Shown piece by piece: positions 1 through 64,000 of a stretch of DNA of 64,000 bases. Under the pieces are notes generated by a model. It was not told where the DNA came from. It searched no databases and was given only the letters and a program-made list of their open reading frames with translations. Location of the stretch: positions 194,496 through 258,495 of the forward strand of contig JAUICN010000005.1 in the NCBI GenBank assembly GCA_030427835.1. Reading direction: 5' to 3'. A program made the translations under genes and the position numbers. Origin of the DNA: Polyangia bacterium (GTDB lineage Bacteria; Myxococcota_A; Polyangia; Polyangiales; JAUICN01). The first letter of the stretch is position 1. Each line of letters starts with the position of its first letter.

Positions 1-627
1 GCCCCAAGAACAGCAGGTTACCTGGACAAAGTGCTGGGTCAGTCCCTGGTGCAAGGGCCTGTGGGTTCCATTTCTGGTGGTGCCTACATACGGAGTCTAC
101 CCAACCTATTTGAGCGCATGGCCACCCGGGGCTTCTTTAGGCAAGCCAACACGTCCAGAACGGCAGCCTTGAAAGAGGCCGCCCAGGCCTCCTCCAGCTC
201 TCCCGGTGTTGCCCGAATCGCGGCCATCGAGATTGACGATGTAGCACTCTTCGAAAGTGCGATTCATCCACAGATGAACCAAGTCCTCGACGACGCGGCA
301 CAGGCGCTCGTGAACGAGCGATGGCGTTGGACATTCCACGTACCTGAAGCAGTCGTTGGAGAGCTAGGAAATCTAGTAGGGCCCATGAACGTTGATCGCG
401 CCCTAGAAATTGTCGCCCAGAACGCACTTGCTACCACCGAAAGGCTGAACCTTGGAATCTCGGCAAGGATTTCTGGAGTATCGGACAATGCTTGGAATCA
501 GGCAAAGTACCTATTTGCCGAACACGCTTCCCTCGTTCCCGCGGTAAACAACCCCCTCCTGCAGGGCGCTGCAGGAAATGCAATGCGCAACACCCTACTC
601 ATCAATGTGCGTCTCAATCCCCTGTAG
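1..627 (+). CDS. Hypothetical protein, 5'-truncated by the window edge
   Basis: The frame is open from base 1, so the gene begins before the window. A GTG at 31 is the first usable start inside it but need not be the real one. About 208 residues are visible, ending with TAG at 625-627. The visible part is rich in Ala, Asn and Leu, looks soluble and mainly helical, contains no cysteine and shows no motif that I recognise. The next gene (gloB) is convergent and ends 15 bp away. No function is proposed. The coding call rests on the long open frame and protein-like composition. Confidence 0.6.
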   Translation, partial: APRTAGYLDKVLGQSLVQGPVGSISGGAYIRSLPNLFERMATRGFFRQANTSRTAALKEAAQASSSSPGVARIAAIEIDDVALFESAIHPQMNQVLDDAAQALVNERWRWTFHVPEAVVGELGNLVGPMNVDRALEIVAQNALATTERLNLGISARISGVSDNAWNQAKYLFAEHASLVPAVNNPLLQGAAGNAMRNTLLINVRLNPL

Positions 628-642
628 GCAAGTTGTGGCCCG

Positions 643-1386
643 CTAGAACCGATCCTTCGCAGACCGTAGCGCGGCGAAGGTTTCCACTGGGCTGCGGCCA
701 TCCACAACTTCCGGAAGATCGAAGCGAAGAAAAGGGTTGCTGGTGCTCTCGTCCCCGAGCCTTGCAGGTACCGAAAACCCACCCTGCGCGATGTGGCGCT
801 CCATCTGCTGCAAGCGCTCCGCAATGGCCGGGTTATTGGGCTCCACTGAAAGTGCAAATCGTAGGTTACCCACCGCGTACTCATGGCCACACCAAACCTG
901 CGTTGCCTCTGGCAGTGCACGAAGCTTGAGTAGGGAGGTTGCCATCATTTCAGGAGTGCCCTCAAACAGCCGCCCGCAACCCGCCACAAACAACGTATCC
1001 CCGGTAAACAGATGGCCTTCCGTTTCGTACGCAATGGCTCCCAGCGTGTGCCCGGGAACGTGCACGACGCGTACCTCCGTGCCAAGGGCCCTAAAAATAT
1101 CGTCATCACCGTGCCCAAAGGACTGCCGAACAATGCGCCCAGCCGTTAGGTCATGGGCCGAACCCCGCACAGTGGTCACATCGTAGGTTTCGCAAAGCTC
1201 CTCAATACCGCCCACGTGGTCCCAATGGTGGTGGGTCAGCCAAATCTCGGTGAGCTGCAGCCCATGCTTCTCAAGCACATCCTGTACAGGCCTGGCCTCG
1301 GATGGATCCACCACCACCGCCGAGCTTCCACGGTGCAGCACGTAGGCATAGTTGTCCTGCAAACAGGGCACGGGCGTGATCTTCAT
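643..1386 (-). CDS. gloB: Hydroxyacylglutathione hydrolase (glyoxalase II)
   Basis: Metallo-beta-lactamase-fold thioesterase that hydrolyses S-D-lactoylglutathione to D-lactate and glutathione, the second step of methylglyoxal detoxification in the cytosol. From the ATG at 1386 the protein is 247 aa, normal for the family, and begins MKITPVPCLQDNYAYVL, the typical GloB N-terminus. The metal signature THHHWDH lies near residues 51-57, followed by GHTLGAI and FTGDTLFVAGCGRLFEG, which supply further metal ligands and the conserved core, and later by CGHEY. An in-frame upstream extension exists (to 1464) but would run into the divergent rsmD gene and lacks family similarity. It is transcribed divergently from rsmD with start codons only a few bases apart. 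Confidence 0.93.
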   Translation of the reverse strand: MKITPVPCLQDNYAYVLHRGSSAVVVDPSEARPVQDVLEKHGLQLTEIWLTHHHWDHVGGIEELCETYDVTTVRGSAHDLTAGRIVRQSFGHGDDDIFRALGTEVRVVHVPGHTLGAIAYETEGHLFTGDTLFVAGCGRLFEGTPEMMATSLLKLRALPEATQVWCGHEYAVGNLRFALSVEPNNPAIAERLQQMERHIAQGGFSVPARLGDESTSNPFLRFDLPEVVDGRSPVETFAALRSAKDRF

Positions 1387-1413
1387 CTTTTCAGTATGGT
1401 CTGCCCCAGCTCC

Positions 1414-2034
1414 ATGCCCAAATCCAATTCCGAACACACCCTGCGAATCGTGGGGGGCACCCATTCAGGCAGGCGTATTCCCGTGCCTGAAGTGGAAGGC
1501 CTGCGTCCGACGTCCGAGCGTGCCCGGGAGGCCATTGCCTCTGCCCTAAGCGCCCGGGGCCGTATTCAGGGGGCCTCGGTGCTTGAGCTCTTTTCCGGCA
1601 CGGGCGCGTTCTCGTTTGAAATGGCCTCCCGTGGCGCCCAATTTGTGGTTGCCATAGAACGCCAACACGTCCTGGCAGAGCAAATCAACGCCCTTGCGGC
1701 TGCCCTGCAACTACCGGTACAGGCACGGGCCGGTGATGGTTGGAATGTGGGCCGCATCCCAGTGGGAGAATCCCTTTTTGACCTGGTATTTCTGGATCCT
1801 CCCTACGACCAGTCCTCACGGGTTCCCCGTTTGCTTGCGGACCTCACCGCCTCCGATCTCCTCGACCCGGGGGTCCTCATTGTCCTAGAAATCCGCACCA
1901 AGGATGCCCGCTCCTTCACCAACTGGCCCGATTCCTTGGTAGAGCTCAAGCGTTACCGCTATGGTGAAGCCACCATGGTGCTCCTCGAGCGTGAACAGCC
2001 ACAGGAGCCCACAGGGAAAGGTACAGCGCCTTGA
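1414..2034 (+). CDS. rsmD: 16S rRNA (guanine(966)-N2)-methyltransferase
   Basis: SAM-dependent methyltransferase that modifies G966 of 16S rRNA during 30S assembly. The N-terminus contains LRIVGGTHSGRRIPVP, matching the family's RIIGGxxRGR opening, then RPTSERAREAIASAL. The SAM-binding segment VLELFSGTGAFSFEMASRGA is followed by the catalytic LDPPYD motif, the N-methyltransferase [DN]PPY signature. Candidate starts are ATG 1396 and ATG 1414, and neither has a clear Shine-Dalgarno sequence. I chose 1414 because it gives 206 aa, closest to the family length. The stop overlaps the coaD start by 4 nt. The rsmD-coaD pairing is a common bacterial arrangement and supports both calls. Confidence 0.92.
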   Translation: MPKSNSEHTLRIVGGTHSGRRIPVPEVEGLRPTSERAREAIASALSARGRIQGASVLELFSGTGAFSFEMASRGAQFVVAIERQHVLAEQINALAAALQLPVQARAGDGWNVGRIPVGESLFDLVFLDPPYDQSSRVPRLLADLTASDLLDPGVLIVLEIRTKDARSFTNWPDSLVELKRYRYGEATMVLLEREQPQEPTGKGTAP

Positions 2035-2522
2035 GCATCGCAATCTACCCCGGTTCCTTCGACCCGATCACCAACGGCCACCTCAGCATCATTCGCGGTG
2101 GCCTGGTGGCCTTCGATAAACTGATCATCGCCGTGGCTTCCAACCCAAAAAAAACTCCCATGTTCTCGGTGGAAGAACGCACGGACATGATCCGTGAGTC
2201 CGCCCCAGAACCGGATCGTGTCGAGGTCGATGCCTTTGACGGTTTGCTCGTGGACTATTGCAAAAAGCGAAATGCCCGTGTGGTACTCCGTGGCCTTCGC
2301 GCCGTGGCCGACTTTGAATACGAACTGCAAATGGCCAACATGAACCGCCACCTGTACGAACAAATGGAAACCGTGTTCATCATGGCCGACGACGCCAACT
2401 TCTACGTCTCCTCCAACCTCGTCAAAGAAGCCGCCAAACTAGGCGGCAACATCCAAGGCCTAGTCCCAGAAACCGTAGCCACCCGCCTCACCCAAAAACT
2501 CGCCAAAACAACCGGAGGCTAA
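2031..2522 (+). CDS. coaD: Pantetheine-phosphate adenylyltransferase
   Basis: Transfers AMP from ATP to 4'-phosphopantetheine to form dephospho-CoA, the penultimate step of coenzyme A synthesis. The 163-aa length is typical. It opens MSIAIYPGSFDPITNGHLSI, where the TNGH is the nucleotidyltransferase (T/H)xGH motif. It also contains RGLRAVADFEYELQMANMNR and YVSSNLVKEAA, which corresponds to the family's ISSxxVKE motif. Translation starts at TTG 2031, within the last codons of rsmD (4-nt overlap), with purine-rich AGGAG and AGGGAAAG stretches upstream. The overlap indicates translational coupling. Confidence 0.95.
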   Translation: MSIAIYPGSFDPITNGHLSIIRGGLVAFDKLIIAVASNPKKTPMFSVEERTDMIRESAPEPDRVEVDAFDGLLVDYCKKRNARVVLRGLRAVADFEYELQMANMNRHLYEQMETVFIMADDANFYVSSNLVKEAAKLGGNIQGLVPETVATRLTQKLAKTTGG

Positions 2523-2556
2523 ACCGGTTCGATGTCTAGTTGATTGTTGCCACAAT

Positions 2557-3906
2557 CTAAGGGCGGAGCAGATCCACCTCTGGGCTCCTTGCACAAAAGG
2601 CAACGGCGCTAGTTTCGATATTCTGGCCTCTGTAAATCTTGCGAACACAATGAGATAGGGGCGCCAAATCACGACAATCGAAGGTCACCGTCTTCCGGTG
2701 CCCACCTTGCACATACTGTTGCTCGATTACATGGCCATCATCAACACACAGCATCTGTTCTTCCGCAGGAACACCCTCGGCTACGCCTTCCCACTGGATC
2801 CAGTTGCTACGGTAGAAAGGACTGTTAATGGAGTCCACCTCAAGGCGCGAGGACACGAGTCGAGCTCCCGACTTTGTGGTTCCGAACGCCTGGTGATCAT
2901 CGTCCAAAATCAACAGTTCAACACTAGGGTCTCCCCCCGCTCCCCAGAGGTAGTCCATGCTCCCAGGTATGGGAAACACAAAGCTATCCAACAGGCGCCT
3001 TTCCTGGTTTCGTATTGCAATCACGTGGTGATCAAACTCGCGCAACACCTGAATCATCGGTGTTAGTGGCACACCAAATGCGGGTGCAATATGGGCCATC
3101 GGTCGCTGCATGCCCCCTATCGGATAGCATGTATCGCTTGGTGACCCGTCCCTATTCAGCATCTCACAACGTTGGTAATGCCGTAGAAGGTGAAAGCCAG
3201 ATTGACTAATCCCAGAGGCCGACGGCCACATGGGATCTCCAAACTTTTCACCATGGTACAAGCCCAGTGAATGCCCGATCTCGTGTACACTAGTCCGAGT
3301 AGCCTTAGTTGCCGATGATTGCCCGAGGGCGAGAAGAATGGGGCTGCCACGCCCACTTTCAAACGGCGCAAATGTGGATTCACCGTAGCGGTGGTATTCA
3401 TCGGTGTCCTGGTCACATGCAACGTTCGATGTACAAGCGTATTCGCCGATCACAATCTCAATCGTACGGTCCCCGTGAACAGCTCTGTCCCATTGCGGCG
3501 CCGGAGTGGATGGTCGGGCGGGGTTGAAACGAAAAGGGCGAAGTACACCAAGCCGGTCTGAGTCAACAATTACCTCAAAACCAGCAAACGACTCTTCCAA
3601 TCCAAGCTGGATATTCTTCACCTCGCTGTCTGAGAAAACGGAAGGCTCAAACTCAAGTTCGCCAGTGATACGAAAATCGAAACGGCGCTCCGTCACGCTT
3701 GAAATGATGGATGGGTCAGAGGCGTACTTCCCGCCATTAAACGTCAGGTGAATCCAGTCGTATCGCCCGCCACGTGTCAGGTTCTCGCCCCCACGGAAAA
3801 CAGGCCGAGTAGCCGATCCCTTTGTGGACGCAAACTCAGAACTTAGCGGAGTACACCCCACCATCACAACAGTGCCCAGAACAAGGCTGATCCATCCCCA
3901 TTTCAT
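2557..3906 (-). CDS. Predicted lipoprotein metallopeptidase with metzincin-type zinc motif
   Basis: A 449-aa predicted lipoprotein. From ATG 3906 the N-terminus is MKWGWISLVLGTVVMVGC, a short signal peptide with lipidation at Cys18. The motif HEIGHSLGLYHG at residues 208-219 is HExxHxxGxxH, the extended zinc signature of metzincins (matrixin/astacin-like): His208, Glu209 as general base, His212 and His218. The C-terminal half has several Cys residues and no recognised domain. A longer start at 3966 adds 20 residues that do not belong to a signal peptide. The gene ends convergently close to coaD. The likely role is extracytoplasmic proteolysis; substrate unknown. Confidence 0.78.
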   Translation of the reverse strand: MKWGWISLVLGTVVMVGCTPLSSEFASTKGSATRPVFRGGENLTRGGRYDWIHLTFNGGKYASDPSIISSVTERRFDFRITGELEFEPSVFSDSEVKNIQLGLEESFAGFEVIVDSDRLGVLRPFRFNPARPSTPAPQWDRAVHGDRTIEIVIGEYACTSNVACDQDTDEYHRYGESTFAPFESGRGSPILLALGQSSATKATRTSVHEIGHSLGLYHGEKFGDPMWPSASGISQSGFHLLRHYQRCEMLNRDGSPSDTCYPIGGMQRPMAHIAPAFGVPLTPMIQVLREFDHHVIAIRNQERRLLDSFVFPIPGSMDYLWGAGGDPSVELLILDDDHQAFGTTKSGARLVSSRLEVDSINSPFYRSNWIQWEGVAEGVPAEEQMLCVDDGHVIEQQYVQGGHRKTVTFDCRDLAPLSHCVRKIYRGQNIETSAVAFCARSPEVDLLRP

Positions 3907-4143
3907 CGAAGCCCAATAGAGAAGCAAGTCTCGTACCAATCTGCAAGAACGCACAATTTCCACCACCCATCACCAAAAGAAGAACGCAGATGGAACATAG
4001 AGCGCTCCCTGTTCCAATCTGTTGGAACTGGGGCCTGGAGCGGTCGCGAAAAAGTGGTCGGTAGAAGTGTGGCTGCAACGGCCTGATGCCCTGAATCCTG
4101 TTGGATACCCCGGACTACATAGTCATCGACTAGGAGCTCGCGA

Positions 4144-4392
4144 CTACCCGCTAGCAGCAGCTAAGCGGGCGGCGGTCATGGAGGCTCCGACCGAGGCGAG
4201 CGCGCACACCACAATGAGCGTGATGCGCAGTGCCTTCTCCTGAAACTTCTCGGGAACGAATGACTCGATCATGAAGCGAAGTCTGCGAGGAACGAAGTGG
4301 ATCAAATCCAAGTACTTCGGTGGCGTGATGAAAAGAAACACCACATTGGCCGCCGCGATCACACCAAACACAATAGCCATAATACCCGTCAT
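4144..4392 (-). CDS. Small two-helix membrane protein
   Basis: An 82-aa protein starting at ATG 4392, supported by AGGAG eight bases upstream. Two hydrophobic segments are visible: IMAIVFGVIAAANVVFLFI near residues 4-22 and a second, LRITLIVVCALASVGASM, near 55-72. They are separated by a basic loop (PRRLRFMIESFVPEKFQEK). The pattern fits a small inner-membrane protein with two transmembrane helices. I do not recognise the family. An upstream in-frame extension to 4491 is rejected because of the good ribosome binding site at 4392. It is transcribed divergently from the lipoprotein gene at 4711. Confidence 0.6.
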   Translation of the reverse strand: MTGIMAIVFGVIAAANVVFLFITPPKYLDLIHFVPRRLRFMIESFVPEKFQEKALRITLIVVCALASVGASMTAARLAAASG

Positions 4393-4710
4393 ACCGTTGC
4401 TCCTAGCTTCGCCCAAACACCAGGCGTAACCACAGTCTAACGAAAAACCCCTCCCTCCCGAAAGAACAAACCCACAGTTTTTACAGGCCAATCAGCCTGT
4501 TCCTTTCGGGAAGAACCCTCTGTTTACCGGGGTCTACAGCCCATAGAGGTGGCTACTCGAGTGCACCCGTCTGAGTGGGAAAGAGAATAAGAATGACATT
4601 CTGCTCATATTTTAGTCGTGTATTTGCGCCTAAACCTGCAGAAGGAAGTGAGTAGCTAGAAATAACTGTATTTAGACGAATAAGGCATGTTTTGTGCATT
4701 GAGGTTGGAT
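4393..4710. other. Divergent intergenic region with nested inverted repeats
   Basis: About 318 bp separate two divergent genes. It contains an inverted repeat with arms TCCCGAAAGAACA (4456-4468) and TGTTCCTTTCGGGA (4498-4511), matching at 13 of 14 positions. Inside it is a second perfect 6-bp hairpin, ACAGGC-CAATCA-GCCTGT (4483-4500), sharing the 3' arm. The right part (4580-4690) is AT-rich and probably carries the promoter of the downstream gene. No T-tract follows either hairpin, so a terminator is not supported. No coding sequence is seen. Confidence 0.4.
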
Positions 4711-6165
4711 ATGCCTCACTCTCTCAATCAGAATCAGAACACGCCAAAACAAGAAAAAGCTCTGGTATTGCTCATATCGATGATGCCGCTTCTCGTAAGC
4801 GTGGCCGGCTGCGCACCTCCCCAGGTGATGGAGGAAACAAGTGCAAAGGGCGCCCTGTCTAAGGACCGTATGGCCCGGCTCACCGCCGGCGTCGCCCACT
4901 ACAAGCCTGTCCCAGTGGAGTACACCGATTGTGAGTTGGAACCTTGGGTATTTGGGAATACCGGAAGAAAAGAAGTCTTTAAGTGCACCGCACTCGCCAC
5001 ACGCAGCGAGATATGGGAAGGCTTGGAACTGATTGAAGGCCAGCCGCTGCCCGGACCGTACAAGCAGGTGAATGCAATAGTCTTAGAACGATTTGAATCA
5101 CCGAGGGGTGTGAAGACGTTCTGGGATAGATTTACCGGTAGGGCAGACGATCACGTCTTTCCAGCGATGGTTGCTTACGGATTCAATGCGCTTGGAAGCT
5201 CTGGATTTGAAAGTCAGGTGCTTATCACCGGCACCATAGGTCCCGAGTACCAGGGAGAGTCGGTGCGATCCGTACTCGATACCGCCCAACCGGAGCAGAT
5301 GCTGATGACCGACCTACACCCTGAAAGTCACCTGCCTACCGCAACCAGTGTGCCTGTACGGCTGAAAGGGCATGTGTTGGTATTCCACCCGTTGGCCCTT
5401 TCCGGAAGAATGCCCTCCATCACGGTGGATGGTCGCACACCCTGGTACGACCCAGATGATTTGGAGGTAAAACCAGAGAGCGCTGTATTTCCGGCGGTGG
5501 CATTGCTACCCCTCGGCGTAGAAGCTCTCGGTGGTGCCCTAACCACTTACCTCCTTGGTTCCGTCGGCGAAGCCACACTATCAAGCCAAACCCCAGCCAG
5601 CCTAGCCCTACCTACCGATCCCTGGGTGCTCATCGGCGTGACCAAAGACGATGTTCTCAGCCCTGACTTCTGGAGGGAGCCGTTGGATGTAACCATTGAG
5701 AATGGTTTGTACGACGACCACAATTGGTACAACAACGGGTTTGGAGAGTCTCGATGTAGCCAGGGAGCGACAGCCGTTCGTGCAGATTGCGACAAGCTCC
5801 ATGAAGAGGGGCACCTTTCCTACTTGCTTGGTGGTAGCGACCCGGGTCTGCCGCTAGCACAACGCCTCAACAGCCATGGGCAACACCCATACTGCCTATC
5901 GGTTGCAAAGGGCTTTTATGAAGGTTGCAGATTCACGGCAAGTATTACCAGACTGCGAGGGCCTATGAATGCAAAGGCCAACGCGGCACCCATTGCGTGT
6001 GTCGCGGGTGCCATAAGTTGTCTGGCTACCGCAACCTTCCCCAAGATCCTTGACATGTGTGCGGGTCCTGCGTTTTTGCAATACCAGTCTGGTTTGATCA
6101 CCATCGGTTCGTGCACGCAGGGTAGTGAAACATGCAGAAAAGCAACTGGATACTGGACCGACTAG
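4711..6165 (+). CDS. Predicted lipoprotein of unknown function
   Basis: A 484-aa predicted lipoprotein. The start at ATG 4711 is preceded by GAGG at a six-base spacing; an upstream ATG at 4687 has a poorer context. The signal peptide ends in the lipobox LVSVAGC with lipidated Cys34. The mature protein contains about ten cysteines, suggesting disulfides in the periplasm, and a hydrophobic stretch near residues 260-285 (VFPAVALLPLGVEALGG). No catalytic motif or known domain is recognised. It is one of a dozen large, unassigned lipoproteins in this window. Function unknown. Confidence 0.72.
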   Translation: MPHSLNQNQNTPKQEKALVLLISMMPLLVSVAGCAPPQVMEETSAKGALSKDRMARLTAGVAHYKPVPVEYTDCELEPWVFGNTGRKEVFKCTALATRSEIWEGLELIEGQPLPGPYKQVNAIVLERFESPRGVKTFWDRFTGRADDHVFPAMVAYGFNALGSSGFESQVLITGTIGPEYQGESVRSVLDTAQPEQMLMTDLHPESHLPTATSVPVRLKGHVLVFHPLALSGRMPSITVDGRTPWYDPDDLEVKPESAVFPAVALLPLGVEALGGALTTYLLGSVGEATLSSQTPASLALPTDPWVLIGVTKDDVLSPDFWREPLDVTIENGLYDDHNWYNNGFGESRCSQGATAVRADCDKLHEEGHLSYLLGGSDPGLPLAQRLNSHGQHPYCLSVAKGFYEGCRFTASITRLRGPMNAKANAAPIACVAGAISCLATATFPKILDMCAGPAFLQYQSGLITIGSCTQGSETCRKATGYWTD

Positions 6166-6181
6166 ACGAAACCTTCACACG

Positions 6182-7351
6182 CTAACTGGAGCGCACCAGC
6201 TTTAGGTATGGACGCTCCGGGGAGGGAGGTTGAAAGGGTGGGGTTTTGTATCGGGGGTAGTTGGCGAGGTTTTGTTGTTGGAGGCGGCGTAGGGCGTTGA
6301 GGGCCTGTACGCTGACCCGGCCGGTGCGTAGTTCGTCCAGGGTGGCTTCTCCCTGCTGAACTGCATTCCGAACCCGTATCCAGCCCTTGAGGTAGCCCAC
6401 GTCCCGGGCGATGCCTCCACCGCGCCAGGCCCTTTCGCAAAGGGCTGCGGCGTCCTCAGGGGCAATTCCGTGATCCCGCACGAGGGTCAGTGCCGTTTCT
6501 GCAAACGTGGCCCCCTGGTGCAGTCGGTCGGTGACCCACACCCGCGCGGCAATGGTGCGCAGCCGGTAACCCCGAAGAAACCCCGCCTGCTCTTCCAACA
6601 GCAACGCCGTGCCCTCCTGATCGGAATAGGATTCCGCCGTGCCCAGCTCCAAAATGCGTAGGGGCTGTGACCGTGCGTTTTCCCCGGCCACGCAGTGGCC
6701 AAACACCTCGTGCACCGCAAGCCGTTTTGCCTCGTTTCGCCCGTAGTCCCGATCCCCCACCAGGACCTTGCGGTTGGAGGTGACCGCCGCCGCCGCCATG
6801 CCCCTGAGGACCTCCACCTCCACAGTGAGCCCTGCCTCGTAGGCACGCCCGTAGATCTCAGACTCCAGTGAAAGGCCTGGGCCCATACTTGGGATCGTTC
6901 TCGCCTCCGGTTCACCGACCTCCTCGCGAAGCAACCGCTCGGCCAGGTGGAGCAAACGCACGGTCGCACCCTCCCAGGGCACATCCTCCTGCCCGCTGCC
7001 GTACCGACGCCGTGCCAGTGGTCGAATCAACCGCGCCTGGCCCAGGGTATCCACCAAGCAACACTCCAGCTCCAGTTCATCCAGCCGCCCTTGGTAGAGC
7101 TCGCCCTCCGGAACCTGTTCGGCCCATTCACGGGCCTTGCGCAGCCAATGCCAGGCATCCCCCGCAAGGCCGCCAGTGGGGGTCTCGTGAAAGCGGGGCT
7201 GGGGAGACTTACCTTCCCTCAGCTGTCGCACCACCATCGCCCGATTGCTAAGGCCTGACTTCAACGCCAGCGTCTGCAGCACCGAGACTCGGTGGCAAAG
7301 AAAGTTCAGGCAGGCATCCAGCTGCTCCTGGGCACTATCCTTCCTAGGCAT
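6182..7351 (-). CDS. DUF1704/MATCAP-type tyrosine/methionine carboxypeptidase family protein
   Basis: A 389-aa protein of the DUF1704 ('QEGLA') family, which includes the eukaryotic MATCAP tubulin carboxypeptidases. The evidence is HEVFGH at residues 214-219 (the family's HExxxH zinc motif), SDQEGTALLLEEQAG shortly after (the QEGLA-like segment with an acidic metal ligand), and the C-terminal RAWRGG...ARDVGYLKG stretch typical of the family. The first ~160 residues are helical and less conserved. The start is ATG 7351, at the end of an array of four near-identical copies of the initiation region. It lies directly downstream of phoH on the same strand and is probably co-transcribed. In bacteria the substrate is unknown. 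Confidence 0.8.
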   Translation of the reverse strand: MPRKDSAQEQLDACLNFLCHRVSVLQTLALKSGLSNRAMVVRQLREGKSPQPRFHETPTGGLAGDAWHWLRKAREWAEQVPEGELYQGRLDELELECCLVDTLGQARLIRPLARRRYGSGQEDVPWEGATVRLLHLAERLLREEVGEPEARTIPSMGPGLSLESEIYGRAYEAGLTVEVEVLRGMAAAAVTSNRKVLVGDRDYGRNEAKRLAVHEVFGHCVAGENARSQPLRILELGTAESYSDQEGTALLLEEQAGFLRGYRLRTIAARVWVTDRLHQGATFAETALTLVRDHGIAPEDAAALCERAWRGGGIARDVGYLKGWIRVRNAVQQGEATLDELRTGRVSVQALNALRRLQQQNLANYPRYKTPPFQPPSPERPYLKLVRSS

Positions 7352-7408
7352 GCACAGCTTTCCTAGGCATGGCAGCTTTCCTAGGCATGTACAATCCTCC
7401 TAGGCATG
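7342..7408 (-). repeat. Four-copy repeat of a start-codon/Shine-Dalgarno unit
   Basis: The 11-bp sequence TCCTAGGCATG occurs four times at 7342-7352, 7361-7371, 7379-7389 and 7398-7408, with periods of 19, 18 and 19 bp. On the minus strand each copy reads CATGCCTAGGA, so each contains an ATG followed by an AGGA that can serve as the ribosome binding site of the next copy. Only the most downstream ATG (7351) is in frame with the carboxypeptidase gene; the others lie in other frames. The array fills almost the whole gap between phoH and that gene. Confidence 0.85.
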
Positions 7409-7416
7409 GGCGCCCA

Positions 7417-8751
7417 TCACAGTAGCTCGGTGGCCCGCTCCGCCAGAACACTCCGCTCGCCCTTGAGCAACGTCACATGCCCCGCGATGGACTCATGCTT
7501 AAACCGCTCCGCCACGTAGGTAAGCCCGTTGCTCGAGGCATCCACGTAGGGGTTGTCGATCTGATCCGGGTCGCCAGTCAGCACGATCTTCGTACCCTGC
7601 CCGCAGCGAGTGACAATGGTTTTCACTTCATGGGGGGTCAGGTTCTGGGCCTCGTCCACCACCAGAAACTGATTCGGAAGGGATCGACCACGTATGTACG
7701 TCAAGGGCTCCACCTGGATGGTTCCCGCTGCCACCAGCTCGGTCCAGTTGCGGCCCGTATCCCGCGGGGAGCGGCCCGTGGAAAAAATGTATTCCAGGTT
7801 GTCGTAGATGGGCTGCATCCACGGGTTGAGCTTCTCTTCCAATGTACCTGGCAGGTAACCCAGATCCTTTCCCAGGGGAAAGATGGGCCGTGAAACCCGC
7901 AGCCTGCCGTGATTGCCCTCGTCGATCACCAAACGCAAACCCGCGGCGATCGTAAGAAGCGTTTTTCCCGTGCCTGCCTTACCCACCACCGTCACCAGAT
8001 CGATGTGGGGCGAAAGCAGCAAATCCATGGCGAACCGTTGCTCCAGGTTCCGCGGTCGAATGCCCCAGGCCCCATCACGGGGGCTAATCAGCGGTACAAT
8101 GGACTTTTGACTCACATCCCAGCGGCCAAGCGCCGTGTGGTTGGGCTTTTCTTCGCTTCGAACCACAACACATGCGTTGGCGTACTCGTCCTTCAGGATC
8201 TCAAGGTTGCCACCGTCCAACTCCACGGGCTTGCGCTGCCCAAGGGCATCCACCTGATCCGAGCTGACCTGCAGCTCCAACACACCGGAGTACAGTGACG
8301 AATCCTTGGCGATCTGCCCGCCCTCGTAGGTTTCCGCCCGTAAGCCAAGGGCATCGGCACGGATACGAAGGTTCGTATCCATGGTAACAAACACCACCAT
8401 GTCATCCGGGTTGGCATCCCGGATCTCCAGGGCCACCGTCATGATGGCCCGGTCCATATCTGCGGAATCCCGTGGGCGTTGGTCCCGGGCGGACAACACC
8501 GCCACACGCAACCGCCCGCCGTTTTCCAACATCACCCCCGTCTGTAGCGAATTGCCGTTCTGCTCGCGCAACTCATCCAGGTACCGTGCAACCTGGCGCG
8601 CCGCCCGGCCACGGTCACTCATTTCACGCTTAAACTGATCCACCTCCTCGATCGCGTAGATCGGAATCACCACCTCATGTTCGTCGAACTTTTGGATGGC
8701 TTTGGGATCGTGAAGAAGAACGTTGGTATCAAGAATATAGAATCTGCCCAC
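7417..8751 (-). CDS. phoH2: PIN-domain plus PhoH-like ATPase
   Basis: Two-domain protein of 444 aa. The N-terminal PIN-type nuclease domain begins YILDTNVLLHDP (Asp8) with further acidic residues around 100 and 125. The C-terminal PhoH ATPase has Walker A VVGKAGTGKT (about 255-264) and Walker B LVVDEAQNLTPHE. PIN-PhoH proteins are RNA-related ATPase/nucleases. The start is GTG 8751, with GGAGGGG just upstream and directly before the conserved GRFYILDTN. A longer frame to 8802 is less plausible. The symbol denotes the PIN-PhoH architecture (PhoH2/YlaK type). It precedes the DUF1704 gene in the same direction and is divergent from prkA. Confidence 0.88.
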   Translation of the reverse strand: MGRFYILDTNVLLHDPKAIQKFDEHEVVIPIYAIEEVDQFKREMSDRGRAARQVARYLDELREQNGNSLQTGVMLENGGRLRVAVLSARDQRPRDSADMDRAIMTVALEIRDANPDDMVVFVTMDTNLRIRADALGLRAETYEGGQIAKDSSLYSGVLELQVSSDQVDALGQRKPVELDGGNLEILKDEYANACVVVRSEEKPNHTALGRWDVSQKSIVPLISPRDGAWGIRPRNLEQRFAMDLLLSPHIDLVTVVGKAGTGKTLLTIAAGLRLVIDEGNHGRLRVSRPIFPLGKDLGYLPGTLEEKLNPWMQPIYDNLEYIFSTGRSPRDTGRNWTELVAAGTIQVEPLTYIRGRSLPNQFLVVDEAQNLTPHEVKTIVTRCGQGTKIVLTGDPDQIDNPYVDASSNGLTYVAERFKHESIAGHVTLLKGERSVLAERATELL

Positions 8752-8927
8752 GGCCCCTCCATTGTAACAGTCCACCCCATGCCCTGGGGCACTTTTCATC
8801 ACCTGTGGGTCCCAGTTGTCACAAAATGCGGTCCTCCCTGGTCACACACACCCCAGTTGCCGTAAGCTTGAGGTAAGTACCCAAACCCATTCACCATACC
8901 GAATCACCACAGCCCACGGGAGAGCCC

Positions 8928-10988
8928 ATGTCCACAGTCAACATGGTGTCCACGATTGCCGCCCTACAGAACTACGAGGAGTACAAAGATCTCCATTGGG
9001 AGGGGAGCTTTGAGGAATATCTCGCCCTGGTTCGCGAAAAGCCGCAAATCACCCGCAACTCCTTCCAGCGGCTCTACGAAATGATCGTGAGTTACGGTGA
9101 GGAAGAGTACATCGACAACAAAAAGCGGTTGGTCCGATACCCCTTTTTCAAGGATCCCATCGACAACGGCAAGGACGGTGTATTTGGGCTCGACATTCCG
9201 CTCATGCGCCTGGTGCATGTGCTGCGCGCGGCATCCCAAGGGTACGGCCCTGAAAAGCGCATTATTCTCCTTCACGGCCCCGTGGGATCATCCAAGAGCA
9301 CCATTGCGCGCATGCTCAAAAAGGGGGTGGAACACTACTCACGCACCGCCGCCGGTTCTCTTTACACGTACAGGTGGGTGAACATGGCGGGTACGGGGCT
9401 CCTGGGGGAGCAGGACGAAATGGAATCCCCCATGAACGAGGAGCCGCTACGTCTCATTCCCTCCGAATGGCGTGACCAGGCCGTTCGCGAGTTGGCCCTG
9501 GGCAACGATCGCTACCGGGTAAAGGTGGCCGGCGACGTGAACCCCGCCTGCCGATTTATCTTCAAGGAACTACTCAAGCGCTACGAGGGGGATTGGGGCC
9601 GAGTTATCCAGCAGCACATTCGAGTCAAGCGGCTGCTGCTCAGTGAACGGGATCGGGTGGGCATTGGAACCTTCCAGCCCAAGGACGAAAAAAACCAGGA
9701 TTCCACGGAACTCACCGGAGATATCAACTACCGCAAAATCGCCGAATATGGCTCCGATTCCGATCCCCGTGCTTTCAACTTTGACGGTGAATTCAATGTG
9801 GCCAATCGCGGCATCATCGAGTTTGTGGAGGTGCTTAAGCTCGATGTGGCGTTCCTCTACGACCTGCTTGGTGCCACCCAGGAACACAAGATCAAACCCA
9901 AGAAGTTTGCCCAAACCGACATTGATGAAGTCATCATCGGGCACACCAACGAAGCCGAGTACCGCAAACTGTTGAACAACGAGTTCATGGAAGCCCTACG
10001 GGATCGAACCATCAAAATCGATATTCCGTACATCACCAAGCTTTCGTCCGAAATAAAGATTTACCAAAAAGATTTCAGCACAGAACGGCTCCGTGGAAAA
10101 CACGTGGCCCCGCACACCCTGGAAGTGGCCGCCATGTGGGCCGTGCTTACACGCCTTGAGGAGCCCAAAAAGCACGAGCTCTCGTTGTTGCAAAAAATGA
10201 AGCTCTACAACGGGAAAGTGTTGCCGGGCTTCACCCAGGACAACGTCAAGGAGCTGCGCAAGGAAACCAAGCGGGAAGGGCTTGAAGGCGTGTCTCCGCG
10301 CTACGTGCAGGACAAAATTTCAAACGCACTCGTTCGGGAGGATTCTGGGGGCTACATCAACCCATTCATGGTTCTCAATGAACTCGAAAAGGGCCTCTCT
10401 AACCATTCCCTGATCTCGGCAGACGATGAACGAAAGAAGTACCGTGAGCTCATCGGAGTGGTGAAGGCTGAATACGAAGAGTTGGTGAAGAACGAAGTGC
10501 AGCGCGCCATCAGTGCCGACGAGGACGCGATTGCCAGACTGTGCTCCAACTACGTCGATCACATTCGGGCCGTTACCCTGAAGGAAAAGGTCAGAAATCC
10601 GTACACTGGCAAGGATCAGGAACCCGACGAACGGCTGATGCGTTCCATCGAAGAGAAGATCGATATCACCGAAGCGCGTAAGGAGGATTTCCGCCGTGAG
10701 ATCATGAACTACATCGGTGCCCTTGCCATTGAAGGCAAGAAGTTCGAGTACCACACCAACGATCGGTTGCGTCGGGCCCTGGAAATGAAGCTTTTTGAGG
10801 ACCAGAAGGATTCCATCAAGCTCTCAAGCATTGTCTCCAACGTGGTGGACAAGGAAACCCAAGATAAGATCGACGTCATCAAGAGCCGCATGATCAAACA
10901 CTACGGCTACAACGAAGCATCGGCCACGGACGTACTGAACTTCGTGGCGAGCATCTTTGCCCGGGGTGACATCAAGGAAGAGGGATAG
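8928..10988 (+). CDS. prkA: PrkA family serine protein kinase (AAA-type)
   Basis: A 686-aa PrkA protein (E. coli YeaG type). It has an N-terminal AAA-like ATPase module with P-loop GPVGSSKST at residues 117-125 and a C-terminal kinase-related region. Family members act in the cytosol in stress and stationary-phase or sporulation responses. Full family length and strong conserved segments ([27 protein letters not shown]) support the call. The start ATG 8928 follows GGGAGAG. It is first in a three-gene operon with yeaH (7 bp downstream) and spoVR, an arrangement widely conserved in Proteobacteria. Confidence 0.95.
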
Positions 10989-10995
10989 GCACTCC

Positions 10996-12108
10996 ATGTC
11001 CCTGCGGATCGACCAGGACCATTCCCGGTTTCGGCAGATCGTTCGTGGTCGTATTCGCAAAAACCTCAAGAAGTTCATTTCCACAGGAGAAATCATTGGT
11101 AAGCAGGGCGATGAAAAGGTCTCCATTCCCATTCCGCAGATCGACATCCCTCGATTTCGGTACTCCGACGAGCAGCAGGGCGGCGTAGGCCAGGGTGATG
11201 GTGAGCCCGGGGATGCCATGGGTGAGGGCGAGGGCCAACAGGGAGATGGCTCAGGAAAAGCGGGTGACCAGGAGGGCCAACACGCCCTTGAGGTCGACGT
11301 AGATCTCGAAGAACTGGCGGACATTCTGGGGGAAGAACTGGCCCTTCCCAACATTGAAGACAAGGGCAAGGATGCCCTTGTGGAGAAGAAGGATCGCTAC
11401 GTTGGCATTCGCCCGGTCGGCCCAAACTCCCTGCGGCATTTTAAGCGCACGTTTCGCAATGCGCTCCGCAGGCAAGTGGCGTCTGGAACCTACAATCCCG
11501 CAAACCCTGTGATCATTCCCACCCGTGAAGATATGCGTTACCGGGCCTGGCGTACCGAGGAGGAGCCCGTCACCAACGCGGTGATTCTCTACATGATGGA
11601 CGTCTCCGGATCCATGGGAGACGAACAAAAAGAAATCGTACGGATTGAAACCTTTTGGATCGATACATGGCTCAAACGCCAATACAAGGGTGTGGAAACC
11701 CGGTTCATTACTCACGATGCCGTCGCCCGGGAGGTGGACAGGGAAACCTTTTTTTCCACCAAGGAATCCGGCGGCACGATGATTTCCTCGGCCTATCGAC
11801 TCTGCGCGGAGATGATCGAAAACGACTACCCACCCTCCCAGTGGAACATCTACCCGTTTCATTTTTCGGACGGTGACAACTGGAGCGTCGACGACACCCT
11901 TTCTTGCGTCTCCCTGCTCAAAAACAAGCTCATTCCAGCGAGCAACCAGTTCTCCTACGGGCAGGTGGAGAGCCCCTACGGTTCGGGGCAGTTTCTGAAG
12001 GATCTGAAGGAGCACCTCTCCGACGTGCCCACCCTTGTCACCAGTGAAGTAACCGATCGCGATGACATTATGTCTTCCATCAAAGATTTTCTTGGGGCGG
12101 GGCGATGA
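10996..12108 (+). CDS. yeaH: YeaH/YhbH family protein (DUF444), von Willebrand A-like
   Basis: A 370-aa DUF444 protein. After an N-terminal part rich in basic residues and a Gly/Glu/Asp-rich low-complexity linker (about 58-95), the C-terminal region has the metal-ion-dependent adhesion-site signature [10 protein letters not shown] (Asp202, Ser204, Ser206), as in VWA domains. The start ATG 10996 is 7 bp after the prkA stop; an upstream extension overlapping prkA (10957) does not match the conserved [13 protein letters not shown] opening. It is translationally coupled to spoVR by a 4-nt overlap. It is known as the partner gene of prkA in stress responses; its molecular role is not settled. Confidence 0.93.
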
Positions 12109-13628
12109 AAGGCGCACGGGGCAACCGGCTACCGCCCTACCTGAGCGATGCCCAGGCCCATATTGAGGAACTTGCCCGTTCCCTCGGCCTGGATTTCTTC
12201 ACCACCATCTACGAAATGGTGGGCTACGACCAGATGACCGAGATCGCCAGCTATGGTGGCTTTCCGGTGCGCTACCCCCATTGGCGTTTTGGCATGGACT
12301 ACGAGCGCATGGCCAAGAGTACGGAGTATGGCCTTTCGAAAATCTACGAGTTGGTCATCAACAACAACCCCGCCGTGGCCTACCTGTTGGAGGGCAATAG
12401 CCTGGTCGAACAGAAGCTGGTCATGGCCCACGTGAGCGGGCACGTGGACTTCTTCAAAAACAACTTTGCGTTTCAGACCACCAATCAGGGGATCGACCCG
12501 CGTACGGGAGAATCGATCCGCAAGTGGATCGATACCATGGCCAACCACGGCGCCATCATGCGCAAGTGGATCAACCGGGTGGGGATCGAAGAAGTGGAGC
12601 AGTTCCTCGACCACTGCCTCAGCCTGGAGAACCTGATCGACCCTGAAAACGCCTACGGGATCACTGGGGCCTCCCTTGAGAATCCTGAGGGCCGCAGTTC
12701 AGAGCCAGAACTCCTAAAAGTCGACAAGGCGTACATGGCCCCGTTCATCAATCCTGAGGAGTTCGTGGACTCCCAGAGAAAAAAGGCGAAGGCAGAGAAA
12801 GAAAGGGAACGAAAGCTACCCGAGAAGCCCGAAAGGGACGTGTTGGGATTCCTGATCGAGCACGCACCGCTTGAACCCTGGGAACACGACATTCTCACCA
12901 TCGTACGCCGTGAGGCCTACTACTTCTGGCCACAGATGCAGACCAAGATCATGAACGAGGGCTGGGCGTCCTATTGGCATTCCCACATGATGACCCGGCA
13001 CCTGTGTGATGCGAGCGAGATCGTAGACTACGCGGACCGCAACGCGAGCGTGCTTTCCACCGCGGGCCGACAGCTCAACCCCTACAAGCTAGGTGTGGAG
13101 CTTTATCGCCATATTGAGGAGCGTTGGAACCGCGGTCAGTTTGGGCGGGAATGGGACGATTGCGACAACCTTGACGAACGCCAGGCCTGGAACCGGGAGC
13201 TGGGGCAGGGCCGCGAAAAGATTTTTCAGGTGCGGGGTATCTACAATGATCTTACGTTTATTGACGCTTTTTTAACGCCTGAGTTTGTCCGTGACCAGAA
13301 GCTCTTTGCCTTTGGTTACAACCCGCGCCAGGGCCGCATGGAGGTGGAGAGTCGCACCTTTGACAAGGTCAAAAAGCAGTTGTTGTTCCAGCTTACGAAC
13401 GCTGGAAATCCGTTTATTCGCGTGGTGGATTCCAACCTAAGCAATCGAGGTGAGTTGCAGTTGGTGCACGAGCACCAGGGGGTGGGCCTGGATCAAAAGT
13501 GGGCCAAGGAGGTGCTGGTAGCCCTTCACAGGCTTTGGCGGCGCCCGGTCCAGGTGGAGAGCATTGCAGACGACAAGCCCTGTGCATTGCGCTTCGACGG
13601 GCAAGAGCATACAAATCGCCCCCTCTAG
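12105..13628 (+). CDS. spoVR: SpoVR family protein
   Basis: A 507-aa SpoVR/YcgB family protein of full family length. The segment [13 protein letters not shown] (about residue 285) and the early [20 protein letters not shown] are characteristic. The family is named after a Bacillus cortex-formation gene but occurs widely in non-sporulating bacteria as the third gene after prkA and yeaH. The ATG at 12105 overlaps the yeaH stop as ATGA. Its biochemical role is unknown. The operon context points to a stationary-phase or stress function, not to sporulation. Confidence 0.93.
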
Positions 13629-13640
13629 ATCCTATTGCTG

Positions 13641-13685
13641 GGAAGACAGTTGCCGGGAACACAGTTGCCGGGAAGATAGTTGGGC
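13641..13685 (+). repeat. Three-unit 15-bp tandem repeat
   Basis: Units GGAAGACAGTTGCCG (13641), GGAACACAGTTGCCG (13656) and GGAAGATAGTTGGGC (13671) follow one another, with a degenerate partial unit just before. They sit between the spoVR stop and the start of the HELAH protein. They do not form a hairpin with a T-tract and are best read as a short slippage-type repeat. Confidence 0.75.
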
Positions 13686-13697
13686 CCAGGTGCGTAT

Positions 13698-14597
13698 ATG
13701 CATCCATACCTCAAACCCGCTCGTCACGAGGGTTCGATTCCAAGAATTCTGGCCCATTTTACTATTTCGGCACAGCTGTTGTTCAGTTGCACGGAAGGCA
13801 AGCCCCACTCACAACCCATGCAGAGCCACACCCCGCATATGGCCAAGGCACCACCAGAACCAAACGGCGTTCAAACGCCAGATTCGGACTACGCGACGGA
13901 AACCGATGTGCGTCCGTTTCTGGATGCGTTGATTCATCGTCAGTATCCACGTCTGAGAGGCTATTGGTCGAACGGCCGCATTCATGTGGAAACCTTTTCC
14001 GAGTACCCGCGGTTGTTTGCGGCTCGACCAAGTGTGGTCAACAGCGTTCGGTCGGCAAAAGTGCACTACACGGTGTACTACGACCCGAGGAACTTTCAGT
14101 GGATGAACGGGCACCCTCCCATGTCCAAGAAAGCCCTGTGGGGTGTTCTCGCCCATGAATTGGCCCATATCCAAGAATACGTGGGGCAACCCATTTCTTC
14201 GTTGGTGCGTGCTGGCAAAGCTTATGTACGCAACGGACATTCCTTGGCCCGGTACGAGCGTTCCACAGACGTTCGAGCGCTTGTGCATGCCCATCGCTAC
14301 CGAACGCACAATGCCCTTGTGCATGAAAACGTTGCCGAAGGGTTAGTCGCGTTTCGGCACTGGGTAGACGCCCCCGAACGCAACCAAAACAAAAGGGGAA
14401 AGACCCACGAGAAAAAGCGCCAGCTTCGTCGGGAACGTTACCTATTTCAAGAAGAGATAACCGTCATTGACCGTTTGATCCAGGGATACCCAGAACTGTG
14501 GAAGCGGCTCATCGGAGACCCACCCATGAATCTCAAGGAAGCCCAAGCGTTGGCGCAACGCGCCAAGCAACGCGATGAGAGCCCTACGACTGAATAG
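13698..14597 (+). CDS. Putative lipoprotein with HELAH zinc-peptidase motif
   Basis: A protein of about 299 aa. From ATG 13698 the N-terminus has basic residues, a hydrophobic segment and LLFSC (Cys31), a plausible lipobox; a TTG at 13680 is an alternative start. LAHELAHIQEY at about 152-162 is an HExxH zinc motif (His153-Glu154-His157). An ENVAEGL segment downstream might provide the third, glutamate ligand, as in gluzincin-like enzymes; this is inference. The C-terminus is rich in Lys, Arg, Glu and Gln. The last 14 nt overlap the end of the convergent RiPP precursor gene. A role in processing that peptide cannot be excluded, but the opposite orientation argues against an operon. Confidence 0.6.
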   Translation: MHPYLKPARHEGSIPRILAHFTISAQLLFSCTEGKPHSQPMQSHTPHMAKAPPEPNGVQTPDSDYATETDVRPFLDALIHRQYPRLRGYWSNGRIHVETFSEYPRLFAARPSVVNSVRSAKVHYTVYYDPRNFQWMNGHPPMSKKALWGVLAHELAHIQEYVGQPISSLVRAGKAYVRNGHSLARYERSTDVRALVHAHRYRTHNALVHENVAEGLVAFRHWVDAPERNQNKRGKTHEKKRQLRRERYLFQEEITVIDRLIQGYPELWKRLIGDPPMNLKEAQALAQRAKQRDESPTTE

Positions 14598-14787
14598 GCC
14601 CAGTGGCACAGGCGGGCTCGCCGTAGCCCTTGGCCCCGGGATCGGTACAGGTGGTGGCCACAGCCTCAAGGGGCTCGATGGTGAGAATTGCCGGAGCGAC
14701 GTAGGCCTTTTTTGTGCCCCCTGTGGAGGCTAGGGCGCCTTCTTTCCCATTGGAAGCCATGGTCTCTGTGTTGTTCCGTTCAGTCAT
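14584..14787 (-). CDS. Probable RiPP precursor peptide with YxxP leader motif
   Basis: A 67-aa peptide downstream of a radical SAM enzyme and a PqqD-like protein on the same strand. The start ATG 14787 has GGGAGG and AGAGG upstream. Residues 1-25 are hydrophilic and Gly/Thr/Asn-rich with a GG pair at 23-24. Then comes KKAYVAPAIL (26-35), a YxxP motif (Tyr29, Pro32) of the kind that PqqD-like recognition elements bind in lasso and related precursors, then EPLEAVATTC. The C-terminal part (about 46-67) has Cys47, Cys60, Asp, Gly, Pro and Tyr residues and ends GPIQS, and is the likely core. The modification is not predictable from sequence alone. Classification as a RiPP precursor is inference from motif, size and context. 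Confidence 0.72.
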   Translation of the reverse strand: MTERNNTETMASNGKEGALASTGGTKKAYVAPAILTIEPLEAVATTCTDPGAKGYGEPACATGPIQS

Positions 14788-14933
14788 CTCGCCTCTGCCT
14801 CCCAGGTTGTCCAGCGCAGTGTATCCCCTGCTGTGTCACATCTGTCGTATACCCCGTAGTAGGGCCCTAAACCAACTCTCAAACGCACTGTGCTCATATT
14901 ATTCGGTTTTTCCGTATCCAGGTACATGGCGCT

Positions 14934-16094
14934 CTACATGACCCGTAGATGGAGTTTTTCGGATGAGACATTGGGTTTGGCGCCCTTTTCACCCCGGGCT
15001 GCATCCAAACGGTGCTGCGCCGCTGGGTAGATTTGTGTGGCTTTTCCCGAATGCAAATAGGCCGCTCCCGCACAAAATTTCAATGCTCCACCGTGCTCTC
15101 CAAAGCCCGCGAGCCACTTTTTAACCTCTTGAGTCTGGGATCGAACCCCTTGCAGGGCCTCCGAATAGTCCCAGATGCCCGAAAGTGAACTCTCGTGCAG
15201 GTTTCCCACGGGAAGCCGCCATTGCACACAGGGAAATACATTCCCCAACGGGTCCACCGCAATCGAAGAGGACCCCGCTCCACAGGCCTTGGTGACCTTG
15301 GTACCTTTTTGGTTTTGCGGGTCTCCGTTCTGTTGGGCCACGTTCTGTTGGGTCTGGGGGACCTCTACAGCAACCCCCTGCTTACCGGGTTCCTCCACAA
15401 CAGGAGAACTTTTTTCCCGCTCTGCCTTCAGCGCTCGGTAGCGAGCAAGCCCCTCTGCCGAAGCACTCAATCGCATGGGCGACAAATCGCCGTCATCCTT
15501 CGGGCTTACATCGTCGCTGACCGTGAGCGGCAATCCCAGTCCATCGCAGATCGCGTACATGGCGGGCACTTCGTTTTCGTTCCACCGTGTGAGTACCGTG
15601 TTCACACGGATGCGTAACCCCAGCCCCTGAACCGCGCCGAGGTTTTCCAGCAGTCGAGCAAAGCTTCCCTGACGGCGGGTCAGCCGATCATGGGTTTCTG
15701 CACGGGCGCCATGCAAGCTCACCTCAATCACAAACGGGTCCACCTCCTCCTGCAACCGTTCGGCAAGCTTTCGGGTCAGCATGTGTCCATTGGTTTTGAT
15801 GCGAGTTACAAAACCGAGCCTTTTGGCCGCACCACCAATCTCAAAGAAATCAGGGTGCATCAAAGGTTCTCCGCCCGAGAGAATGAGGTTAAATACACCC
15901 CTTTTTGACAAATCTTCCAGCAGATCTAGCCACTGTGGCGTGCTCAAGGGCTTCCCCTTAAGCGACAAATCGTTGTAACAAAAATCGCAGTTCCAATTGC
16001 AGTCGTAAGTCAGCTCAAGAAGGGCCGAGATCAACCGGTTCTCCTCCCAGGATCGATGGATCACATTGGCGAAGGTCAACGGTTCACCCCGCAT
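14934..16094 (-). CDS. Radical SAM/SPASM peptide-modifying enzyme
   Basis: A 386-aa radical SAM protein. TYDCNWNCDFCYNDL carries the CxxxCxxC cluster ligands (Cys32, Cys36, Cys39), followed by LSGGEPLMH, the GGE SAM-binding motif. After a low-complexity Gln/Asn-rich linker (about 245-275) comes a Cys-containing C-terminal region (ACGAG, DPLGNVFPC, FCAGAAYLHSGK) typical of a SPASM domain that binds auxiliary Fe-S clusters in peptide-maturing enzymes. The start ATG 16094 overlaps the pqqD-like gene by 11 nt, indicating coupling. The adjacent precursor suggests that it installs a cross-link or similar change on the 67-aa peptide. An alternative start at 16133 would overlap more. Confidence 0.88.
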   Translation of the reverse strand: MRGEPLTFANVIHRSWEENRLISALLELTYDCNWNCDFCYNDLSLKGKPLSTPQWLDLLEDLSKRGVFNLILSGGEPLMHPDFFEIGGAAKRLGFVTRIKTNGHMLTRKLAERLQEEVDPFVIEVSLHGARAETHDRLTRRQGSFARLLENLGAVQGLGLRIRVNTVLTRWNENEVPAMYAICDGLGLPLTVSDDVSPKDDGDLSPMRLSASAEGLARYRALKAEREKSSPVVEEPGKQGVAVEVPQTQQNVAQQNGDPQNQKGTKVTKACGAGSSSIAVDPLGNVFPCVQWRLPVGNLHESSLSGIWDYSEALQGVRSQTQEVKKWLAGFGEHGGALKFCAGAAYLHSGKATQIYPAAQHRLDAARGEKGAKPNVSSEKLHLRVM

Positions 16095-16443
16095 TCCCGT
16101 TGAACCGTGACCCGGGCACCACATCCACCGCACCCACGTCTACCAGGGACCTCAGATAACGGGTCGTATCTGCCTGCAACACATCCAGATCGGCGTCGTA
16201 TTCATCGGCCAGGCGGGTCGCTATTTCGTCTCCGGTGGTGGGTTGCCGTGTCATCTCCAGCACCCGGGCGCCCAGCTCGTTCACCACCAATACCTCAAGT
16301 CGCCCCTGCAAAATGGCCACCCCCTCGTCCCCAAGGTTGCGAAACCGCGTTTTCTCCCCCATCTGAACCTGCACGTGGGGTGCCACCGGCCGCAGGGTTT
16401 CTCCCCTAACAAACGACACGTTTTGATTCCCTGATTCCGCCAT
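16084..16443 (-). CDS. PqqD-like RiPP recognition element protein
   Basis: A 119-aa protein of the PqqD family. ATG 16443 is preceded by GGGGAGGA at good spacing. The core reads GEKTRFRNLGDEGVAIL, EVLVVNELGARVLEM, then EIATRLADEYDAD and LRSLVDVGAVDVV, the usual order of a small winged-helix PqqD domain (beta hairpin, then helices). Such proteins bind leader peptides and present them to a radical SAM partner. The gene is translationally coupled to that enzyme. A pyrroloquinoline quinone role is unlikely since no other pqq gene is nearby and the precursor is not PqqA-like. Confidence 0.82.
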   Translation of the reverse strand: MAESGNQNVSFVRGETLRPVAPHVQVQMGEKTRFRNLGDEGVAILQGRLEVLVVNELGARVLEMTRQPTTGDEIATRLADEYDADLDVLQADTTRYLRSLVDVGAVDVVPGSRFNGNAG

Positions 16444-16480
16444 TGCAATCCTCCCCATGCCTACACCTGGCACGATTCAA

Positions 16481-16747
16481 CTACCGTGAAAAGTAGGTTG
16501 CCCCAACCACCCGTCCATTCACACCCAGGCGGTCGCTCCTGGAAAGCCCGATCCCCTCTGTCCAAAAAGGACACACCTCACCCAACCCCGCTAGCCCCCC
16601 CCACCAGCCCCCCCCAGGGCCAGGCCCTGGAATCATCGACGACACCAGAGTGGGTCCCTCGAGGAAACCAGCCCCCCCAGGGCCAGGCCCTGGAATCATC
16701 GACGACACTGAAGTGTGTCCCTCAAAGAAGGTAAACCATGTTCCCAT
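16481..16747 (-). CDS. Doubtful small reading frame with two 21-residue repeats
   Basis: An 88-codon frame ending 37 bp before the PqqD-like gene on the same strand. It contains the segment SSMIPGPGPGG twice, 21 residues apart, because the underlying DNA is duplicated with a 63-bp spacing. There is no Shine-Dalgarno sequence before ATG 16747, and the differences between the repeats are not biased to synonymous sites. It may be non-coding regulatory DNA that happens to be open. It is listed because repeat-bearing small proteins next to RiPP genes can be precursors. Confidence 0.18.
   Translation of the reverse strand: MGTWFTFFEGHTSVSSMIPGPGPGGAGFLEGPTLVSSMIPGPGPGGGWWGGLAGLGEVCPFWTEGIGLSRSDRLGVNGRVVGATYFSR
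16603..16730. repeat. Two-copy direct repeat carrying 17-bp palindromes upstream of the RiPP genes
   Basis: Units at about 16603-16666 and 16667-16730 share AGGGCCAGGCCCTGGAATC and the following ATCGACGACAC. Each contains the odd-centred palindrome CCAGGGCCAGGCCCTGG (16614-16630 and 16677-16693), whose centres are 63 bp apart, about six helical turns. Both lie upstream of the PqqD-like start in a 325-bp gap (16444-16768) without another convincing gene. No T-tract follows. A pair of operator sites for a dimeric regulator is the simplest functional reading. Confidence 0.7.
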
Positions 16748-16768
16748 GGGTTGGTCCCGGGTAGCGGG

Positions 16769-17392
16769 TTAGGGGAGGGTGCAGCCGGAGAGCGAAAAGG
16801 TGACCGGGGTGGCCCCACCTGGGCCGGTAAGTTCCCGGGTAACTAGAGCATTGGCGCGGCTAGGTAGGTCAAAGCACCTGAGTTTTCCCCCCACCACTCC
16901 CCCGTTCTGGGTGAGGTCGAATACTTGGCAGGGTTCAAGGCAGGTGGTGGCCGGGTCGTCGTCCTTGCAACTGTCGGAGGGTTCCGTAGCGCCACAATTG
17001 CCTTCGTAGAGATTGCCGTCGTCTTCGACTGTGACTTTACAGCCATTCTGAGTGAGCGCACCGCCGCCGGGTGAGAACACCGCGTCCCGTATCTCTAGGA
17101 ACGCACCAGCAGAAGTTTCCACGCTCCATGTGAGCCGTAGATCTTCGCCCTGGGTTGCCATGCTGCACGTCACGTCCCGGCCGCCGGAGCCGTCCTGCCC
17201 GTCAATCGATCGTGACTCCGGGTTGATGCATCCCCCAGAAATGTCGCACCGCACGTGCCAGGCCACCGTGGCCCGCGGCCCATCGTTGCTGCCGCATCCC
17301 AACAAAACCAGGCCCGCCACGGAAATCAGGGGAACCGCCAGCAGCTTCACTGGAACAAAACGGATCTTCTCACGATATTCAACGGCACTCAT
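16769..17392 (-). CDS. Predicted Cys-rich lipoprotein of unknown function
   Basis: A 207-aa protein with an N-terminal signal peptide ending in GLVLLGC (lipidated Cys33). The mature part has ten or so cysteines, including SDSCKDDDPATTCLEPC, and mostly beta-prone sequence, suggesting a small disulfide-bonded extracytoplasmic domain. No family is recognised. It is upstream of the RiPP cassette on the same strand, but a 325-bp gap with repeats intervenes, so co-transcription is uncertain. It is divergent from the trans-sulfuration gene at 17486. Confidence 0.7.
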   Translation of the reverse strand: MSAVEYREKIRFVPVKLLAVPLISVAGLVLLGCGSNDGPRATVAWHVRCDISGGCINPESRSIDGQDGSGGRDVTCSMATQGEDLRLTWSVETSAGAFLEIRDAVFSPGGGALTQNGCKVTVEDDGNLYEGNCGATEPSDSCKDDDPATTCLEPCQVFDLTQNGGVVGGKLRCFDLPSRANALVTRELTGPGGATPVTFSLSGCTLP

Positions 17393-17485
17393 GGGGCAAC
17401 CCTACCAGCAGCCGGTACCATTCGCGACTGTCCTGACAATACTCCCTTGCGAATGATGGCGTGCTGGATCAGGACTGTGGGTCTG

Positions 17486-18682
17486 ATGACCGCGCCCCAT
17501 TCCCCCCAAGGCTTTTCCACCCGTGCCATCCACGTGGGCCAGGATCCCGACCCGGTGACGGGTGCGGTCATGCCACCCGTGGTGTTGAGCACAACCTACG
17601 CCCAGAACGCTCCGGGAGAGACCAAGGCGGGTTACGATTACACCCGCGCCGGCAACCCCAACCGCGATGCCCTGGAGGCGGTCCTCGCTTCCCTTGAGGG
17701 TGGCGCGCGCGCGATCTGCTTTGGTTCAGGGTGCGCCGCGATGACGGCGCTGTTTCAAACCCTCCGCCCGGGTGACCACGTGGTAGCGAGCGAGGATGTT
17801 TACGGCGGCACCTACCGGATTCTGGAGCAGGTAATGGCCCCCATGGGCGTGGAAACCACCTGGATGGACTTCACGCAAGTCACCCCTGGAAACACCGATG
17901 CCCTTGAGGCCGCCCTGCGCCCCAACACCAAAATTGTGCTCATTGAGACACCAAGCAACCCGCTATTGAAACTGGTCGACATTGCTGCGGTCGCTTCGGT
18001 CACCAAGGCGCGCGGTATTGTGCTCGCGGCGGACAACACCTTTGCCACCCCCTACCTACAACGGCCCCTGGATCTCGGTGTGGACGTGGTGGTTCACAGC
18101 GTGACCAAGTACCTCAATGGCCACAGCGATGTATTGGGCGGTGCCCTTGTGGTGAAAGACCCCGAGCTCGGTGAAAAGCTCCACTTCATCCAGAAGGCCA
18201 TCGGTGCCGTACCTTCCCCCATGGATTGCTACACCGTGGCCCGTGGGCTCAAAACCCTGGCGGTGCGCATGGAGCGCCATTGCAGCACCACGGCCAGCCT
18301 CGCCCAATGGCTACAGCAGCACCCCAAGATCACCCACGTGAACTACCCGGGGCTCCAAAGCCACCCCCAGCATGCCCTTGCCCAACAGCAAATGCAGTCC
18401 CCCCGGGGCACGCCCCTGGCGGGCGGCATGGTGAGCTTTGTGGTTGACGGCGGCACACCCGCGGTCACCCGTGTGTTGCAGGCCGTGCGCGTATTCACCC
18501 TTGCGGAAAGTCTAGGCGGCGTGGAATCCCTCATCTGCCACCCGGCCACCATGACCCACGCCACCATTCCCAAGGAAGTACGACAAGCCAACGGCATCTC
18601 CGACGGCCTCATCCGCGCCTCCGTGGGCCTAGAAGACCTCCAAGACCTACAAACCGACCTCGACCTTGCCCTCAACGCGTAA
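17486..18682 (+). CDS. Trans-sulfuration PLP enzyme (cystathionine gamma-synthase/gamma-lyase type)
   Basis: A 398-aa Cys/Met metabolism PLP-dependent enzyme. It opens FSTRAIHVGQDPDPVTGAV and contains YTRAGNPNRDALE, the PLP-phosphate binding region, and SVTKYLNGHSDVLGG with the Schiff-base Lys208. The C-terminus SLGGVESLICHPATMTHA is typical of cystathionine gamma-synthases, gamma-lyases and O-acyl-homoserine sulfhydrylases; sequence reading alone does not separate these. Start ATG 17486 matches the family N-terminus, and longer frames to 17255 do not. No SAM riboswitch or met operator is evident upstream. Confidence 0.88.
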   Translation: MTAPHSPQGFSTRAIHVGQDPDPVTGAVMPPVVLSTTYAQNAPGETKAGYDYTRAGNPNRDALEAVLASLEGGARAICFGSGCAAMTALFQTLRPGDHVVASEDVYGGTYRILEQVMAPMGVETTWMDFTQVTPGNTDALEAALRPNTKIVLIETPSNPLLKLVDIAAVASVTKARGIVLAADNTFATPYLQRPLDLGVDVVVHSVTKYLNGHSDVLGGALVVKDPELGEKLHFIQKAIGAVPSPMDCYTVARGLKTLAVRMERHCSTTASLAQWLQQHPKITHVNYPGLQSHPQHALAQQQMQSPRGTPLAGGMVSFVVDGGTPAVTRVLQAVRVFTLAESLGGVESLICHPATMTHATIPKEVRQANGISDGLIRASVGLEDLQDLQTDLDLALNA

Positions 18683-18700
18683 TTTAGGGCGGTCCGTTCC

Positions 18701-20725
18701 ATGTCCCTAAATTCCTCACAGCGGCAGGCGGTGGAGCATGTTCAGGGGCCGTTGCTGGTACTGGCAGGGGCAGGTAGCGGTAAGACGCGGGTGATTACGC
18801 ACCGGATTGCGCGGCTCATCGATCGTGGGGTGCGGCCGGAGGCGATTTTGGCGGTGAGTTTCACCAACAAGGCCTCCGCCGAGATGGCCGAGCGCATGGC
18901 CAAGCTCATCGGCCCCAAGATGGCCAAGAAGGTACTGCTTTCCACGTTTCACAGTTTCGGTGTGCGGTTTCTCCACCAGGAGAAGGGCGCCCTGGGCTAC
19001 GACGGAAAGTTTGTGGTGTTTGACCAGGGCGACAGCCTTGGGCTCGTACGGGAGTTGCTACGTCGCCTGCGCCCCAACCAGCGCAAGCTGGACCCAAGCG
19101 CCCTGCAAGCCCGCATTTCGCTTTGGAAAAACGCATTCATCCCGCCGGAGCGGGTGGTGGTCACCGACTTTGAGTACGATGACGTGGCAAGCGAAATCTA
19201 CCCGGAGTACGAACAGAGCCTGCGCTCCATGCGTGCGGTGGATTTTGACGACCTGGTGGTGGTTCCGGCACGCCTGCTGAAGGAACACACCGACATTCGT
19301 GACCGTTGGCGCGGCAAGCTCCAACACGTACTCATCGACGAGTTTCAGGACACCAACGGTGCCCAAATGGAATTGGCAAAGCAGCTCACCAATGCCCTTA
19401 ACAACATCTGTGTTGTGGGCGATGACGACCAAAGCATCTACGGCTGGCGCGGGGCCGACGTGCGCAACATTTTGGAGTTTGAAAAGACGTTTCCCGGCAC
19501 CAAGGTCGTAAAGCTGGAAGACAACTACCGGTCGGTGGCGCCCATTCTTAAGGTGGCCAACCACGCCATTGCCCAGTCCAAGGGCAAACGTCACATCAAA
19601 CAACTGCGGGCTGCTCGCGGGTCCGGCGCTCGGGTGCGCCTGTGCCCTGTCACAAGCCCCGACGCCGAAGCGCGCCTTGTGGCCCGGGAAATCAACGAGC
19701 TCCACAAGGAAGGCCGCAGGTTCTCAGACATGGCCGTGCTCTACCGTTCCAACCGTTCCGCGCGACTGCTGGAAGAGGAACTGCGCGCCCACAAAGTGCC
19801 CTACCGCATGGTGGGTGGCACCCAATTCTACGACCGCAAGGAAGTAAAGGATTCCATTGCCTACCTGCGTGCGGTGGCCAACCCCTGGGATGAACTCGCC
19901 CTGCGCCGCATTCTGAACTACCCGCCGCGCGGCGTCGGGCATGTGACGGTGCAACAGATCGACGAATTGGCCCGGAGAGAAGGCAAGGGATTTTCCAGGG
20001 CCGTGCAACGTGCGCCAGAAGCCCTGAACCTGGGTCGTGCAGCCTCCAACGGGATCAAGGCCCTAAACCACCACCTGCAAGAGGCGCGGGAGCGGTTGCA
20101 GTCGGGCGACCCGTTGCGCTCCGTGGCCAAGGATCTTCTGGAAGGTGTGCGCCTGCGTGACGACATTGACTCTCCAGAAGACGGTGAAAAAAACACCACG
20201 GCCAACAACAAACGTTGGGAAAACGTGGAGCACTTTCTGAGCTCCATGGAGCGCTACGAAGGGCGCACCGACGAGGGAAAGCCAAGCCTGGAGGAGTTTC
20301 TCCAGCGCATGACCCTACGGGTGGAAACGGAGGAGGAGGAGGCCAACAACACCGTCGTGCTTTCCACGTTGCACGCCGCCAAGGGCCTGGAGTTTCCGGC
20401 CGTGTTCTTCATTGGTTGCGTGGAGGGTCAACTGCCCCACCGCCGTACCACGGACCCCAACGTGAAGGACGCCTCCCCCACCGACGTGGAAGAAGAGCGG
20501 CGCCTGTTCTACGTGGGTGTGACCCGAGCCAGGGATCTGCTGTACCTCAGCTACACCCAGCAACGCATGATGCGGGGAAAGACCATTCCTCTCGCCCGGT
20601 CGCGTTTTCTGGAGGGCTTGCCAGAGAACTTCACCGAAGAATACGTGCGCCCCGACGAAGAAGCCTCCCAGCTGGGTGAAGTGGCAGATTTCGCCGCCTC
20701 CCTCATCGCCCAACTGGAATCCTAG
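18701..20725 (+). CDS. UvrD/Rep-family ATP-dependent DNA helicase
   Basis: A 674-aa superfamily 1A 3'-5' helicase. Visible motifs are Walker A AGAGSGKT (22-29), motif II DEFQDTN, motif III DDDQSIYGWRGAD, motif IV YRS(S/N)RSARLLEEEL-like, LSTLHAAKGLEFPAVF (motif V region) and EEERRLFYVGVTRA (motif VI). The length matches Rep/PcrA. These enzymes unwind DNA in repair or at stalled replication forks. It begins 18 bp after the trans-sulfuration gene and may share its transcript. Confidence 0.92.
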   Translation: MSLNSSQRQAVEHVQGPLLVLAGAGSGKTRVITHRIARLIDRGVRPEAILAVSFTNKASAEMAERMAKLIGPKMAKKVLLSTFHSFGVRFLHQEKGALGYDGKFVVFDQGDSLGLVRELLRRLRPNQRKLDPSALQARISLWKNAFIPPERVVVTDFEYDDVASEIYPEYEQSLRSMRAVDFDDLVVVPARLLKEHTDIRDRWRGKLQHVLIDEFQDTNGAQMELAKQLTNALNNICVVGDDDQSIYGWRGADVRNILEFEKTFPGTKVVKLEDNYRSVAPILKVANHAIAQSKGKRHIKQLRAARGSGARVRLCPVTSPDAEARLVAREINELHKEGRRFSDMAVLYRSNRSARLLEEELRAHKVPYRMVGGTQFYDRKEVKDSIAYLRAVANPWDELALRRILNYPPRGVGHVTVQQIDELARREGKGFSRAVQRAPEALNLGRAASNGIKALNHHLQEARERLQSGDPLRSVAKDLLEGVRLRDDIDSPEDGEKNTTANNKRWENVEHFLSSMERYEGRTDEGKPSLEEFLQRMTLRVETEEEEANNTVVLSTLHAAKGLEFPAVFFIGCVEGQLPHRRTTDPNVKDASPTDVEEERRLFYVGVTRARDLLYLSYTQQRMMRGKTIPLARSRFLEGLPENFTEEYVRPDEEASQLGEVADFAASLIAQLES

Positions 20726-20809
20726 ACCGGTTTGCCTCTGGGGCGCCCACCTATTGTGGGGTCCACTTGTTGTTCTATGGCCGTTGAACCTGGTAGTTTG
20801 TCAGCCACC

Positions 20810-22237
20810 ATGTCGCTTCCTCCCCCCGCCCGTCGGGTCTACTGCAACCGTACCCTGAACCTACGGTCCATCGACGTCATCGGCTTCGACATGGACTACA
20901 CACTCGTCCACTACAACACCGAGGTCTGGGAAAAGCGCGCCTACGACACCGCCAGGGGAAAGCTCGAGATCCTCGGGTGGCCCGTGGAGGACTTGGAGTT
21001 TGACCCAAGCCTTGCATCCCTGGGCCTCATTCTTGATCTGGAACACGGCAACCTCGTGAAAGCCGATCGTTTTGGCTACATTAAACGCGCCTCCCACGGT
21101 ACCCACATGCTTACCTTCGAGGAGCTTCGCCGCGCCTACGAACAGGTGATCGTGGACCTAGGGGATCCCCGGTGGGTATTCACCAATACCCTGTTTGGTC
21201 TTTCTGAAGGCTGCCTCTATGCCCAGGCGGTGGACCTGCTCGACGAAGAAGCGCTCCCGGGCGTCATGGGATACAGCGACCTTTACCAGATCGTGCGTTC
21301 CCAAATCGACGAGACCCACATGGAGGGCACACTCAAGGCCGAGATCATGGCCAATCCAGGGCCGTTTGTGGATCTGGACGAAGACATGCCGCTCGCGTTG
21401 ATGGACCTGAAGCACGCGGGGAAAAAGCTGGTACTCATCACCAACTCGGAATGGCCCTACACCCAGGCCATGTTGGCCTACACCATCGATCCATTTTTGC
21501 CTGGGGATCAAACCTGGCGTGATCTCTTTGATTGCAAGATCGTTTCAGCCAGCAAACCTGCTTTCTTCCACGAACGCCGCCCCGTGTTTGAGGTGGTCAA
21601 CGAGGAGGGACATCTTGTGCCTGCTCGAAACTTTCACACGGGTGGGGTGTTCCTTGGGGGGCACGCGGGCCTGGTGGAGGAGCACTTCCAGGTGCCCGGC
21701 GAAAACATTCTCTACGTGGGCGACCACATGTTTGCGGACGTGAAGGTTTCCAAATCTAAACTTCGCTGGCGTACGGCACTCATTCTTCGGGAGCTGGAAG
21801 GCGAACTCCACGCCCTGGAGCAGTTCAAACCAAAACAGCTCGAGCTCTCCACCATGATGGATCGCAAGGAACAACTGGAAGCCCAGTATTCGAACCTACG
21901 CCTCCAAATTCAGCGGAACAAAAACGCCTATGGGCCCCAATCGGACGAAACCGTGGAAGTACTGGAACAGCAGATGCAGAAATGCCGAGTGGAAGTGGTG
22001 GCACTGGATCAGAAAATCGCCCCGCTCGCCCGGGAGTCCGCGGCCCTTTCAAACCACCGTTGGGGGTTACTCATGCGTGCGGGCAACGACAAGAGTCATC
22101 TGGCGCGCCAAATCGAGCGTTACGCCGACACCTACACCTCACGGGTTTCGAACCTGGCCCATGCGACGCCATTTAGCTATTTCCGCTCCACTCGGGGAAG
22201 CCTCCCCCACGACCATGGGCCCGCTGGAGGCGCGTAG
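20810..22237 (+). CDS. HAD-IG family purine 5'-nucleotidase
   Basis: A 475-aa HAD-superfamily protein of the HAD-IG (cytosolic purine 5'-nucleotidase-like) group. Motif I is IGFDMDYTLVHY (Asp27 nucleophile, Asp29); LVLITNSEWPYT corresponds to motif II and VGDHMFADV to the motif IV acidic pair. A coiled-coil-like helical stretch follows (about 345-430). The family dephosphorylates IMP/GMP-type nucleotides; the substrate here is inferred. ATG 20810 is preferred because the family N-terminus (RRVYCNRTLNL) follows directly; upstream in-frame ATGs have no similarity. Confidence 0.87.
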   Translation: MSLPPPARRVYCNRTLNLRSIDVIGFDMDYTLVHYNTEVWEKRAYDTARGKLEILGWPVEDLEFDPSLASLGLILDLEHGNLVKADRFGYIKRASHGTHMLTFEELRRAYEQVIVDLGDPRWVFTNTLFGLSEGCLYAQAVDLLDEEALPGVMGYSDLYQIVRSQIDETHMEGTLKAEIMANPGPFVDLDEDMPLALMDLKHAGKKLVLITNSEWPYTQAMLAYTIDPFLPGDQTWRDLFDCKIVSASKPAFFHERRPVFEVVNEEGHLVPARNFHTGGVFLGGHAGLVEEHFQVPGENILYVGDHMFADVKVSKSKLRWRTALILRELEGELHALEQFKPKQLELSTMMDRKEQLEAQYSNLRLQIQRNKNAYGPQSDETVEVLEQQMQKCRVEVVALDQKIAPLARESAALSNHRWGLLMRAGNDKSHLARQIERYADTYTSRVSNLAHATPFSYFRSTRGSLPHDHGPAGGA

Positions 22238-22286
22238 AACTCACCACCTAGAGGTCCTGTTCCCAAGGTGGTAGGGTGCCCCCATC

Positions 22287-23132
22287 ATGTGGGAGCAACT
22301 CGGACTTTCAGTTTTTTCCCAACCAGACGCCTGGGTCGCGCTGCTGTCGTTGGCCGCCCTTGAGATCGTGCTCGGTGTCGACAACCTGATCTTCGTGGCC
22401 ATCGTTGCCAACCGTTTACCCCCAGAGCACCGTGGCCCAGCCTACCGCCTTGGGCTGATTGGCGCGTTGGTCACCCGCCTGGGCCTACTCATGGCCCTTT
22501 CCTGGCTCATGCGCCTGACCGAGCCCCTGTTCCATCTCCTGGACCACGACGTCTCCGGCCGGGATCTGATTCTACTGTTTGGTGGCCTGTTTCTCATCGT
22601 CAAAAGCGTGCACGAAATCTACGTGACGGTAGAGGGCCCCGAGCAAGGCACTCACCCTGGCGCCAAGCGGCCCAGGGGCCTGCTTTCCACCATTGTGGTC
22701 ATCATGATCATGGACATGGTGTTCTCGCTGGACTCCATCATCACCGCCATCGGGATCTCGGACGACCTGCCCGTTATGGTGATTGCCATCGTGATCGCGA
22801 TGATCGTCATGTTGGCCTTTGCCCAGTCCCTTGGCGATTTTGTCAACAAGCATCCCTCCTTGCGTGTTCTGGCCCTGGCGTTTTTGCTGTTGATCGGTGT
22901 GTTGCTCACCGGGGAGGCTTTTGGCCAGCATATTCCCAAGGGCTACGTGTACACGGCCATGGCCTTTGCGTTACTCGTGGAGCTGCTCAACATGCGCGCC
23001 CGTAAGAAAACACCTTCCATAATGCCCCCGTCCACCGAGTCTGTCAGGCCCAGCTCGGTCCAGCCCAGCTCGGTCCAGCCCAGCTCGGCCCGTCCCAGCT
23101 CGGCCCCACCGGGAGAGTCCCATGTCCAATAG
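22287..23132 (+). CDS. TerC-family integral membrane protein
   Basis: A 281-aa TerC/YkoY-type membrane protein with about seven transmembrane helices. It carries the two internally related signatures ALEIVLGVDNLIFVAI (about 25-40) and MDMVFSLDSIITAIGI (about 145-160), whose acidic residues are thought to bind a metal. The family is linked to Mn2+ export and metalation of secreted proteins. The last ~30 residues form a Pro/Ser-rich tail made of a 15-bp tandem repeat. The gene overlaps mgtE by 11 nt, making a two-gene divalent-cation unit. Confidence 0.9.
   Translation: MWEQLGLSVFSQPDAWVALLSLAALEIVLGVDNLIFVAIVANRLPPEHRGPAYRLGLIGALVTRLGLLMALSWLMRLTEPLFHLLDHDVSGRDLILLFGGLFLIVKSVHEIYVTVEGPEQGTHPGAKRPRGLLSTIVVIMIMDMVFSLDSIITAIGISDDLPVMVIAIVIAMIVMLAFAQSLGDFVNKHPSLRVLALAFLLLIGVLLTGEAFGQHIPKGYVYTAMAFALLVELLNMRARKKTPSIMPPSTESVRPSSVQPSSVQPSSARPSSAPPGESHVQ
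23049..23108 (+). repeat. Four-unit 15-bp tandem repeat in the terC 3' end
   Basis: Units begin at 23049, 23064, 23079 and 23094. The first two are CCCAGCTCGGTCCAG, and the last two diverge in their final bases. The array encodes a Pro-Ser-Ser-Val/Ala-Gln pentapeptide tail and keeps the reading frame. Confidence 0.9.
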
Positions 23133-24504
23133 GGATCGATTGCAGCGGGAGCTCCCCGAGATTCTCACCGGCACTGAGCAGGACATACGCGCCGCCCTTG
23201 AGGAAATCCACACCGAGGACATCGCCGAGTCCATGGCAAGCCTTTCCCTGGAGGAGGAGCTTCGCCTGATCCGTGTACTCCCGGATGAAATGGCGGCCCA
23301 GGTGGTGGGTCGTTTGCAGGGCGACCGATGCCTTGAGCTTGTACAAAGCGTGGACCCCAAGGATTCCGCGCCCCTGCTCGCGGCCATGTCCGGCGACGAT
23401 CGGGTGGATCTCATCCAGCAGTTGCCCACCGAGCTAGGCAATACCCTCATCTCTGAGCTGCAACGGCAATACCCAGCGCTCGCGGAGCAGGTGCGGCGCC
23501 TCCAGGTGTGGGGCGAGCAAACTGCGGGTGGACTCATGACCCCCGATTTTGTGTCGCTTGAGCCCGGTGCAAAGGTCTGGGAGGCCATCGAGCGGGTTCG
23601 CAGCATTCACCAGGAGCGGGCCGAAACCGTGTACACAATTTTTGTGGTGGCCTACGGCGCAAAGCTAGTGGGTGTGGCTTCCCTACGCGACCTGATCCTG
23701 GCAGATCCAGGCGCCACCCTGGAAGACATCATGACCGAGCACGTGGTGCGTGTGGCCCCCACCGACGATCAGGAGCTCGTGGCCGACACCATGGCCAAGT
23801 ACGATTTCTCCACCCTACCCGTGGTGGACGACAACGGCGTGATGTTGGGCCTGGTCACCGTGGATGACGTGGTGGACGTGGTCATCGAGGAGGCCACAGA
23901 AGACGCCCAAAAGATGGCCGCCGTGGTTCCCCTGGAGGATTCCTACTTTGCAACGGGCTTCGTGGAGTTTTTGATGAAGCGCTCCTTTTGGTTGCTGCTT
24001 CTGTTTGTGGGCCAACTGATCACCGCCACCGTCATGGAGCGTTACGATGCCACCATGAACGCGATCACGAGCCTTGTGATCTTCATTCCGCTCATCATCG
24101 CCACCGGTGGAAACTCGGGCGCCCAAAGCTCCACACTGATCATTCGCGCCATGGCCCTGGGAGAAATGCAACCCAGGGATTGGTTGCGCGTGGCCGGGCG
24201 TGAGTTGGGCATTGGCCTGAGCCTTGGGCTGTTGTTGGGGGCCATTGGTTTCGTGCGAGCGCTGTTTGTGGACGGTTCCAGCACGGGTGTGGACACCCAG
24301 GCCCTGGCCCTTACGGTCGGCGCAAGTATCGTTGCTGTGGTGACCATGGGATCCCTGTTGGGGGCCCTACTCCCGATGTTGATTCGCCGTGTGGGCCTTG
24401 ATCCAGCGGTTTCCTCCACACCCTTCATCGCATCCCTGGTGGATGTGCTCGGCTTGGTGCTCTATTTCGTGCTTGCCAACCTAATCTTTGGAATCGCGCT
24501 TTGA
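23122..24504 (+). CDS. mgtE: Magnesium transporter MgtE
   Basis: A 460-aa MgtE. The N-terminal helical Mg2+-sensing domain spans about 1-125 (DDRVDLIQQLP), two CBS motifs span about 130-250 (MTPDFVSLEPG, YDFSTLPVVDDNGVMLGLVT), and five transmembrane segments span about 285-460, including the pore-helix signature FIPLIIATGGNSGAQSS. Members are Mg2+-gated inner-membrane channels. The start ATG 23122 lies inside terC with GGGAGAG upstream, so translation is coupled. No Mg2+ riboswitch is visible because the gene has no independent leader. Confidence 0.95.
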   Translation: MSNRDRLQRELPEILTGTEQDIRAALEEIHTEDIAESMASLSLEEELRLIRVLPDEMAAQVVGRLQGDRCLELVQSVDPKDSAPLLAAMSGDDRVDLIQQLPTELGNTLISELQRQYPALAEQVRRLQVWGEQTAGGLMTPDFVSLEPGAKVWEAIERVRSIHQERAETVYTIFVVAYGAKLVGVASLRDLILADPGATLEDIMTEHVVRVAPTDDQELVADTMAKYDFSTLPVVDDNGVMLGLVTVDDVVDVVIEEATEDAQKMAAVVPLEDSYFATGFVEFLMKRSFWLLLLFVGQLITATVMERYDATMNAITSLVIFIPLIIATGGNSGAQSSTLIIRAMALGEMQPRDWLRVAGRELGIGLSLGLLLGAIGFVRALFVDGSSTGVDTQALALTVGASIVAVVTMGSLLGALLPMLIRRVGLDPAVSSTPFIASLVDVLGLVLYFVLANLIFGIAL

Positions 24505-24515
24505 GTTGTTGCGGT

Positions 24516-25403
24516 TTAGGTGTTCACAAGCCCATTGTGGATCTGCCCCACCAGGGCGTGCACCTCATCGACCGACGACAGGGTTTCAACCCCTTCGACC
24601 AGGGGCACCGGTCGATCCTCGGAAAGTACAAACGCGGCCATGCCCTGTAGGCTCTGCACTCGCTCCAGTGCGGGCACGTCTGTCCAGTCGTCCCCACAAT
24701 AGGAAACCCCCCGGGCGCCTGTCACCTCCACAAGTTTTTGGAGGGCATCGCCCTTGTTGCCGCACATCAAGTCCACCTCGATCAGTGCGCGGCCCTGCCG
24801 TACTGGAAGGCTGTGTTCCAACGCGTACTCCAGTGCACAGGTCAACACTTCCCTGGCCTGGTGAGGTTGGGTTTCCATCATCTGGCGCACGTGCACGGCA
24901 GCTGACCCAAACTTGGTTTCCAGCCCCGCGCCCAAGGTCACCAGCTGATCCTGGGCCCATGCAATAAACGCTTCCAGTGCAATCACCTGTTCCGAAGGGG
25001 GCAGGGGCACCCGCCAAACCTCCGCCCCAGGGGCGATGTTGTTTTCCTGCCCGATCGGGTTCCCTGAAACAGTCACGTCTGGTTCACTAGTTGCGTCTGG
25101 CGAAAGAGTGAGTGGCGCGTAGAGAATCGCCCCGTGCTGAACAGCTCGCCAGGCCCGTTGAACCGGCGCCAGCATTTGAAGCGTGTCCACATCCCTCCCG
25201 GTCACCAAGGCCACCTCAACATCTGGAACGCAGCCCAGCTCGTCAAGTAGGGTCACCACATGCTTCGGCACCGCCGTGGCGGTGGGGTCTGCGGTAATGG
25301 GTGCCAGTGTACCGTCCACGTCCCAGGCCAATAGCAGCGGCCGGGGGAGCTCCAACACCCCTTGAAGCAGCGCCTCTACTTGGGTTACCTGCACCTCGGT
25401 CAT
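24516..25403 (-). CDS. otsB: Trehalose-6-phosphate phosphatase
   Basis: A 295-aa HAD-superfamily (IIB) phosphatase that releases trehalose from trehalose 6-phosphate. LLAWDVDGTLAPI (about residue 25) is motif I; LVTGRD and GDDWTDVPALE are the other HAD motifs, and EVDLMCGNKGDAL is typical of OtsB. ATG 25403 overlaps the otsA stop as ATGA, showing tight coupling and fixing the start. A longer frame to 25442 would overlap otsA further. Trehalose is a compatible solute and stress protectant. Confidence 0.92.
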   Translation of the reverse strand: MTEVQVTQVEALLQGVLELPRPLLLAWDVDGTLAPITADPTATAVPKHVVTLLDELGCVPDVEVALVTGRDVDTLQMLAPVQRAWRAVQHGAILYAPLTLSPDATSEPDVTVSGNPIGQENNIAPGAEVWRVPLPPSEQVIALEAFIAWAQDQLVTLGAGLETKFGSAAVHVRQMMETQPHQAREVLTCALEYALEHSLPVRQGRALIEVDLMCGNKGDALQKLVEVTGARGVSYCGDDWTDVPALERVQSLQGMAAFVLSEDRPVPLVEGVETLSSVDEVHALVGQIHNGLVNT

Positions 25404-26839
25404 GCTGGGGCCTCCAACACGGAAAGAAACTGCTGGGCCCAACGGTGCACCCCAAGGGCTTCCACCGCGCGCCCCAGTTGGGCTAGCCTGCGTTGGGTTT
25501 CCCGGTTGTCCGCACCGAGCGCAGCTTCCATGGCCGCCGCGATGCCGTCCAGGTCGTAGGGGTTCACCTGCCAGGCACCTTGCAGGTAGTCCGCGGACCC
25601 GGCCAACTCGCTAAGCACCAAAGCCGCTTTCCTGTTTGTTAGTGACATCCCCGCGGCCACATATTCCTGGGCCACCAGGTTCATTCCATCTCGCAGTGGA
25701 GTAACCAGTGCCACATCCGCTGCGAGGTAATGGGCAAACAGTTCAGGCGCATCCAGGTTGGCGTACAGGTAGTGAATCGCCACCTGGGTGGTGGAGCTAA
25801 ACCGGCTATTCACACTGCCGATCAGCCCATCGATTTCCTGTTTGAGCTTTGCGTAGGCTTCCACGTCCGTGCGGCTGGGCACCATCAGTTGAATCAACAC
25901 CAACTTCTTGCGCAGGGCCCGGTCCTTGCGGAGCAACCGCTCGAATCCCAGAATCCGTTCGGGGATACCCTTGGTGTAGTCCAATCGATCCACACCCAGA
26001 AGAATACGTCGACCGGACACACGGTCCCTGATCTGTTGGCTGCGGATTTGCACCGGCGCACTTGCACCCAGGGCCGCCTGCTCTTTGACAGGCACCCCAA
26101 TAGGGCACCGAATCACTTTCACGACGCGATCCCCAAGCACAATCTCCTTGGTTCGAACACGCACCTCAAACGGGGTGAGGCGTTTTACACAGGAAAGGAA
26201 GTTCTGAACGTACCCCTCCGTATGAAACCCAATCACGTCAGCACCCAGCAAACCCTCAAGCAGGGTCAGCCGCCAGGGAAGGATCTCAAACAGGTCGGGG
26301 TTGGGCCATGGGATGTGGCAAAACCAACCGATCCGTTGATGGTCACGCCGCCGTGCCGGCAGGCCATTGCGAACCATGCGTGGTACCAGCATCAGGTGGT
26401 AGTCGTGAATCCAAACCTGGTCCCGGGGTTTCGTTCCCTCCAACACCGCGTTTGCGAACACCTGGTTGGATTTTTCGTAGTGGCCCCAGGGCACCTCACC
26501 AGGTCGAATGGTGGGAGGCATGCTGTGCAAGATGGGCCACAGCAACGCATTGGAGACCCCAGCGTAAAAGCCGTTTCGTTCCGCACGTCCCAATCGCACC
26601 GCGTGTAGATCGTACCCAAGCCGAGGGATCTCTACCGTGGTTTCACCGGGCTCCGGTTCGGCCTCTTCTGCGCTGACCCAAAGCCCTCCCCGGTCGCGCA
26701 ACACCGGATCCAACGCTGTCACGAGCCCACCGGGAGAGCGCACCCAACGTCGCCGTCCACTGCTCACCTGTGAACGCAAGGGCCCACGGTTCGAAACCAC
26801 AACCAAACGCCCCACGTTGCTATTCCCCTGTGTCACCAC
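25400..26839 (-). CDS. otsA: Trehalose-6-phosphate synthase
   Basis: A 479-aa GT20 glycosyltransferase that joins a nucleotide-activated glucose to glucose 6-phosphate. Characteristic segments are LVVVSNRGPL at the N-terminus, VWIHDYHLMLVP, GFHTEGYVQNFL, GVDRLDYTKGIPERI (a hallmark sugar-phosphate binding motif) and TPLRDGMNLVAQEYVA. It is first gene of the otsA-otsB operon. The 173-bp upstream gap holds AT-rich repeats that may control this operon, the divergent gene at 27013, or both. Confidence 0.94.
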   Translation of the reverse strand: MVTQGNSNVGRLVVVSNRGPLRSQVSSGRRRWVRSPGGLVTALDPVLRDRGGLWVSAEEAEPEPGETTVEIPRLGYDLHAVRLGRAERNGFYAGVSNALLWPILHSMPPTIRPGEVPWGHYEKSNQVFANAVLEGTKPRDQVWIHDYHLMLVPRMVRNGLPARRRDHQRIGWFCHIPWPNPDLFEILPWRLTLLEGLLGADVIGFHTEGYVQNFLSCVKRLTPFEVRVRTKEIVLGDRVVKVIRCPIGVPVKEQAALGASAPVQIRSQQIRDRVSGRRILLGVDRLDYTKGIPERILGFERLLRKDRALRKKLVLIQLMVPSRTDVEAYAKLKQEIDGLIGSVNSRFSSTTQVAIHYLYANLDAPELFAHYLAADVALVTPLRDGMNLVAQEYVAAGMSLTNRKAALVLSELAGSADYLQGAWQVNPYDLDGIAAAMEAALGADNRETQRRLAQLGRAVEALGVHRWAQQFLSVLEAPA

Positions 26840-26873
26840 AGGCTCACCCTACCAACACCCGTACACGAAGACC

Positions 26874-26960
26874 ATTATGCGGAAAAATAAATTCTGCCAC
26901 GCAGATAATGCGCGTAATATGTAAAATGAAATTGTACCGCGCAGATAATATGCGGAATTT
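26874..26960. promoter_or_regulatory. AT-rich repeated motif between divergent otsA and 27013
   Basis: In an otherwise GC-rich region this stretch is AT-rich and contains CGCAGATAAT twice (26900-26909 and 26940-26949), 40 bp apart, each followed by (AT)GCG. TATGCGGAA also occurs twice near the ends (about 26876 and 26950). The repeats lie in the shared upstream region of two divergent genes. They could be binding sites of one regulator with overlapping promoters. No known operator is recognised. Confidence 0.45.
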
Positions 26961-27012
26961 TCACGGCACAGCGGGGTGTGCGCACATGGGGAGCCCAGAC
27001 TAGGCTTGCGCA

Positions 27013-27939
27013 ATGTTCGTTCGAAGTGTTGTTGCCCTTGGCCTGTTCGCTCTCACGGCTCCACTAGGTGCCTGGGCCCAATCCCAGCCCGAGCCTCAGC
27101 CTCCGACCCAATCACAAACCCCACCGGCAGAGGAAACACGGGCCGAACACTGGGGCTACGATGGTCGTGCAGAGCTTGTGGTCGTCCAGGGTGTGCATGG
27201 GCTGGCCGTCGGTGCAGAGGTGTGTGCCCTTGTGAACTGCACAGACAGCGAGGTGGGCAGCACCATGGCCATCGGCGCGATTGCTGGGGTGACCATCAGT
27301 CTAATCGCCACCCGGGAGGGAACCTCCCTGCCCGTTGTGCAATCCATCAACGCCGGTACCGCCTGGGGCGCCTGGCACGGTCTCGCCCTCAGCGTACCTC
27401 TGGATCTGTTTTACAACCCTGAGGTTGGCGCGCTCACCATGCTCGCAAGCCAGGGCCTTGGTATTGCGGGCGGCCTTGTCCTGAACCGTCACTTTCAACC
27501 CACCTCCGGCCAAATCTCACAAGCCACATCGGCAGGCGCATGGGCCGGCATTCTTGGTTCGCTTACCTTCCCCGCCATTGCGGGTAGTTGGGCTCCAGGA
27601 GGCTGGCTCACCGCGCTTGCATTCTCGGATGCGGGCCTTGTTGCCGGTTCCTTTTGGGCCAGCGCAAACCCCATGACCCGCCCCCAGGTTCGTTACATCA
27701 ACCTCATGGGAAGTCTCGGCACGGTAGTGGGTCTCCTCCTAGCCGCGGGAGCAGAAGCCTCCGAAGGTGACACGGTGGCACGCTACTCTCTCTTTGGTGC
27801 GCTTGGTGGCCTCACCGTCGGCTACCTCACCACGCCTGACCCAAGGGTCCGCAACCGTCGCACCGCCCGCAACAACGTCCACCTACTCCCCGCCCCCACC
27901 CAAGGCGGCCTTACCGTTCAGCTAGCCGGTTCTTGGTAG
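27013..27939 (+). CDS. Secreted/membrane glycine-rich protein, paralog 1 of 3
   Basis: A 308-aa protein with a clear signal peptide (hydrophobic core ALGLFALTAPLG, cleavage after AWA). The mature part is Gly/Ala-rich with several weakly hydrophobic segments that could be membrane helices. It shares with the genes at 28094 and 30168 the blocks PTSGQISQATSAGAWAG, SDAGLVAGSFWAS.NPMTR, YINLMGSLG and a C-terminus like LPAPTQGGLTVQLAGSW. The family is unknown to me. It is the most divergent of the three copies at its C-terminus. Confidence 0.7.
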   Translation: MFVRSVVALGLFALTAPLGAWAQSQPEPQPPTQSQTPPAEETRAEHWGYDGRAELVVVQGVHGLAVGAEVCALVNCTDSEVGSTMAIGAIAGVTISLIATREGTSLPVVQSINAGTAWGAWHGLALSVPLDLFYNPEVGALTMLASQGLGIAGGLVLNRHFQPTSGQISQATSAGAWAGILGSLTFPAIAGSWAPGGWLTALAFSDAGLVAGSFWASANPMTRPQVRYINLMGSLGTVVGLLLAAGAEASEGDTVARYSLFGALGGLTVGYLTTPDPRVRNRRTARNNVHLLPAPTQGGLTVQLAGSW

Positions 27940-28093
27940 GCACTTACGACGGGTGAAGGCGTGTCCCCGTTGAAACCTAGTAGTGATTAAGACATTGCAG
28001 TGGTTCAAACCCTGCAAACAGTTTCCAAACATAGTGTGTCCCGCGATCGAAATACCATAGGGTGTGATTGGGAAGTGAATGCAACACTAGTGC

Positions 28094-29038
28094 ATGACTT
28101 ATCGTTTTCTTGTTTTTATGTTTGCATGGGGGATCGCGTTGGCTGGGTTCGCAAACATCTCCCTCGCGCACGACGTACCCGAAGCCCGTTCCAGTCGACA
28201 GCAGCGTTCCAATATTTTTGACTACGTAAGCGGTCGTGATGAACTCGTGTTGTTCCAAACCCTACACGGCGCCGCCGTGGGAGTAGAGCTCTGCATGATC
28301 ACTGGGTGCGAAGACTACGATTCCTTTGAATCGGCCGCAGCCCTGGGCCTGGCCGGCGGCCTAACGGTAAGCCTGCTCGCCACCAGAAACGGCATCTCCA
28401 CACCCGCAGCCCAAGCCGCGAACTTCGGAACGATCTGGGGGTTCTGGCACGGCCAAGTATTGAACTACTACCTGGATGACTGGGGTGAGCCCTGGCAAAG
28501 AGCCACAACCCTACTCGTTGGACAGAGCTTGGGCCTGCTCAGCGGTTTGACACTCGAACGCACCCTGAGCCCCACACCTGGCCAGATTGCACAAACCGTT
28601 TCTACTGGGTTTTGGTTCGGCGCAACCACCGCCATGGTCCTACCCATCATAGACGAAGACGTCCCCTCCTGGTCCATGCTTTCCGTGCTGCTCGCGACTG
28701 ACGTGGGCACCGCAGTAGGTGCACGCTGGCTTTCAAAAGCCAACATGGGTCGTGGCCGAGTTGCCTACGTCAACCTCATGGGCGTGGTCGGTGGTTTTCT
28801 CGGCGGAAGCTATGCCGTTGACAGCACGGATCGCGCCTACTTCTCCGCCATGCTCGCAGGTACCGCCACAGGTCTGGGGTTCGGCCTCTTCACCTCACGC
28901 AAATGGAAATCTGAAAACCGAAACAGCCGCATCCAAACCGCCATGACCCGGCACAACCTCCAACTCACCCCATCCCCCACCCTAGGCACCTCCAACAACG
29001 TCGAAGGCCTCACCCTACAAATCACCGGCACGCTCTAG
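28094..29038 (+). CDS. Secreted/membrane glycine-rich protein, paralog 2 of 3
   Basis: A 314-aa paralog of the neighbouring gene. The N-terminus MTYRFLVFMFAWGIALAGF is a signal peptide, and the mature region begins around residue 26-30. Shared blocks are RDELVLFQTLHGAAVGVELC, PTPGQIAQTVSTGFWFG, TDVGTAVGARWLS and YVNLMGVVG. The C-terminal MTRHNLQLTPSPT and ITGTL nearly match paralog 3. ATG 28094 is supported because paralog 3 has the same ATGACTTA at its start. It is followed by the MntA/HepT pair, and a 13-bp piece of its 3' end is repeated beyond that pair. Confidence 0.68.
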   Translation: MTYRFLVFMFAWGIALAGFANISLAHDVPEARSSRQQRSNIFDYVSGRDELVLFQTLHGAAVGVELCMITGCEDYDSFESAAALGLAGGLTVSLLATRNGISTPAAQAANFGTIWGFWHGQVLNYYLDDWGEPWQRATTLLVGQSLGLLSGLTLERTLSPTPGQIAQTVSTGFWFGATTAMVLPIIDEDVPSWSMLSVLLATDVGTAVGARWLSKANMGRGRVAYVNLMGVVGGFLGGSYAVDSTDRAYFSAMLAGTATGLGFGLFTSRKWKSENRNSRIQTAMTRHNLQLTPSPTLGTSNNVEGLTLQITGTL

Positions 29039-29181
29039 AGGGCGAATCAGCGAGCTGGTTTCCCCGTGATTCGACAAAAACGTCACCCTTGGCCTCCAAT
29101 GGAAACGTTCCTAGCCACTGTGGAACTTGAAGGTCCAATCGGTCTGTGGGGGCCTGGAAGGCAACGTGGTACGCTTACCCT

Positions 29182-29634
29182 ATGGGCGCACCACAAGCGG
29201 TTGCGAAGACACCGCAGCAAGTGTCTACAGAACTGTTGGAGACGGTCACCCGCTGTGTCGCCAAAAAAGCGGGTCCCGAAGTCCATGCGGTGTACGTATT
29301 CGGCAGTATCGGGCGGGGGGAAGCGCGCGCTTCAAGCGACGTAGACGTGGGTGTCTTGCTCGACCATGCACCTGCCACCATCCACGACTACCCCACAGAC
29401 TTGAAGTACGACTTGGAAGAGGCCACCGGCCGCGAAGTAGACCTTGTGGTGCTCAACAACGCGTCGTCTGATCTCATCCACCGCGTATTGCGCGACGGCA
29501 AACGAGTACTCATTCGCAACAATAGCAAACGCATTGCCTTCGAAATCAAATCTCGCAACGAGTACTGGGATCTCTTGCCCTACCTACAAAGAATCCGACG
29601 TTCCAAATACAAAAACACGGAGCCAAGCGAATGA
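29182..29634 (+). CDS. mntA: MntA-type nucleotidyltransferase antitoxin
   Basis: A 150-aa minimal nucleotidyltransferase. The signature GSIGRGEARASSDVDVGVLL (residues 41-60) is the GSx(10)DxD pattern with Asp53 and Asp55 as metal ligands. In MntA/HepT systems this protein AMPylates the HEPN toxin and neutralises it. The stop overlaps the hepT start by 4 nt (ATGA), the usual operon form. A GTG at 29146 is an alternative start, giving 162 aa; neither has a strong ribosome binding site. Confidence 0.85.
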   Translation: MGAPQAVAKTPQQVSTELLETVTRCVAKKAGPEVHAVYVFGSIGRGEARASSDVDVGVLLDHAPATIHDYPTDLKYDLEEATGREVDLVVLNNASSDLIHRVLRDGKRVLIRNNSKRIAFEIKSRNEYWDLLPYLQRIRRSKYKNTEPSE

Positions 29635-30050
29635 CAGATGTCGAGCTTATTCACAAACGATTGGGTCTAATTGAAAAATACGTACGTGAGCTGGAGGAAA
29701 GTGCAGACGTCGGGAAGGTAGGAAGAGATACACCTCACACTCTGTTCGTCACCGCCGCACTCCAGCATGCAATCCAGTTCGCCATCGATGTGGCCAGTCA
29801 CGTCATTGCCTATGAGGAACTCGGCGAGCCCGCAAGCAACCGCGGAGCTTTCGCACTGATTTCAACTCGCGGATGGATGGACGAACCACTCCGCGAAAAA
29901 ATGGAAAAAATGGCCGGGTTTCGCAACATCCTCGTCCACGAATACATTGAAGTCGACTACGACAAGGTGCGAGATGTACTGGAGAACAATCTTGGAGATT
30001 TCCGAGAGTTCACCCGCCAAGTCCGCACCAAGCTCGCCGCCCTAGCCTAA
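29631..30050 (+). CDS. hepT: HepT-type HEPN toxin
   Basis: A 139-aa HEPN-domain protein (DUF86 type). FRNILVHEYIEVD contains Rx4HxY, the catalytic RNase motif of HepT toxins, with the Tyr as the residue AMPylated by MntA. The family cleaves RNA, in some cases the tRNA CCA end. Gene order (nucleotidyltransferase then HEPN) and the 4-nt overlap fit an intact type VII toxin-antitoxin module. It lies between two members of the glycine-rich family, suggesting later insertion. Confidence 0.87.
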   Translation: MTDVELIHKRLGLIEKYVRELEESADVGKVGRDTPHTLFVTAALQHAIQFAIDVASHVIAYEELGEPASNRGAFALISTRGWMDEPLREKMEKMAGFRNILVHEYIEVDYDKVRDVLENNLGDFREFTRQVRTKLAALA

Positions 30051-30066
30051 CTGTCTTGGCCTAGCG

Positions 30067-30079
30067 GGCACGCTCTAGA
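30067..30079 (+). repeat. 13-bp repeat of the paralog-2 3' end beyond the toxin module
   Basis: GGCACGCTCTAGA occurs here and at 29027-29039, where it includes the stop codon of the 28094 gene. The two copies bracket the mntA-hepT segment. Paralog 3 ends with a near match at about 31089 that differs only at the stop (TGA). It may be an insertion scar or a remnant of a lost paralog. Confidence 0.6.
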
Positions 30080-30167
30080 TAGTTCAGTTCCGAAGTCCAA
30101 ACCGGATCGAAATGTCATGACAGAGATACCAGAGTGCAGCCGGCTCACCGGCCGCTACACTATGGGC

Positions 30168-31100
30168 ATGACTTACTTTAAACTTATTCCGTATCTTCGC
30201 GCTGCCCTCATCACACTCGCCGTTTCGGTGTGTGTACTCGCCCTCTACCACCGCAGTACACACGCCCAGGATCAACTCCAGGAACGGCCCCTCGAACGGC
30301 CCAACGACGGTCGCACCGAGCTTGTGGTGTTTCAAACCTTTCATGGTGCTTTTCTCGGTAGTGAGATCTGTAGCCTGGCCGACTGCGGCGACGTTGCATA
30401 CGTTTGGTCCACGCTTGGCGGAGCCACGGTGGGGCTTACCGGGAGCCTCCTTGCCGCCCGCAACGGTGTCGAAAAATCCACCGCCCAGGCGGTCAACGCC
30501 GGAACACTTTGGGGCATGTGGCACGCCACGGCCATCGGCTCACTTTCTGACATCCTTCTTGAACCGGGACTCGCAGGCCTGTTCATCGCCGGTCAGAGTG
30601 CCGGCCTCCTAGGGGGTCTAGCCTTGGAACGAACCCTGAGGCCCACATCGGGCCAAGTGGCACAAACCATGTCCGCCGGTGCATGGGCAGGCGTGGCAAG
30701 TGCCCTTGTGATCCCCATGGTCTCTGACGATCCAACCAGTCGCGCGATTCTACCTGTGCTGGCCGCATCTGACCTTGGCCTTGTGGCTGGGGCCTTTTGG
30801 GCAAGCCGTCATCCCATGACTCGCAGCCGTACGCGCATCATCAACCTCACGGGCGTGCTCGGTGCTGGCCTGGGTGCCACCGTGGCTTGGTCCGCAGATG
30901 CCTCCAGCGCAGGCTACGCCGCAGGTACCCTCGCAGGCATCGGCGCCGGCCTAGTCGCAGGCCAGCTGCTCACTCCCAACTGGGACAAACGCAAACGCCG
31001 CACCTGCCGAGTACAAACCGCAATGACCCGCCACAACCTACAACTCACCCCCGCCCCCACCAAAGCCGGTCTCACCCTCCAACTCACCGGCACGCTCTGA
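30168..31100 (+). CDS. Secreted/membrane glycine-rich protein, paralog 3 of 3
   Basis: About 310 aa from ATG 30168 (MTYFKLIPYLRAALITLAV), which aligns with the start of paralog 2; ATG 30162 and GTG/ATG starts further upstream (30117) are alternatives. A signal peptide or anchor occupies about residues 8-28. Shared blocks are RTELVVFQTFHGAFLGSEIC, PTSGQVAQTMSAGAWAG, SDLGLVAGAFWASRHPMTR and IINLTGVLG, with the C-terminus MTRHNLQLTPAPT and LTLQLTGTL. Conserved cysteines near the N-terminus (SEICSLADC) appear in all three copies. Function unknown. Confidence 0.7.
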   Translation: MTYFKLIPYLRAALITLAVSVCVLALYHRSTHAQDQLQERPLERPNDGRTELVVFQTFHGAFLGSEICSLADCGDVAYVWSTLGGATVGLTGSLLAARNGVEKSTAQAVNAGTLWGMWHATAIGSLSDILLEPGLAGLFIAGQSAGLLGGLALERTLRPTSGQVAQTMSAGAWAGVASALVIPMVSDDPTSRAILPVLAASDLGLVAGAFWASRHPMTRSRTRIINLTGVLGAGLGATVAWSADASSAGYAAGTLAGIGAGLVAGQLLTPNWDKRKRRTCRVQTAMTRHNLQLTPAPTKAGLTLQLTGTL

Positions 31101-31220
31101 GATGCTAGGTGTGACACAAACTGGGCCAAACGGGTCATTGGACCCCAGAACAATCCGGCCGCATAGCTGAATTGTGTTCACTTTTCTCATTGGCACGTCG
31201 TTTGCTCTAGGAAGTGTGTG

Positions 31221-32552
31221 ATGGATCCTTCTTTCAAAGCCAAACTTTTAGTCTGTACAACGTTGGCCGTTGTCTCATCCGGTTGCGGAGCAGACTTCTT
31301 TGCCGGCGCAAAGGCTGGCGATGCCGCAGACTCCTATTCAAACGCTCAGCAAGAATCCTTAAAGACAATTTTCAGGTTTCTACTGGACCACGCGGAAAAA
31401 CGTCTCGGAGAAAACGTCACCGCTCGGATCCCGCATCGCCACGCTTCCAGCTGCGGAACGACCTATCGGGAACTTCTCACGCTCGAACGAGATCTGCTCG
31501 AAAATTTGAAGTTTGAAGAACAGCAAGAGCGTGCAGGGCATGAGGTACGCGTTGATGTGCCCACCACTTCAACGTTGGGAAAGACCCCACCCAAACAACG
31601 GGCTATCGAACTGTTGCACACCGACTACGTTGTTCACTGGCTGGTAGACCTTGATGTCGGGGCCGCCAAAGCGTTGCATGAGCTGAGTCATCTTGTGGAT
31701 GGGTATTGTGGTTGGCGGCAAGCTCCGTGGGAAAGCACGAGCAGTGACCCGTTGAGTGCCCAACTGGAATTCTACCCTGACGAAGCAGAGCGCGAAGGGC
31801 GAGCGTTGGGAGTGGAATGGAAGTACTTTCAGTTGTTGGATCAAAGCACGCTGTCTGCACGTGCGAGGGAATACACGAGGAGCCATGATCTCCTGAACAA
31901 CACAATGTCGAGTACGACGCTGAAAGATCATATGGGCCAGATTGGCCAGGCATATGGCTTTGACTACGCTTCAGCACACGCACTACACAAGCTCCATATC
32001 GATGCCCAAAGACCACGTGTGACGATCTCGAGTTGGGCGCGTATTGGAATGGGTCTCGCGGATAGCCGCGAGAAAGCCGCCACAGGTTTTCAGAATGGAA
32101 TAGAAGCCTTTCTTCAAGAATCCGATCCTCTGTCCTATGTGGCGAGCAAAAATCTTTCGTTTTCATCCACGCTCACAATCGTTCATCAGGCCTTTGAGTT
32201 CGACGAGTCTGCAGCTACACTCTTCAACCACATGGGAGGGCCCGTTGCGGACTACCTAAGGGGTGTGCCTGTTGCTCAAGGCGGTGGCGAACAAGTCGCC
32301 ACACGTTTTGCGAATGCCGTATCTAATGAACATGCCCGGTACAATCGAGCAAAACAGAGGCTGGTAGCAATCGCGAAAAGCGAGGGTCCCAAATTACAAG
32401 CCAAGGAACGGCAAAACGTCCTAGGCAAGAGGGCGTTGTTTCCCTGCGAAGTGCAACGGCAGGCACTGGCAACCTGGGTCGAGCAACAGAAACCAGGGAC
32501 AACGGCCAATCAAATTCTCGAGACCCTCGGCATCCAAGCCTGCAACAACTAG
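31221..32552 (+). CDS. Predicted lipoprotein with HELSH zinc motif
   Basis: A 443-aa lipoprotein. ATG 31221 follows AGGAAG. The signal peptide ends LAVVSSGC (Cys22). ALHELSHLVDGYCGWR places HExxH at residues 153-157, a likely zinc-peptidase centre. The sequence EFYPDEAEREGRALGVEWKYF downstream has glutamates that might supply the third ligand. The rest is helical and polar and matches no known family. The gene sits in an accessory region between the glycine-rich paralogs and higBA. Peptidase activity is inferred from the motif only. Confidence 0.68.
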   Translation: MDPSFKAKLLVCTTLAVVSSGCGADFFAGAKAGDAADSYSNAQQESLKTIFRFLLDHAEKRLGENVTARIPHRHASSCGTTYRELLTLERDLLENLKFEEQQERAGHEVRVDVPTTSTLGKTPPKQRAIELLHTDYVVHWLVDLDVGAAKALHELSHLVDGYCGWRQAPWESTSSDPLSAQLEFYPDEAEREGRALGVEWKYFQLLDQSTLSARAREYTRSHDLLNNTMSSTTLKDHMGQIGQAYGFDYASAHALHKLHIDAQRPRVTISSWARIGMGLADSREKAATGFQNGIEAFLQESDPLSYVASKNLSFSSTLTIVHQAFEFDESAATLFNHMGGPVADYLRGVPVAQGGGEQVATRFANAVSNEHARYNRAKQRLVAIAKSEGPKLQAKERQNVLGKRALFPCEVQRQALATWVEQQKPGTTANQILETLGIQACNN

Positions 32553-32607
32553 GCAGAATCCCCAAACCGGCTCGGTAACCCCGGGCCGTTTTCAATTGTG
32601 GGTCTTG

Positions 32608-32871
32608 TTACGCGGCTCGGGATTTGCGCTCGCGGTCGAGGTCGTAGCTGGATTGGAGGTTCATCCAGAGTTTGGCGGTGGTGCCGAGCGCTGCAGCCAG
32701 GTCCAATGCTGCAGCAGCCGTGATGCCACGCTTGCCCTTGATGAGCTCGTTCACTCGCGTTCGCGTCCAACCTACCCGCTCAGCAAACTCCGCCTGCGTG
32801 ATTCCTGCTGGAGCGAAAAACTCCTCGAGCAAAATCTCACCAGGGTGGAATGGGTTCTTCATCTCTCGCAT
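32608..32871 (-). CDS. higA: HigA-type antitoxin (XRE family)
   Basis: An 87-aa helix-turn-helix protein. NPFHPGEILLEEFFAPAGIT and QAEFAERVGWTRTRVNELIKG are diagnostic of HigA antitoxins, which bind the operon promoter and neutralise HigB. ATG 32871 has AGGAGG at six-base spacing. It follows higB by 10 bp, the usual toxin-first order for this family, so both should be one transcript that represses itself. Confidence 0.92.
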   Translation of the reverse strand: MREMKNPFHPGEILLEEFFAPAGITQAEFAERVGWTRTRVNELIKGKRGITAAAALDLAAALGTTAKLWMNLQSSYDLDRERKSRAA

Positions 32872-32881
32872 CGGTTACCTC

Positions 32882-33214
32882 CTAGTGGTAGTCCACAATC
32901 TTCACATCGATTGCAAATCCTTCTTTCCAAGAAAATACCAACCTCCATTGCTGGTTGATTCGGAGTGAATATTGGTTTTGCAAGTTCCCTTTCAAGCGTT
33001 CCAGTCGGTTCCCAGGAGGAACACGAAAATCCTTCAGCGCTCCTGCCTCATGTAGAACCGCGAGTTTGCGGCGGGCGATTCGATGGAGCCCTACCGGAAA
33101 ACGTCTCAAAGTGCTGCGGTTTGGCAATCCATACAGGACTACCTGGTGGCCGAGACTCGAAACTCCACTTTTGCTGAAGCCTACTGTTTCATGACGTCGG
33201 CGCCCCAAGGCCAT
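32882..33214 (-). CDS. higB: HigB-type toxin (RelE fold), N-terminus uncertain
   Basis: The conserved core RVPPGNRLERLKGNLQNQYS followed by LRINQQWRLVF and the terminal VKIVDYH is diagnostic of HigB ribosome-dependent mRNA interferases. From ATG 33214 the protein is 110 aa, somewhat longer than the usual 90-95. The region corresponding to the normal N-terminus (about 33110-33170) has no ATG or GTG at the expected point and resembles the family poorly, so a non-standard start or a small frameshift is possible. Pairing with higA supports the identification. Confidence 0.8.
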   Translation of the reverse strand: MALGRRRHETVGFSKSGVSSLGHQVVLYGLPNRSTLRRFPVGLHRIARRKLAVLHEAGALKDFRVPPGNRLERLKGNLQNQYSLRINQQWRLVFSWKEGFAIDVKIVDYH

Positions 33215-33346
33215 GGTACCCGCTGGCTGCCCCAAGTTCTTCAAACCGCAGTGTAGAACTTAGCAAAACACTTCTTGCTGGAGTTTCTCTAGGGCGTGGC
33301 GTACATTTTGGGAGTTCATTCCCAATTTGTCCGCCATTTACGGAAT

Positions 33347-34540
33347 ATGGTCCAGAGGTCACTTAACATATCGGAAAAAAAGAGCTTTTTCCTTCTCGGG
33401 GCACGTGGGACAGGCAAGTCTACATGGCTCAGGGAGCAATTTGTGGGTGCTAGGGGTACCAATATCCCCCCAAGCCAGTCCAAAGCGCACCTTTGGATCG
33501 ACCTGTTACTACCGAGTGAAGAGGACCGACTGGCCCGCAATCCTGAAGACGTCCTTGCCCAGATCCGCGCCATGGAGGGGCCACTCGATTGGGTGGTCAT
33601 CGATGAGATCCAAAAAGTTCCACGGCTGCTCGACGTGGTGCACTACGCCATCGAAAGCATGGGCCTCAAGTTTGCGCTGACGGGTTCCAGTGCCCGCAAG
33701 CTTAAGCGAGGCAACGCCAACATGCTTGCTGGGCGAGCCTTGGTACATCACATGTTCCCCCTGACGCACAGTGAACTGGGTAAGCACTTTGATCTCCAAA
33801 AGGCACTCACATGGGGAACGCTGCCAAGCCTGCTCACGCTAACCACCGATCAGGAAAAATCGGAGTATCTGAAAAGCTACGCACTTACGTACCTGAACGA
33901 AGAGATTTGGTCCGAACATATGGTGCGCAAACTCGATCCATTTCGACGGTTCCTAGAAGTCGCTGCCCAATGCAACGGTGAACCGATCAATTTCTCCAAC
34001 GTGGCCCGTGACGTGGGCGCCGACCAAAAAACCGTACGGGCCTACTTTCAAATTTTGGAAGAGACCCTGGTGGGCACCCTTCTGGAGCCCTACGCTACTT
34101 CAGTACGCAAACGGCAAAGCCAGCGCCCCAAATTCTACTTCTTTGACACGGGCGTCCAACGGGCCCTTTCCCGATCCCTGAGCATACCGCTTTCACCCAA
34201 CACCTGCGCCTACGGTCGTGCCTTCGAGCATTTTCTAATCGTAGAGATCCATCGCCTCATCGAATACGCACGCAAGGATTACCGCCTCTCCTACCTACGC
34301 ACCAAGGACCAGGTAGAAATCGATCTTATCATCGAACGGCCGGGAGAACCGACCGCACTCGTTGAGATTAAATCCACCGACCAGGTACAGGAGCGGCACA
34401 TCGCCCAACTTGCAAAAACCTTACCTGCATTTCCCAACGCCGAAGCCTATTGCTTCTCCCTAGACACAAACGAAAAACGCTACGGCAAAGTACACTGCCT
34501 CCCCTGGCAACGTGGTTTGCAAACGTTGGGTTTGACCTAA
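33347..34540 (+). CDS. AAA ATPase with C-terminal DUF4143
   Basis: A 397-aa protein of the AAA_14/DUF4143 family. P-loop LLGARGTGKST (residues 16-26), Walker B DWVVIDEIQKVP, and FALTGSSARKLKRG as the sensor region are visible. The C-terminal DUF4143 region ends in a restriction-endonuclease-like stretch, VEIDLIIERPGEPTALVEIKS (PD-(D/E)xK-like Asp and ExK). Such proteins are common in accessory regions; the role is unclear. GTG 33296 is an alternative start. It is divergent from higBA. Confidence 0.87.
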   Translation: MVQRSLNISEKKSFFLLGARGTGKSTWLREQFVGARGTNIPPSQSKAHLWIDLLLPSEEDRLARNPEDVLAQIRAMEGPLDWVVIDEIQKVPRLLDVVHYAIESMGLKFALTGSSARKLKRGNANMLAGRALVHHMFPLTHSELGKHFDLQKALTWGTLPSLLTLTTDQEKSEYLKSYALTYLNEEIWSEHMVRKLDPFRRFLEVAAQCNGEPINFSNVARDVGADQKTVRAYFQILEETLVGTLLEPYATSVRKRQSQRPKFYFFDTGVQRALSRSLSIPLSPNTCAYGRAFEHFLIVEIHRLIEYARKDYRLSYLRTKDQVEIDLIIERPGEPTALVEIKSTDQVQERHIAQLAKTLPAFPNAEAYCFSLDTNEKRYGKVHCLPWQRGLQTLGLT

Positions 34541-34545
34541 GTCAG

Positions 34546-35529
34546 CTACACCCAGCCCTGGTCGCGGTACCAGGCGATGGTCTCCTCCATGCCCTGGGTG
34601 AGAGTTTTCTCTGGTTCCCAGTCGATCCTGGCTGCAATCAGGCAGGGGGGGCAACGTGCGTCGGTTTCCAGCAAATCCCCAAGCTTGCCTGGGTGCAGCG
34701 CCGGTGTAGTACCTCGCAGCTTTGCCGTGGCCCGGTTGATGTGGGCGGCAATTCTCAGCACGCCCTTTCCCAAGGTAAGTTCCCGCCTTTTTAGCGAATC
34801 ACCGAGAGCCTCAAAACCGTCCATCATGGATTGAGCAAGGTCCCGTTGGGTGTGGTCTTCTCCATCGGTCGGAAACCAAACCGTTCCTGAGGGAAGGCCC
34901 CACGCAAACGTAGCGGTTACCGCCTGCGCGAGGTCAGTGGCGTGGATAAGCGAATACAACCGATCGCCTGAAACCGGGTGCATGTGCCAACCACGTTTGA
35001 CGGCCTTCGCCAGGGGCAGAAGGCGCGTATCCCGCATGCCGTACACCATCGGTGGTCGCAAGATGGAAACATCCAGCGCGTGTTTCATGGTCAGCACACT
35101 CAACTCAGCCTCCCGTTTGGCCTCCCCGTAGTCTGAAACAGGTGCAGGGGGTTCTTCCGCGGAACCTTTTCGAAAGCCAAACGCCGCCACCGTGGACATG
35201 AACACAAACTTCCGGGGCCCAACAAGTGTCACCTCGCATGCCTCCAGCAGACGTTTGGTCATTCCTGCGTTCATGTCGAACAGGGCCTCCTTTGAACGCG
35301 CAAGCCCACCCCCGGCCACATGGGCCACCGCATCCACGCCTCTCAAAAGGCGCTTCATTCCCTCCACGTCCCGGTAGTCCGCGTGCACCACCTCGGCCCT
35401 TGTCCCTGCCAGGTTGGACACATCCGCCCCTTCGCGCACCCAAGCATCCACCCGGTGCCCCGCCCCTAAAAGCGCATCCACCACATGGGAGCCCACACAA
35501 CCATTCGCCCCAGTTACAACAAAGCGCAT
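34546..35529 (-). CDS. NAD-dependent epimerase/dehydratase, twin 2
   Basis: A 327-aa extended short-chain dehydrogenase. The Rossmann motif VVTGANGCVGSHVVDALL is at the N-terminus, DYRDVEGMKRLLRGVDAVAHVAGG follows, and the active-site Tyr-Lys pair lies in SDYGEAKREAEL (YxxxK). Substrates of this family include nucleotide-sugars and hydroxysteroids; none can be assigned. Start ATG 35529 matches the fold start. The gene lies 40 bp after an equally long paralog (35570-36553), with which it shares most of its motifs and a C-terminal HPGKLGDLLETDARCPPC element. Confidence 0.85.
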   Translation of the reverse strand: MRFVVTGANGCVGSHVVDALLGAGHRVDAWVREGADVSNLAGTRAEVVHADYRDVEGMKRLLRGVDAVAHVAGGGLARSKEALFDMNAGMTKRLLEACEVTLVGPRKFVFMSTVAAFGFRKGSAEEPPAPVSDYGEAKREAELSVLTMKHALDVSILRPPMVYGMRDTRLLPLAKAVKRGWHMHPVSGDRLYSLIHATDLAQAVTATFAWGLPSGTVWFPTDGEDHTQRDLAQSMMDGFEALGDSLKRRELTLGKGVLRIAAHINRATAKLRGTTPALHPGKLGDLLETDARCPPCLIAARIDWEPEKTLTQGMEETIAWYRDQGWV

Positions 35530-35569
35530 CTGCCTAGTTTGCGTGCAAACATGCCCTCGGGCCACTCAC

Positions 35570-36553
35570 CTACAACCAGCCGTGCTCGCGGTACCAGGCC
35601 ATGGTGTGGATCATGCCGTCCACGAGGTTCCTTGTGGGCGTCCATTGCACCTCGCTGACCACGGGGCAGGGCGGGCAGCGTACGTCGTTCTCAAGCAGGT
35701 CGCCGAGCTTGCCGGGGTGAATCACGGGTAGGTTGCCCGCCACCCAAGACCAGGCCTGGTTCACATGGGCCACGAACGTCAACAGGCCCTTGCCCACGGT
35801 CATCTCTCTTTTTGTGACCCTATCCCCAAGCGCCTCAATCCCGCCCGCAATGGCATCCGTAATATCCCGTTGGGTATGAATCGCCCCGTCGGTCGGGTGC
35901 CACACGGTGGCCGAGGCCCGATCCCACTCCAGCGTGTCCACCGAAGCACGGGCCAGGTCCTCCACGTGCATCAGGGAGTAGACTCGATCCGGGGTGATCA
36001 GGTGGGGGCGCACGCCGCGCTTGATCCATTTGGCCATCTGCAGAAACCGCGTGTCACGGGTTCCGTAGATCACAGGCGACCGAACAATCGACACATCCAA
36101 ATCGTTTTGGGCGGCCAAAGTCTCCAGTTCCGCCTCCCGTTTGCTTCGCCCGTAGTCCGACACTGGGGTTGCCACTTCGTCCGCCGATGTTTTCCGAAAT
36201 CCAAACGCGGCCAGCGATGAAACGAACACAAACTTCCGAGGCCCGTGGAGCCCTTTTTTACAGGCTCCCAACAAGCGCCGGGTAATATCTCCGTTCATTT
36301 GGTAGAGGCCCTCACGGGAAGGGGCCAGGCCCCCGCCGGCCACATGGATGACCCCATCCACCCCTCGCAGCAGTTTCGCCATGGCGTCCACATTCCTGTA
36401 ATCCGTGCGCACGATCTCCGCCCGTGAACCCACCAGATTCGTGGCATCTGCCGTGGGTCGCATCCAGGCATCCACCTGGTGCCCACGCGCAATGAGCGCA
36501 TCCACGGTGTGAGATCCGATACACCCATTCGCCCCTGTAACCACAATACGCAC
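35570..36553 (-). CDS. NAD-dependent epimerase/dehydratase, twin 1
   Basis: A 327-aa paralog of the following gene. Translation from GTG 36553 gives the fold start VRIVVTGANGCIGSHTVDAL; the upstream in-frame extension to 36619 has no similarity to the family. YxxxK is in SDYGRSKREAEL. It also has RTDYRNVDAMAKLLRGVDGVIHVAGG. The C-terminus contains HPGKLGDLLENDVRCPPCPV with two conserved cysteines. The identical length and collinear motifs indicate tandem duplication. Probably one operon with its twin. Confidence 0.85.
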   Translation of the reverse strand: MRIVVTGANGCIGSHTVDALIARGHQVDAWMRPTADATNLVGSRAEIVRTDYRNVDAMAKLLRGVDGVIHVAGGGLAPSREGLYQMNGDITRRLLGACKKGLHGPRKFVFVSSLAAFGFRKTSADEVATPVSDYGRSKREAELETLAAQNDLDVSIVRSPVIYGTRDTRFLQMAKWIKRGVRPHLITPDRVYSLMHVEDLARASVDTLEWDRASATVWHPTDGAIHTQRDITDAIAGGIEALGDRVTKREMTVGKGLLTFVAHVNQAWSWVAGNLPVIHPGKLGDLLENDVRCPPCPVVSEVQWTPTRNLVDGMIHTMAWYREHGWL

Positions 36554-36756
36554 CCCATAATTGTGCACAGCAAGCCATCCAAGAGCCAATCGCGTTGGCA
36601 CCCAAACGCGGCAAAGCATTGAAAAATAAGAAGTTTATTCGCCTTAGGGAGCCCTTGGTACCGTAAAATATGAAATCTATTCACATTTCAAAAGAAGGAT
36701 GAACATCACCCAAGGCTGCATTGCCCATGGCCTACCGCTGACCTAGGGTCGGGCCC

Positions 36757-39450
36757 ATGTCAGTGGCCCTGTTTTCGGCGTTTCTTAACGTCTCCTCCTG
36801 GGTGGATGTACCCACTTTGGGCACCTGGACCCTCTGCGGAGTGTTGGTTCTTACCGCCCACGCCTTTTCGCTGTCCGTCATGGCGGGCCGCGGGCGTCCC
36901 CATCTGCTGACTTCTGCGCGCCTGGCCACCCTTGCCACCTGTGCTCTGGTAGCCGTGGCCCTGTTTTTGCTGGCCTATGCGTTTCAAACCCACGATTTTC
37001 GCATCCGCTACGTGGCCCGCTATTCGGACCGCTCCATGCCCTGGTACTACCTGGTCACCTCTCTCTGGGGCGGGCAGGATGGTTCTCTGCTCTGGTGGTC
37101 CTTCCTACTCTGCGGCTGGACCACCGCCTGCGTCCTTTGGATGCGCAATCGCTTCCTTGCCCTGCAACCCTGGGTACTGGCCACCCTCATGGCCATCCTG
37201 GCCTTCTTTGTCATCCTCATGCTCTGGTCGGCGAACCCCTTCGCCCTGAGCTGGTCGGCTGAGGTCCCCGCCGACGGCGACGGCCTCAATCCCTTGCTGC
37301 AAAACTACTGGATGACCATTCACCCGCCCACGCTCTACATGGGGTTCATCGGTTGGAGCATCCCCTTCGCCTTTGCCATGGCTGCCCTATTCACGGGCCG
37401 CCTGCACGAAGAATGGCTGCACGCCTGCCGCCGTTGGGTGCTCGCCGTTTGGCTCTTCCTTTCTTGCGGTCTGTTACTAGGGGCCCTCTGGTCCTACGAG
37501 GAACTGGGCTGGGGTGGTTACTGGGCCTGGGACCCGGTGGAAAACGCCTCCTTCATGCCCTGGCTCGTGGGCACCGCGTTCCTACACTCCATGATGGTTC
37601 AGGAGCGTTACGCCATGCTCAAGGTCTGGAACCTTTTCCTCATCTGCCTCACCTTTTTCATGACCATTTTCGGCACGTTCCTTACCCGTGCAGGCCTCAT
37701 CTCAAGCGTGCACTCCTTTGCCAAGTCTGACATCGGCGTCTACTTCGTGGGCTTCATGGCGGTCATCATCGTGGCCTGCATGGCGCTCATTCTCTGGCGG
37801 TTACCGAAACTCAAAAGCGACAACCGCATCGAATCCATGGTGAGCCGTGAGTTTGCCTTTCTTCTCAACAACTGGATCCTGCTAGCCATGATGGGTTTTG
37901 TACTCATCCTCACCACGTTCCCGCTCATCACCGAGTTCTTCCAGGGCGAGCAGGTGACGGTGGGCCCCCCGGTGTACAACCGTTGGATGGTGCCCTTTGG
38001 CATCGTGCTGCTGGTACTCTCCGGCATTGGCCCGCTCATGGCCTGGCGCAGGGCGACCCAATCCCATCTGCTGCGCGCCTTTCTCAAGCCCTCCCTCATG
38101 GGCCTTGGTGTAGGCCTATTGCACTTCTTTGCGGGGCCCACCGTTGGCCTGCCGGGTTGGGTAGCCTCTTCCTCCATTTACGAAACGGCCACCGGTGATG
38201 TGCTCGCTGCCATCGCCAGTGCCTTTCCCATGATGTGCACGGCCGGATGTGCTTTCGTGCTCGCCACCATCTTCCAGGAGTTCTGGCGCGGCATCCGCGC
38301 CCGCGTGCGCAACACCGCCACCAGGGGCCAACCCGAATCCCTGCCCACCGCCATGGTGCGCCTCATCGGGAAATCCCGCCGCCGCTACGGGGGCTACATC
38401 GTGCACGTGGGCATCGTGTGCATGTACCTGGGTTTCACCGGCGCCGCCTACGACATTGAAAACGAAGCCGCGCTGCTCCCCGGTGAAACCATGAACGTGG
38501 CCGACTACACCATTCGCTACGACCGCCCCCGCATGGCCACCGACGGCGCCAAGCACATGGCCTTCGCAGATCTCACCCTCTTGAAAGGCGCTGCCCCCTC
38601 AAGCCTACGTACCCTTGGCACCCTAGCCCCCGCCAAGTTCGTCTACCGAACCCACCCCGACATGCCCACCACCGAGGTGGACATTCGGTCCCGCCTCTTT
38701 GACGACGTCTACGCCATCCTCAGCACCATCGATCCAAAGACCAGGCGCGCCACCATTCGTGTGGTGGTTCGGCCGCTTGTCATGTGGATCTGGCTTGGAG
38801 GCCTCATCCTCATCCTGGGCACGGTCATCGCCATGTCGCCCACCGTGCAGGAGGTGCTTGCTCGCAATAGCAAGCGTGCCCCCCCACGAAACATGTCTGC
38901 AGCGAAGGGCGTAGCCGCATCCACAATAATTCTGTTTGCCGCATTCTTGAGCCCCGCTCTAGCCCGGGCGCAGGATACAAGTTCCCTCCACGCCGGTTCC
39001 GTTTCTGTGCACACCGAAGACGAACGTGTGCTCTTTGAACGTACCCTCTGCATGTGTGGCGATTGCGCCCGCCTCACCCTAGCCACCTGCGGTTGCTCCT
39101 GGGCAGAAGACAAACGACAACATCTTCGGCAAGCCATGGCACGGGGCAGCTCAGTACAGGAGCTGCTCAAACAATACCGGGAAGAGCACGGTGTGGGCTC
39201 CCTCTCCGTGCCCAGTGACGAAGGCCTTAGCCGCGCGCTCTGGGCTGCGCCCATCGGTGGCGGCATCCTGGCCCTTGGAGGTCTACTCTGGGTCGGGCGA
39301 CGCTGGACCCGTAGGCGCAAGGCCAGTGACGCAACGTCGGAAAGCAGCTTCACTCCCGCCACAGGTGACCCGGGCGATACAGGTGATCCAAGCGATACAG
39401 GTGACCCAGACGCCTACGATCAACAGCTAGACCGGGAGTTGGAAGGCTAG
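36757..39450 (+). CDS. ccmF: CcmF cytochrome c maturation protein fused to a CcmH-like domain
   Basis: An 897-aa protein, about 240 longer than a usual CcmF. Residues ~1-700 are CcmF: many transmembrane helices and the haem-handling WWD domain GGYWAWDPVENASFMPW, with the usual H-containing HPPTLYMGF. The final CcmF helix is near MWIWLGGLILILGTV. From Met713 the sequence looks like a former signal peptide (STIILFAAFLSPALARAQ). Then LCMCGDC...TCGCSWAED follows, a CcmH-like domain with five cysteines (765, 767, 770, 778, 780) in place of the classical LRCxxCQ, and a last helix. An 18-bp x3 repeat encodes the Gly-Asp-Pro tail. The role is haem ligation to apocytochrome c in the periplasm. Confidence 0.88.
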   Translation: MSVALFSAFLNVSSWVDVPTLGTWTLCGVLVLTAHAFSLSVMAGRGRPHLLTSARLATLATCALVAVALFLLAYAFQTHDFRIRYVARYSDRSMPWYYLVTSLWGGQDGSLLWWSFLLCGWTTACVLWMRNRFLALQPWVLATLMAILAFFVILMLWSANPFALSWSAEVPADGDGLNPLLQNYWMTIHPPTLYMGFIGWSIPFAFAMAALFTGRLHEEWLHACRRWVLAVWLFLSCGLLLGALWSYEELGWGGYWAWDPVENASFMPWLVGTAFLHSMMVQERYAMLKVWNLFLICLTFFMTIFGTFLTRAGLISSVHSFAKSDIGVYFVGFMAVIIVACMALILWRLPKLKSDNRIESMVSREFAFLLNNWILLAMMGFVLILTTFPLITEFFQGEQVTVGPPVYNRWMVPFGIVLLVLSGIGPLMAWRRATQSHLLRAFLKPSLMGLGVGLLHFFAGPTVGLPGWVASSSIYETATGDVLAAIASAFPMMCTAGCAFVLATIFQEFWRGIRARVRNTATRGQPESLPTAMVRLIGKSRRRYGGYIVHVGIVCMYLGFTGAAYDIENEAALLPGETMNVADYTIRYDRPRMATDGAKHMAFADLTLLKGAAPSSLRTLGTLAPAKFVYRTHPDMPTTEVDIRSRLFDDVYAILSTIDPKTRRATIRVVVRPLVMWIWLGGLILILGTVIAMSPTVQEVLARNSKRAPPRNMSAAKGVAASTIILFAAFLSPALARAQDTSSLHAGSVSVHTEDERVLFERTLCMCGDCARLTLATCGCSWAEDKRQHLRQAMARGSSVQELLKQYREEHGVGSLSVPSDEGLSRALWAAPIGGGILALGGLLWVGRRWTRRRKASDATSESSFTPATGDPGDTGDPSDTGDPDAYDQQLDRELEG

Positions 39451-39797
39451 TGCTACCTTGGTTCTTTATTGTTCTCATCGTGGTGATGTGGGTGCTTGCG
39501 CTCTATTTCACCGCACGTAGCTTTCGCGCACTTGGCGCTCACCCCACTGACCAAAGCAACACGCCCCGGCAAGACGTCGCCCGTGCAGATCTGCTCCTGC
39601 GCAAGCAAGCGCTACTGGAGGCATTGCATGATCTGGATCGGGACATGGAAGAAAATAAACTCGACCCCAAGGACCACGCCGAGGAACGTGCCCGACTGCG
39701 TGAAGAAACCAAGCAAATCATGCGCGCCCTGGACGCCCAGCTCGCCCCCTACCAACCCGAGGTGGATCGCCTCCTAACCCAGGTACCCGAGTCATGA
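39450..39797 (+). CDS. CcmI-like small membrane protein of the cytochrome c operon
   Basis: A 115-aa protein with one N-terminal transmembrane segment (FFIVLIVVMWVLALYF) followed by a charged helical region containing LLRKQALLEALHDLDRDMEENKL, which resembles the membrane-proximal part of CcmI-type proteins that assist CcmH. The GTG start at 39450 shares one base with the ccmF stop, and the stop overlaps the next gene by 4 nt. The assignment rests on operon position and helix pattern, not on a decisive motif. Confidence 0.65.
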   Translation: MLPWFFIVLIVVMWVLALYFTARSFRALGAHPTDQSNTPRQDVARADLLLRKQALLEALHDLDRDMEENKLDPKDHAEERARLREETKQIMRALDAQLAPYQPEVDRLLTQVPES

Positions 39798-41083
39798 AAA
39801 CGGTCCTGCTTTCGACGTTGCCCGTGCTCCTGTGCGGCCTTACCCCATTCGCCGTAGCCCAGGGGCCGCTTGCTCCGGGTGCACACACTGCGCCCGCCAA
39901 CCCCCTTCACAACCAGCTTCAGGACGCCAAGCCCCTCGTCCTTGGTCGACCCACAGAAGAACTCCCCCCAGGCACCATCAAGGTTCGTGTGGAAGACCGC
40001 AACCGGGCTCCCATTCCAAACCGGTTCGTGCGCATTGGTGTCATGAATCAGAACCCTGGAGCAGGTGCCCCCGCACGCAGCCAACACACAGCGGATACGG
40101 ATGCCCAGGGCATTGCCACATTCGAGGGGCTGCCCACCGGAACAACCCAGGCTTACCGCATTACCGTTCCCCACGGTGTCGCCACCCTTGGCTCCATGCC
40201 CTTCCGTTTACCCACCGACAGGGGCTACGCCGCAAGCGCGCGGGTGCTTCCGCTTACCAGTGACATGAGCAAGGTCTTCCAACTCATGCACCGCACGCGC
40301 ATCTCCTTGGTAGAAGGCCGCATGCGGCTCACCCAGCAGGTTCAATGGGTCAATCTCTCCAATGAACTCTTTGTATTTCCTGAGGCAGGCACCTTTGCGG
40401 CACTCCCCAAGGAAGCCACCGCCTTTCAGCCCCAAGCATCCATGACCGACCAACGGGTCAACTACCAGCCTGCCGAATCGGCAAAGCCGGGCGGTGTTCG
40501 CCTGCGTGGCTCCCTCCCTCCCGGTCGTACCAACATGGTGTGGTCCTTTGATGTTCCCATCGAAGTCCCCGCCTTTTCCCTAGGCACCGGCGCCCTCGAT
40601 CTGGAAATCCCCGTAACCTTCAACACCTTCCTAGGTCGAGTGGAAGTCCAGGAACTGGCAGGTCTCGGGGTTACTGTGGATGGCATGCCCAACCCCGAAC
40701 GGCACCCCACCGCAGGAGGGCCCGTGTGGGTCACCGAAGCCCCTCGCAAAGGCAAAGTAGACTCCACCGCACCCATCGTGATTCACCTCACAGGCATCCC
40801 CGGCCCCGGGCCCTGGCGCTGGCTCGCCCTATTCGCCGCCATCCCCATCGCCGCCTTCGGTGTCGCCGTTGGGAAAAGAAAGGCCAACGCCCCTTCCAAG
40901 GCGGATCCAACCCCCACATCCCCAACCCCCGAAGTCGCCGACCTAGTCGCCCAGTACCACCAACTCACCGCCCTACACGCCGCCGGCGAAATCGGCCCCC
41001 AATACCTAACCACAGAACAACACCGCCTCCGCACCCAAATCGCCGAATCCATTCGGTCGCAAGGTGAAGTCAGCGAGCTGTAG
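39794..41083 (+). CDS. Exported protein with carboxypeptidase-regulatory-like domain and C-terminal anchor
   Basis: A 429-aa protein. Signal peptide LLSTLPVLLCGLTPFAVAQ is followed by a beta-rich part with IKVRVEDRNRAPIPNRFVRIGV and DAQGIATFEGLPTGT (about 55-125), which look like a carboxypeptidase-regulatory (Ig-like) domain, and then another beta-rich domain. A hydrophobic helix (WRWLALFAAIPIAAFGVAV, about 345-365) precedes a cytosolic tail that ends in a helical segment (YHQLTALHAAGEI). ATGA overlap with the CcmI-like gene puts it in the cytochrome c maturation operon. A role in maturation or in an associated complex is inferred. Confidence 0.65.
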   Translation: MKTVLLSTLPVLLCGLTPFAVAQGPLAPGAHTAPANPLHNQLQDAKPLVLGRPTEELPPGTIKVRVEDRNRAPIPNRFVRIGVMNQNPGAGAPARSQHTADTDAQGIATFEGLPTGTTQAYRITVPHGVATLGSMPFRLPTDRGYAASARVLPLTSDMSKVFQLMHRTRISLVEGRMRLTQQVQWVNLSNELFVFPEAGTFAALPKEATAFQPQASMTDQRVNYQPAESAKPGGVRLRGSLPPGRTNMVWSFDVPIEVPAFSLGTGALDLEIPVTFNTFLGRVEVQELAGLGVTVDGMPNPERHPTAGGPVWVTEAPRKGKVDSTAPIVIHLTGIPGPGPWRWLALFAAIPIAAFGVAVGKRKANAPSKADPTPTSPTPEVADLVAQYHQLTALHAAGEIGPQYLTTEQHRLRTQIAESIRSQGEVSEL

Positions 41084-41091
41084 AGCAATTC

Positions 41092-42981
41092 CTACTCGAG
41101 GATGCGGAAATAGCCTACCGAGTGCCATCCATTCTGGGTGGTGGGTAGGATTCTTACGGTATCTGTGGCCAGTACCGGTGATGCTAACTGAATACGGTGG
41201 CCGATCATCTCCGAACCGCCACTTGCCTCGATTGCAGCAATCTCCACAAACTCACCGTTGTGCCGAGTCTGAACGCTGTAGCTATCGTTGCCATCCACTG
41301 AGATTTCGAAGGTGGAGAACGCCCGTGATCGTTCAAGCGTGATCAGCAGCGAAAAATAGAATATCCGGTTGCCCTCCCCATTCCACGGTGATCCGTCATC
41401 CACATGGCGTTGCATCTCCGACACACCAACTTCCACTGGGGTCGAAGTGGAAGCAACATAACCCTGGCGGTAGCGCCTCTCGTCCAAGCCAAAGTCGTGG
41501 CTCCCAAAGTTCATGCGCCAAATCGCTTTCCAACGTTCCCGGTCATTGAGGTCGCCCCGTGTGATCAACCGAATCTCCTCGTACAATGCGTGGGTTGCAG
41601 GGTCGTAGAGCAGATTCTCACCCTTCAACACACTCTCCATGTAGTCCGTTGGGATCTGGTGGGTGGGGTGTCCAGGGGTCCAGAACTCCGTCGTCACCGG
41701 CGGCAAGCGCGCAAGCAACGGGTCAGACAAGCCGATGGGGTCCACCACGTGGACGCTCGGCCCATCCTTGAACCCTTCATAGCCCAGCATTCGACGTTTG
41801 CTCACCGTGCGTTCTGCGAGTGACCAGTCTTCCACCCTGTAGTGTTTTCGGGCTCCCGTAAGAAAGCCCTTTTTCCTTGAGTAGTAAAAACCCCTCTCGT
41901 CCGTCACAGCGGAGACCCTTGTGTTGTCCCCTGAAAAGTCCTGGTTGCTCAACCAGGTGGATGAAACGGCCGGTATGGCTAACAGAGCACCCGTGACGCC
42001 CAGTACCCTCAGCTGCATAGGTGAAAAGTCAGTGCGTGCGAGGAGCACGAGGGATACGACAAACGGAACGGTAAGAAATCTTCCAGACATGAAATCCCCA
42101 CCCACATACACAACGTACAGAAGGTAGAGGGTCACTCCAGCTACCAGTGATTTCTCCAGTCGACCGGAACGGAAGGCCAACAGGGTGCCTCCCACGATCG
42201 TACCCATTGTAAGAGGGTCGCGCCCGACAGAATCCATGAGGTACATCACGCCCTGGCGAATCACGTCCATCCGTTCAAGCCCCAGCCCGAGCTTTGCGTA
42301 GGCCGTATTCGGAAACGGAAATCCGTAGTAGTACAGGGAGAACAACGTCCACAAAAGTAGGGGTAGGGCGCCCAACAAGGCAGAAGCAACCCATCGGCGG
42401 GCCCTGGGCTTCGCGGATAATGTCATCACCAGGGCCGTGGGAAGCCCTAGAAGAAACAAGTCCGGTCGGCAGAGGTAAAATACAGAACAAAAGCCAAACA
42501 TGGCGGATGCCTTTGCAAACGTGGGCGACTCCTGAAACCGAATCGAGAAGAGCACAAACGACACAGCCAGAAAATTCGACAGCGGATTCTCAAGCCCTGA
42601 TGTGGAGTACTCCACGTACGCCTTGGAAAACATCATGGCGAGTACCACCAGCGTCCCCAGCGCAACTCCCCGTCCCAGTGCAACACTCCGAGCGGCATGA
42701 CGAAATGTCAGCACAAGGGTCCCCAGGGAAAATGCGGCGGAAAGAAGAAGTACCGAATAGAAAGGGTTCCCCAAAACAAACGTCACAGCCGAAATTAAAA
42801 AGAACCACAGCGGGTGGGTGTAGGCCTGCACGCGCTCGTACACGTTGAACACGGGCCCGTACCCATGCACAAAGTTCATCACCGTGCGCAGGGTGATGAC
42901 AGCGTCGTCCCCAATCCAGGCCGTCCGGATAAGCTCAAAAATCCAGCCGACGATCAGCGCACCAAAGATCATCTTGCGCAC
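41092..42981 (-). CDS. GT-C fold membrane glycosyltransferase with C-terminal beta domain
   Basis: A 629-aa polytopic protein with around ten transmembrane segments. IGDDAVITLRTVMNFVHGYGPVFNV and ERVQAYTHPLWFF form the first extracytoplasmic loop, with paired acidic residues as in polyprenyl-phosphate-sugar dependent GT-C enzymes (AftB-like arrangement). After the membrane part a soluble region includes GVHVVDPIGLSDPLLARLPP. The last ~110 residues are a beta-rich domain that the paralog at 48019 lacks. It begins at GTG 42981 or ATG 42972. Sugar and acceptor are unknown; the paralog and neighbouring lipoproteins suggest surface glycosylation. Confidence 0.75.
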   Translation of the reverse strand: MRKMIFGALIVGWIFELIRTAWIGDDAVITLRTVMNFVHGYGPVFNVYERVQAYTHPLWFFLISAVTFVLGNPFYSVLLLSAAFSLGTLVLTFRHAARSVALGRGVALGTLVVLAMMFSKAYVEYSTSGLENPLSNFLAVSFVLFSIRFQESPTFAKASAMFGFCSVFYLCRPDLFLLGLPTALVMTLSAKPRARRWVASALLGALPLLLWTLFSLYYYGFPFPNTAYAKLGLGLERMDVIRQGVMYLMDSVGRDPLTMGTIVGGTLLAFRSGRLEKSLVAGVTLYLLYVVYVGGDFMSGRFLTVPFVVSLVLLARTDFSPMQLRVLGVTGALLAIPAVSSTWLSNQDFSGDNTRVSAVTDERGFYYSRKKGFLTGARKHYRVEDWSLAERTVSKRRMLGYEGFKDGPSVHVVDPIGLSDPLLARLPPVTTEFWTPGHPTHQIPTDYMESVLKGENLLYDPATHALYEEIRLITRGDLNDRERWKAIWRMNFGSHDFGLDERRYRQGYVASTSTPVEVGVSEMQRHVDDGSPWNGEGNRIFYFSLLITLERSRAFSTFEISVDGNDSYSVQTRHNGEFVEIAAIEASGGSEMIGHRIQLASPVLATDTVRILPTTQNGWHSVGYFRILE

Positions 42982-43240
42982 GTCGTTAAACGGAACAGAT
43001 GCAGTGACTTCGTAATTTTCTTGGTTTGAGATTGGCCAGTGACTAGCAGCTACCTACCCGATCCACAACTCACCGGATGACTCTCCGCTTCTGTCACCGG
43101 ATTCCCCTGTTGCGCCGTTGTCGTGTGGCTGCTGCTGCGGCCAGTGCGGCAACCATAGGTCTCCGTAACGGCAGAGGGCCCTTCCGATACCAGGCATTCT
43201 AGCTCTGGCCCGACCCTTGCTTGTGGTGAATCTGCTCACC

Positions 43241-45502
43241 GTGCCTACTAGCTACCGCCCATCCTCTGCATCAAAGAAACATCATCAGAGACCATCAAAA
43301 CAGAAAAAAACGACTGGCCGGTTGCTCTTCTGCACTCTACTCGGAATGTGCCTCTTCTCGTGCAGTGCCCCGCCACAAGTTTCCAAGGCTCCCTCTGATC
43401 CGCAGGGTCTCGACACTGTCATTCATCACGTGACAGGAGGTGGCTTTGACTTTCGCTGCAAAATCGACGAACGATCCCAAAACCGACCTGTCTACGAAGC
43501 ATATGCAGCGGCCATGTGGTTTGAGTTCCATGGCCTCGAGAGCAATGGCCCCACAAGTACAAAAGTTTGGATTACGGGCTTTCTGCCGCGTGAACACGAC
43601 AAACCAGACTTTGGTTGGCATGCCCAACGCCCCAAGGAGTTGGACGATTGTTACGGAGCAGAACAATACGAAGATACAGGTTCTTCGAGACATCAGCAGC
43701 GCATTCGAAACCTCAGCCGCGGAATCGTGGAGAAACTTAGGAGCGCATTTCTAGGGGAGTGGGTTACTGCACCCCCACTCTACTCAGCTCCGCTAGAAAA
43801 CGCGTTGGCTCAATACGTGGCCCGACTCACGTTCACTGTCACACAGAAAATATGGGTCCGCCCCTGGCTGAATACGCCAGTGCTGCGCGCTACGCTTAAC
43901 GACATCGCACGTGCTTCCAACCTTGCGCTAAACCGTGAAACGGTGGTTGCGGTACTGGCGGACTATTCGAAAGAAGTTACGCGGTTGCGAACCGTACCCG
44001 AGATCACTACCGACGGCCTGCGGCTTCGCAAGATAGACCTCAACCACGATAGGATCCTGCTTCGGGTGATGCGTGCCGTAAGTTCACGTCCCAATATCGC
44101 GGCGGAAGAGATACAAAGCATCTGCGAGGAAGCAGAGTTGAATGGCTTTTTTCACTCACGAGGGCGAAGCTCAATATGCAAAAAATCCGCCAAATGGTCG
44201 TTGGATAGCAACCAAATTCCCCAATCCGAAATCGCCGCTGCGGCCCATTGGTACTCTAGAAATCCCGGTGGCGTTACCCTATGGGAATCCGCGTACGACC
44301 CTTGGGTGAAAGCTGTGGAGGTACATGCGGAGGAAGGGTTCGAAACAGGGTGCTTGGTGCACGGGCCCGGAGCTAGGGTGACGACAGAGGTCACTGGCTG
44401 GGTGATTCCCATCCGATTTCGTACTGAGACCACAGAGCACCGGGCTCGCGTATTCTTTTGCCAGTTGTCCGCCAATTCGGATCTGCTTGTTGGGGCCGCG
44501 CTCGGTCATTCCAAAAGCTCCTCGTTGTCCATCAAGGGCGCCGCCACCTGGGCCTCCTCCCGCATCACAGACGTGGCGACGAAGTGGATCTCCCACGTGG
44601 TATCTTCGGTCCCTACTACGGCGCTGGAATACGGAACATTCCCCGAGGAAAGAAAGATGGTGTCGGAGCTCCTCAACATTGCAGATCAGGTCGTGAATCG
44701 ATCTGGGCCTCTTACGCTGCACAGTCGCAATCTTCTCCTGGAGAAAAAGCTGCAAGAGGCTCGGTGGTCCACCCGTGTAAGAAGTTTGTTGGAAGCCCAC
44801 GCGAGGCGATGTCTTTTCGTCGCTACAGTCGCGAAGTATCTGGAACTACGAAGCCGGCCATCAAGCGAACCAAGGTCAGCACATCTCATGCGGAGCTTTC
44901 TCGACAGTGCCGTAGTCCTTGGAAGGGGGCTCCCGGAACAGTTCACATATTTTCAGGAGCGCTTTGGAGGCTGCACCTCGATGGTCGCAAAACTACAAAA
45001 CTACGTGGCTTTTGCATCTCAACGAGGGAGTGAAGCAGGGTTAGATTTCAAGGACATCCTAGCTGCGCGAAAGGAACCCATTGAGGGGTTGGTGGGAAAC
45101 CGGTCTGAGTTAAAAACCGTCCTATCCCACCTGTGCCGAACACGAGCCTCCAACCAGGAGCCGTTTCAGGCCTTGAGCGAAAAACTAGGCGTAACCTTGG
45201 CTCCCTATGAAGAACAGGCCCTATCCGATCCGACAGCGCCACTCCCGTCACAAGGAGCATCCATAGACCAACAGGTGCAAGATGTTCTCAATCGATACTC
45301 CCAATACCTTGTTCCCCTACGAGAATACGAGAGGCACTCCCTTGCCCGCCAGACCGCCATCGGCCGGGAAACCGACCCAGAGCTTCAACGATGCGTTCCC
45401 CAGTTCTTCCGCACTTACACGAAATGCATGAAACAAAATAGCAATCAGCCCCTGTGCGGTGCCAACGCAAAAGAAGCCCTCGTCCAGTGCCTCAGGGTTT
45501 AG
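43241..45502 (+). CDS. Large lipoprotein, tandem paralog 1
   Basis: A 753-aa lipoprotein. The start is GTG 43241, chosen because the paralog at 45657 has a GTG at exactly the same alignment position, and in both the lipobox cysteine is residue 41 (GRLLFCTLLGMCLFSC here). The mature part has scattered cysteines and long helical stretches. Near the C-terminus RYSQYLVPLREYERHSLARQ and CVPQFFRTYTKCMKQN are shared with the paralog almost unchanged. No enzyme motif is recognised. The duplication also covers about 100 bp upstream of the start. Function unknown. Confidence 0.7.
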   Translation: MPTSYRPSSASKKHHQRPSKQKKTTGRLLFCTLLGMCLFSCSAPPQVSKAPSDPQGLDTVIHHVTGGGFDFRCKIDERSQNRPVYEAYAAAMWFEFHGLESNGPTSTKVWITGFLPREHDKPDFGWHAQRPKELDDCYGAEQYEDTGSSRHQQRIRNLSRGIVEKLRSAFLGEWVTAPPLYSAPLENALAQYVARLTFTVTQKIWVRPWLNTPVLRATLNDIARASNLALNRETVVAVLADYSKEVTRLRTVPEITTDGLRLRKIDLNHDRILLRVMRAVSSRPNIAAEEIQSICEEAELNGFFHSRGRSSICKKSAKWSLDSNQIPQSEIAAAAHWYSRNPGGVTLWESAYDPWVKAVEVHAEEGFETGCLVHGPGARVTTEVTGWVIPIRFRTETTEHRARVFFCQLSANSDLLVGAALGHSKSSSLSIKGAATWASSRITDVATKWISHVVSSVPTTALEYGTFPEERKMVSELLNIADQVVNRSGPLTLHSRNLLLEKKLQEARWSTRVRSLLEAHARRCLFVATVAKYLELRSRPSSEPRSAHLMRSFLDSAVVLGRGLPEQFTYFQERFGGCTSMVAKLQNYVAFASQRGSEAGLDFKDILAARKEPIEGLVGNRSELKTVLSHLCRTRASNQEPFQALSEKLGVTLAPYEEQALSDPTAPLPSQGASIDQQVQDVLNRYSQYLVPLREYERHSLARQTAIGRETDPELQRCVPQFFRTYTKCMKQNSNQPLCGANAKEALVQCLRV

Positions 45503-45656
45503 GCAGTGCATCCGTTCTACTTTCTCCCATACCGAACGGCCTGGCTCCTGTGGCAGCCACTGTGCCAATCATAGGTCACAAGTTCTGCCGCTGAATCTCC
45601 GATCCTGGCCGATCCGCCCATGGCCCGGGGTTTGCTTGCGGAAGCCCTATTGCACC

Positions 45657-47948
45657 GTGTTCTGTTGCCGCACCTCACCACCCGTCGCCCAAAGGAAACA
45701 CCAGAACACATCAAAGAAAAACAACACGGCTGGCCGGTTACTCTTCTGCACTCTGCTCGGAATGGGCCTCTTCTCATGCAGTGCCCCGCTCCACGTTTCC
45801 AAGCGTGTGAAGTCGCACCTCGGCCTAGAGCCAATCATTCAACAGGTAACCATGGAAGGCGGCCGTCTGGGGTGTCGCCTCCTGCCTGGGAGACTCAGCA
45901 ATGCGGTGTATCTATCGTTGAAGTTCCAGGGAAACGATAGCGGTCGCACGTTTACCACCAGCACCTGGGTCACCGTCTTCACCGCAGCGGAACACGATTC
46001 GGCAGACTACGGCCTTCACGACACTCAGCCTCAGGAAGGTGATGAATGCCTAGGCTTGCACGAACCCATATATCCAAAACGAACCCTACTGGAAGGGCGA
46101 AAAGTAACGATCGCCAATCATATCCTGTGGCGCATCAAACAAGAGGTTGCTGAAGTATCCGATGGGTCGGTGATACCTGCCCATCGCCTTGAGAACGCAA
46201 TCGCAGCGCTCCTGGGCACAATAACCTCCCGCGTCTGGGACAGTTCAACCCGGGGGAAGTGGTCTATCGGCTATCGCAACGAACATCGCAAACCCCTAGG
46301 AGAGGCTGTAGAGAGGGCAATCGCGAGGGAACGTCTAGTTTCTCTCCTAGCACGATTTGCAGAACAGGCGCAGGGTCGTGCGTCAACTGGTGATCCCGAA
46401 GTGCTCGGTCAACGACTTGCCCAAATAGACCGAGGGCGCGGAAGCATCCTATCGGGGTATTTCTCCCAGTACCATCGTACTCGCCCGGAATCTGCGGCCA
46501 AGGATCTTCAAGACCTATGCAGGGCTGCAGTTCTCAATCGCAGAATACCGCAGCATGCATCCGCTTCCATATGCGCGCAGACTACAAGGCGTGGCGGGCC
46601 CCACAACGGAAAACGGCGAAGTGATCTGGAGATAGCGGCCCTCTGGTATCACGACGTTCAAACCTCAGGGAAGTTCTGGCGCACAACGCCCAGGCCCTGG
46701 ATTCAGGATGTCACAATCCATGTAGATCAGGGTGTCGAAAAACAGTGTGTCTATCGCACCGCTGCGAGACGTAGTTCAGTGGTCGCGTGGGTCATTCCCT
46801 TGCGAATGACGCTCAATGGAACCCACTTTGCTACACACCTAGGGTTCTTTAAGCGGTCCTTAGGTTCGTCCACAGAAGTGAGTGCCTATTTCGAATCCCA
46901 ACCAGGGGCACCGGAGTGTACGTTTGACCATACAGGCCGCGCTGCTTACCGTGAGAGTATTCACCTGGTGCCCCACCGGTGGCAAGACTGGATTGTCAAG
47001 AGTGTTCACGGGAAGATACCAGCGCACATAAAGGGTTACCGCCTTCCCACCCAGGTTGTTTCAGATCTCGTCGCGCTGAAGCGGCGCGCCACGGAACTCT
47101 CTGAACAAGCTGGGCCCCTACAGATTGAGGAGAAAAACAGACTTCTTGAGGAGTGGGTAGGTAGCAGTCGATGGGAAGATACCCTGAGAACGCACCTAGA
47201 GGATATCGCCCAGGGAGCCCTGGCAGTCGCCACAAGTGTAGCCTACCTAGAAGCGAGAATAGCGAACCCGAAGGAGCCCTTCGCAGCGCACGCGTCACGA
47301 ACCTGGCTGCAAGCGGCTGAGCACACTGGGCGTTCGTTTGGAGACATGCTGGAAAACTACCAGGCCCAGGGGATCCAGTGCCCCCAGGTCACCATCGCGA
47401 TACGAAATGCCGCCATGGGTGCGCAAAGAAGAGGCTGGTATCAGGACATGCCAGTCGGGCTTCTAGACCTTCCTCAGAGGTCCATCCCAGGATTGGGCCA
47501 AGGTAGCTACGAGGCTAGTCTCGTGGTGTCTTTTCTATGTCAGATGCATCGCAAAAAGATCGATCCCTTTGAGGAACTCAGCCGACGTTTGGGTGTACCA
47601 ATCCAACCCTATGGTGCCCCCGTTGACCGTTCGCCCGCCGATGGTCCCGAAAAACCACCCTCGGTTCCTATTCCCGAGCCAGAACCGGAAGGCCACGACA
47701 ACGCCGCGTTGGAGAAGAAAATACAAGAGACCTTCAGTCGATACTCCCAATACCTTGTTCCCCTACGAGACTACGAGAGGCACTCCCTTGCCCGCCAGAC
47801 CGCCGTAGGTCGGGAGACCGACCCAGATCTCCGACGTTGCGTGCCAAAGCTGTTCAGTGCCTACAAGAGATGCATGAGACAAAACGAAAATCAGCCCCTA
47901 TGCAGTACTAGCGCAAAAGACGCCCTCGCCCAGTGCCTTGCATCCTAG
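45657..47948 (+). CDS. Large lipoprotein, tandem paralog 2
   Basis: A 763-aa paralog of the preceding gene. From GTG 45657 the N-terminus is collinear with it, including GRLLFCTLLGMGLFSC (Cys41). The C-terminal RYSQYLVPLRDYERHSLARQ, CVPKLFSAYKRCMRQN and LCSTSAKDALAQC match the first copy, and 66 bp of the underlying DNA (47739-47804 versus 45293-45358) differ at one base, whereas the middle of the proteins is much more diverged. A Pro/Glu-rich linker precedes the conserved C-terminus. A longer frame from 45459 would overlap the first gene. Function unknown. Confidence 0.7.
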   Translation: MFCCRTSPPVAQRKHQNTSKKNNTAGRLLFCTLLGMGLFSCSAPLHVSKRVKSHLGLEPIIQQVTMEGGRLGCRLLPGRLSNAVYLSLKFQGNDSGRTFTTSTWVTVFTAAEHDSADYGLHDTQPQEGDECLGLHEPIYPKRTLLEGRKVTIANHILWRIKQEVAEVSDGSVIPAHRLENAIAALLGTITSRVWDSSTRGKWSIGYRNEHRKPLGEAVERAIARERLVSLLARFAEQAQGRASTGDPEVLGQRLAQIDRGRGSILSGYFSQYHRTRPESAAKDLQDLCRAAVLNRRIPQHASASICAQTTRRGGPHNGKRRSDLEIAALWYHDVQTSGKFWRTTPRPWIQDVTIHVDQGVEKQCVYRTAARRSSVVAWVIPLRMTLNGTHFATHLGFFKRSLGSSTEVSAYFESQPGAPECTFDHTGRAAYRESIHLVPHRWQDWIVKSVHGKIPAHIKGYRLPTQVVSDLVALKRRATELSEQAGPLQIEEKNRLLEEWVGSSRWEDTLRTHLEDIAQGALAVATSVAYLEARIANPKEPFAAHASRTWLQAAEHTGRSFGDMLENYQAQGIQCPQVTIAIRNAAMGAQRRGWYQDMPVGLLDLPQRSIPGLGQGSYEASLVVSFLCQMHRKKIDPFEELSRRLGVPIQPYGAPVDRSPADGPEKPPSVPIPEPEPEGHDNAALEKKIQETFSRYSQYLVPLRDYERHSLARQTAVGRETDPDLRRCVPKLFSAYKRCMRQNENQPLCSTSAKDALAQCLAS

Positions 47949-48018
47949 GTCGACTCGACTGCATGCAATCGCGTAGGCCACTCGTGCCCCACGCGGCCGC
48001 GTAGGGTTCCAGGTTGTG

Positions 48019-49641
48019 TCAGTCAGTAGATTCGAGCGGGATCTCTTCATAGCGGTACATCGGGTCGTCCACCTTGGCTCCACGCCCCAGGTTCAGGCGA
48101 AGTATTGCACCCCAGCGTCTCGAATCGTGGAGTTCACCGCGGGTAATCAGAAGTAGGTCGCGGTAGAGCTCCCGTGTCGCCCCATCCACCAGCAGGTTTT
48201 GTCCGGTGCGAATACTCTGCAGATAGTTGGTCGGAATTTGGCGCCCCGCGTGTCCAGGTCGCCATTCCTTGACGTGCTTGGGGGCAAGCCGCGCCAGCAA
48301 CGGGTCAGAAAGGCCAATCGGGTCGACCACATGGACCCCCGGGCCAAGGTGCAGCGAGTTGTATCCAAGTCTCCCGCGTACCTCCACCGTACGCTCTCCC
48401 TTTTTGGGGAGATCCGCCTGCCAATGGGGTGTTCTGTATCCTAAACGCGCACCGGTCAGAACGCCTCTGCCGCTCGCATAGTAGTTTCCCCGTTCATCTG
48501 CCACGTAGGCGATTTGCCTTTTTCCACCCGTGAAGTCGTTGCTACTCAACCACGTCGACTGAAGGCTGAGAATCCCAAAAGCGCCCGCCGCACATGCAAA
48601 TACGCGCAACCGAGCACCTCCAAGATCGGAGAGCGCAACAAGGGCCAAGGAAGCCACGAATGGTGTGGTGAGAAAACGCCCCGACATGAAATCTCCACCG
48701 ACATAAATTGTGTAGAAAATGTACAGAAGAATCCCCGCAGCAAGAGACTTCTCCAACCGGCCAGCCCGAAATCCAACCGCAACACCCGCAACCACGGTCG
48801 CCAAAGTAAGGGGGTCTCTTCCCAGGGAATCAAACAAGTACAACAGCCCCTGGCCCATGACCTCACCACGTGGGATCCCCAGGCCTAGCTTGGCGTAGGC
48901 CGTATTGGGGAAAGGAAATCCATAGTAGTAAACCGAAAACACCGTCCACAGCACAAAAGGAAGCGCGCCCACCGTTGCCGCAAGAAGCCAGCAACGCCCT
49001 CCCAAGCCCGCGCGTAGGGTCAAGACCAGAGCGGTGGGCACACAAAGTAAAACCAGATCAGGGCGGCAAAGGTAAAACAGTGAGCAGAAGCCAAAAAGCA
49101 CGGCCGCCTTTGTTCCCGTGGGTGTTTGGCGAAACGCAACAGCGCACAGCACAAACGAAATGGTCAGAAAATGGGAAAGTGGATTCTCAAGGCCCGAGGT
49201 AGAATAGTCCACGAATGCCTTCGACAACATGAGTGTCAGCGCAGCCAAAGTTCCCAGCGTGAGACTAGACGCTACTCGGCTAAACAACAGTACGAGGGTT
49301 CCCACGGAGAACACAGCTGAAAGAATAAGAGCGGCGTAGAATGGGTTCTTTACAACTAGGGTAAGGCCTGAAATGAGAAAGAACCACAGAGGGTGAGTGT
49401 AGGCTTGAACGCGCTCGTCCACATTGAACACAGGCCCATAGCCGTGAACAAAGTTCATCACCGTACGCAGCGTAATCACGGCATCATCGCCTACCCACCC
49501 GGTGCGTATCAGCTCAAACACGTAGCCCAAGACCAGCGCAAACAGCAACGTACGCCTTAGGGGTGCAGCGGTAGCTGTCGAGGGGGGCGTAGACACCATG
49601 GGTGGTGATCTAGCAGAAACCCTACCTTCCGCGTGTTCCAT
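48019..49641 (-). CDS. GT-C fold membrane glycosyltransferase, short paralog
   Basis: A 540-aa polytopic protein very close to the N-terminal three quarters of the gene at 41092: VGDDAVITLRTVMNFVHGYGPVFNV, DERVQAYTHPLWFF, STSGLENPLSHFL, FPNTAYAKLGLG and GGDFMSGRFLTTPFV are all shared. It ends soon after VDPIGLSDPLLARLAP and lacks the C-terminal beta domain of its paralog. The start is ATG 49641 or ATG 49599. It is convergent to the second large lipoprotein gene. It probably transfers a sugar from a polyprenyl-phosphate donor outside the cytoplasmic membrane. Confidence 0.75.
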   Translation of the reverse strand: MEHAEGRVSARSPPMVSTPPSTATAAPLRRTLLFALVLGYVFELIRTGWVGDDAVITLRTVMNFVHGYGPVFNVDERVQAYTHPLWFFLISGLTLVVKNPFYAALILSAVFSVGTLVLLFSRVASSLTLGTLAALTLMLSKAFVDYSTSGLENPLSHFLTISFVLCAVAFRQTPTGTKAAVLFGFCSLFYLCRPDLVLLCVPTALVLTLRAGLGGRCWLLAATVGALPFVLWTVFSVYYYGFPFPNTAYAKLGLGIPRGEVMGQGLLYLFDSLGRDPLTLATVVAGVAVGFRAGRLEKSLAAGILLYIFYTIYVGGDFMSGRFLTTPFVASLALVALSDLGGARLRVFACAAGAFGILSLQSTWLSSNDFTGGKRQIAYVADERGNYYASGRGVLTGARLGYRTPHWQADLPKKGERTVEVRGRLGYNSLHLGPGVHVVDPIGLSDPLLARLAPKHVKEWRPGHAGRQIPTNYLQSIRTGQNLLVDGATRELYRDLLLITRGELHDSRRWGAILRLNLGRGAKVDDPMYRYEEIPLESTD

Positions 49642-49792
49642 GCCGCCTGGGTGAGATAACCTTACCCAACGCTGTGGCTAGGCCTTCCAATTTTGGCCAT
49701 TTCACGCAAATACAACAGCAAAACAGACGGCCAACGTTGACGCCCCTTCACCTTGATCTACGTTAGCGCCCTATTCGAAGGAGCGGGACGAC

Positions 49793-50302
49793 ATGGCTGA
49801 AGGACTCAATCGGGCAATTTTACTTGGCAATCTAGGGGCGGATCCCGAGATTCGGTTTACCCAAAGTGGCACAGCCGTGCTCAAGCTGCGTCTGGCCACC
49901 AGCGAATCCTTCATGAACCGGGACAACGAGCGCCAGGAGCGCACCGAATGGCACAGCGTTGTCGTCTGGGGAAAGCGCGCGGAAGGCCTCAACAAAATCC
50001 TTTCCAAGGGAAGCCGGATCTGCGTAGAAGGCCGTATCCAAACCCGTAGCTGGGACGACAAGGACGGCAACAAGCGTTACACCACGGAAATCAACGCCCA
50101 GAACGTCATTCTTTCCGGCGGCGGGAATCGCGGCGGCGGCGGTGACGCCTTTGGAGGTGACTCTGGCGGCGGGGCGGATGAATTTGGCGGCGGTGGCGGT
50201 GGAAACCGCGGCGGCGGCGGCCAGGGCGGTGGCGGTGCCTTTGGAGGAGACTCCGGCGGCGGCGGCGATTTTGGTGGCGGCGACGACGACATCCCTTTCT
50301 AA
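49793..50302 (+). CDS. ssb: Single-stranded DNA-binding protein
   Basis: A 169-aa SSB. The OB-fold (about 1-110) contains [35 protein letters not shown] and [21 protein letters not shown] long Gly-rich, Asp-poor linker (112-163) precedes the acidic tip DDDIPF, which recruits replication and repair proteins. The ATG at 49793 follows GAAGGAG. The linker DNA is a run of GGCGGCGGN repeats. A TTGACG-like -35 element at 49737 might belong to its promoter, but no good -10 is seen. Confidence 0.96.
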
Positions 50303-50330
50303 GCCACTCCTGGGGCTTTGAGTAAATACC

Positions 50331-51101
50331 GTGGCTGCAGCCGAAAAATCCCGGGCGGATGTTCTACTCGTAGAACGGGGCCTAGCCGTTAGCCGTCAAC
50401 GGGCCCAGGCCATGATTCTGGCAGGCGCCGTATTTGTGGGCGAGCAGCGGGTAGAAAAGGCGGGGGATACCCTACGTTCGGACGTGGAGCTGGAAGTGCG
50501 CGGAAACGACAATCCATTTGTCTCCCGTGGCGGGCTGAAACTCGCAGGCGCGCTCAAGCACTTTGGCTACAGCCCGTCTGGCAAGGTATGTGCCGATTTT
50601 GGCGCCTCCACCGGCGGCTTCACCGACTGCATTTTGCAAAATGGGGCCGCTAGGGTCTACGCCATTGACGTGGGGTATGGCCAACTGCACGAGCGATTGC
50701 GCCAGGACGATCGTGTGGTGAATATGGAGCGCACGAATGCCCGTCACCTGCATTCCAAATCCCTGCCGGAGCCCGTGGACCTGGTGGTCATGGATTGTTC
50801 TTTCATTAGCATCTACAAACTGTTGCCCGCCGTGGTGTCGGTATTACAGGGGCCCGATGGCCGCACCGGGAAAGGCGATTTCATCACGCTCATCAAACCC
50901 CAGTTTGAGGTGGGCAAGCACCATGTGGGAAAGGGCGGCGTGGTTCGGGACGAAGAAGTACGCCAGCGCGCCATTGATGCGGTGATTGTTGCGGCACGGG
51001 AGCTGGGGTTTCACCATCACGGCACCTGCGACTCGCCCATCCACGGGCCCAAAGGAAACCTGGAATCCCTCGCCTACCTGTCCCTGGAGGAGCCCGTATG
51101 A
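50331..51101 (+). CDS. tlyA: TlyA family rRNA 2'-O-methyltransferase
   Basis: A 256-aa protein with an N-terminal S4 RNA-binding domain (RADVLLVERGLAVSRQRAQAMI, about 7-65) and an FtsJ-like methyltransferase domain (DFGASTGGFTDCILQNGA as SAM site, VDLVVMDCSFISI, LIKPQFEVGK). TlyA methylates cytidines of 16S and 23S rRNA and influences capreomycin sensitivity; a haemolysin label is historical. GTG 50331 start, 28 bp after ssb. The stop overlaps the next gene by 4 nt. Confidence 0.92.
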   Translation: MAAAEKSRADVLLVERGLAVSRQRAQAMILAGAVFVGEQRVEKAGDTLRSDVELEVRGNDNPFVSRGGLKLAGALKHFGYSPSGKVCADFGASTGGFTDCILQNGAARVYAIDVGYGQLHERLRQDDRVVNMERTNARHLHSKSLPEPVDLVVMDCSFISIYKLLPAVVSVLQGPDGRTGKGDFITLIKPQFEVGKHHVGKGGVVRDEEVRQRAIDAVIVAARELGFHHHGTCDSPIHGPKGNLESLAYLSLEEPV

Positions 51102-51823
51102 AACATAGTACACCATGGCTAGCTACCTTGTGCGTTACAGGTCTTGCCTGCGGCGGCGCCCAGTCCAAGGACCAAAACCAAATCGATTGGGGCGATGCAT
51201 ACGCCGAGCCTTTGGTGGACACCGGGCCTGAGCGCCCGTCACCCCACAAAATACATGGGCGGGGGATTGGCCCATTTCATATTGAACAAACCATTCCAGC
51301 CGGTTGGCTCCATCCCGACAGCAAGCCAGAACTCCATTACCAAATCGGTCTCTATGCCGATGCCCAGCCCCTGGAGGGCTTTGCCTTCGATGAACCACCC
51401 GTTTTTGTCGTGTTCGATGGGCCGTTTTCCAAGTGGGCCCTATCGCCCGCGTTTGTTGAATGGATTGAGGAAGGCAAAGACCCCCTGGACCAACCAGAGC
51501 GCTTTTCCGAAGAGGCCGTTCGCCAGGCCCGTGCCGGTGCCCCCATTCGCATGCTGGTGCTTGAAAGCACCACCGTGGGATTAGAGAACGGTCTCGGCCT
51601 AGGTTCCACCTACGACGCACTTCAGTTCCACTACAACAACATCCGCGCCTACATGTTCCCTCCCCTGTGGGAAGATCCCACCTGCGTCGCCCGCAGCAGG
51701 GACATCCCCACCGTACACTTCTTCTTCGAGGACCCAGTCTGCACGCCTGAACCAACGGGGGAGGTCACCCGAGTGGTCCTCTACAACCCCTACGGCTCCA
51801 CCGACACCCAGGTCGAACCCTAG
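51098..51823 (+). CDS. Predicted small lipoprotein of unknown function
   Basis: A 241-aa protein translated from ATG 51098, coupled to tlyA by ATGA. The N-terminus MKHSTPWLATLCVTGLAC suggests a lipoprotein signal with Cys18, although the position -3 residue is not ideal. The mature part reads as a mixed alpha/beta domain with FDEPPVFVVFDGPFSKWAL and ends with a small Cys-containing beta segment. I recognise no family. It ends convergently with the gene at 51837. Confidence 0.65.
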   Translation: MKHSTPWLATLCVTGLACGGAQSKDQNQIDWGDAYAEPLVDTGPERPSPHKIHGRGIGPFHIEQTIPAGWLHPDSKPELHYQIGLYADAQPLEGFAFDEPPVFVVFDGPFSKWALSPAFVEWIEEGKDPLDQPERFSEEAVRQARAGAPIRMLVLESTTVGLENGLGLGSTYDALQFHYNNIRAYMFPPLWEDPTCVARSRDIPTVHFFFEDPVCTPEPTGEVTRVVLYNPYGSTDTQVEP

Positions 51824-51839
51824 ACCGGCGTTTGGTCTA
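51821..51839. terminator. Palindrome across two convergent stop codons
   Basis: TAGACC (51821-51826) and GGTCTA (51834-51839) form a perfect 6-bp inverted repeat with a 7-base loop. The stop codon of the gene at 51098 is in the left arm, and that of the gene at 51837 is in the right arm, read on the other strand. It could be a weak bidirectional terminator; no T-tract follows on the + strand. Confidence 0.3.
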
Positions 51840-53309
51840 TATCTCGTTGGCCCAGGCAAGGTAGATTTGAAACAACAGCTGCCGCAGCTCCTGCGTCCAT
51901 TCGTCTGAGGAACCTTCCAGACTATATTGAGTAGCGATTTTCGATTCTACAATACCTAACCGCCACAAAATTTCGCCAACCATGTCCTCTGAAAAGTCAC
52001 CTCTGGAATCGATCCTTTTTATACATATCTGGTGAGCTCCCATGGGTAGCCGATAGGCGGCATCCACCAGAAGCTGTAGCTTGAGCTCATACCAGTTAGA
52101 TGGTGCATCCAGAGATGATGCTATCAGAGCATCCGTAGCACGCTCACCGAACCGCGACTCCACTTCTTCTAAATCTTCGGGTGCCGCCCCTGAAGTACCC
52201 CAATGGGAGAGCACCCTTCGCGCATCTACAAAACTGCGCATCAGTTCAAATGCAAGCCGATTGCAAATGAGTTGTGGCAATAGAGTATCGACTCCACGTT
52301 TTCCGTCATTGGTTAGTGACCGTAGTATCGCTCTGCTTGTGGTGCGTACCTCCAACCACTTCTTAGTAAAGATGTTGCTGGAAATCTGGTTCCACGTTGT
52401 CGTAAATAGTGGATCTTCGTCAACGTCGGCTGGATCCCGAACAAGGGGGAGGGGGTTGAGCGGAGCAAGATAGTCCAACAGGTCTTGTGCAGGGCCAGCC
52501 GCGTGAAGATCGGGCATACCTGAAATACGACGTGCCATGACCTCGAGTACCCAGGTGCCCAGTTCCTGGTCCATTTGAAACGTACTGGTTTCATCGTCCC
52601 TTGAGAACCCACTAGGGTTCGCATCCACAATGGGCTGACGCTGCAGCCATGCACTCACCCCTGAGTAGGGAAGGTACACGTACACCCACTGGCAACTCCC
52701 CGGCCTGTCGCACAGCTCGATACGCCCAAGTTGAACGGCCTTTGTATCTGTCGTTTGATCGGGGCGGAACACATTCACTTCAGGCCCCGGAGGAACAAGA
52801 AGTGCTTGCACGGGAGGCCTACCCTTCTGCGCCCAGCGCCACAATGGAAGTGCGATTCCAGTTGAAGTGTTCGCGTGTTTGGCCTTCGCCGTGTGCAGCA
52901 GCCCATGTTCGTACTGCCAAGGGCTTTGAAGGAAAGAAAACGGAGAGGGTTCCATGCTGTCCACGCGGATGAACTGCCTATCAAACATGGTGCAGGTATC
53001 CGAAGTCTGTAGGCGGCCCCCCAACAGGTTGGAAGATCCCTTTGTGCAGGTCCAAATCCCTCGCTGCCAAAGAGGATCTTTCAACGAAACACCAGTGGCC
53101 CCAAACACAAGGTGCAATCCCAGGGAACGCCTCGACTCCAGATCTCCCACCACATTGACATTCACTTCATACCGTACCGGCTTACGAACATGCGCATGTG
53201 CCGACTTTGCTTGCGCACCCTGTTCCCCAAGCGCCGCCAAATCCGCCCCACAACCCCAAACCAAACCCACAAGAACAGGGAGCAAGAAGCAATCGACCAG
53301 CCGCTTCAT
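51837..53309 (-). CDS. Predicted lipoprotein of unknown function
   Basis: A 490-aa protein from ATG 53309, MKRLVDCFLLPVLVGLVWGC with lipidated Cys20. The in-frame extension to 53633 lacks a signal peptide and is rejected. The N-terminal half is beta-rich (YEVNVNVVGDLESRR, LGLHLVFGATGV) with several cysteines; the C-terminal third is helical. No motif is recognised. It is one of a run of unassigned lipoprotein genes between 43 and 61 kb. Confidence 0.68.
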   Translation of the reverse strand: MKRLVDCFLLPVLVGLVWGCGADLAALGEQGAQAKSAHAHVRKPVRYEVNVNVVGDLESRRSLGLHLVFGATGVSLKDPLWQRGIWTCTKGSSNLLGGRLQTSDTCTMFDRQFIRVDSMEPSPFSFLQSPWQYEHGLLHTAKAKHANTSTGIALPLWRWAQKGRPPVQALLVPPGPEVNVFRPDQTTDTKAVQLGRIELCDRPGSCQWVYVYLPYSGVSAWLQRQPIVDANPSGFSRDDETSTFQMDQELGTWVLEVMARRISGMPDLHAAGPAQDLLDYLAPLNPLPLVRDPADVDEDPLFTTTWNQISSNIFTKKWLEVRTTSRAILRSLTNDGKRGVDTLLPQLICNRLAFELMRSFVDARRVLSHWGTSGAAPEDLEEVESRFGERATDALIASSLDAPSNWYELKLQLLVDAAYRLPMGAHQICIKRIDSRGDFSEDMVGEILWRLGIVESKIATQYSLEGSSDEWTQELRQLLFQIYLAWANEI

Positions 53310-53733
53310 GGTGGAACCCGAGCCTGCGATCCCGCCCCATCGTACCAACGCCACTTGCCTTGGACTGGGGCCAACAGGACTGCGTGAAAAAGCATTGTGA
53401 GTCCCCACAACAAAATTCATGCCACGACGTGTCGTTTTGTGAGCATCCCTCAGTTCAGCTCCTGTCCCACCCAACCCTCCGAATTCTGCGACACGCTCCG
53501 GGGCCCGCCGTTGGTCGTCCGCGAGGCCAGGCAACACCAAGAAAAGTAGCCGGCTAGTCGGCGTATTCGCAGAGGCCGGGTTCCCCTCAGTTCCCCCGAA
53601 GTGGGTTGTTTTCATGTCGAAATGCATTGGCATTCAAATTGCGCATCCCATTCGCGTTCGGCCAGTTAGCAGGCTTGCAAATGAGGGGCGACCTGGTGCA
53701 CTTCAGCACCCCATACGACAGGGAAGAGAATCC
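53310..53733. other. Divergent intergenic region
   Basis: A gap of 424 bp separates two divergent lipoprotein genes. It must hold both promoters. Reading frames cross it in several phases, but none has a signal peptide, ribosome binding site or protein-like composition. No repeat or hairpin stands out. I see nothing further to annotate. Confidence 0.4.
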
Positions 53734-55545
53734 ATGAACGGGTATTTGGAAAAAGCAGTGATGGGCCTGTGGTGCCTGTCGTTAATAAACATAGGCGCAT
53801 GTACAGCGGAACCGTTGAGCCAGGCGAAAGGCGTTGAGAGCCGGGCACAACACGCCTGGCAGCTGCTCGCGAAAGCCGGGGTAGATCTGACGGTCAATCT
53901 CGAGTTGGCACCCTGTAGGGGGTTCTCAGGCTCAGAAGCTCCCGGGCTCGAAATTGACATAGCCGCCAAACAAGGTTCCCGGACCCAATACCGAATCCGT
54001 GGCTACGCGGATCCCGAGGATCCAGAGGCCACCTTCCACGAGCAAGCCCTTCAAGATGGCCTCAGGGCGGCGGCGGATGGCTTCGAATACCACGTCACCT
54101 ATGACATCGAAGACGCCAGTTTCGACGATGTAGAAATCTCCAAAAGCTCCCGTTGTAAAGACCTGTTCGATTGGAATACCTCGGAGCACACGGACGATTC
54201 AAGGGTGCAGGGCGTAGCTTCCGTATTGAGCACGTTTGTGGTCCAGACCCTGAAAGTTGCCGCTGGGCTAGAGTTTGACGACGACCAAGCTCAGATCTGG
54301 GCCAACCCAGCGTACATGGCTGTGGAAAATGCGATGGTCCGGGCCCTACGCCAACCCGTGTGGAGTGGGCATATTGCCAACAAGAACGACGGATACCCCA
54401 CGGTGGAAGACGTAGAAGAAGACATCGTAGTCGCGGTCGCCAACCTTGCAGCCCTCTTCGAACTAAGTCGGTACGTGCTGGATGAAAAACACACCAACAC
54501 TGGAGCCCTGGCGGTAGCACGCGAAGGTGGTCCATTCACCGCAAGCGATCTTGACGAGCTCTACAACGGGTACTTTTCGGGGGAAAAGGGAAGTCTAAAG
54601 GGGGCACTCAGTCAGAGTGGTTGGAACTTTCAAACCTATACCGAGCAGGTTCAGGGTGTCCGTGCGTGCGGAGTTGGCGACAAGATCATCATTCCCGCGT
54701 GCATGATACCGGGCGCCCTTCAGCCAGGTTCCCTGTTGGCACGTATCTGCGGTGCCGCCACTCAAGTCATCGAACACTTCTGTAAGAAACATGAACAAAG
54801 AAGTGCCGCATCCACCTTATCCACTGTGACCGATTGGCGGGCGTTCGTAACAAACGTAACGGCTTCCTGCGGTCACCGCGTCAGGCGAGTGACGGATTTT
54901 GGACAGCAGATCACCATACAAGCTAGCAACTGCGGCGACATCGCAACGGCGCTGGAGGCTAGCGGCAAAACGTTGAACACCTGTGAGGACATAGAGCCAA
55001 ATGTCGACGCGCTAACCACAGCCAATGCAACATGGACGTACAAGAAGTCTGGCACTGTGGTGGCAAAGGATAACCTTGTACCGGCGACTCGCAGCCAGCT
55101 CCAAGCGCTCTGGCTTCTAGGTTGGAAGAGCCTGGTTCGCTCCTATTGCGTCCCAAGCCCGGCCAACTTCGGTGCGCAAACCGTCATCGATTGGGAGGTA
55201 TGGACCAGCGAGTTCGCGCGAAAGTGCAACGACTACACCGCTAGCAACACCGTTGACGGGAGCAACTGGTCTCTCAAAGCTACCAACTGTGCCGCCCTGG
55301 GCCAAGTCATCGCCGCGAGAGGATCTTCGGGTACGGCATGTACCCAATTGGAAGACAAAACCACGCTCAAGCAGCTGCTTCTAAGCAATGTAACCCTACA
55401 GCAGAGCGGGCCCGTTGGTGCCGCCCTAGGTGAAAGGGATACCGAAACGCTTAAGTTCCTGTGGGCCACGGCGATTGCAAACACCGCAAAAAACGTCTGC
55501 AAAAGTCTGGAGATGGGTCGATTGCCCCCTAAGAACAGAAATTAG
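53734..55545 (+). CDS. Predicted Cys-rich lipoprotein of unknown function
   Basis: A 603-aa protein. ATG 53734 is preceded by GGGAAGAG. The signal peptide ends LSLINIGAC (Cys23). The mature part has about twenty cysteines and a twofold-looking arrangement in the C-terminal half: WRAFVTNVTASCGHRVRR and WTSEFARKCNDYTASN are each followed by NC-containing stretches that end near a CTQLE- or CEDIE-like motif, suggesting a duplicated disulfide-bonded domain. No known family. An inverted repeat CCCCTAA/TTAGGGG (55526-55548) spans its stop codon. Confidence 0.7.
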   Translation: MNGYLEKAVMGLWCLSLINIGACTAEPLSQAKGVESRAQHAWQLLAKAGVDLTVNLELAPCRGFSGSEAPGLEIDIAAKQGSRTQYRIRGYADPEDPEATFHEQALQDGLRAAADGFEYHVTYDIEDASFDDVEISKSSRCKDLFDWNTSEHTDDSRVQGVASVLSTFVVQTLKVAAGLEFDDDQAQIWANPAYMAVENAMVRALRQPVWSGHIANKNDGYPTVEDVEEDIVVAVANLAALFELSRYVLDEKHTNTGALAVAREGGPFTASDLDELYNGYFSGEKGSLKGALSQSGWNFQTYTEQVQGVRACGVGDKIIIPACMIPGALQPGSLLARICGAATQVIEHFCKKHEQRSAASTLSTVTDWRAFVTNVTASCGHRVRRVTDFGQQITIQASNCGDIATALEASGKTLNTCEDIEPNVDALTTANATWTYKKSGTVVAKDNLVPATRSQLQALWLLGWKSLVRSYCVPSPANFGAQTVIDWEVWTSEFARKCNDYTASNTVDGSNWSLKATNCAALGQVIAARGSSGTACTQLEDKTTLKQLLLSNVTLQQSGPVGAALGERDTETLKFLWATAIANTAKNVCKSLEMGRLPPKNRN

Positions 55546-55581
55546 GGGTCCCCGCAAAAAGCCGTGCTAAGCCATCGGCCA

Positions 55582-55614
55582 TCGGCCTGCCCCGCGCGTC
55601 TTGGGGTTGGCCGA
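55582..55614 (+). terminator. Terminator-like hairpin directly before tRNA-Gln
   Basis: Arms TCGGCC and CCCC (55582-55593) pair with GGGG and GGCCGA (55603-55614) around a 9-base loop, with a 2-nt internal mismatch, and GTTTT follows. This is terminator-like for the lipoprotein gene ending at 55545. However, the T-run touches the first base of the tRNA, leaving no room for a tRNA promoter in between. It may instead be a 5' leader structure of the tRNA transcript. Confidence 0.45.
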
Positions 55615-55618
55615 GTTT

Positions 55619-55692
55619 TCCGGGGTCGTCTAAGGGCAGGACAGCGGTTTTTGGTGCCGCGAATGGTGGTTCGAATCCTCCCCCCGGAACCA
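55619..55692 (+). tRNA. trnQ: tRNA-Gln (anticodon TTG)
   Basis: A 74-nt tRNA with encoded CCA. Acceptor TCCGGGG pairs with CCCCGGA. The D arm GTC/GAC encloses TAAGGGCAG. The anticodon stem GCGGT/GCCGC carries loop TTTTGGT, so the anticodon is TTG (reads CAA, glutamine). The variable loop is GAAT, and the T loop TTCGAAT is perfect. The T stem GGTGG/CCTCC has one U-U mismatch in its middle. It ends 8 bp before the convergent pabB stop. Confidence 0.9.
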
Positions 55693-55700
55693 TTCTTCCT

Positions 55701-57023
55701 TCAGATGCGAAGGGCCCGCAGAAACACGTGGGCCTTAAGTTCGGTTTCTGCCACTTCCTTCGCAGGGTCGCTGCCGGCCACAATCCCTCCACCCGCATGG
55801 AACTCCACCTGCCCCGCACCCAGGGCCTGGGCGGTTCGAATCGCCACAGACCAGTGCATGCCGCCAAGATGGTCCACGTACCCAATGGCCCCGGTGAACA
55901 CGCCCCGCGGAACAGTTTCCAACTCCTGGATGGTACGGACGGCGCTTACCTTGGGGGTTCCTGTCACGCTCCCAGGTGGAAACATTTCCATTAGAATCGA
56001 CGCCGGAGTACTTCCCTCTCGAGGGGTGCAGGAAACCGTCGACACCGCGTGGGCCAAATGGCCGTAGGGCTCCACCTCAAAAAACTTCTCTACTTGCACC
56101 GTTCCAGGTTGCGCCACACGCCCAAGATCGTTGCGCATCAGGTCCACCACCATCACATGCTCCGCGTGCTCCTTCGGGTCATTCAATAACCGCGCCTTTG
56201 CTTCGCCCAGGGCAGTTCCTGGCTGAAGCTCCAGGGTTCCCTTAATCGGCCCCGTGCTGAGCTTGCCAGTGGCACCATCCCACCGAAGAAACGTTTCCAT
56301 GGATCGACTCAACACCGCCTGCTCCCGGCCCAAATCCAAGTAGGCACCAAGCGGCACAGCGCCTACGGCCCGCATACGTCGGTACAAATCAAACGAATGG
56401 CCAGAGTATTGTGCCAGCCACCTACGTGCGAGGTTCACCTGGTAAAGATCCCCGCGCTGGATCCTTTCCAAGGCGTTGCCGATCGCACCCCGGTGTAGAT
56501 CCTGGGGTGTGGCCTCAAGCAACTCCCCAGCGGCTCCCTGGGAATCCCCTGTCAGCAGTGAAGGGCCTTTTGAAATCTTCACGCCCAACCTGGTGCAGGC
56601 ATCCCCAGTCTCACCCGCAAGCCAGCCGCGCTGGTCATGGTGATCCCACACAAACAGGGCATCGTACCGGCCAAGCCAGAGCGAGGGCAGCTTGCCCGAA
56701 CGTTCCGTGGGGGAGCTAGAAAAGGCGTCAAACCCCAGGTACCCCACCCAACGTGGCACAGGGCACCCCGGTCCAGCATCTTCCGAATAGGGTTTCTCCG
56801 AACAGGGTTTCTCCCGACGAGAGCATTCCAAATCCGTCAACAAAGCCAAACACTCGGCCCCGCCCTCCGAGCACTGCCGTCTCTCCACCGGGTCACACCC
56901 CACAAACGACCATCGCCCCCCACCCAGGTCGTCGCAACCGTCCAACCAAGCCAACCCTTCCTCCCGCTGAAGGCGCCCCGCCACCTGTAGGGCATCGCCA
57001 AATTCCGCCGATTCAAACCACAC
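55701..57023 (-). CDS. pabB: Aminodeoxychorismate synthase component I
   Basis: A 440-aa chorismate-binding enzyme for 4-amino-4-deoxychorismate in folate synthesis. In TGPIKGT (Lys261) the Lys marks PabB where anthranilate synthases have Ala. YQVNLARRW, VVDLMRNDLGRVAQPGTVQVE and FPPGSVTGTPKVSA are the conserved active-site segments. The length is normal. The start is GTG 57023. A 15-bp duplication (56782-56811) lengthens a surface loop with Ser-Glu-Lys-Pro. No pabA or pabC is adjacent in this window. Divergent from the lipoprotein gene at 57134. Confidence 0.9.
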   Translation of the reverse strand: MWFESAEFGDALQVAGRLQREEGLAWLDGCDDLGGGRWSFVGCDPVERRQCSEGGAECLALLTDLECSRREKPCSEKPYSEDAGPGCPVPRWVGYLGFDAFSSSPTERSGKLPSLWLGRYDALFVWDHHDQRGWLAGETGDACTRLGVKISKGPSLLTGDSQGAAGELLEATPQDLHRGAIGNALERIQRGDLYQVNLARRWLAQYSGHSFDLYRRMRAVGAVPLGAYLDLGREQAVLSRSMETFLRWDGATGKLSTGPIKGTLELQPGTALGEAKARLLNDPKEHAEHVMVVDLMRNDLGRVAQPGTVQVEKFFEVEPYGHLAHAVSTVSCTPREGSTPASILMEMFPPGSVTGTPKVSAVRTIQELETVPRGVFTGAIGYVDHLGGMHWSVAIRTAQALGAGQVEFHAGGGIVAGSDPAKEVAETELKAHVFLRALRI

Positions 57024-57133
57024 AGCCCCGGTCTAGCGCAACTCCACCCAAAAGCGCCCCAACAGCGTTTTCCGGGAAACAAGCCACTTTGCCCATGGCA
57101 CAGATCTTGTTCAATGGATTCAGATTCAATCCG

Positions 57134-58828
57134 ATGCCGAAAAACTGCCGACACCCATCCATCTCCCCCCACTGGATATTGCTTGCGTTCCTAGGTCCGA
57201 TCTCCTGCACCGGGAGCGTTCCACCAGACAATAAGGCAACACACGTGTTTCGCCGGGCCGACGTCGTGAGCCTATCCTTTGAAGAACCCTTTCTACAAAA
57301 CTGCACCGGGTTAGCCATGGAGCGCACAGTAGGGGTACACGGCGCTCACACGGTGCGGCGGCAAACCCAGAGTCTGTGGATCCCACTCAGGATTGAAAAT
57401 CGTACCACTCGCAAGAGCTCCACTCTGTACCTCTCCTGGTCCCCAGCGATGGTAGGCGGTGAACTGTCCCGTGGCATACACTTGGCGTCGCCGAGAGGCG
57501 GGGAGACTCCAGACTGTGAAGGAATCACCCTGGACCAATCCAATAGATCGGTCCGCATGAACGCACCCATCCTAGGAACTACGGTCCAGAACCTACTGGG
57601 CGACTTGCTGCTCCCAGAGCACTTGCGCGTCACCAGCCCACCCATCTCCACTAAGGTCGGATTGAAGGGCATCGCGGCGATCCTCCTAGACTTGGACACG
57701 GAAATTCGCAAGCGATGGATGAACCCCTGGGGAACGTACCAAGAGGACCACCTCATTCCAACTGTGGATCGATGGTTGAGAATACAGGAAGACACATGGC
57801 GCCCCTGGTTTGAATGGATACGTCATCGCATGGGGAGTTACGCCGTGGTTCGCGAGTATATGACCAATCGAGAGCTACAATATCTCGGCACTCCGGACCT
57901 CTCCCAGGCTCTTCCGGAAAGGCCTACGGCGGAATATGCGGTGGCGTGGTTGGCTGCGGAAAGATCCGCCAGATACAGCATGAAAGATCTTGAGTCCTGG
58001 CAGCTCAGCAATCACGGGTCAGTCGACTGTCGAAGCCACGTGGGGATGATTGCCACATCTGCATGCAAATCCTATGCGAACACTTCAGCTAGTAACACCA
58101 TCGTCCTTCTCACCGGTGCAGAGGCAATCTCCAAAGACGAGTACGAAACCTTCTGTAACGGGCGTGGATACATCGAGCAACTCCTGCCGTTCTCTCAGCG
58201 ACCAGCGAAAAGTGAAGTGCGCATCCTTGCTGCCGCAGTATGTAGAGGAAGACTCCACAAGTTTGTGGACATGGAATCCTTGCAAGACTTGGACTCAGAG
58301 TCCTACGGCCAGATAGGCACAGCGCGGTCCATCCCCATATTTGGTGGGCATGTCACGGTGGACGCTCCAATCACGGCCCATTGCGACAGCTCCAGTCCCG
58401 GAACCCACACCGTGCAGCGTACGAAAGTTCGTTTCTACACAAGCGTTCGGAGCCCTGGGCCACAAACCCGAACCGAGCAAGCCCCGCTGTTAGTTCATTT
58501 GGACGTGGAGAGCGACCACGTGGCTGAGCAAGGGAACGTTCAAGGTGGGCACAACTTCACCGCCTACTTGCCAGAACCCACAAAAACAACCCATGACTGC
58601 CCCCACACTTGTAGCAAAATTCTTGACGAGATAAGTCACGATCCAAGCGCCTGCACCGTTCGCCGCAGTTCCATCTACAGTGCAATCAACGACCTGGTTT
58701 CCATACTCGAGACCCACACAGGAACCTATCGGCACCAGGGCAACCAACAGCCCACCACAACCCCATCCCCTGAACTCAACGCACTCAAAGTACTCCTGCT
58801 AGGCGCCATCGCTCCGTTGGATCAATGA
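57134..58828 (+). CDS. Lipoprotein, paralog of 58935
   Basis: A 564-aa lipoprotein. From ATG 57134 the signal peptide WILLAFLGPISC leads to Cys25. A longer frame to 56753 overlaps pabB and is rejected. The mature part shares with the next gene R(A/S)D(V/I)...SFE(E/Q)P near its start, LW(I/L)PLRI, RGIH, a CEG element, and the block A(R/Q)YS...C...AIS(K/Q)(D/E)E...(F/Y)C(N/D)G followed by EV(R/K).LA..(V/L)CR. Cysteine positions are conserved between the two. No known domain. Confidence 0.7.
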   Translation: MPKNCRHPSISPHWILLAFLGPISCTGSVPPDNKATHVFRRADVVSLSFEEPFLQNCTGLAMERTVGVHGAHTVRRQTQSLWIPLRIENRTTRKSSTLYLSWSPAMVGGELSRGIHLASPRGGETPDCEGITLDQSNRSVRMNAPILGTTVQNLLGDLLLPEHLRVTSPPISTKVGLKGIAAILLDLDTEIRKRWMNPWGTYQEDHLIPTVDRWLRIQEDTWRPWFEWIRHRMGSYAVVREYMTNRELQYLGTPDLSQALPERPTAEYAVAWLAAERSARYSMKDLESWQLSNHGSVDCRSHVGMIATSACKSYANTSASNTIVLLTGAEAISKDEYETFCNGRGYIEQLLPFSQRPAKSEVRILAAAVCRGRLHKFVDMESLQDLDSESYGQIGTARSIPIFGGHVTVDAPITAHCDSSSPGTHTVQRTKVRFYTSVRSPGPQTRTEQAPLLVHLDVESDHVAEQGNVQGGHNFTAYLPEPTKTTHDCPHTCSKILDEISHDPSACTVRRSSIYSAINDLVSILETHTGTYRHQGNQQPTTTPSPELNALKVLLLGAIAPLDQ

Positions 58829-58861
58829 ACAGTCCACTAGCCACCCGTCGTATCGGGGTTG

Positions 58862-58881
58862 CCCCAGCGCGCGCGCTGGGG
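58862..58881. terminator. Perfect 20-bp palindrome between two paralogous lipoprotein genes
   Basis: CCCCAGCGCG and CGCGCTGGGG form an uninterrupted palindrome; in RNA it would be a hairpin with a 7-bp CCCCAGC/GCTGGGG stem around GCGCGC. It is followed by TTGCGG, not a T-tract, so it is a poor intrinsic terminator and may be a protein site or an attenuating structure between the two genes. Confidence 0.4.
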
Positions 58882-58934
58882 TTGCGGATCTCGGGGAGAA
58901 GCTTTCTGGCACAACATTTGATCCTTAGTTTTCC

Positions 58935-60812
58935 ATGGAATCATGGTCATCGGGCCTAAATTGGGGTTCGTCGAGGAGAACGCTCCTACTCTGGACCATC
59001 GTTGCCACTGTCGCTTTGTTGCCGGCCTGTGTTCCCGTGTCTGGCACTGACACGCACGGGAAGGCCAGAGACGTCCAGCGTTCGGACATACAGTTTTCTT
59101 TCGAACAGCCACAGATTCATAGCTGCATGAAAAAGACTTCTTTCAAGAAGAACGCATCTCCCGTTGACGCGAAATCAGATTCCGGTGAAGTCCCAAAGGA
59201 GCCTTGGCTACGAATCGAAGTACCTTCCATTTGGCTTCCCCTGCGGATCACCCATAGGCCGAGTCAACAAACTCGGCATGTGTATCTTCTTTGGACTCTT
59301 TCCACCAGTACCGCGCATAGGTTTCATCGGGGCATTCACGTGCAACAGGGTACGGCAGGTGACATCCCAAGCTGTGAAGGGCAAGCGCAAGGTCTCCCTT
59401 CCATGTTTACCTTCGCTACGACGTTCAACAGAGCTCTACAGAACCAATGGATGTCCCTCGTGCTTCCAGAAAATATGCAAGTGAATCCGGCACCCAGAAT
59501 TGTGGAGCTAAAGTTAGGAGGCGCTTCCTACCGAAGTTCAACGCTTCTAGCAAAGATGGACGAGAGCATTCCCTCCCATTGGGTCACCGCTCTCAAAAAC
59601 AACGATCGTTCTCGAAACGCAAAACGATTGGAACCGAGTGAACGGGTAGACAACGATACGATTCACTGGCTTGCAACACGAAACAGCGAATGGAAACCTC
59701 TCATCCACTGGCACAGGCACCAGTTCGGCATCTACAGGCTGATTCGCACGTACATCGATGCCCGTTCCAAACAGTCCTCCCGCACAGGAGGCGAACTTCG
59801 AGACGTCAATACGGCAGATTACCTGCAAACATGGAGAAAGGCAGAGCAGCGAGCCCAGTATTCCGTGGTGGACTACGCAACCTGGCGAAACGGGTACGAA
59901 GATCAATTGGACTGCAATGCCCAAGTTGGAAGAGTGTTCCGCTCCACATGCAACCACTTTTCTGACCTTGGCAAAAGGGGCACACCGTTTCTCTTGGACG
60001 GTACGCCCGCAATTTCCCAAGAGGAAAACAAAACCTATTGTGACGGTACTGTGCAGCTGCCGGATCTAAACGTCGGCGATGGTCCCCTGCCAAAGAACGA
60101 AGTGAAATCCCTCGCCACCATTCTGTGCCGCGTAGGTTTCGACAAGCGCTACCAGCCGGAGAGTTACACGCACGAAGAAAATGGCCCAGGAAATGTCCCC
60201 TGGGGGGAAGGCACAAAAGCCACCAAGTTCTTTGATGGTTCCGTGTTCGTGAATCCAACGGAGCCTTTTCGATGCGAGGATCAAGATGGGAAATGGATCG
60301 ATTCCCATGTGTTTCGAACTCGAACGATGTTCTTTCCAGGCCGTGCAAGTCTCGCCCCTGTGGCCGAATTGGCTGGCGAAGAAGGGGCGAGTTCACAAAC
60401 GGAACCCATTCTATTGCACCTGGACACCCAGTGGCACCACCCGCCCGACCAGGCATCCGCATCCCATAAAAGTTCGTCCAGCCAAGGTGAAGGGTATTTT
60501 GCGGCCTACATCACCAAGCCTGGAGTGCACCACAACCTTTGCCCCCGACGGCATCCGGCATGCCCCGACGCCGGTTCCGTAAATGCCAGTTCCACAAATG
60601 CCGATTCCGTAGATGACGATTGCATCTACCGGGACGACACACTTCCTGCTGCGGTCGAGAGAGCCACACGTTTACTCATGGGCCGTGCCACCTACCGGGA
60701 AATCGACTACACGAAGTACAGAAAAGATATCCCAATCCACAGGGTGGCGGCTCCTAACCGCCTCCGCACCCTACTCACGGTACCCCAGTTTGACCGGTCG
60801 GGTCGCCCCTAG
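58935..60812 (+). CDS. Lipoprotein, paralog of 57134
   Basis: A 625-aa lipoprotein starting at ATG 58935 with signal TLLLWTIVATVALLPAC (Cys32). It shares conserved blocks and cysteines with the preceding gene, 106 bp upstream, and both probably arose by duplication. The C-terminal part has an expanded low-complexity loop (VNASSTNADSVDD) encoded by three 15-bp repeats (60570-60614). No catalytic motif is recognised. Function unknown. Confidence 0.7.
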   Translation: MESWSSGLNWGSSRRTLLLWTIVATVALLPACVPVSGTDTHGKARDVQRSDIQFSFEQPQIHSCMKKTSFKKNASPVDAKSDSGEVPKEPWLRIEVPSIWLPLRITHRPSQQTRHVYLLWTLSTSTAHRFHRGIHVQQGTAGDIPSCEGQAQGLPSMFTFATTFNRALQNQWMSLVLPENMQVNPAPRIVELKLGGASYRSSTLLAKMDESIPSHWVTALKNNDRSRNAKRLEPSERVDNDTIHWLATRNSEWKPLIHWHRHQFGIYRLIRTYIDARSKQSSRTGGELRDVNTADYLQTWRKAEQRAQYSVVDYATWRNGYEDQLDCNAQVGRVFRSTCNHFSDLGKRGTPFLLDGTPAISQEENKTYCDGTVQLPDLNVGDGPLPKNEVKSLATILCRVGFDKRYQPESYTHEENGPGNVPWGEGTKATKFFDGSVFVNPTEPFRCEDQDGKWIDSHVFRTRTMFFPGRASLAPVAELAGEEGASSQTEPILLHLDTQWHHPPDQASASHKSSSSQGEGYFAAYITKPGVHHNLCPRRHPACPDAGSVNASSTNADSVDDDCIYRDDTLPAAVERATRLLMGRATYREIDYTKYRKDIPIHRVAAPNRLRTLLTVPQFDRSGRP

Positions 60813-60890
60813 AAGTTCTCCATGATGCGGTTTCGGGGGGAATCATGCTCCCTTGTCGCCCAGTCCAATACTGCCTACCCTTGAGGCCTC

Positions 60891-62690
60891 GTGTCGAGGC
60901 GGTTGGGGAAATATGAGTTGGGTGAAGAGCTGGGGCGTGGCGGAATGGCCACGGTGTTCAAAGCCCATGATACCGCACTCGAGCGCGACGTTGCCATCAA
61001 GGTGATGCACCCGCACTTGCAAGAGTCTGAGCAGGCGCGGGATCGGTTTGCCCAGGAGGCAAGGGCCATTGCCCAGTTGCGCCACAGCAACATCCTGGAG
61101 GTCTACGACACGGGAGAGGACGGTGGCGAACTGTTCATCGCCATGGAACTGCTCACTGGCCCCACCCTAAAACAGTTTGTTGAGCTCCATGGGGCCATGC
61201 CCACGGAGGTGGTTGCCGCCATTGGTATGCACGTCGCGGATGCCATCCAGGCCGCACACGACAAGGGAATCATCCACCGTGACATCAAACCTGAAAACGT
61301 GCTCATCCACGACAACCGCGACATCAAACTCTCAGATTTCGGTATTGCCCACATCGTAGGTGGCGAGGGTTTCACTCGCACAGGTCAAATGATCGGGTCG
61401 CCAGGCCACATGGCCCCCGAACAGATCGAACAGGGCATATCCGACGAACGCGGTGACATTTTTGGCCTTGGCACAACCCTCTATTTTTTGGCCACAGGAG
61501 AACTTCCGTTTGAGGGGGAGAACGCTCCCCACACCCTGCGCCGTGTCATGGACGTGGATCATACACCTGCCCATCAGGCCCGACCGAGCATGGGCCGTGC
61601 GCTTGCCGATCGCATCGAACATTGCCTCGAGCGCCACCCCGCCAACAGGCCCCCTTCTGCCAAAGCGTTGGTGGGCCAGTTTCGCACACTGCTGGAGTCG
61701 GAGGAGGTCCCCAATCCCAAGGCAACTCTAGGCGCCTACCTAAGGGATCCTGAATCCATCGCGACGCAACTCAAGGAAGCCACGATTCAACGGGAGCTTC
61801 AGCGCGCCCGTGTGGCCCATCGGCGGCGGAATCACGCCGAGGTCACCCGTGCGTGCAACCGGGTACTCAGCCTGGACGAACACAACACCGACGCGGTGGA
61901 TATCCACCGAAAGAGCAGCAATATGGGCCTGCAAAAACGCCGCTTGAGAATCGCATTGCTGCTCCTGTCCGTAGGGTGCTTTTCGGTGATTCTTTGGCGA
62001 TTCACGCAAGGGGCACATCAAATACCGGCGCCAAACCACTCCCCGGCTGGAACACCTCAGTTACCGGAGGCACAGGTTGCCGGGAACAACGAGGGTGCCC
62101 CACCACCCACGAATCTTTCGGCTGCCGTATCCGTACAGGGCAACGATCCAAAGCCAACCGTGGCCGCCAGCAATGAAATGACATCGGTAGTCCGTTCCCG
62201 CCCTCGCCCATCGACAGCCAGGCGAGCTTCTTCCAATCAACCCCGTACGGTACGGTTTCAACCTGAGCCCCAAAACATCTCTATTTCGGTGGATGACGGC
62301 CCACTGCAAGCGTTCGGTCCCTCCTTCTCCTCCACAACACTCGCCCCCGGTCGCCACCGCTTTCGGTTCGTGGGGGCAGACCAATGTTGCAAAGAACAAA
62401 CCCTGGTGCGCGGCATTCCGCCAGGTCCCGGTACGACGGTCATCTCGCCACGTCTAGAGTACCGCCCCGGCGGCCTCTACGTTGAAGCCAACCGCCATGC
62501 TGGAGTTTTCATCCCCGCCATGGGCCTTCGGGGCAGCACCCACAGTGTTCTCACCATACCTTTTCACCACCAGGCGCCCGGGCGCTACCAAGTGCAGATC
62601 TCCGAACCCGGCGGAGTCACCCGCGCCGAATATGTCGAGCTCCTCGCAGGCAAAGTGAGCCAGCTGCGCGTCTCCCTTGCAGAACAGTAG
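60891..62690 (+). CDS. Hanks-type Ser/Thr protein kinase, single-pass membrane
   Basis: A 599-aa kinase. The N-terminal catalytic domain (about 7-270) has the glycine loop LGRGGMATVFKAHD, invariant Lys37, IIHRDIKPENVLIH (catalytic loop), SDFGIAHI and GSPGHMAPEQI. One transmembrane helix lies at about 351-368 (IALLLLSVGCFSVILW). The extracytoplasmic part has a Pro/Ser linker and two beta-rich PEGA-like repeats (about 455-599). The start is GTG 60891. Such kinases sense envelope signals. The next gene, an exported TPR-like protein, may be functionally linked. Confidence 0.9.
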   Translation: MSRRLGKYELGEELGRGGMATVFKAHDTALERDVAIKVMHPHLQESEQARDRFAQEARAIAQLRHSNILEVYDTGEDGGELFIAMELLTGPTLKQFVELHGAMPTEVVAAIGMHVADAIQAAHDKGIIHRDIKPENVLIHDNRDIKLSDFGIAHIVGGEGFTRTGQMIGSPGHMAPEQIEQGISDERGDIFGLGTTLYFLATGELPFEGENAPHTLRRVMDVDHTPAHQARPSMGRALADRIEHCLERHPANRPPSAKALVGQFRTLLESEEVPNPKATLGAYLRDPESIATQLKEATIQRELQRARVAHRRRNHAEVTRACNRVLSLDEHNTDAVDIHRKSSNMGLQKRRLRIALLLLSVGCFSVILWRFTQGAHQIPAPNHSPAGTPQLPEAQVAGNNEGAPPPTNLSAAVSVQGNDPKPTVAASNEMTSVVRSRPRPSTARRASSNQPRTVRFQPEPQNISISVDDGPLQAFGPSFSSTTLAPGRHRFRFVGADQCCKEQTLVRGIPPGPGTTVISPRLEYRPGGLYVEANRHAGVFIPAMGLRGSTHSVLTIPFHHQAPGRYQVQISEPGGVTRAEYVELLAGKVSQLRVSLAEQ

Positions 62691-62778
62691 GCCTGTCACC
62701 CACCGGTCACCTAGCTGTTCAACACAAATTGAGCCCACCGGTTCGATATGCTGTGGGTTTCGTGTAGAACAAACACCG

Positions 62779-63624
62779 TTGCAATCTTCAGTCTCATATA
62801 TTCGGGCGTTGGTTTTGGCTCTTGCTCTGGCCCCTGTTCTGGCAGGTTCAGCCTCAGTGGCCCAGGCCCAACAGCTCGAGGCCCTTTCAGAGGCAAAACA
62901 GGCCTATGTAGAGCAGCGTCATGAACAGGCGGTGCTTCAGTTCCGGCAGTTGCTTACCCAAACCACCGATACTCCCATCGTCCTGGAATGCAGGAAGTAT
63001 CTCGCGGCAAGCCTCCTATTCCTAGGCAAGAAGCAACCCGCCCAAGCCGAATACCTAGCCATTCTTGAGATGGACCCAGAGTACACCCTGGATCCCTTGG
63101 CGTTTCCAAACGACGTCCTCTTCTTTTTTGAAAAAATTAAGTATGAATGGAACGAAGACCGGCAAGCTGCGCGAGACGAGCAAGCGCAACAGGAGCAGCT
63201 CAGGGAACAGGAGTTGGTACGACTGCGAGCGGAAAACATCGTTCTCAGGGAAATGGCGGAGAATCCAACATTTGAACACAAAAACTCCCGGCTCATCGCC
63301 TCCATTCCCTTTGGGGTAGGGCAGTTTCAAAACGAGGATCCCATCACCGGTTGGGCGGTGGTCATCATCAGTTCGGTCCTTGCCGCAGGGAGCATCACTA
63401 CCGCCATACTGCATAATTCCTTGAACAACCAAATCGAGGGTGCCGACCCAGAAAAATTTGATCGGGTTGAACAAACCCTACGCTATTCAAATTGGGGATT
63501 TACAGCGGCCTTTGTGACCTTCGCCCTGGGCGGAATCCTCGATGCGCACCTCCATTTCGTGCCTTCAAGAAAAATCACAACCCGACGCACGATTCCTAGT
63601 CAAACACTTCTTGACACCCCCTAG
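62779..63624 (+). CDS. Exported TPR-like protein downstream of the Ser/Thr kinase
   Basis: About 281 aa from TTG 62779 ([19 protein letters not shown]), a strong signal peptide ending SVAQAQ. It then has [24 protein letters not shown], a tetratricopeptide-like helical unit continuing to [15 protein letters not shown], a charged coiled region ([22 protein letters not shown]), and two hydrophobic helices near the C-terminus ([29 protein letters not shown]). The start codon is uncertain. Its position after the kinase suggests a shared transcript or function; the order is typical of myxobacterial-type kinase/TPR pairs. Confidence 0.72.
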
Positions 63625-63724
63625 TCCATCGCTATCCTACGCCTCCCCCAAATCCAGGGGATCACATCTGGCACCCTCAAGCTTTTGGGGCCCGGACCAC
63701 GAGAAGAGATTACGGGAAGCGTTC

Positions 63725-64000
63725 ATGCCCACCATTAACCAACTAGTACGTAAGAGTCGCCGGCAGCTCCGGTCTAAAACAGACTCCCCAGCGCTCCAAA
63801 AATGCCCACAAAAGCGTGGCGTCTGTGTCCGCGTGTACACAACGACACCCAAAAAGCCGAACTCGGCGCTCCGTAAGGTGGCCCGTGTGCGTCTATCCAA
63901 CGGGGTAGAAGTCACAACCTACATCCCAGGTGAGGGTCACAACCTCCAGGAGCACTCCGTGGTCCTTATCCGTGGCGGCCGTGTGAAAGATCTTCCCGGT
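63725..64000 (+). CDS. rpsL: 30S ribosomal protein S12, 3' end beyond the window
   Basis: The first 92 residues of S12. It opens [14 protein letters not shown] and contains the decoding-centre loop [18 protein letters not shown] (streptomycin-resistance lysine) and [18 protein letters not shown] followed by RVKDLPG, with the Asp that is methylthiolated in other bacteria. ATG 63725 follows GGGAAG. It is probably the first gene of the str operon (rpsL-rpsG-fusA-tuf) continuing past the window. Confidence 0.97.

Follow-up and report, generated by a model that had tools for sequence, protein, structure and literature searches.

Two kinds of peptide pathway described in the literature are closest to the locus analyzed in this study. 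The linear polyphosphorylated peptides (LPP) of Bacillota are made with a discrete RRE, an HprK-like kinase, an archaeal-type signal peptidase that removes the leader, an NTP transferase, and an MsbA-like exporter, and their leader carries the motif YxxPxVLxHQxIxFETxxS, which, counting Tyr as 1, is cut after T16 and phosphorylated at S19; the peptidase uses Ser29 (PMC13381572). In the paeninodin/pseudomycoidin-type lasso peptides, which also have an RRE, an HprK-like kinase acts on an extremely conserved C-terminal Ser, and an NTP transferase is linked to the hexose added at the phosphorylated Ser (PMC9266682). Neither system has been described with a radical SAM enzyme: the text of the LPP paper, which restricts LPP to Bacillota, does not mention one. 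The radical SAM maturases SkfB, which forms thioethers, and PqqE, which forms C-C links, act on different precursors and have no kinase or signal-peptidase-like partner. Judged from the names of its NCBIfam models (TIGR04248-04251), the SynChlorMet cassette also combines HprK-like, PqqD-like, and radical SAM proteins.

In the current study, we examined a RiPP cassette in a 64,000-nucleotide stretch of DNA from a Polyangia bacterium (the window). An earlier note, made from the sequence alone, had reported three same-strand genes here, and this observation was confirmed. The features, all on the minus strand, are as follows.

14584..14787, minus strand: precursor peptide of 67 aa, ending in GPIQS (start possibly at Met10)
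14692..14703, minus strand: YxxP motif, Tyr29-Pro32, the expected RRE-binding site in the leader
14656..14664, minus strand: Ala42-Val43-Ala44, an AxA box, with predicted leader cleavage after Ala44
14587..14655, minus strand: predicted core, Thr45-Ser67, with Cys47, a single Lys53, Cys60, and the C-terminal Ser67
14934..16094, minus strand: radical SAM peptide maturase of 386 aa
15978..16001, minus strand: CX3CX2C SAM-cluster motif, Cys32/36/39
15072..15284, minus strand: twitch-like auxiliary-cluster residues Cys271 (CX12GX4C), Cys289, and Cys341
16084..16443, minus strand: PqqD-like RRE protein of 119 aa

The PqqD-like gene overlaps the radical SAM gene by 11 nt, and the precursor gene follows after 146 nt, running convergently into the end of the next gene on the plus strand. 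Pfam searches identified PqqD (PF05402, 1.5e-10, above the cut-off), radical SAM (PF04055, 3e-22), and a partial SPASM match (PF13186, 2e-7, over profile positions 1-52 of 67), whereas no Pfam or NCBIfam model matched the peptide. The PqqD domain is the only one above the cut-off in the genome.

Membership in known cofactor and cassette families was examined with the NCBIfam cut-offs and was rejected. The radical SAM enzyme scored far below the cut-offs of TIGR02109 and TIGR03962 (101 vs 381 and 95 vs 265 bits), which does not support a PQQ or mycofactocin identity, and the SynChlorMet models scored far below theirs (ScmC 36 vs 125 and ScmE 87 vs 400 bits).

The earlier note had named the absence of the peptide beside homologous enzymes in related genomes as evidence that would count against a RiPP cassette. 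We therefore looked for it, and the peptide was found conserved next to homologous enzymes in dozens of genomes, far beyond chance. A search of 57 genomes (the window's own and 56 relatives) found close homologues (45-54% identity) in five genomes of the same order, each with a peptide next to the enzyme that has YxxP, EPLEAVA, and two Cys and ends in SS, four of them in GPxSS. Homologues followed in gammaproteobacterial and acidobacterial genomes. With a profile, the family appeared in 7 of 379 sampled genomes of the window's phylum, 44 of 396 of the phylum of the acidobacterial MAG, and 6 of 369 of the class of the gammaproteobacterial MAG, although the more distant of these acidobacterial members scored much lower than the rest. 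The window's enzyme groups with other genomes of its order (support 97/93).

From these loci, 37 distinct precursors were collected. Counting Tyr as 1, Y or W at 1, P at 4, E at 10, E at 13, A at 16, and the first Cys at 19 occur in all 37. The search pattern demanded [Y/W]xxP and A-x-x-C and leaned on an acidic position, and those letters are therefore partly selected; however, the spacing was left free, so that the fixed Tyr-to-Cys distance was not built in, and shuffles give 1.3 of 37. Two divergent acidobacterial peptides (loci L032 and L130) do not fit this register and are not among the 37, and eight radical SAM loci with an RRE (L114-L117, L123, L124, L126, and L128) gave no precursor by motif. 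Between the two Cys there is exactly one Lys in 37 of 37, located 5-10 residues before the second Cys (most often 6), and the last residue is Ser in 36 and Thr in one. None of the Lys, second-Cys-spacing, or C-terminal Ser features was asked for by the pattern.

The comparison with LPP shows the same spacing throughout, namely Y1, P4, hydrophobic residues at 6, 7, and 12, A16 at the predicted cut, and Cys instead of the phosphorylated Ser at 19. Positions 14-16 form an AxA-like signal-peptidase box, with Ala at -1 in 37 of 37 and a small or aliphatic residue at -3. The full LPP leader motif is absent, including its HQ..FET part, since only Y, P, and the hydrophobic positions are shared and E10, E13, A16, and C19 differ.

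Regarding the radical SAM enzyme, six Cys are invariant in 50 of 50 members, namely CX3CX2C, then C271-X12-G284-X4-C289, and Cys341, with no further Cys column. Contrary to the description in the earlier note, the C-terminal part is thus not Cys-rich, having exactly three Cys, and does not carry the full SPASM Cys set. A twitch domain is a truncated SPASM that binds one auxiliary cluster (PMC9012708). Its Cys motif is CX9-15GX4C plus one more Cys, and the enzyme fits this pattern, although the cluster content itself was not measured. The AlphaFold2 model (pLDDT 73) is closest to PqqE, SkfB, SuiB, and, among others, the sactipeptide maturase 5wgg, and the sequence profile is closest to PqqE, SkfB, and, for the C-terminal part, BtrN. 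These data make a peptide-modifying enzyme likely without saying which bond it makes.

In relatives of the same order, the cassette reads S26-like peptidase (an archaeal-type signal-peptidase homologue), HprK-like kinase, PqqD, radical SAM, and precursor, with a convergent NTP_transf_5, in one stretch. The window lacks three of these genes, but they are present in the same genome on another contig, C5, together and in the same relative arrangement: S26-like (L047, the C5 locus, 11679-11263), HprK-like (11266-10274, with the P-loop GHSGAGKST), and convergent NTP_transf_5 (about 9343-10326). C5 matches the window's composition (tetranucleotide r 0.954, against 0.44-0.62 for three relatives), although C5 and contig C30 are joined only by binning. 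Therefore, the cassette appears to have come apart, with its middle three genes now elsewhere, and it only looks compact in the window. The C5 kinase is a long branch that was not placed firmly with its relatives, so the two halves need not share one history, and we do not claim one transfer event. Its identification rests on the P-loop, the conserved His, and LSDD/E, and on a weak model (pLDDT 58) of the homologue from the gammaproteobacterial locus L029, which matches the PEPCK/HprK fold. The signal-peptidase homology is below the curated cut-off (26 vs 52 bits); the S26-like enzymes have Cys at the position of the catalytic Ser in 20 of 21, with HR and D kept.

The four-protein set of LPP, namely the signal-peptidase-like peptidase, RRE, HprK-like kinase, and NTP transferase, is thus present here, over two loci in this genome and in one locus in relatives. 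In contrast to a linear peptide without a ring-forming enzyme, a radical SAM maturase is part of the cassette, although that the product is cyclic is inferred. No exporter was found beside either half among the proteins tested, nor an MsbA-like one among the flanking proteins tested, and since the genome was not searched for the latter, this comparison was left unsettled. Similarly, neither an Asn-synthetase-like lasso cyclase nor a B2 peptidase was seen among the flanking proteins scanned in the window and C5, a result that, without a genome-wide search, does not settle the comparison with lasso peptides. The system is therefore like LPP and paeninodin in logic but a member of neither. What differs is the radical SAM enzyme, the Cys in place of the peptidase's catalytic Ser, and a link to gingipain-family C25 proteases. 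Literature searches for radical SAM with HprK and signal peptidase, or for gingipain with RiPP, returned no such report in the collection of papers searched, leaving aside a 2014 genome-mining survey that contains HPr kinase with radical SAM and RiPP and was not examined.

Concerning the protease, in 30 loci a reading frame (555-1,785 codons, some cut by contig ends) with a Peptidase_C25 domain lies by the cassette. In the 23 of them with a recognized precursor, C25 and precursor are always on the same strand, mostly touching or overlapping, and loci L099 and L105 have a second C25-precursor pair. In the window's order the two are not adjacent except in one genome (G056), but they still go together: C25 is in all seven cassette genomes tested, including the window's (two copies), and in none of six without the cassette, two of which belong to the genus of four cassette carriers. 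Treating genomes as independent, this has p = 1/1716, but they are not independent and only 13 were tested. The C25 domain of the window genome's contig C7 matches PorU, a sortase, and gingipain R2. No precursor-like peptides were found beside the unlinked C25 genes of the window's order, and a substrate fused to the C25 N-terminus was not seen in the loci without a separate precursor. The unlinked C25 proteins of this order (G000, the window genome, contigs C2:6238-7278 and C7:102265-103326, loci L147 and L148; the same in L164-L174) end in a Cys, a hydrophobic stretch, and an Arg-rich tail, like a MYXO-CTERM-type sorting signal, and the C7 protein also has RTX repeats. In L029, an S8 subtilase (281-2248) lies beside the cassette where other loci have C25. 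The adjacency of related cassettes in other phyla to a large secreted gingipain-family protease hints at what the peptide may be for.

Based on this evidence, we consider it fairly likely that the genes form one RiPP pathway split over two loci. In this view, the PqqD-like RRE binds Tyr29-x-x-Pro32 of the leader and presents the precursor to the radical SAM/twitch enzyme, which would crosslink the core, most likely by a thioether from Cys60 (or Cys47) to a nearby carbon, with the invariant Lys53 as the leading candidate partner; no product was analyzed here for the Cys-to-carbon thioether of sactipeptides and ranthipeptides, which needs mass spectrometry. The HprK-like kinase would phosphorylate a Ser, for which the C-terminal Ser67 is the better guess in light of the paeninodin-type peptides, the NTP_transf_5 enzyme may decorate that phosphate, and the signal-peptidase-like enzyme on C5, which has Cys at the position of the usual catalytic Ser, would cut after Ala44. 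The invariant single Lys may be the crosslink partner of Cys60, bait for a Lys/Arg-type protease, or both, and the data do not discriminate between these options. The analysis itself demonstrates the gene content, conservation, register, split loci, and co-occurrence, whereas each reaction and its order, the role of the peptide, and any action on the C25 protease are inferred without biochemistry. The interpretation given in the earlier note was therefore partly supported: the RiPP cassette, the YxxP leader bound by a PqqD-type RRE, and the exclusion of PQQ are supported, the compact three-gene pathway and the SPASM assignment are not supported, and its undefined modification can be narrowed to a Cys/Lys core plus a probable Ser phosphorylation.

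Other explanations were weighed against this one. That the trio works alone, with the C5 genes serving something else, seems unlikely: the acidobacterial loci L129 and L131-L136 do show only RRE, radical SAM, and precursor (plus C25 in most) within 6 kb, but those genomes also carry HprK-like genes, in three cases 7-12 kb away, and the C5 trio has the same gene set and relative order as the flanks of the intact cassette in relatives. It is possible, though doubtful, that the enzyme makes no thioether but a C-C link at Lys, an epimerization, or another change, with Cys47 and Cys60 forming a disulfide, since PqqE is the nearest solved relative by sequence and fold, PqqE and SuiB make C-C links, and the single Lys is invariant; against this, the two Cys are as invariant as the Lys, and the thioether-forming SkfB is the second-best match. 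A PQQ- or mycofactocin-like redox cofactor, suggested only by the weak scores above, is very unlikely, because there is no conserved Glu-Tyr or C-terminal Val-Tyr core, and a signal-peptidase-like gene and C25 protease partners do not fit.

A more speculative reading, which we regard as unlikely but not excluded, is that the mature peptide is a ribosomally made regulator of secreted C25 proteases, a crosslinked loop that shows one Lys between two Cys to a Lys/Arg-type protease as an inhibitor or maturation factor, acting in trans on one to three such proteases per genome. The mirror version would be a sortase-like role of C25 acting on the peptide, since its best PDB match is PorU.

The cassette joins two separately known chemistries, radical SAM peptide crosslinking and HprK-type peptide phosphorylation with signal-peptidase leader removal, in one RiPP family found in at least three phyla. 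It predicts a leader peptidase that may use Cys in a signal-peptidase fold, and it ties a RiPP to a secreted protease family, which gives a testable function where most orphan RiPPs have none. It also warns that a cassette that looks minimal may have its other genes elsewhere in the genome.

Related arrangements were seen in other loci. In Nitrospira (L033, L034, and L035), a related but richer cassette has three radical SAM genes, HprK-like, NTP_transf_5, a Ser-type S26 peptidase (L033 and L034), and a Cys-rich YxxP peptide in a different register (YSPPVLYEVPLDHEQAILTAC), and in L120 and L121 two PqqD-like genes lie in tandem in one cassette. In the window, a promoter and terminator scan gave no promoter-like site and terminators near chance. 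A near-identical direct repeat of about 35 bp containing the palindrome GGGCCAGGCCC lies at 16610-16710, upstream of the PqqD gene. A prkA - DUF444 (yhbH-like) - spoVR operon, an ordinary conserved set, lies just upstream at window positions 8928-13628.
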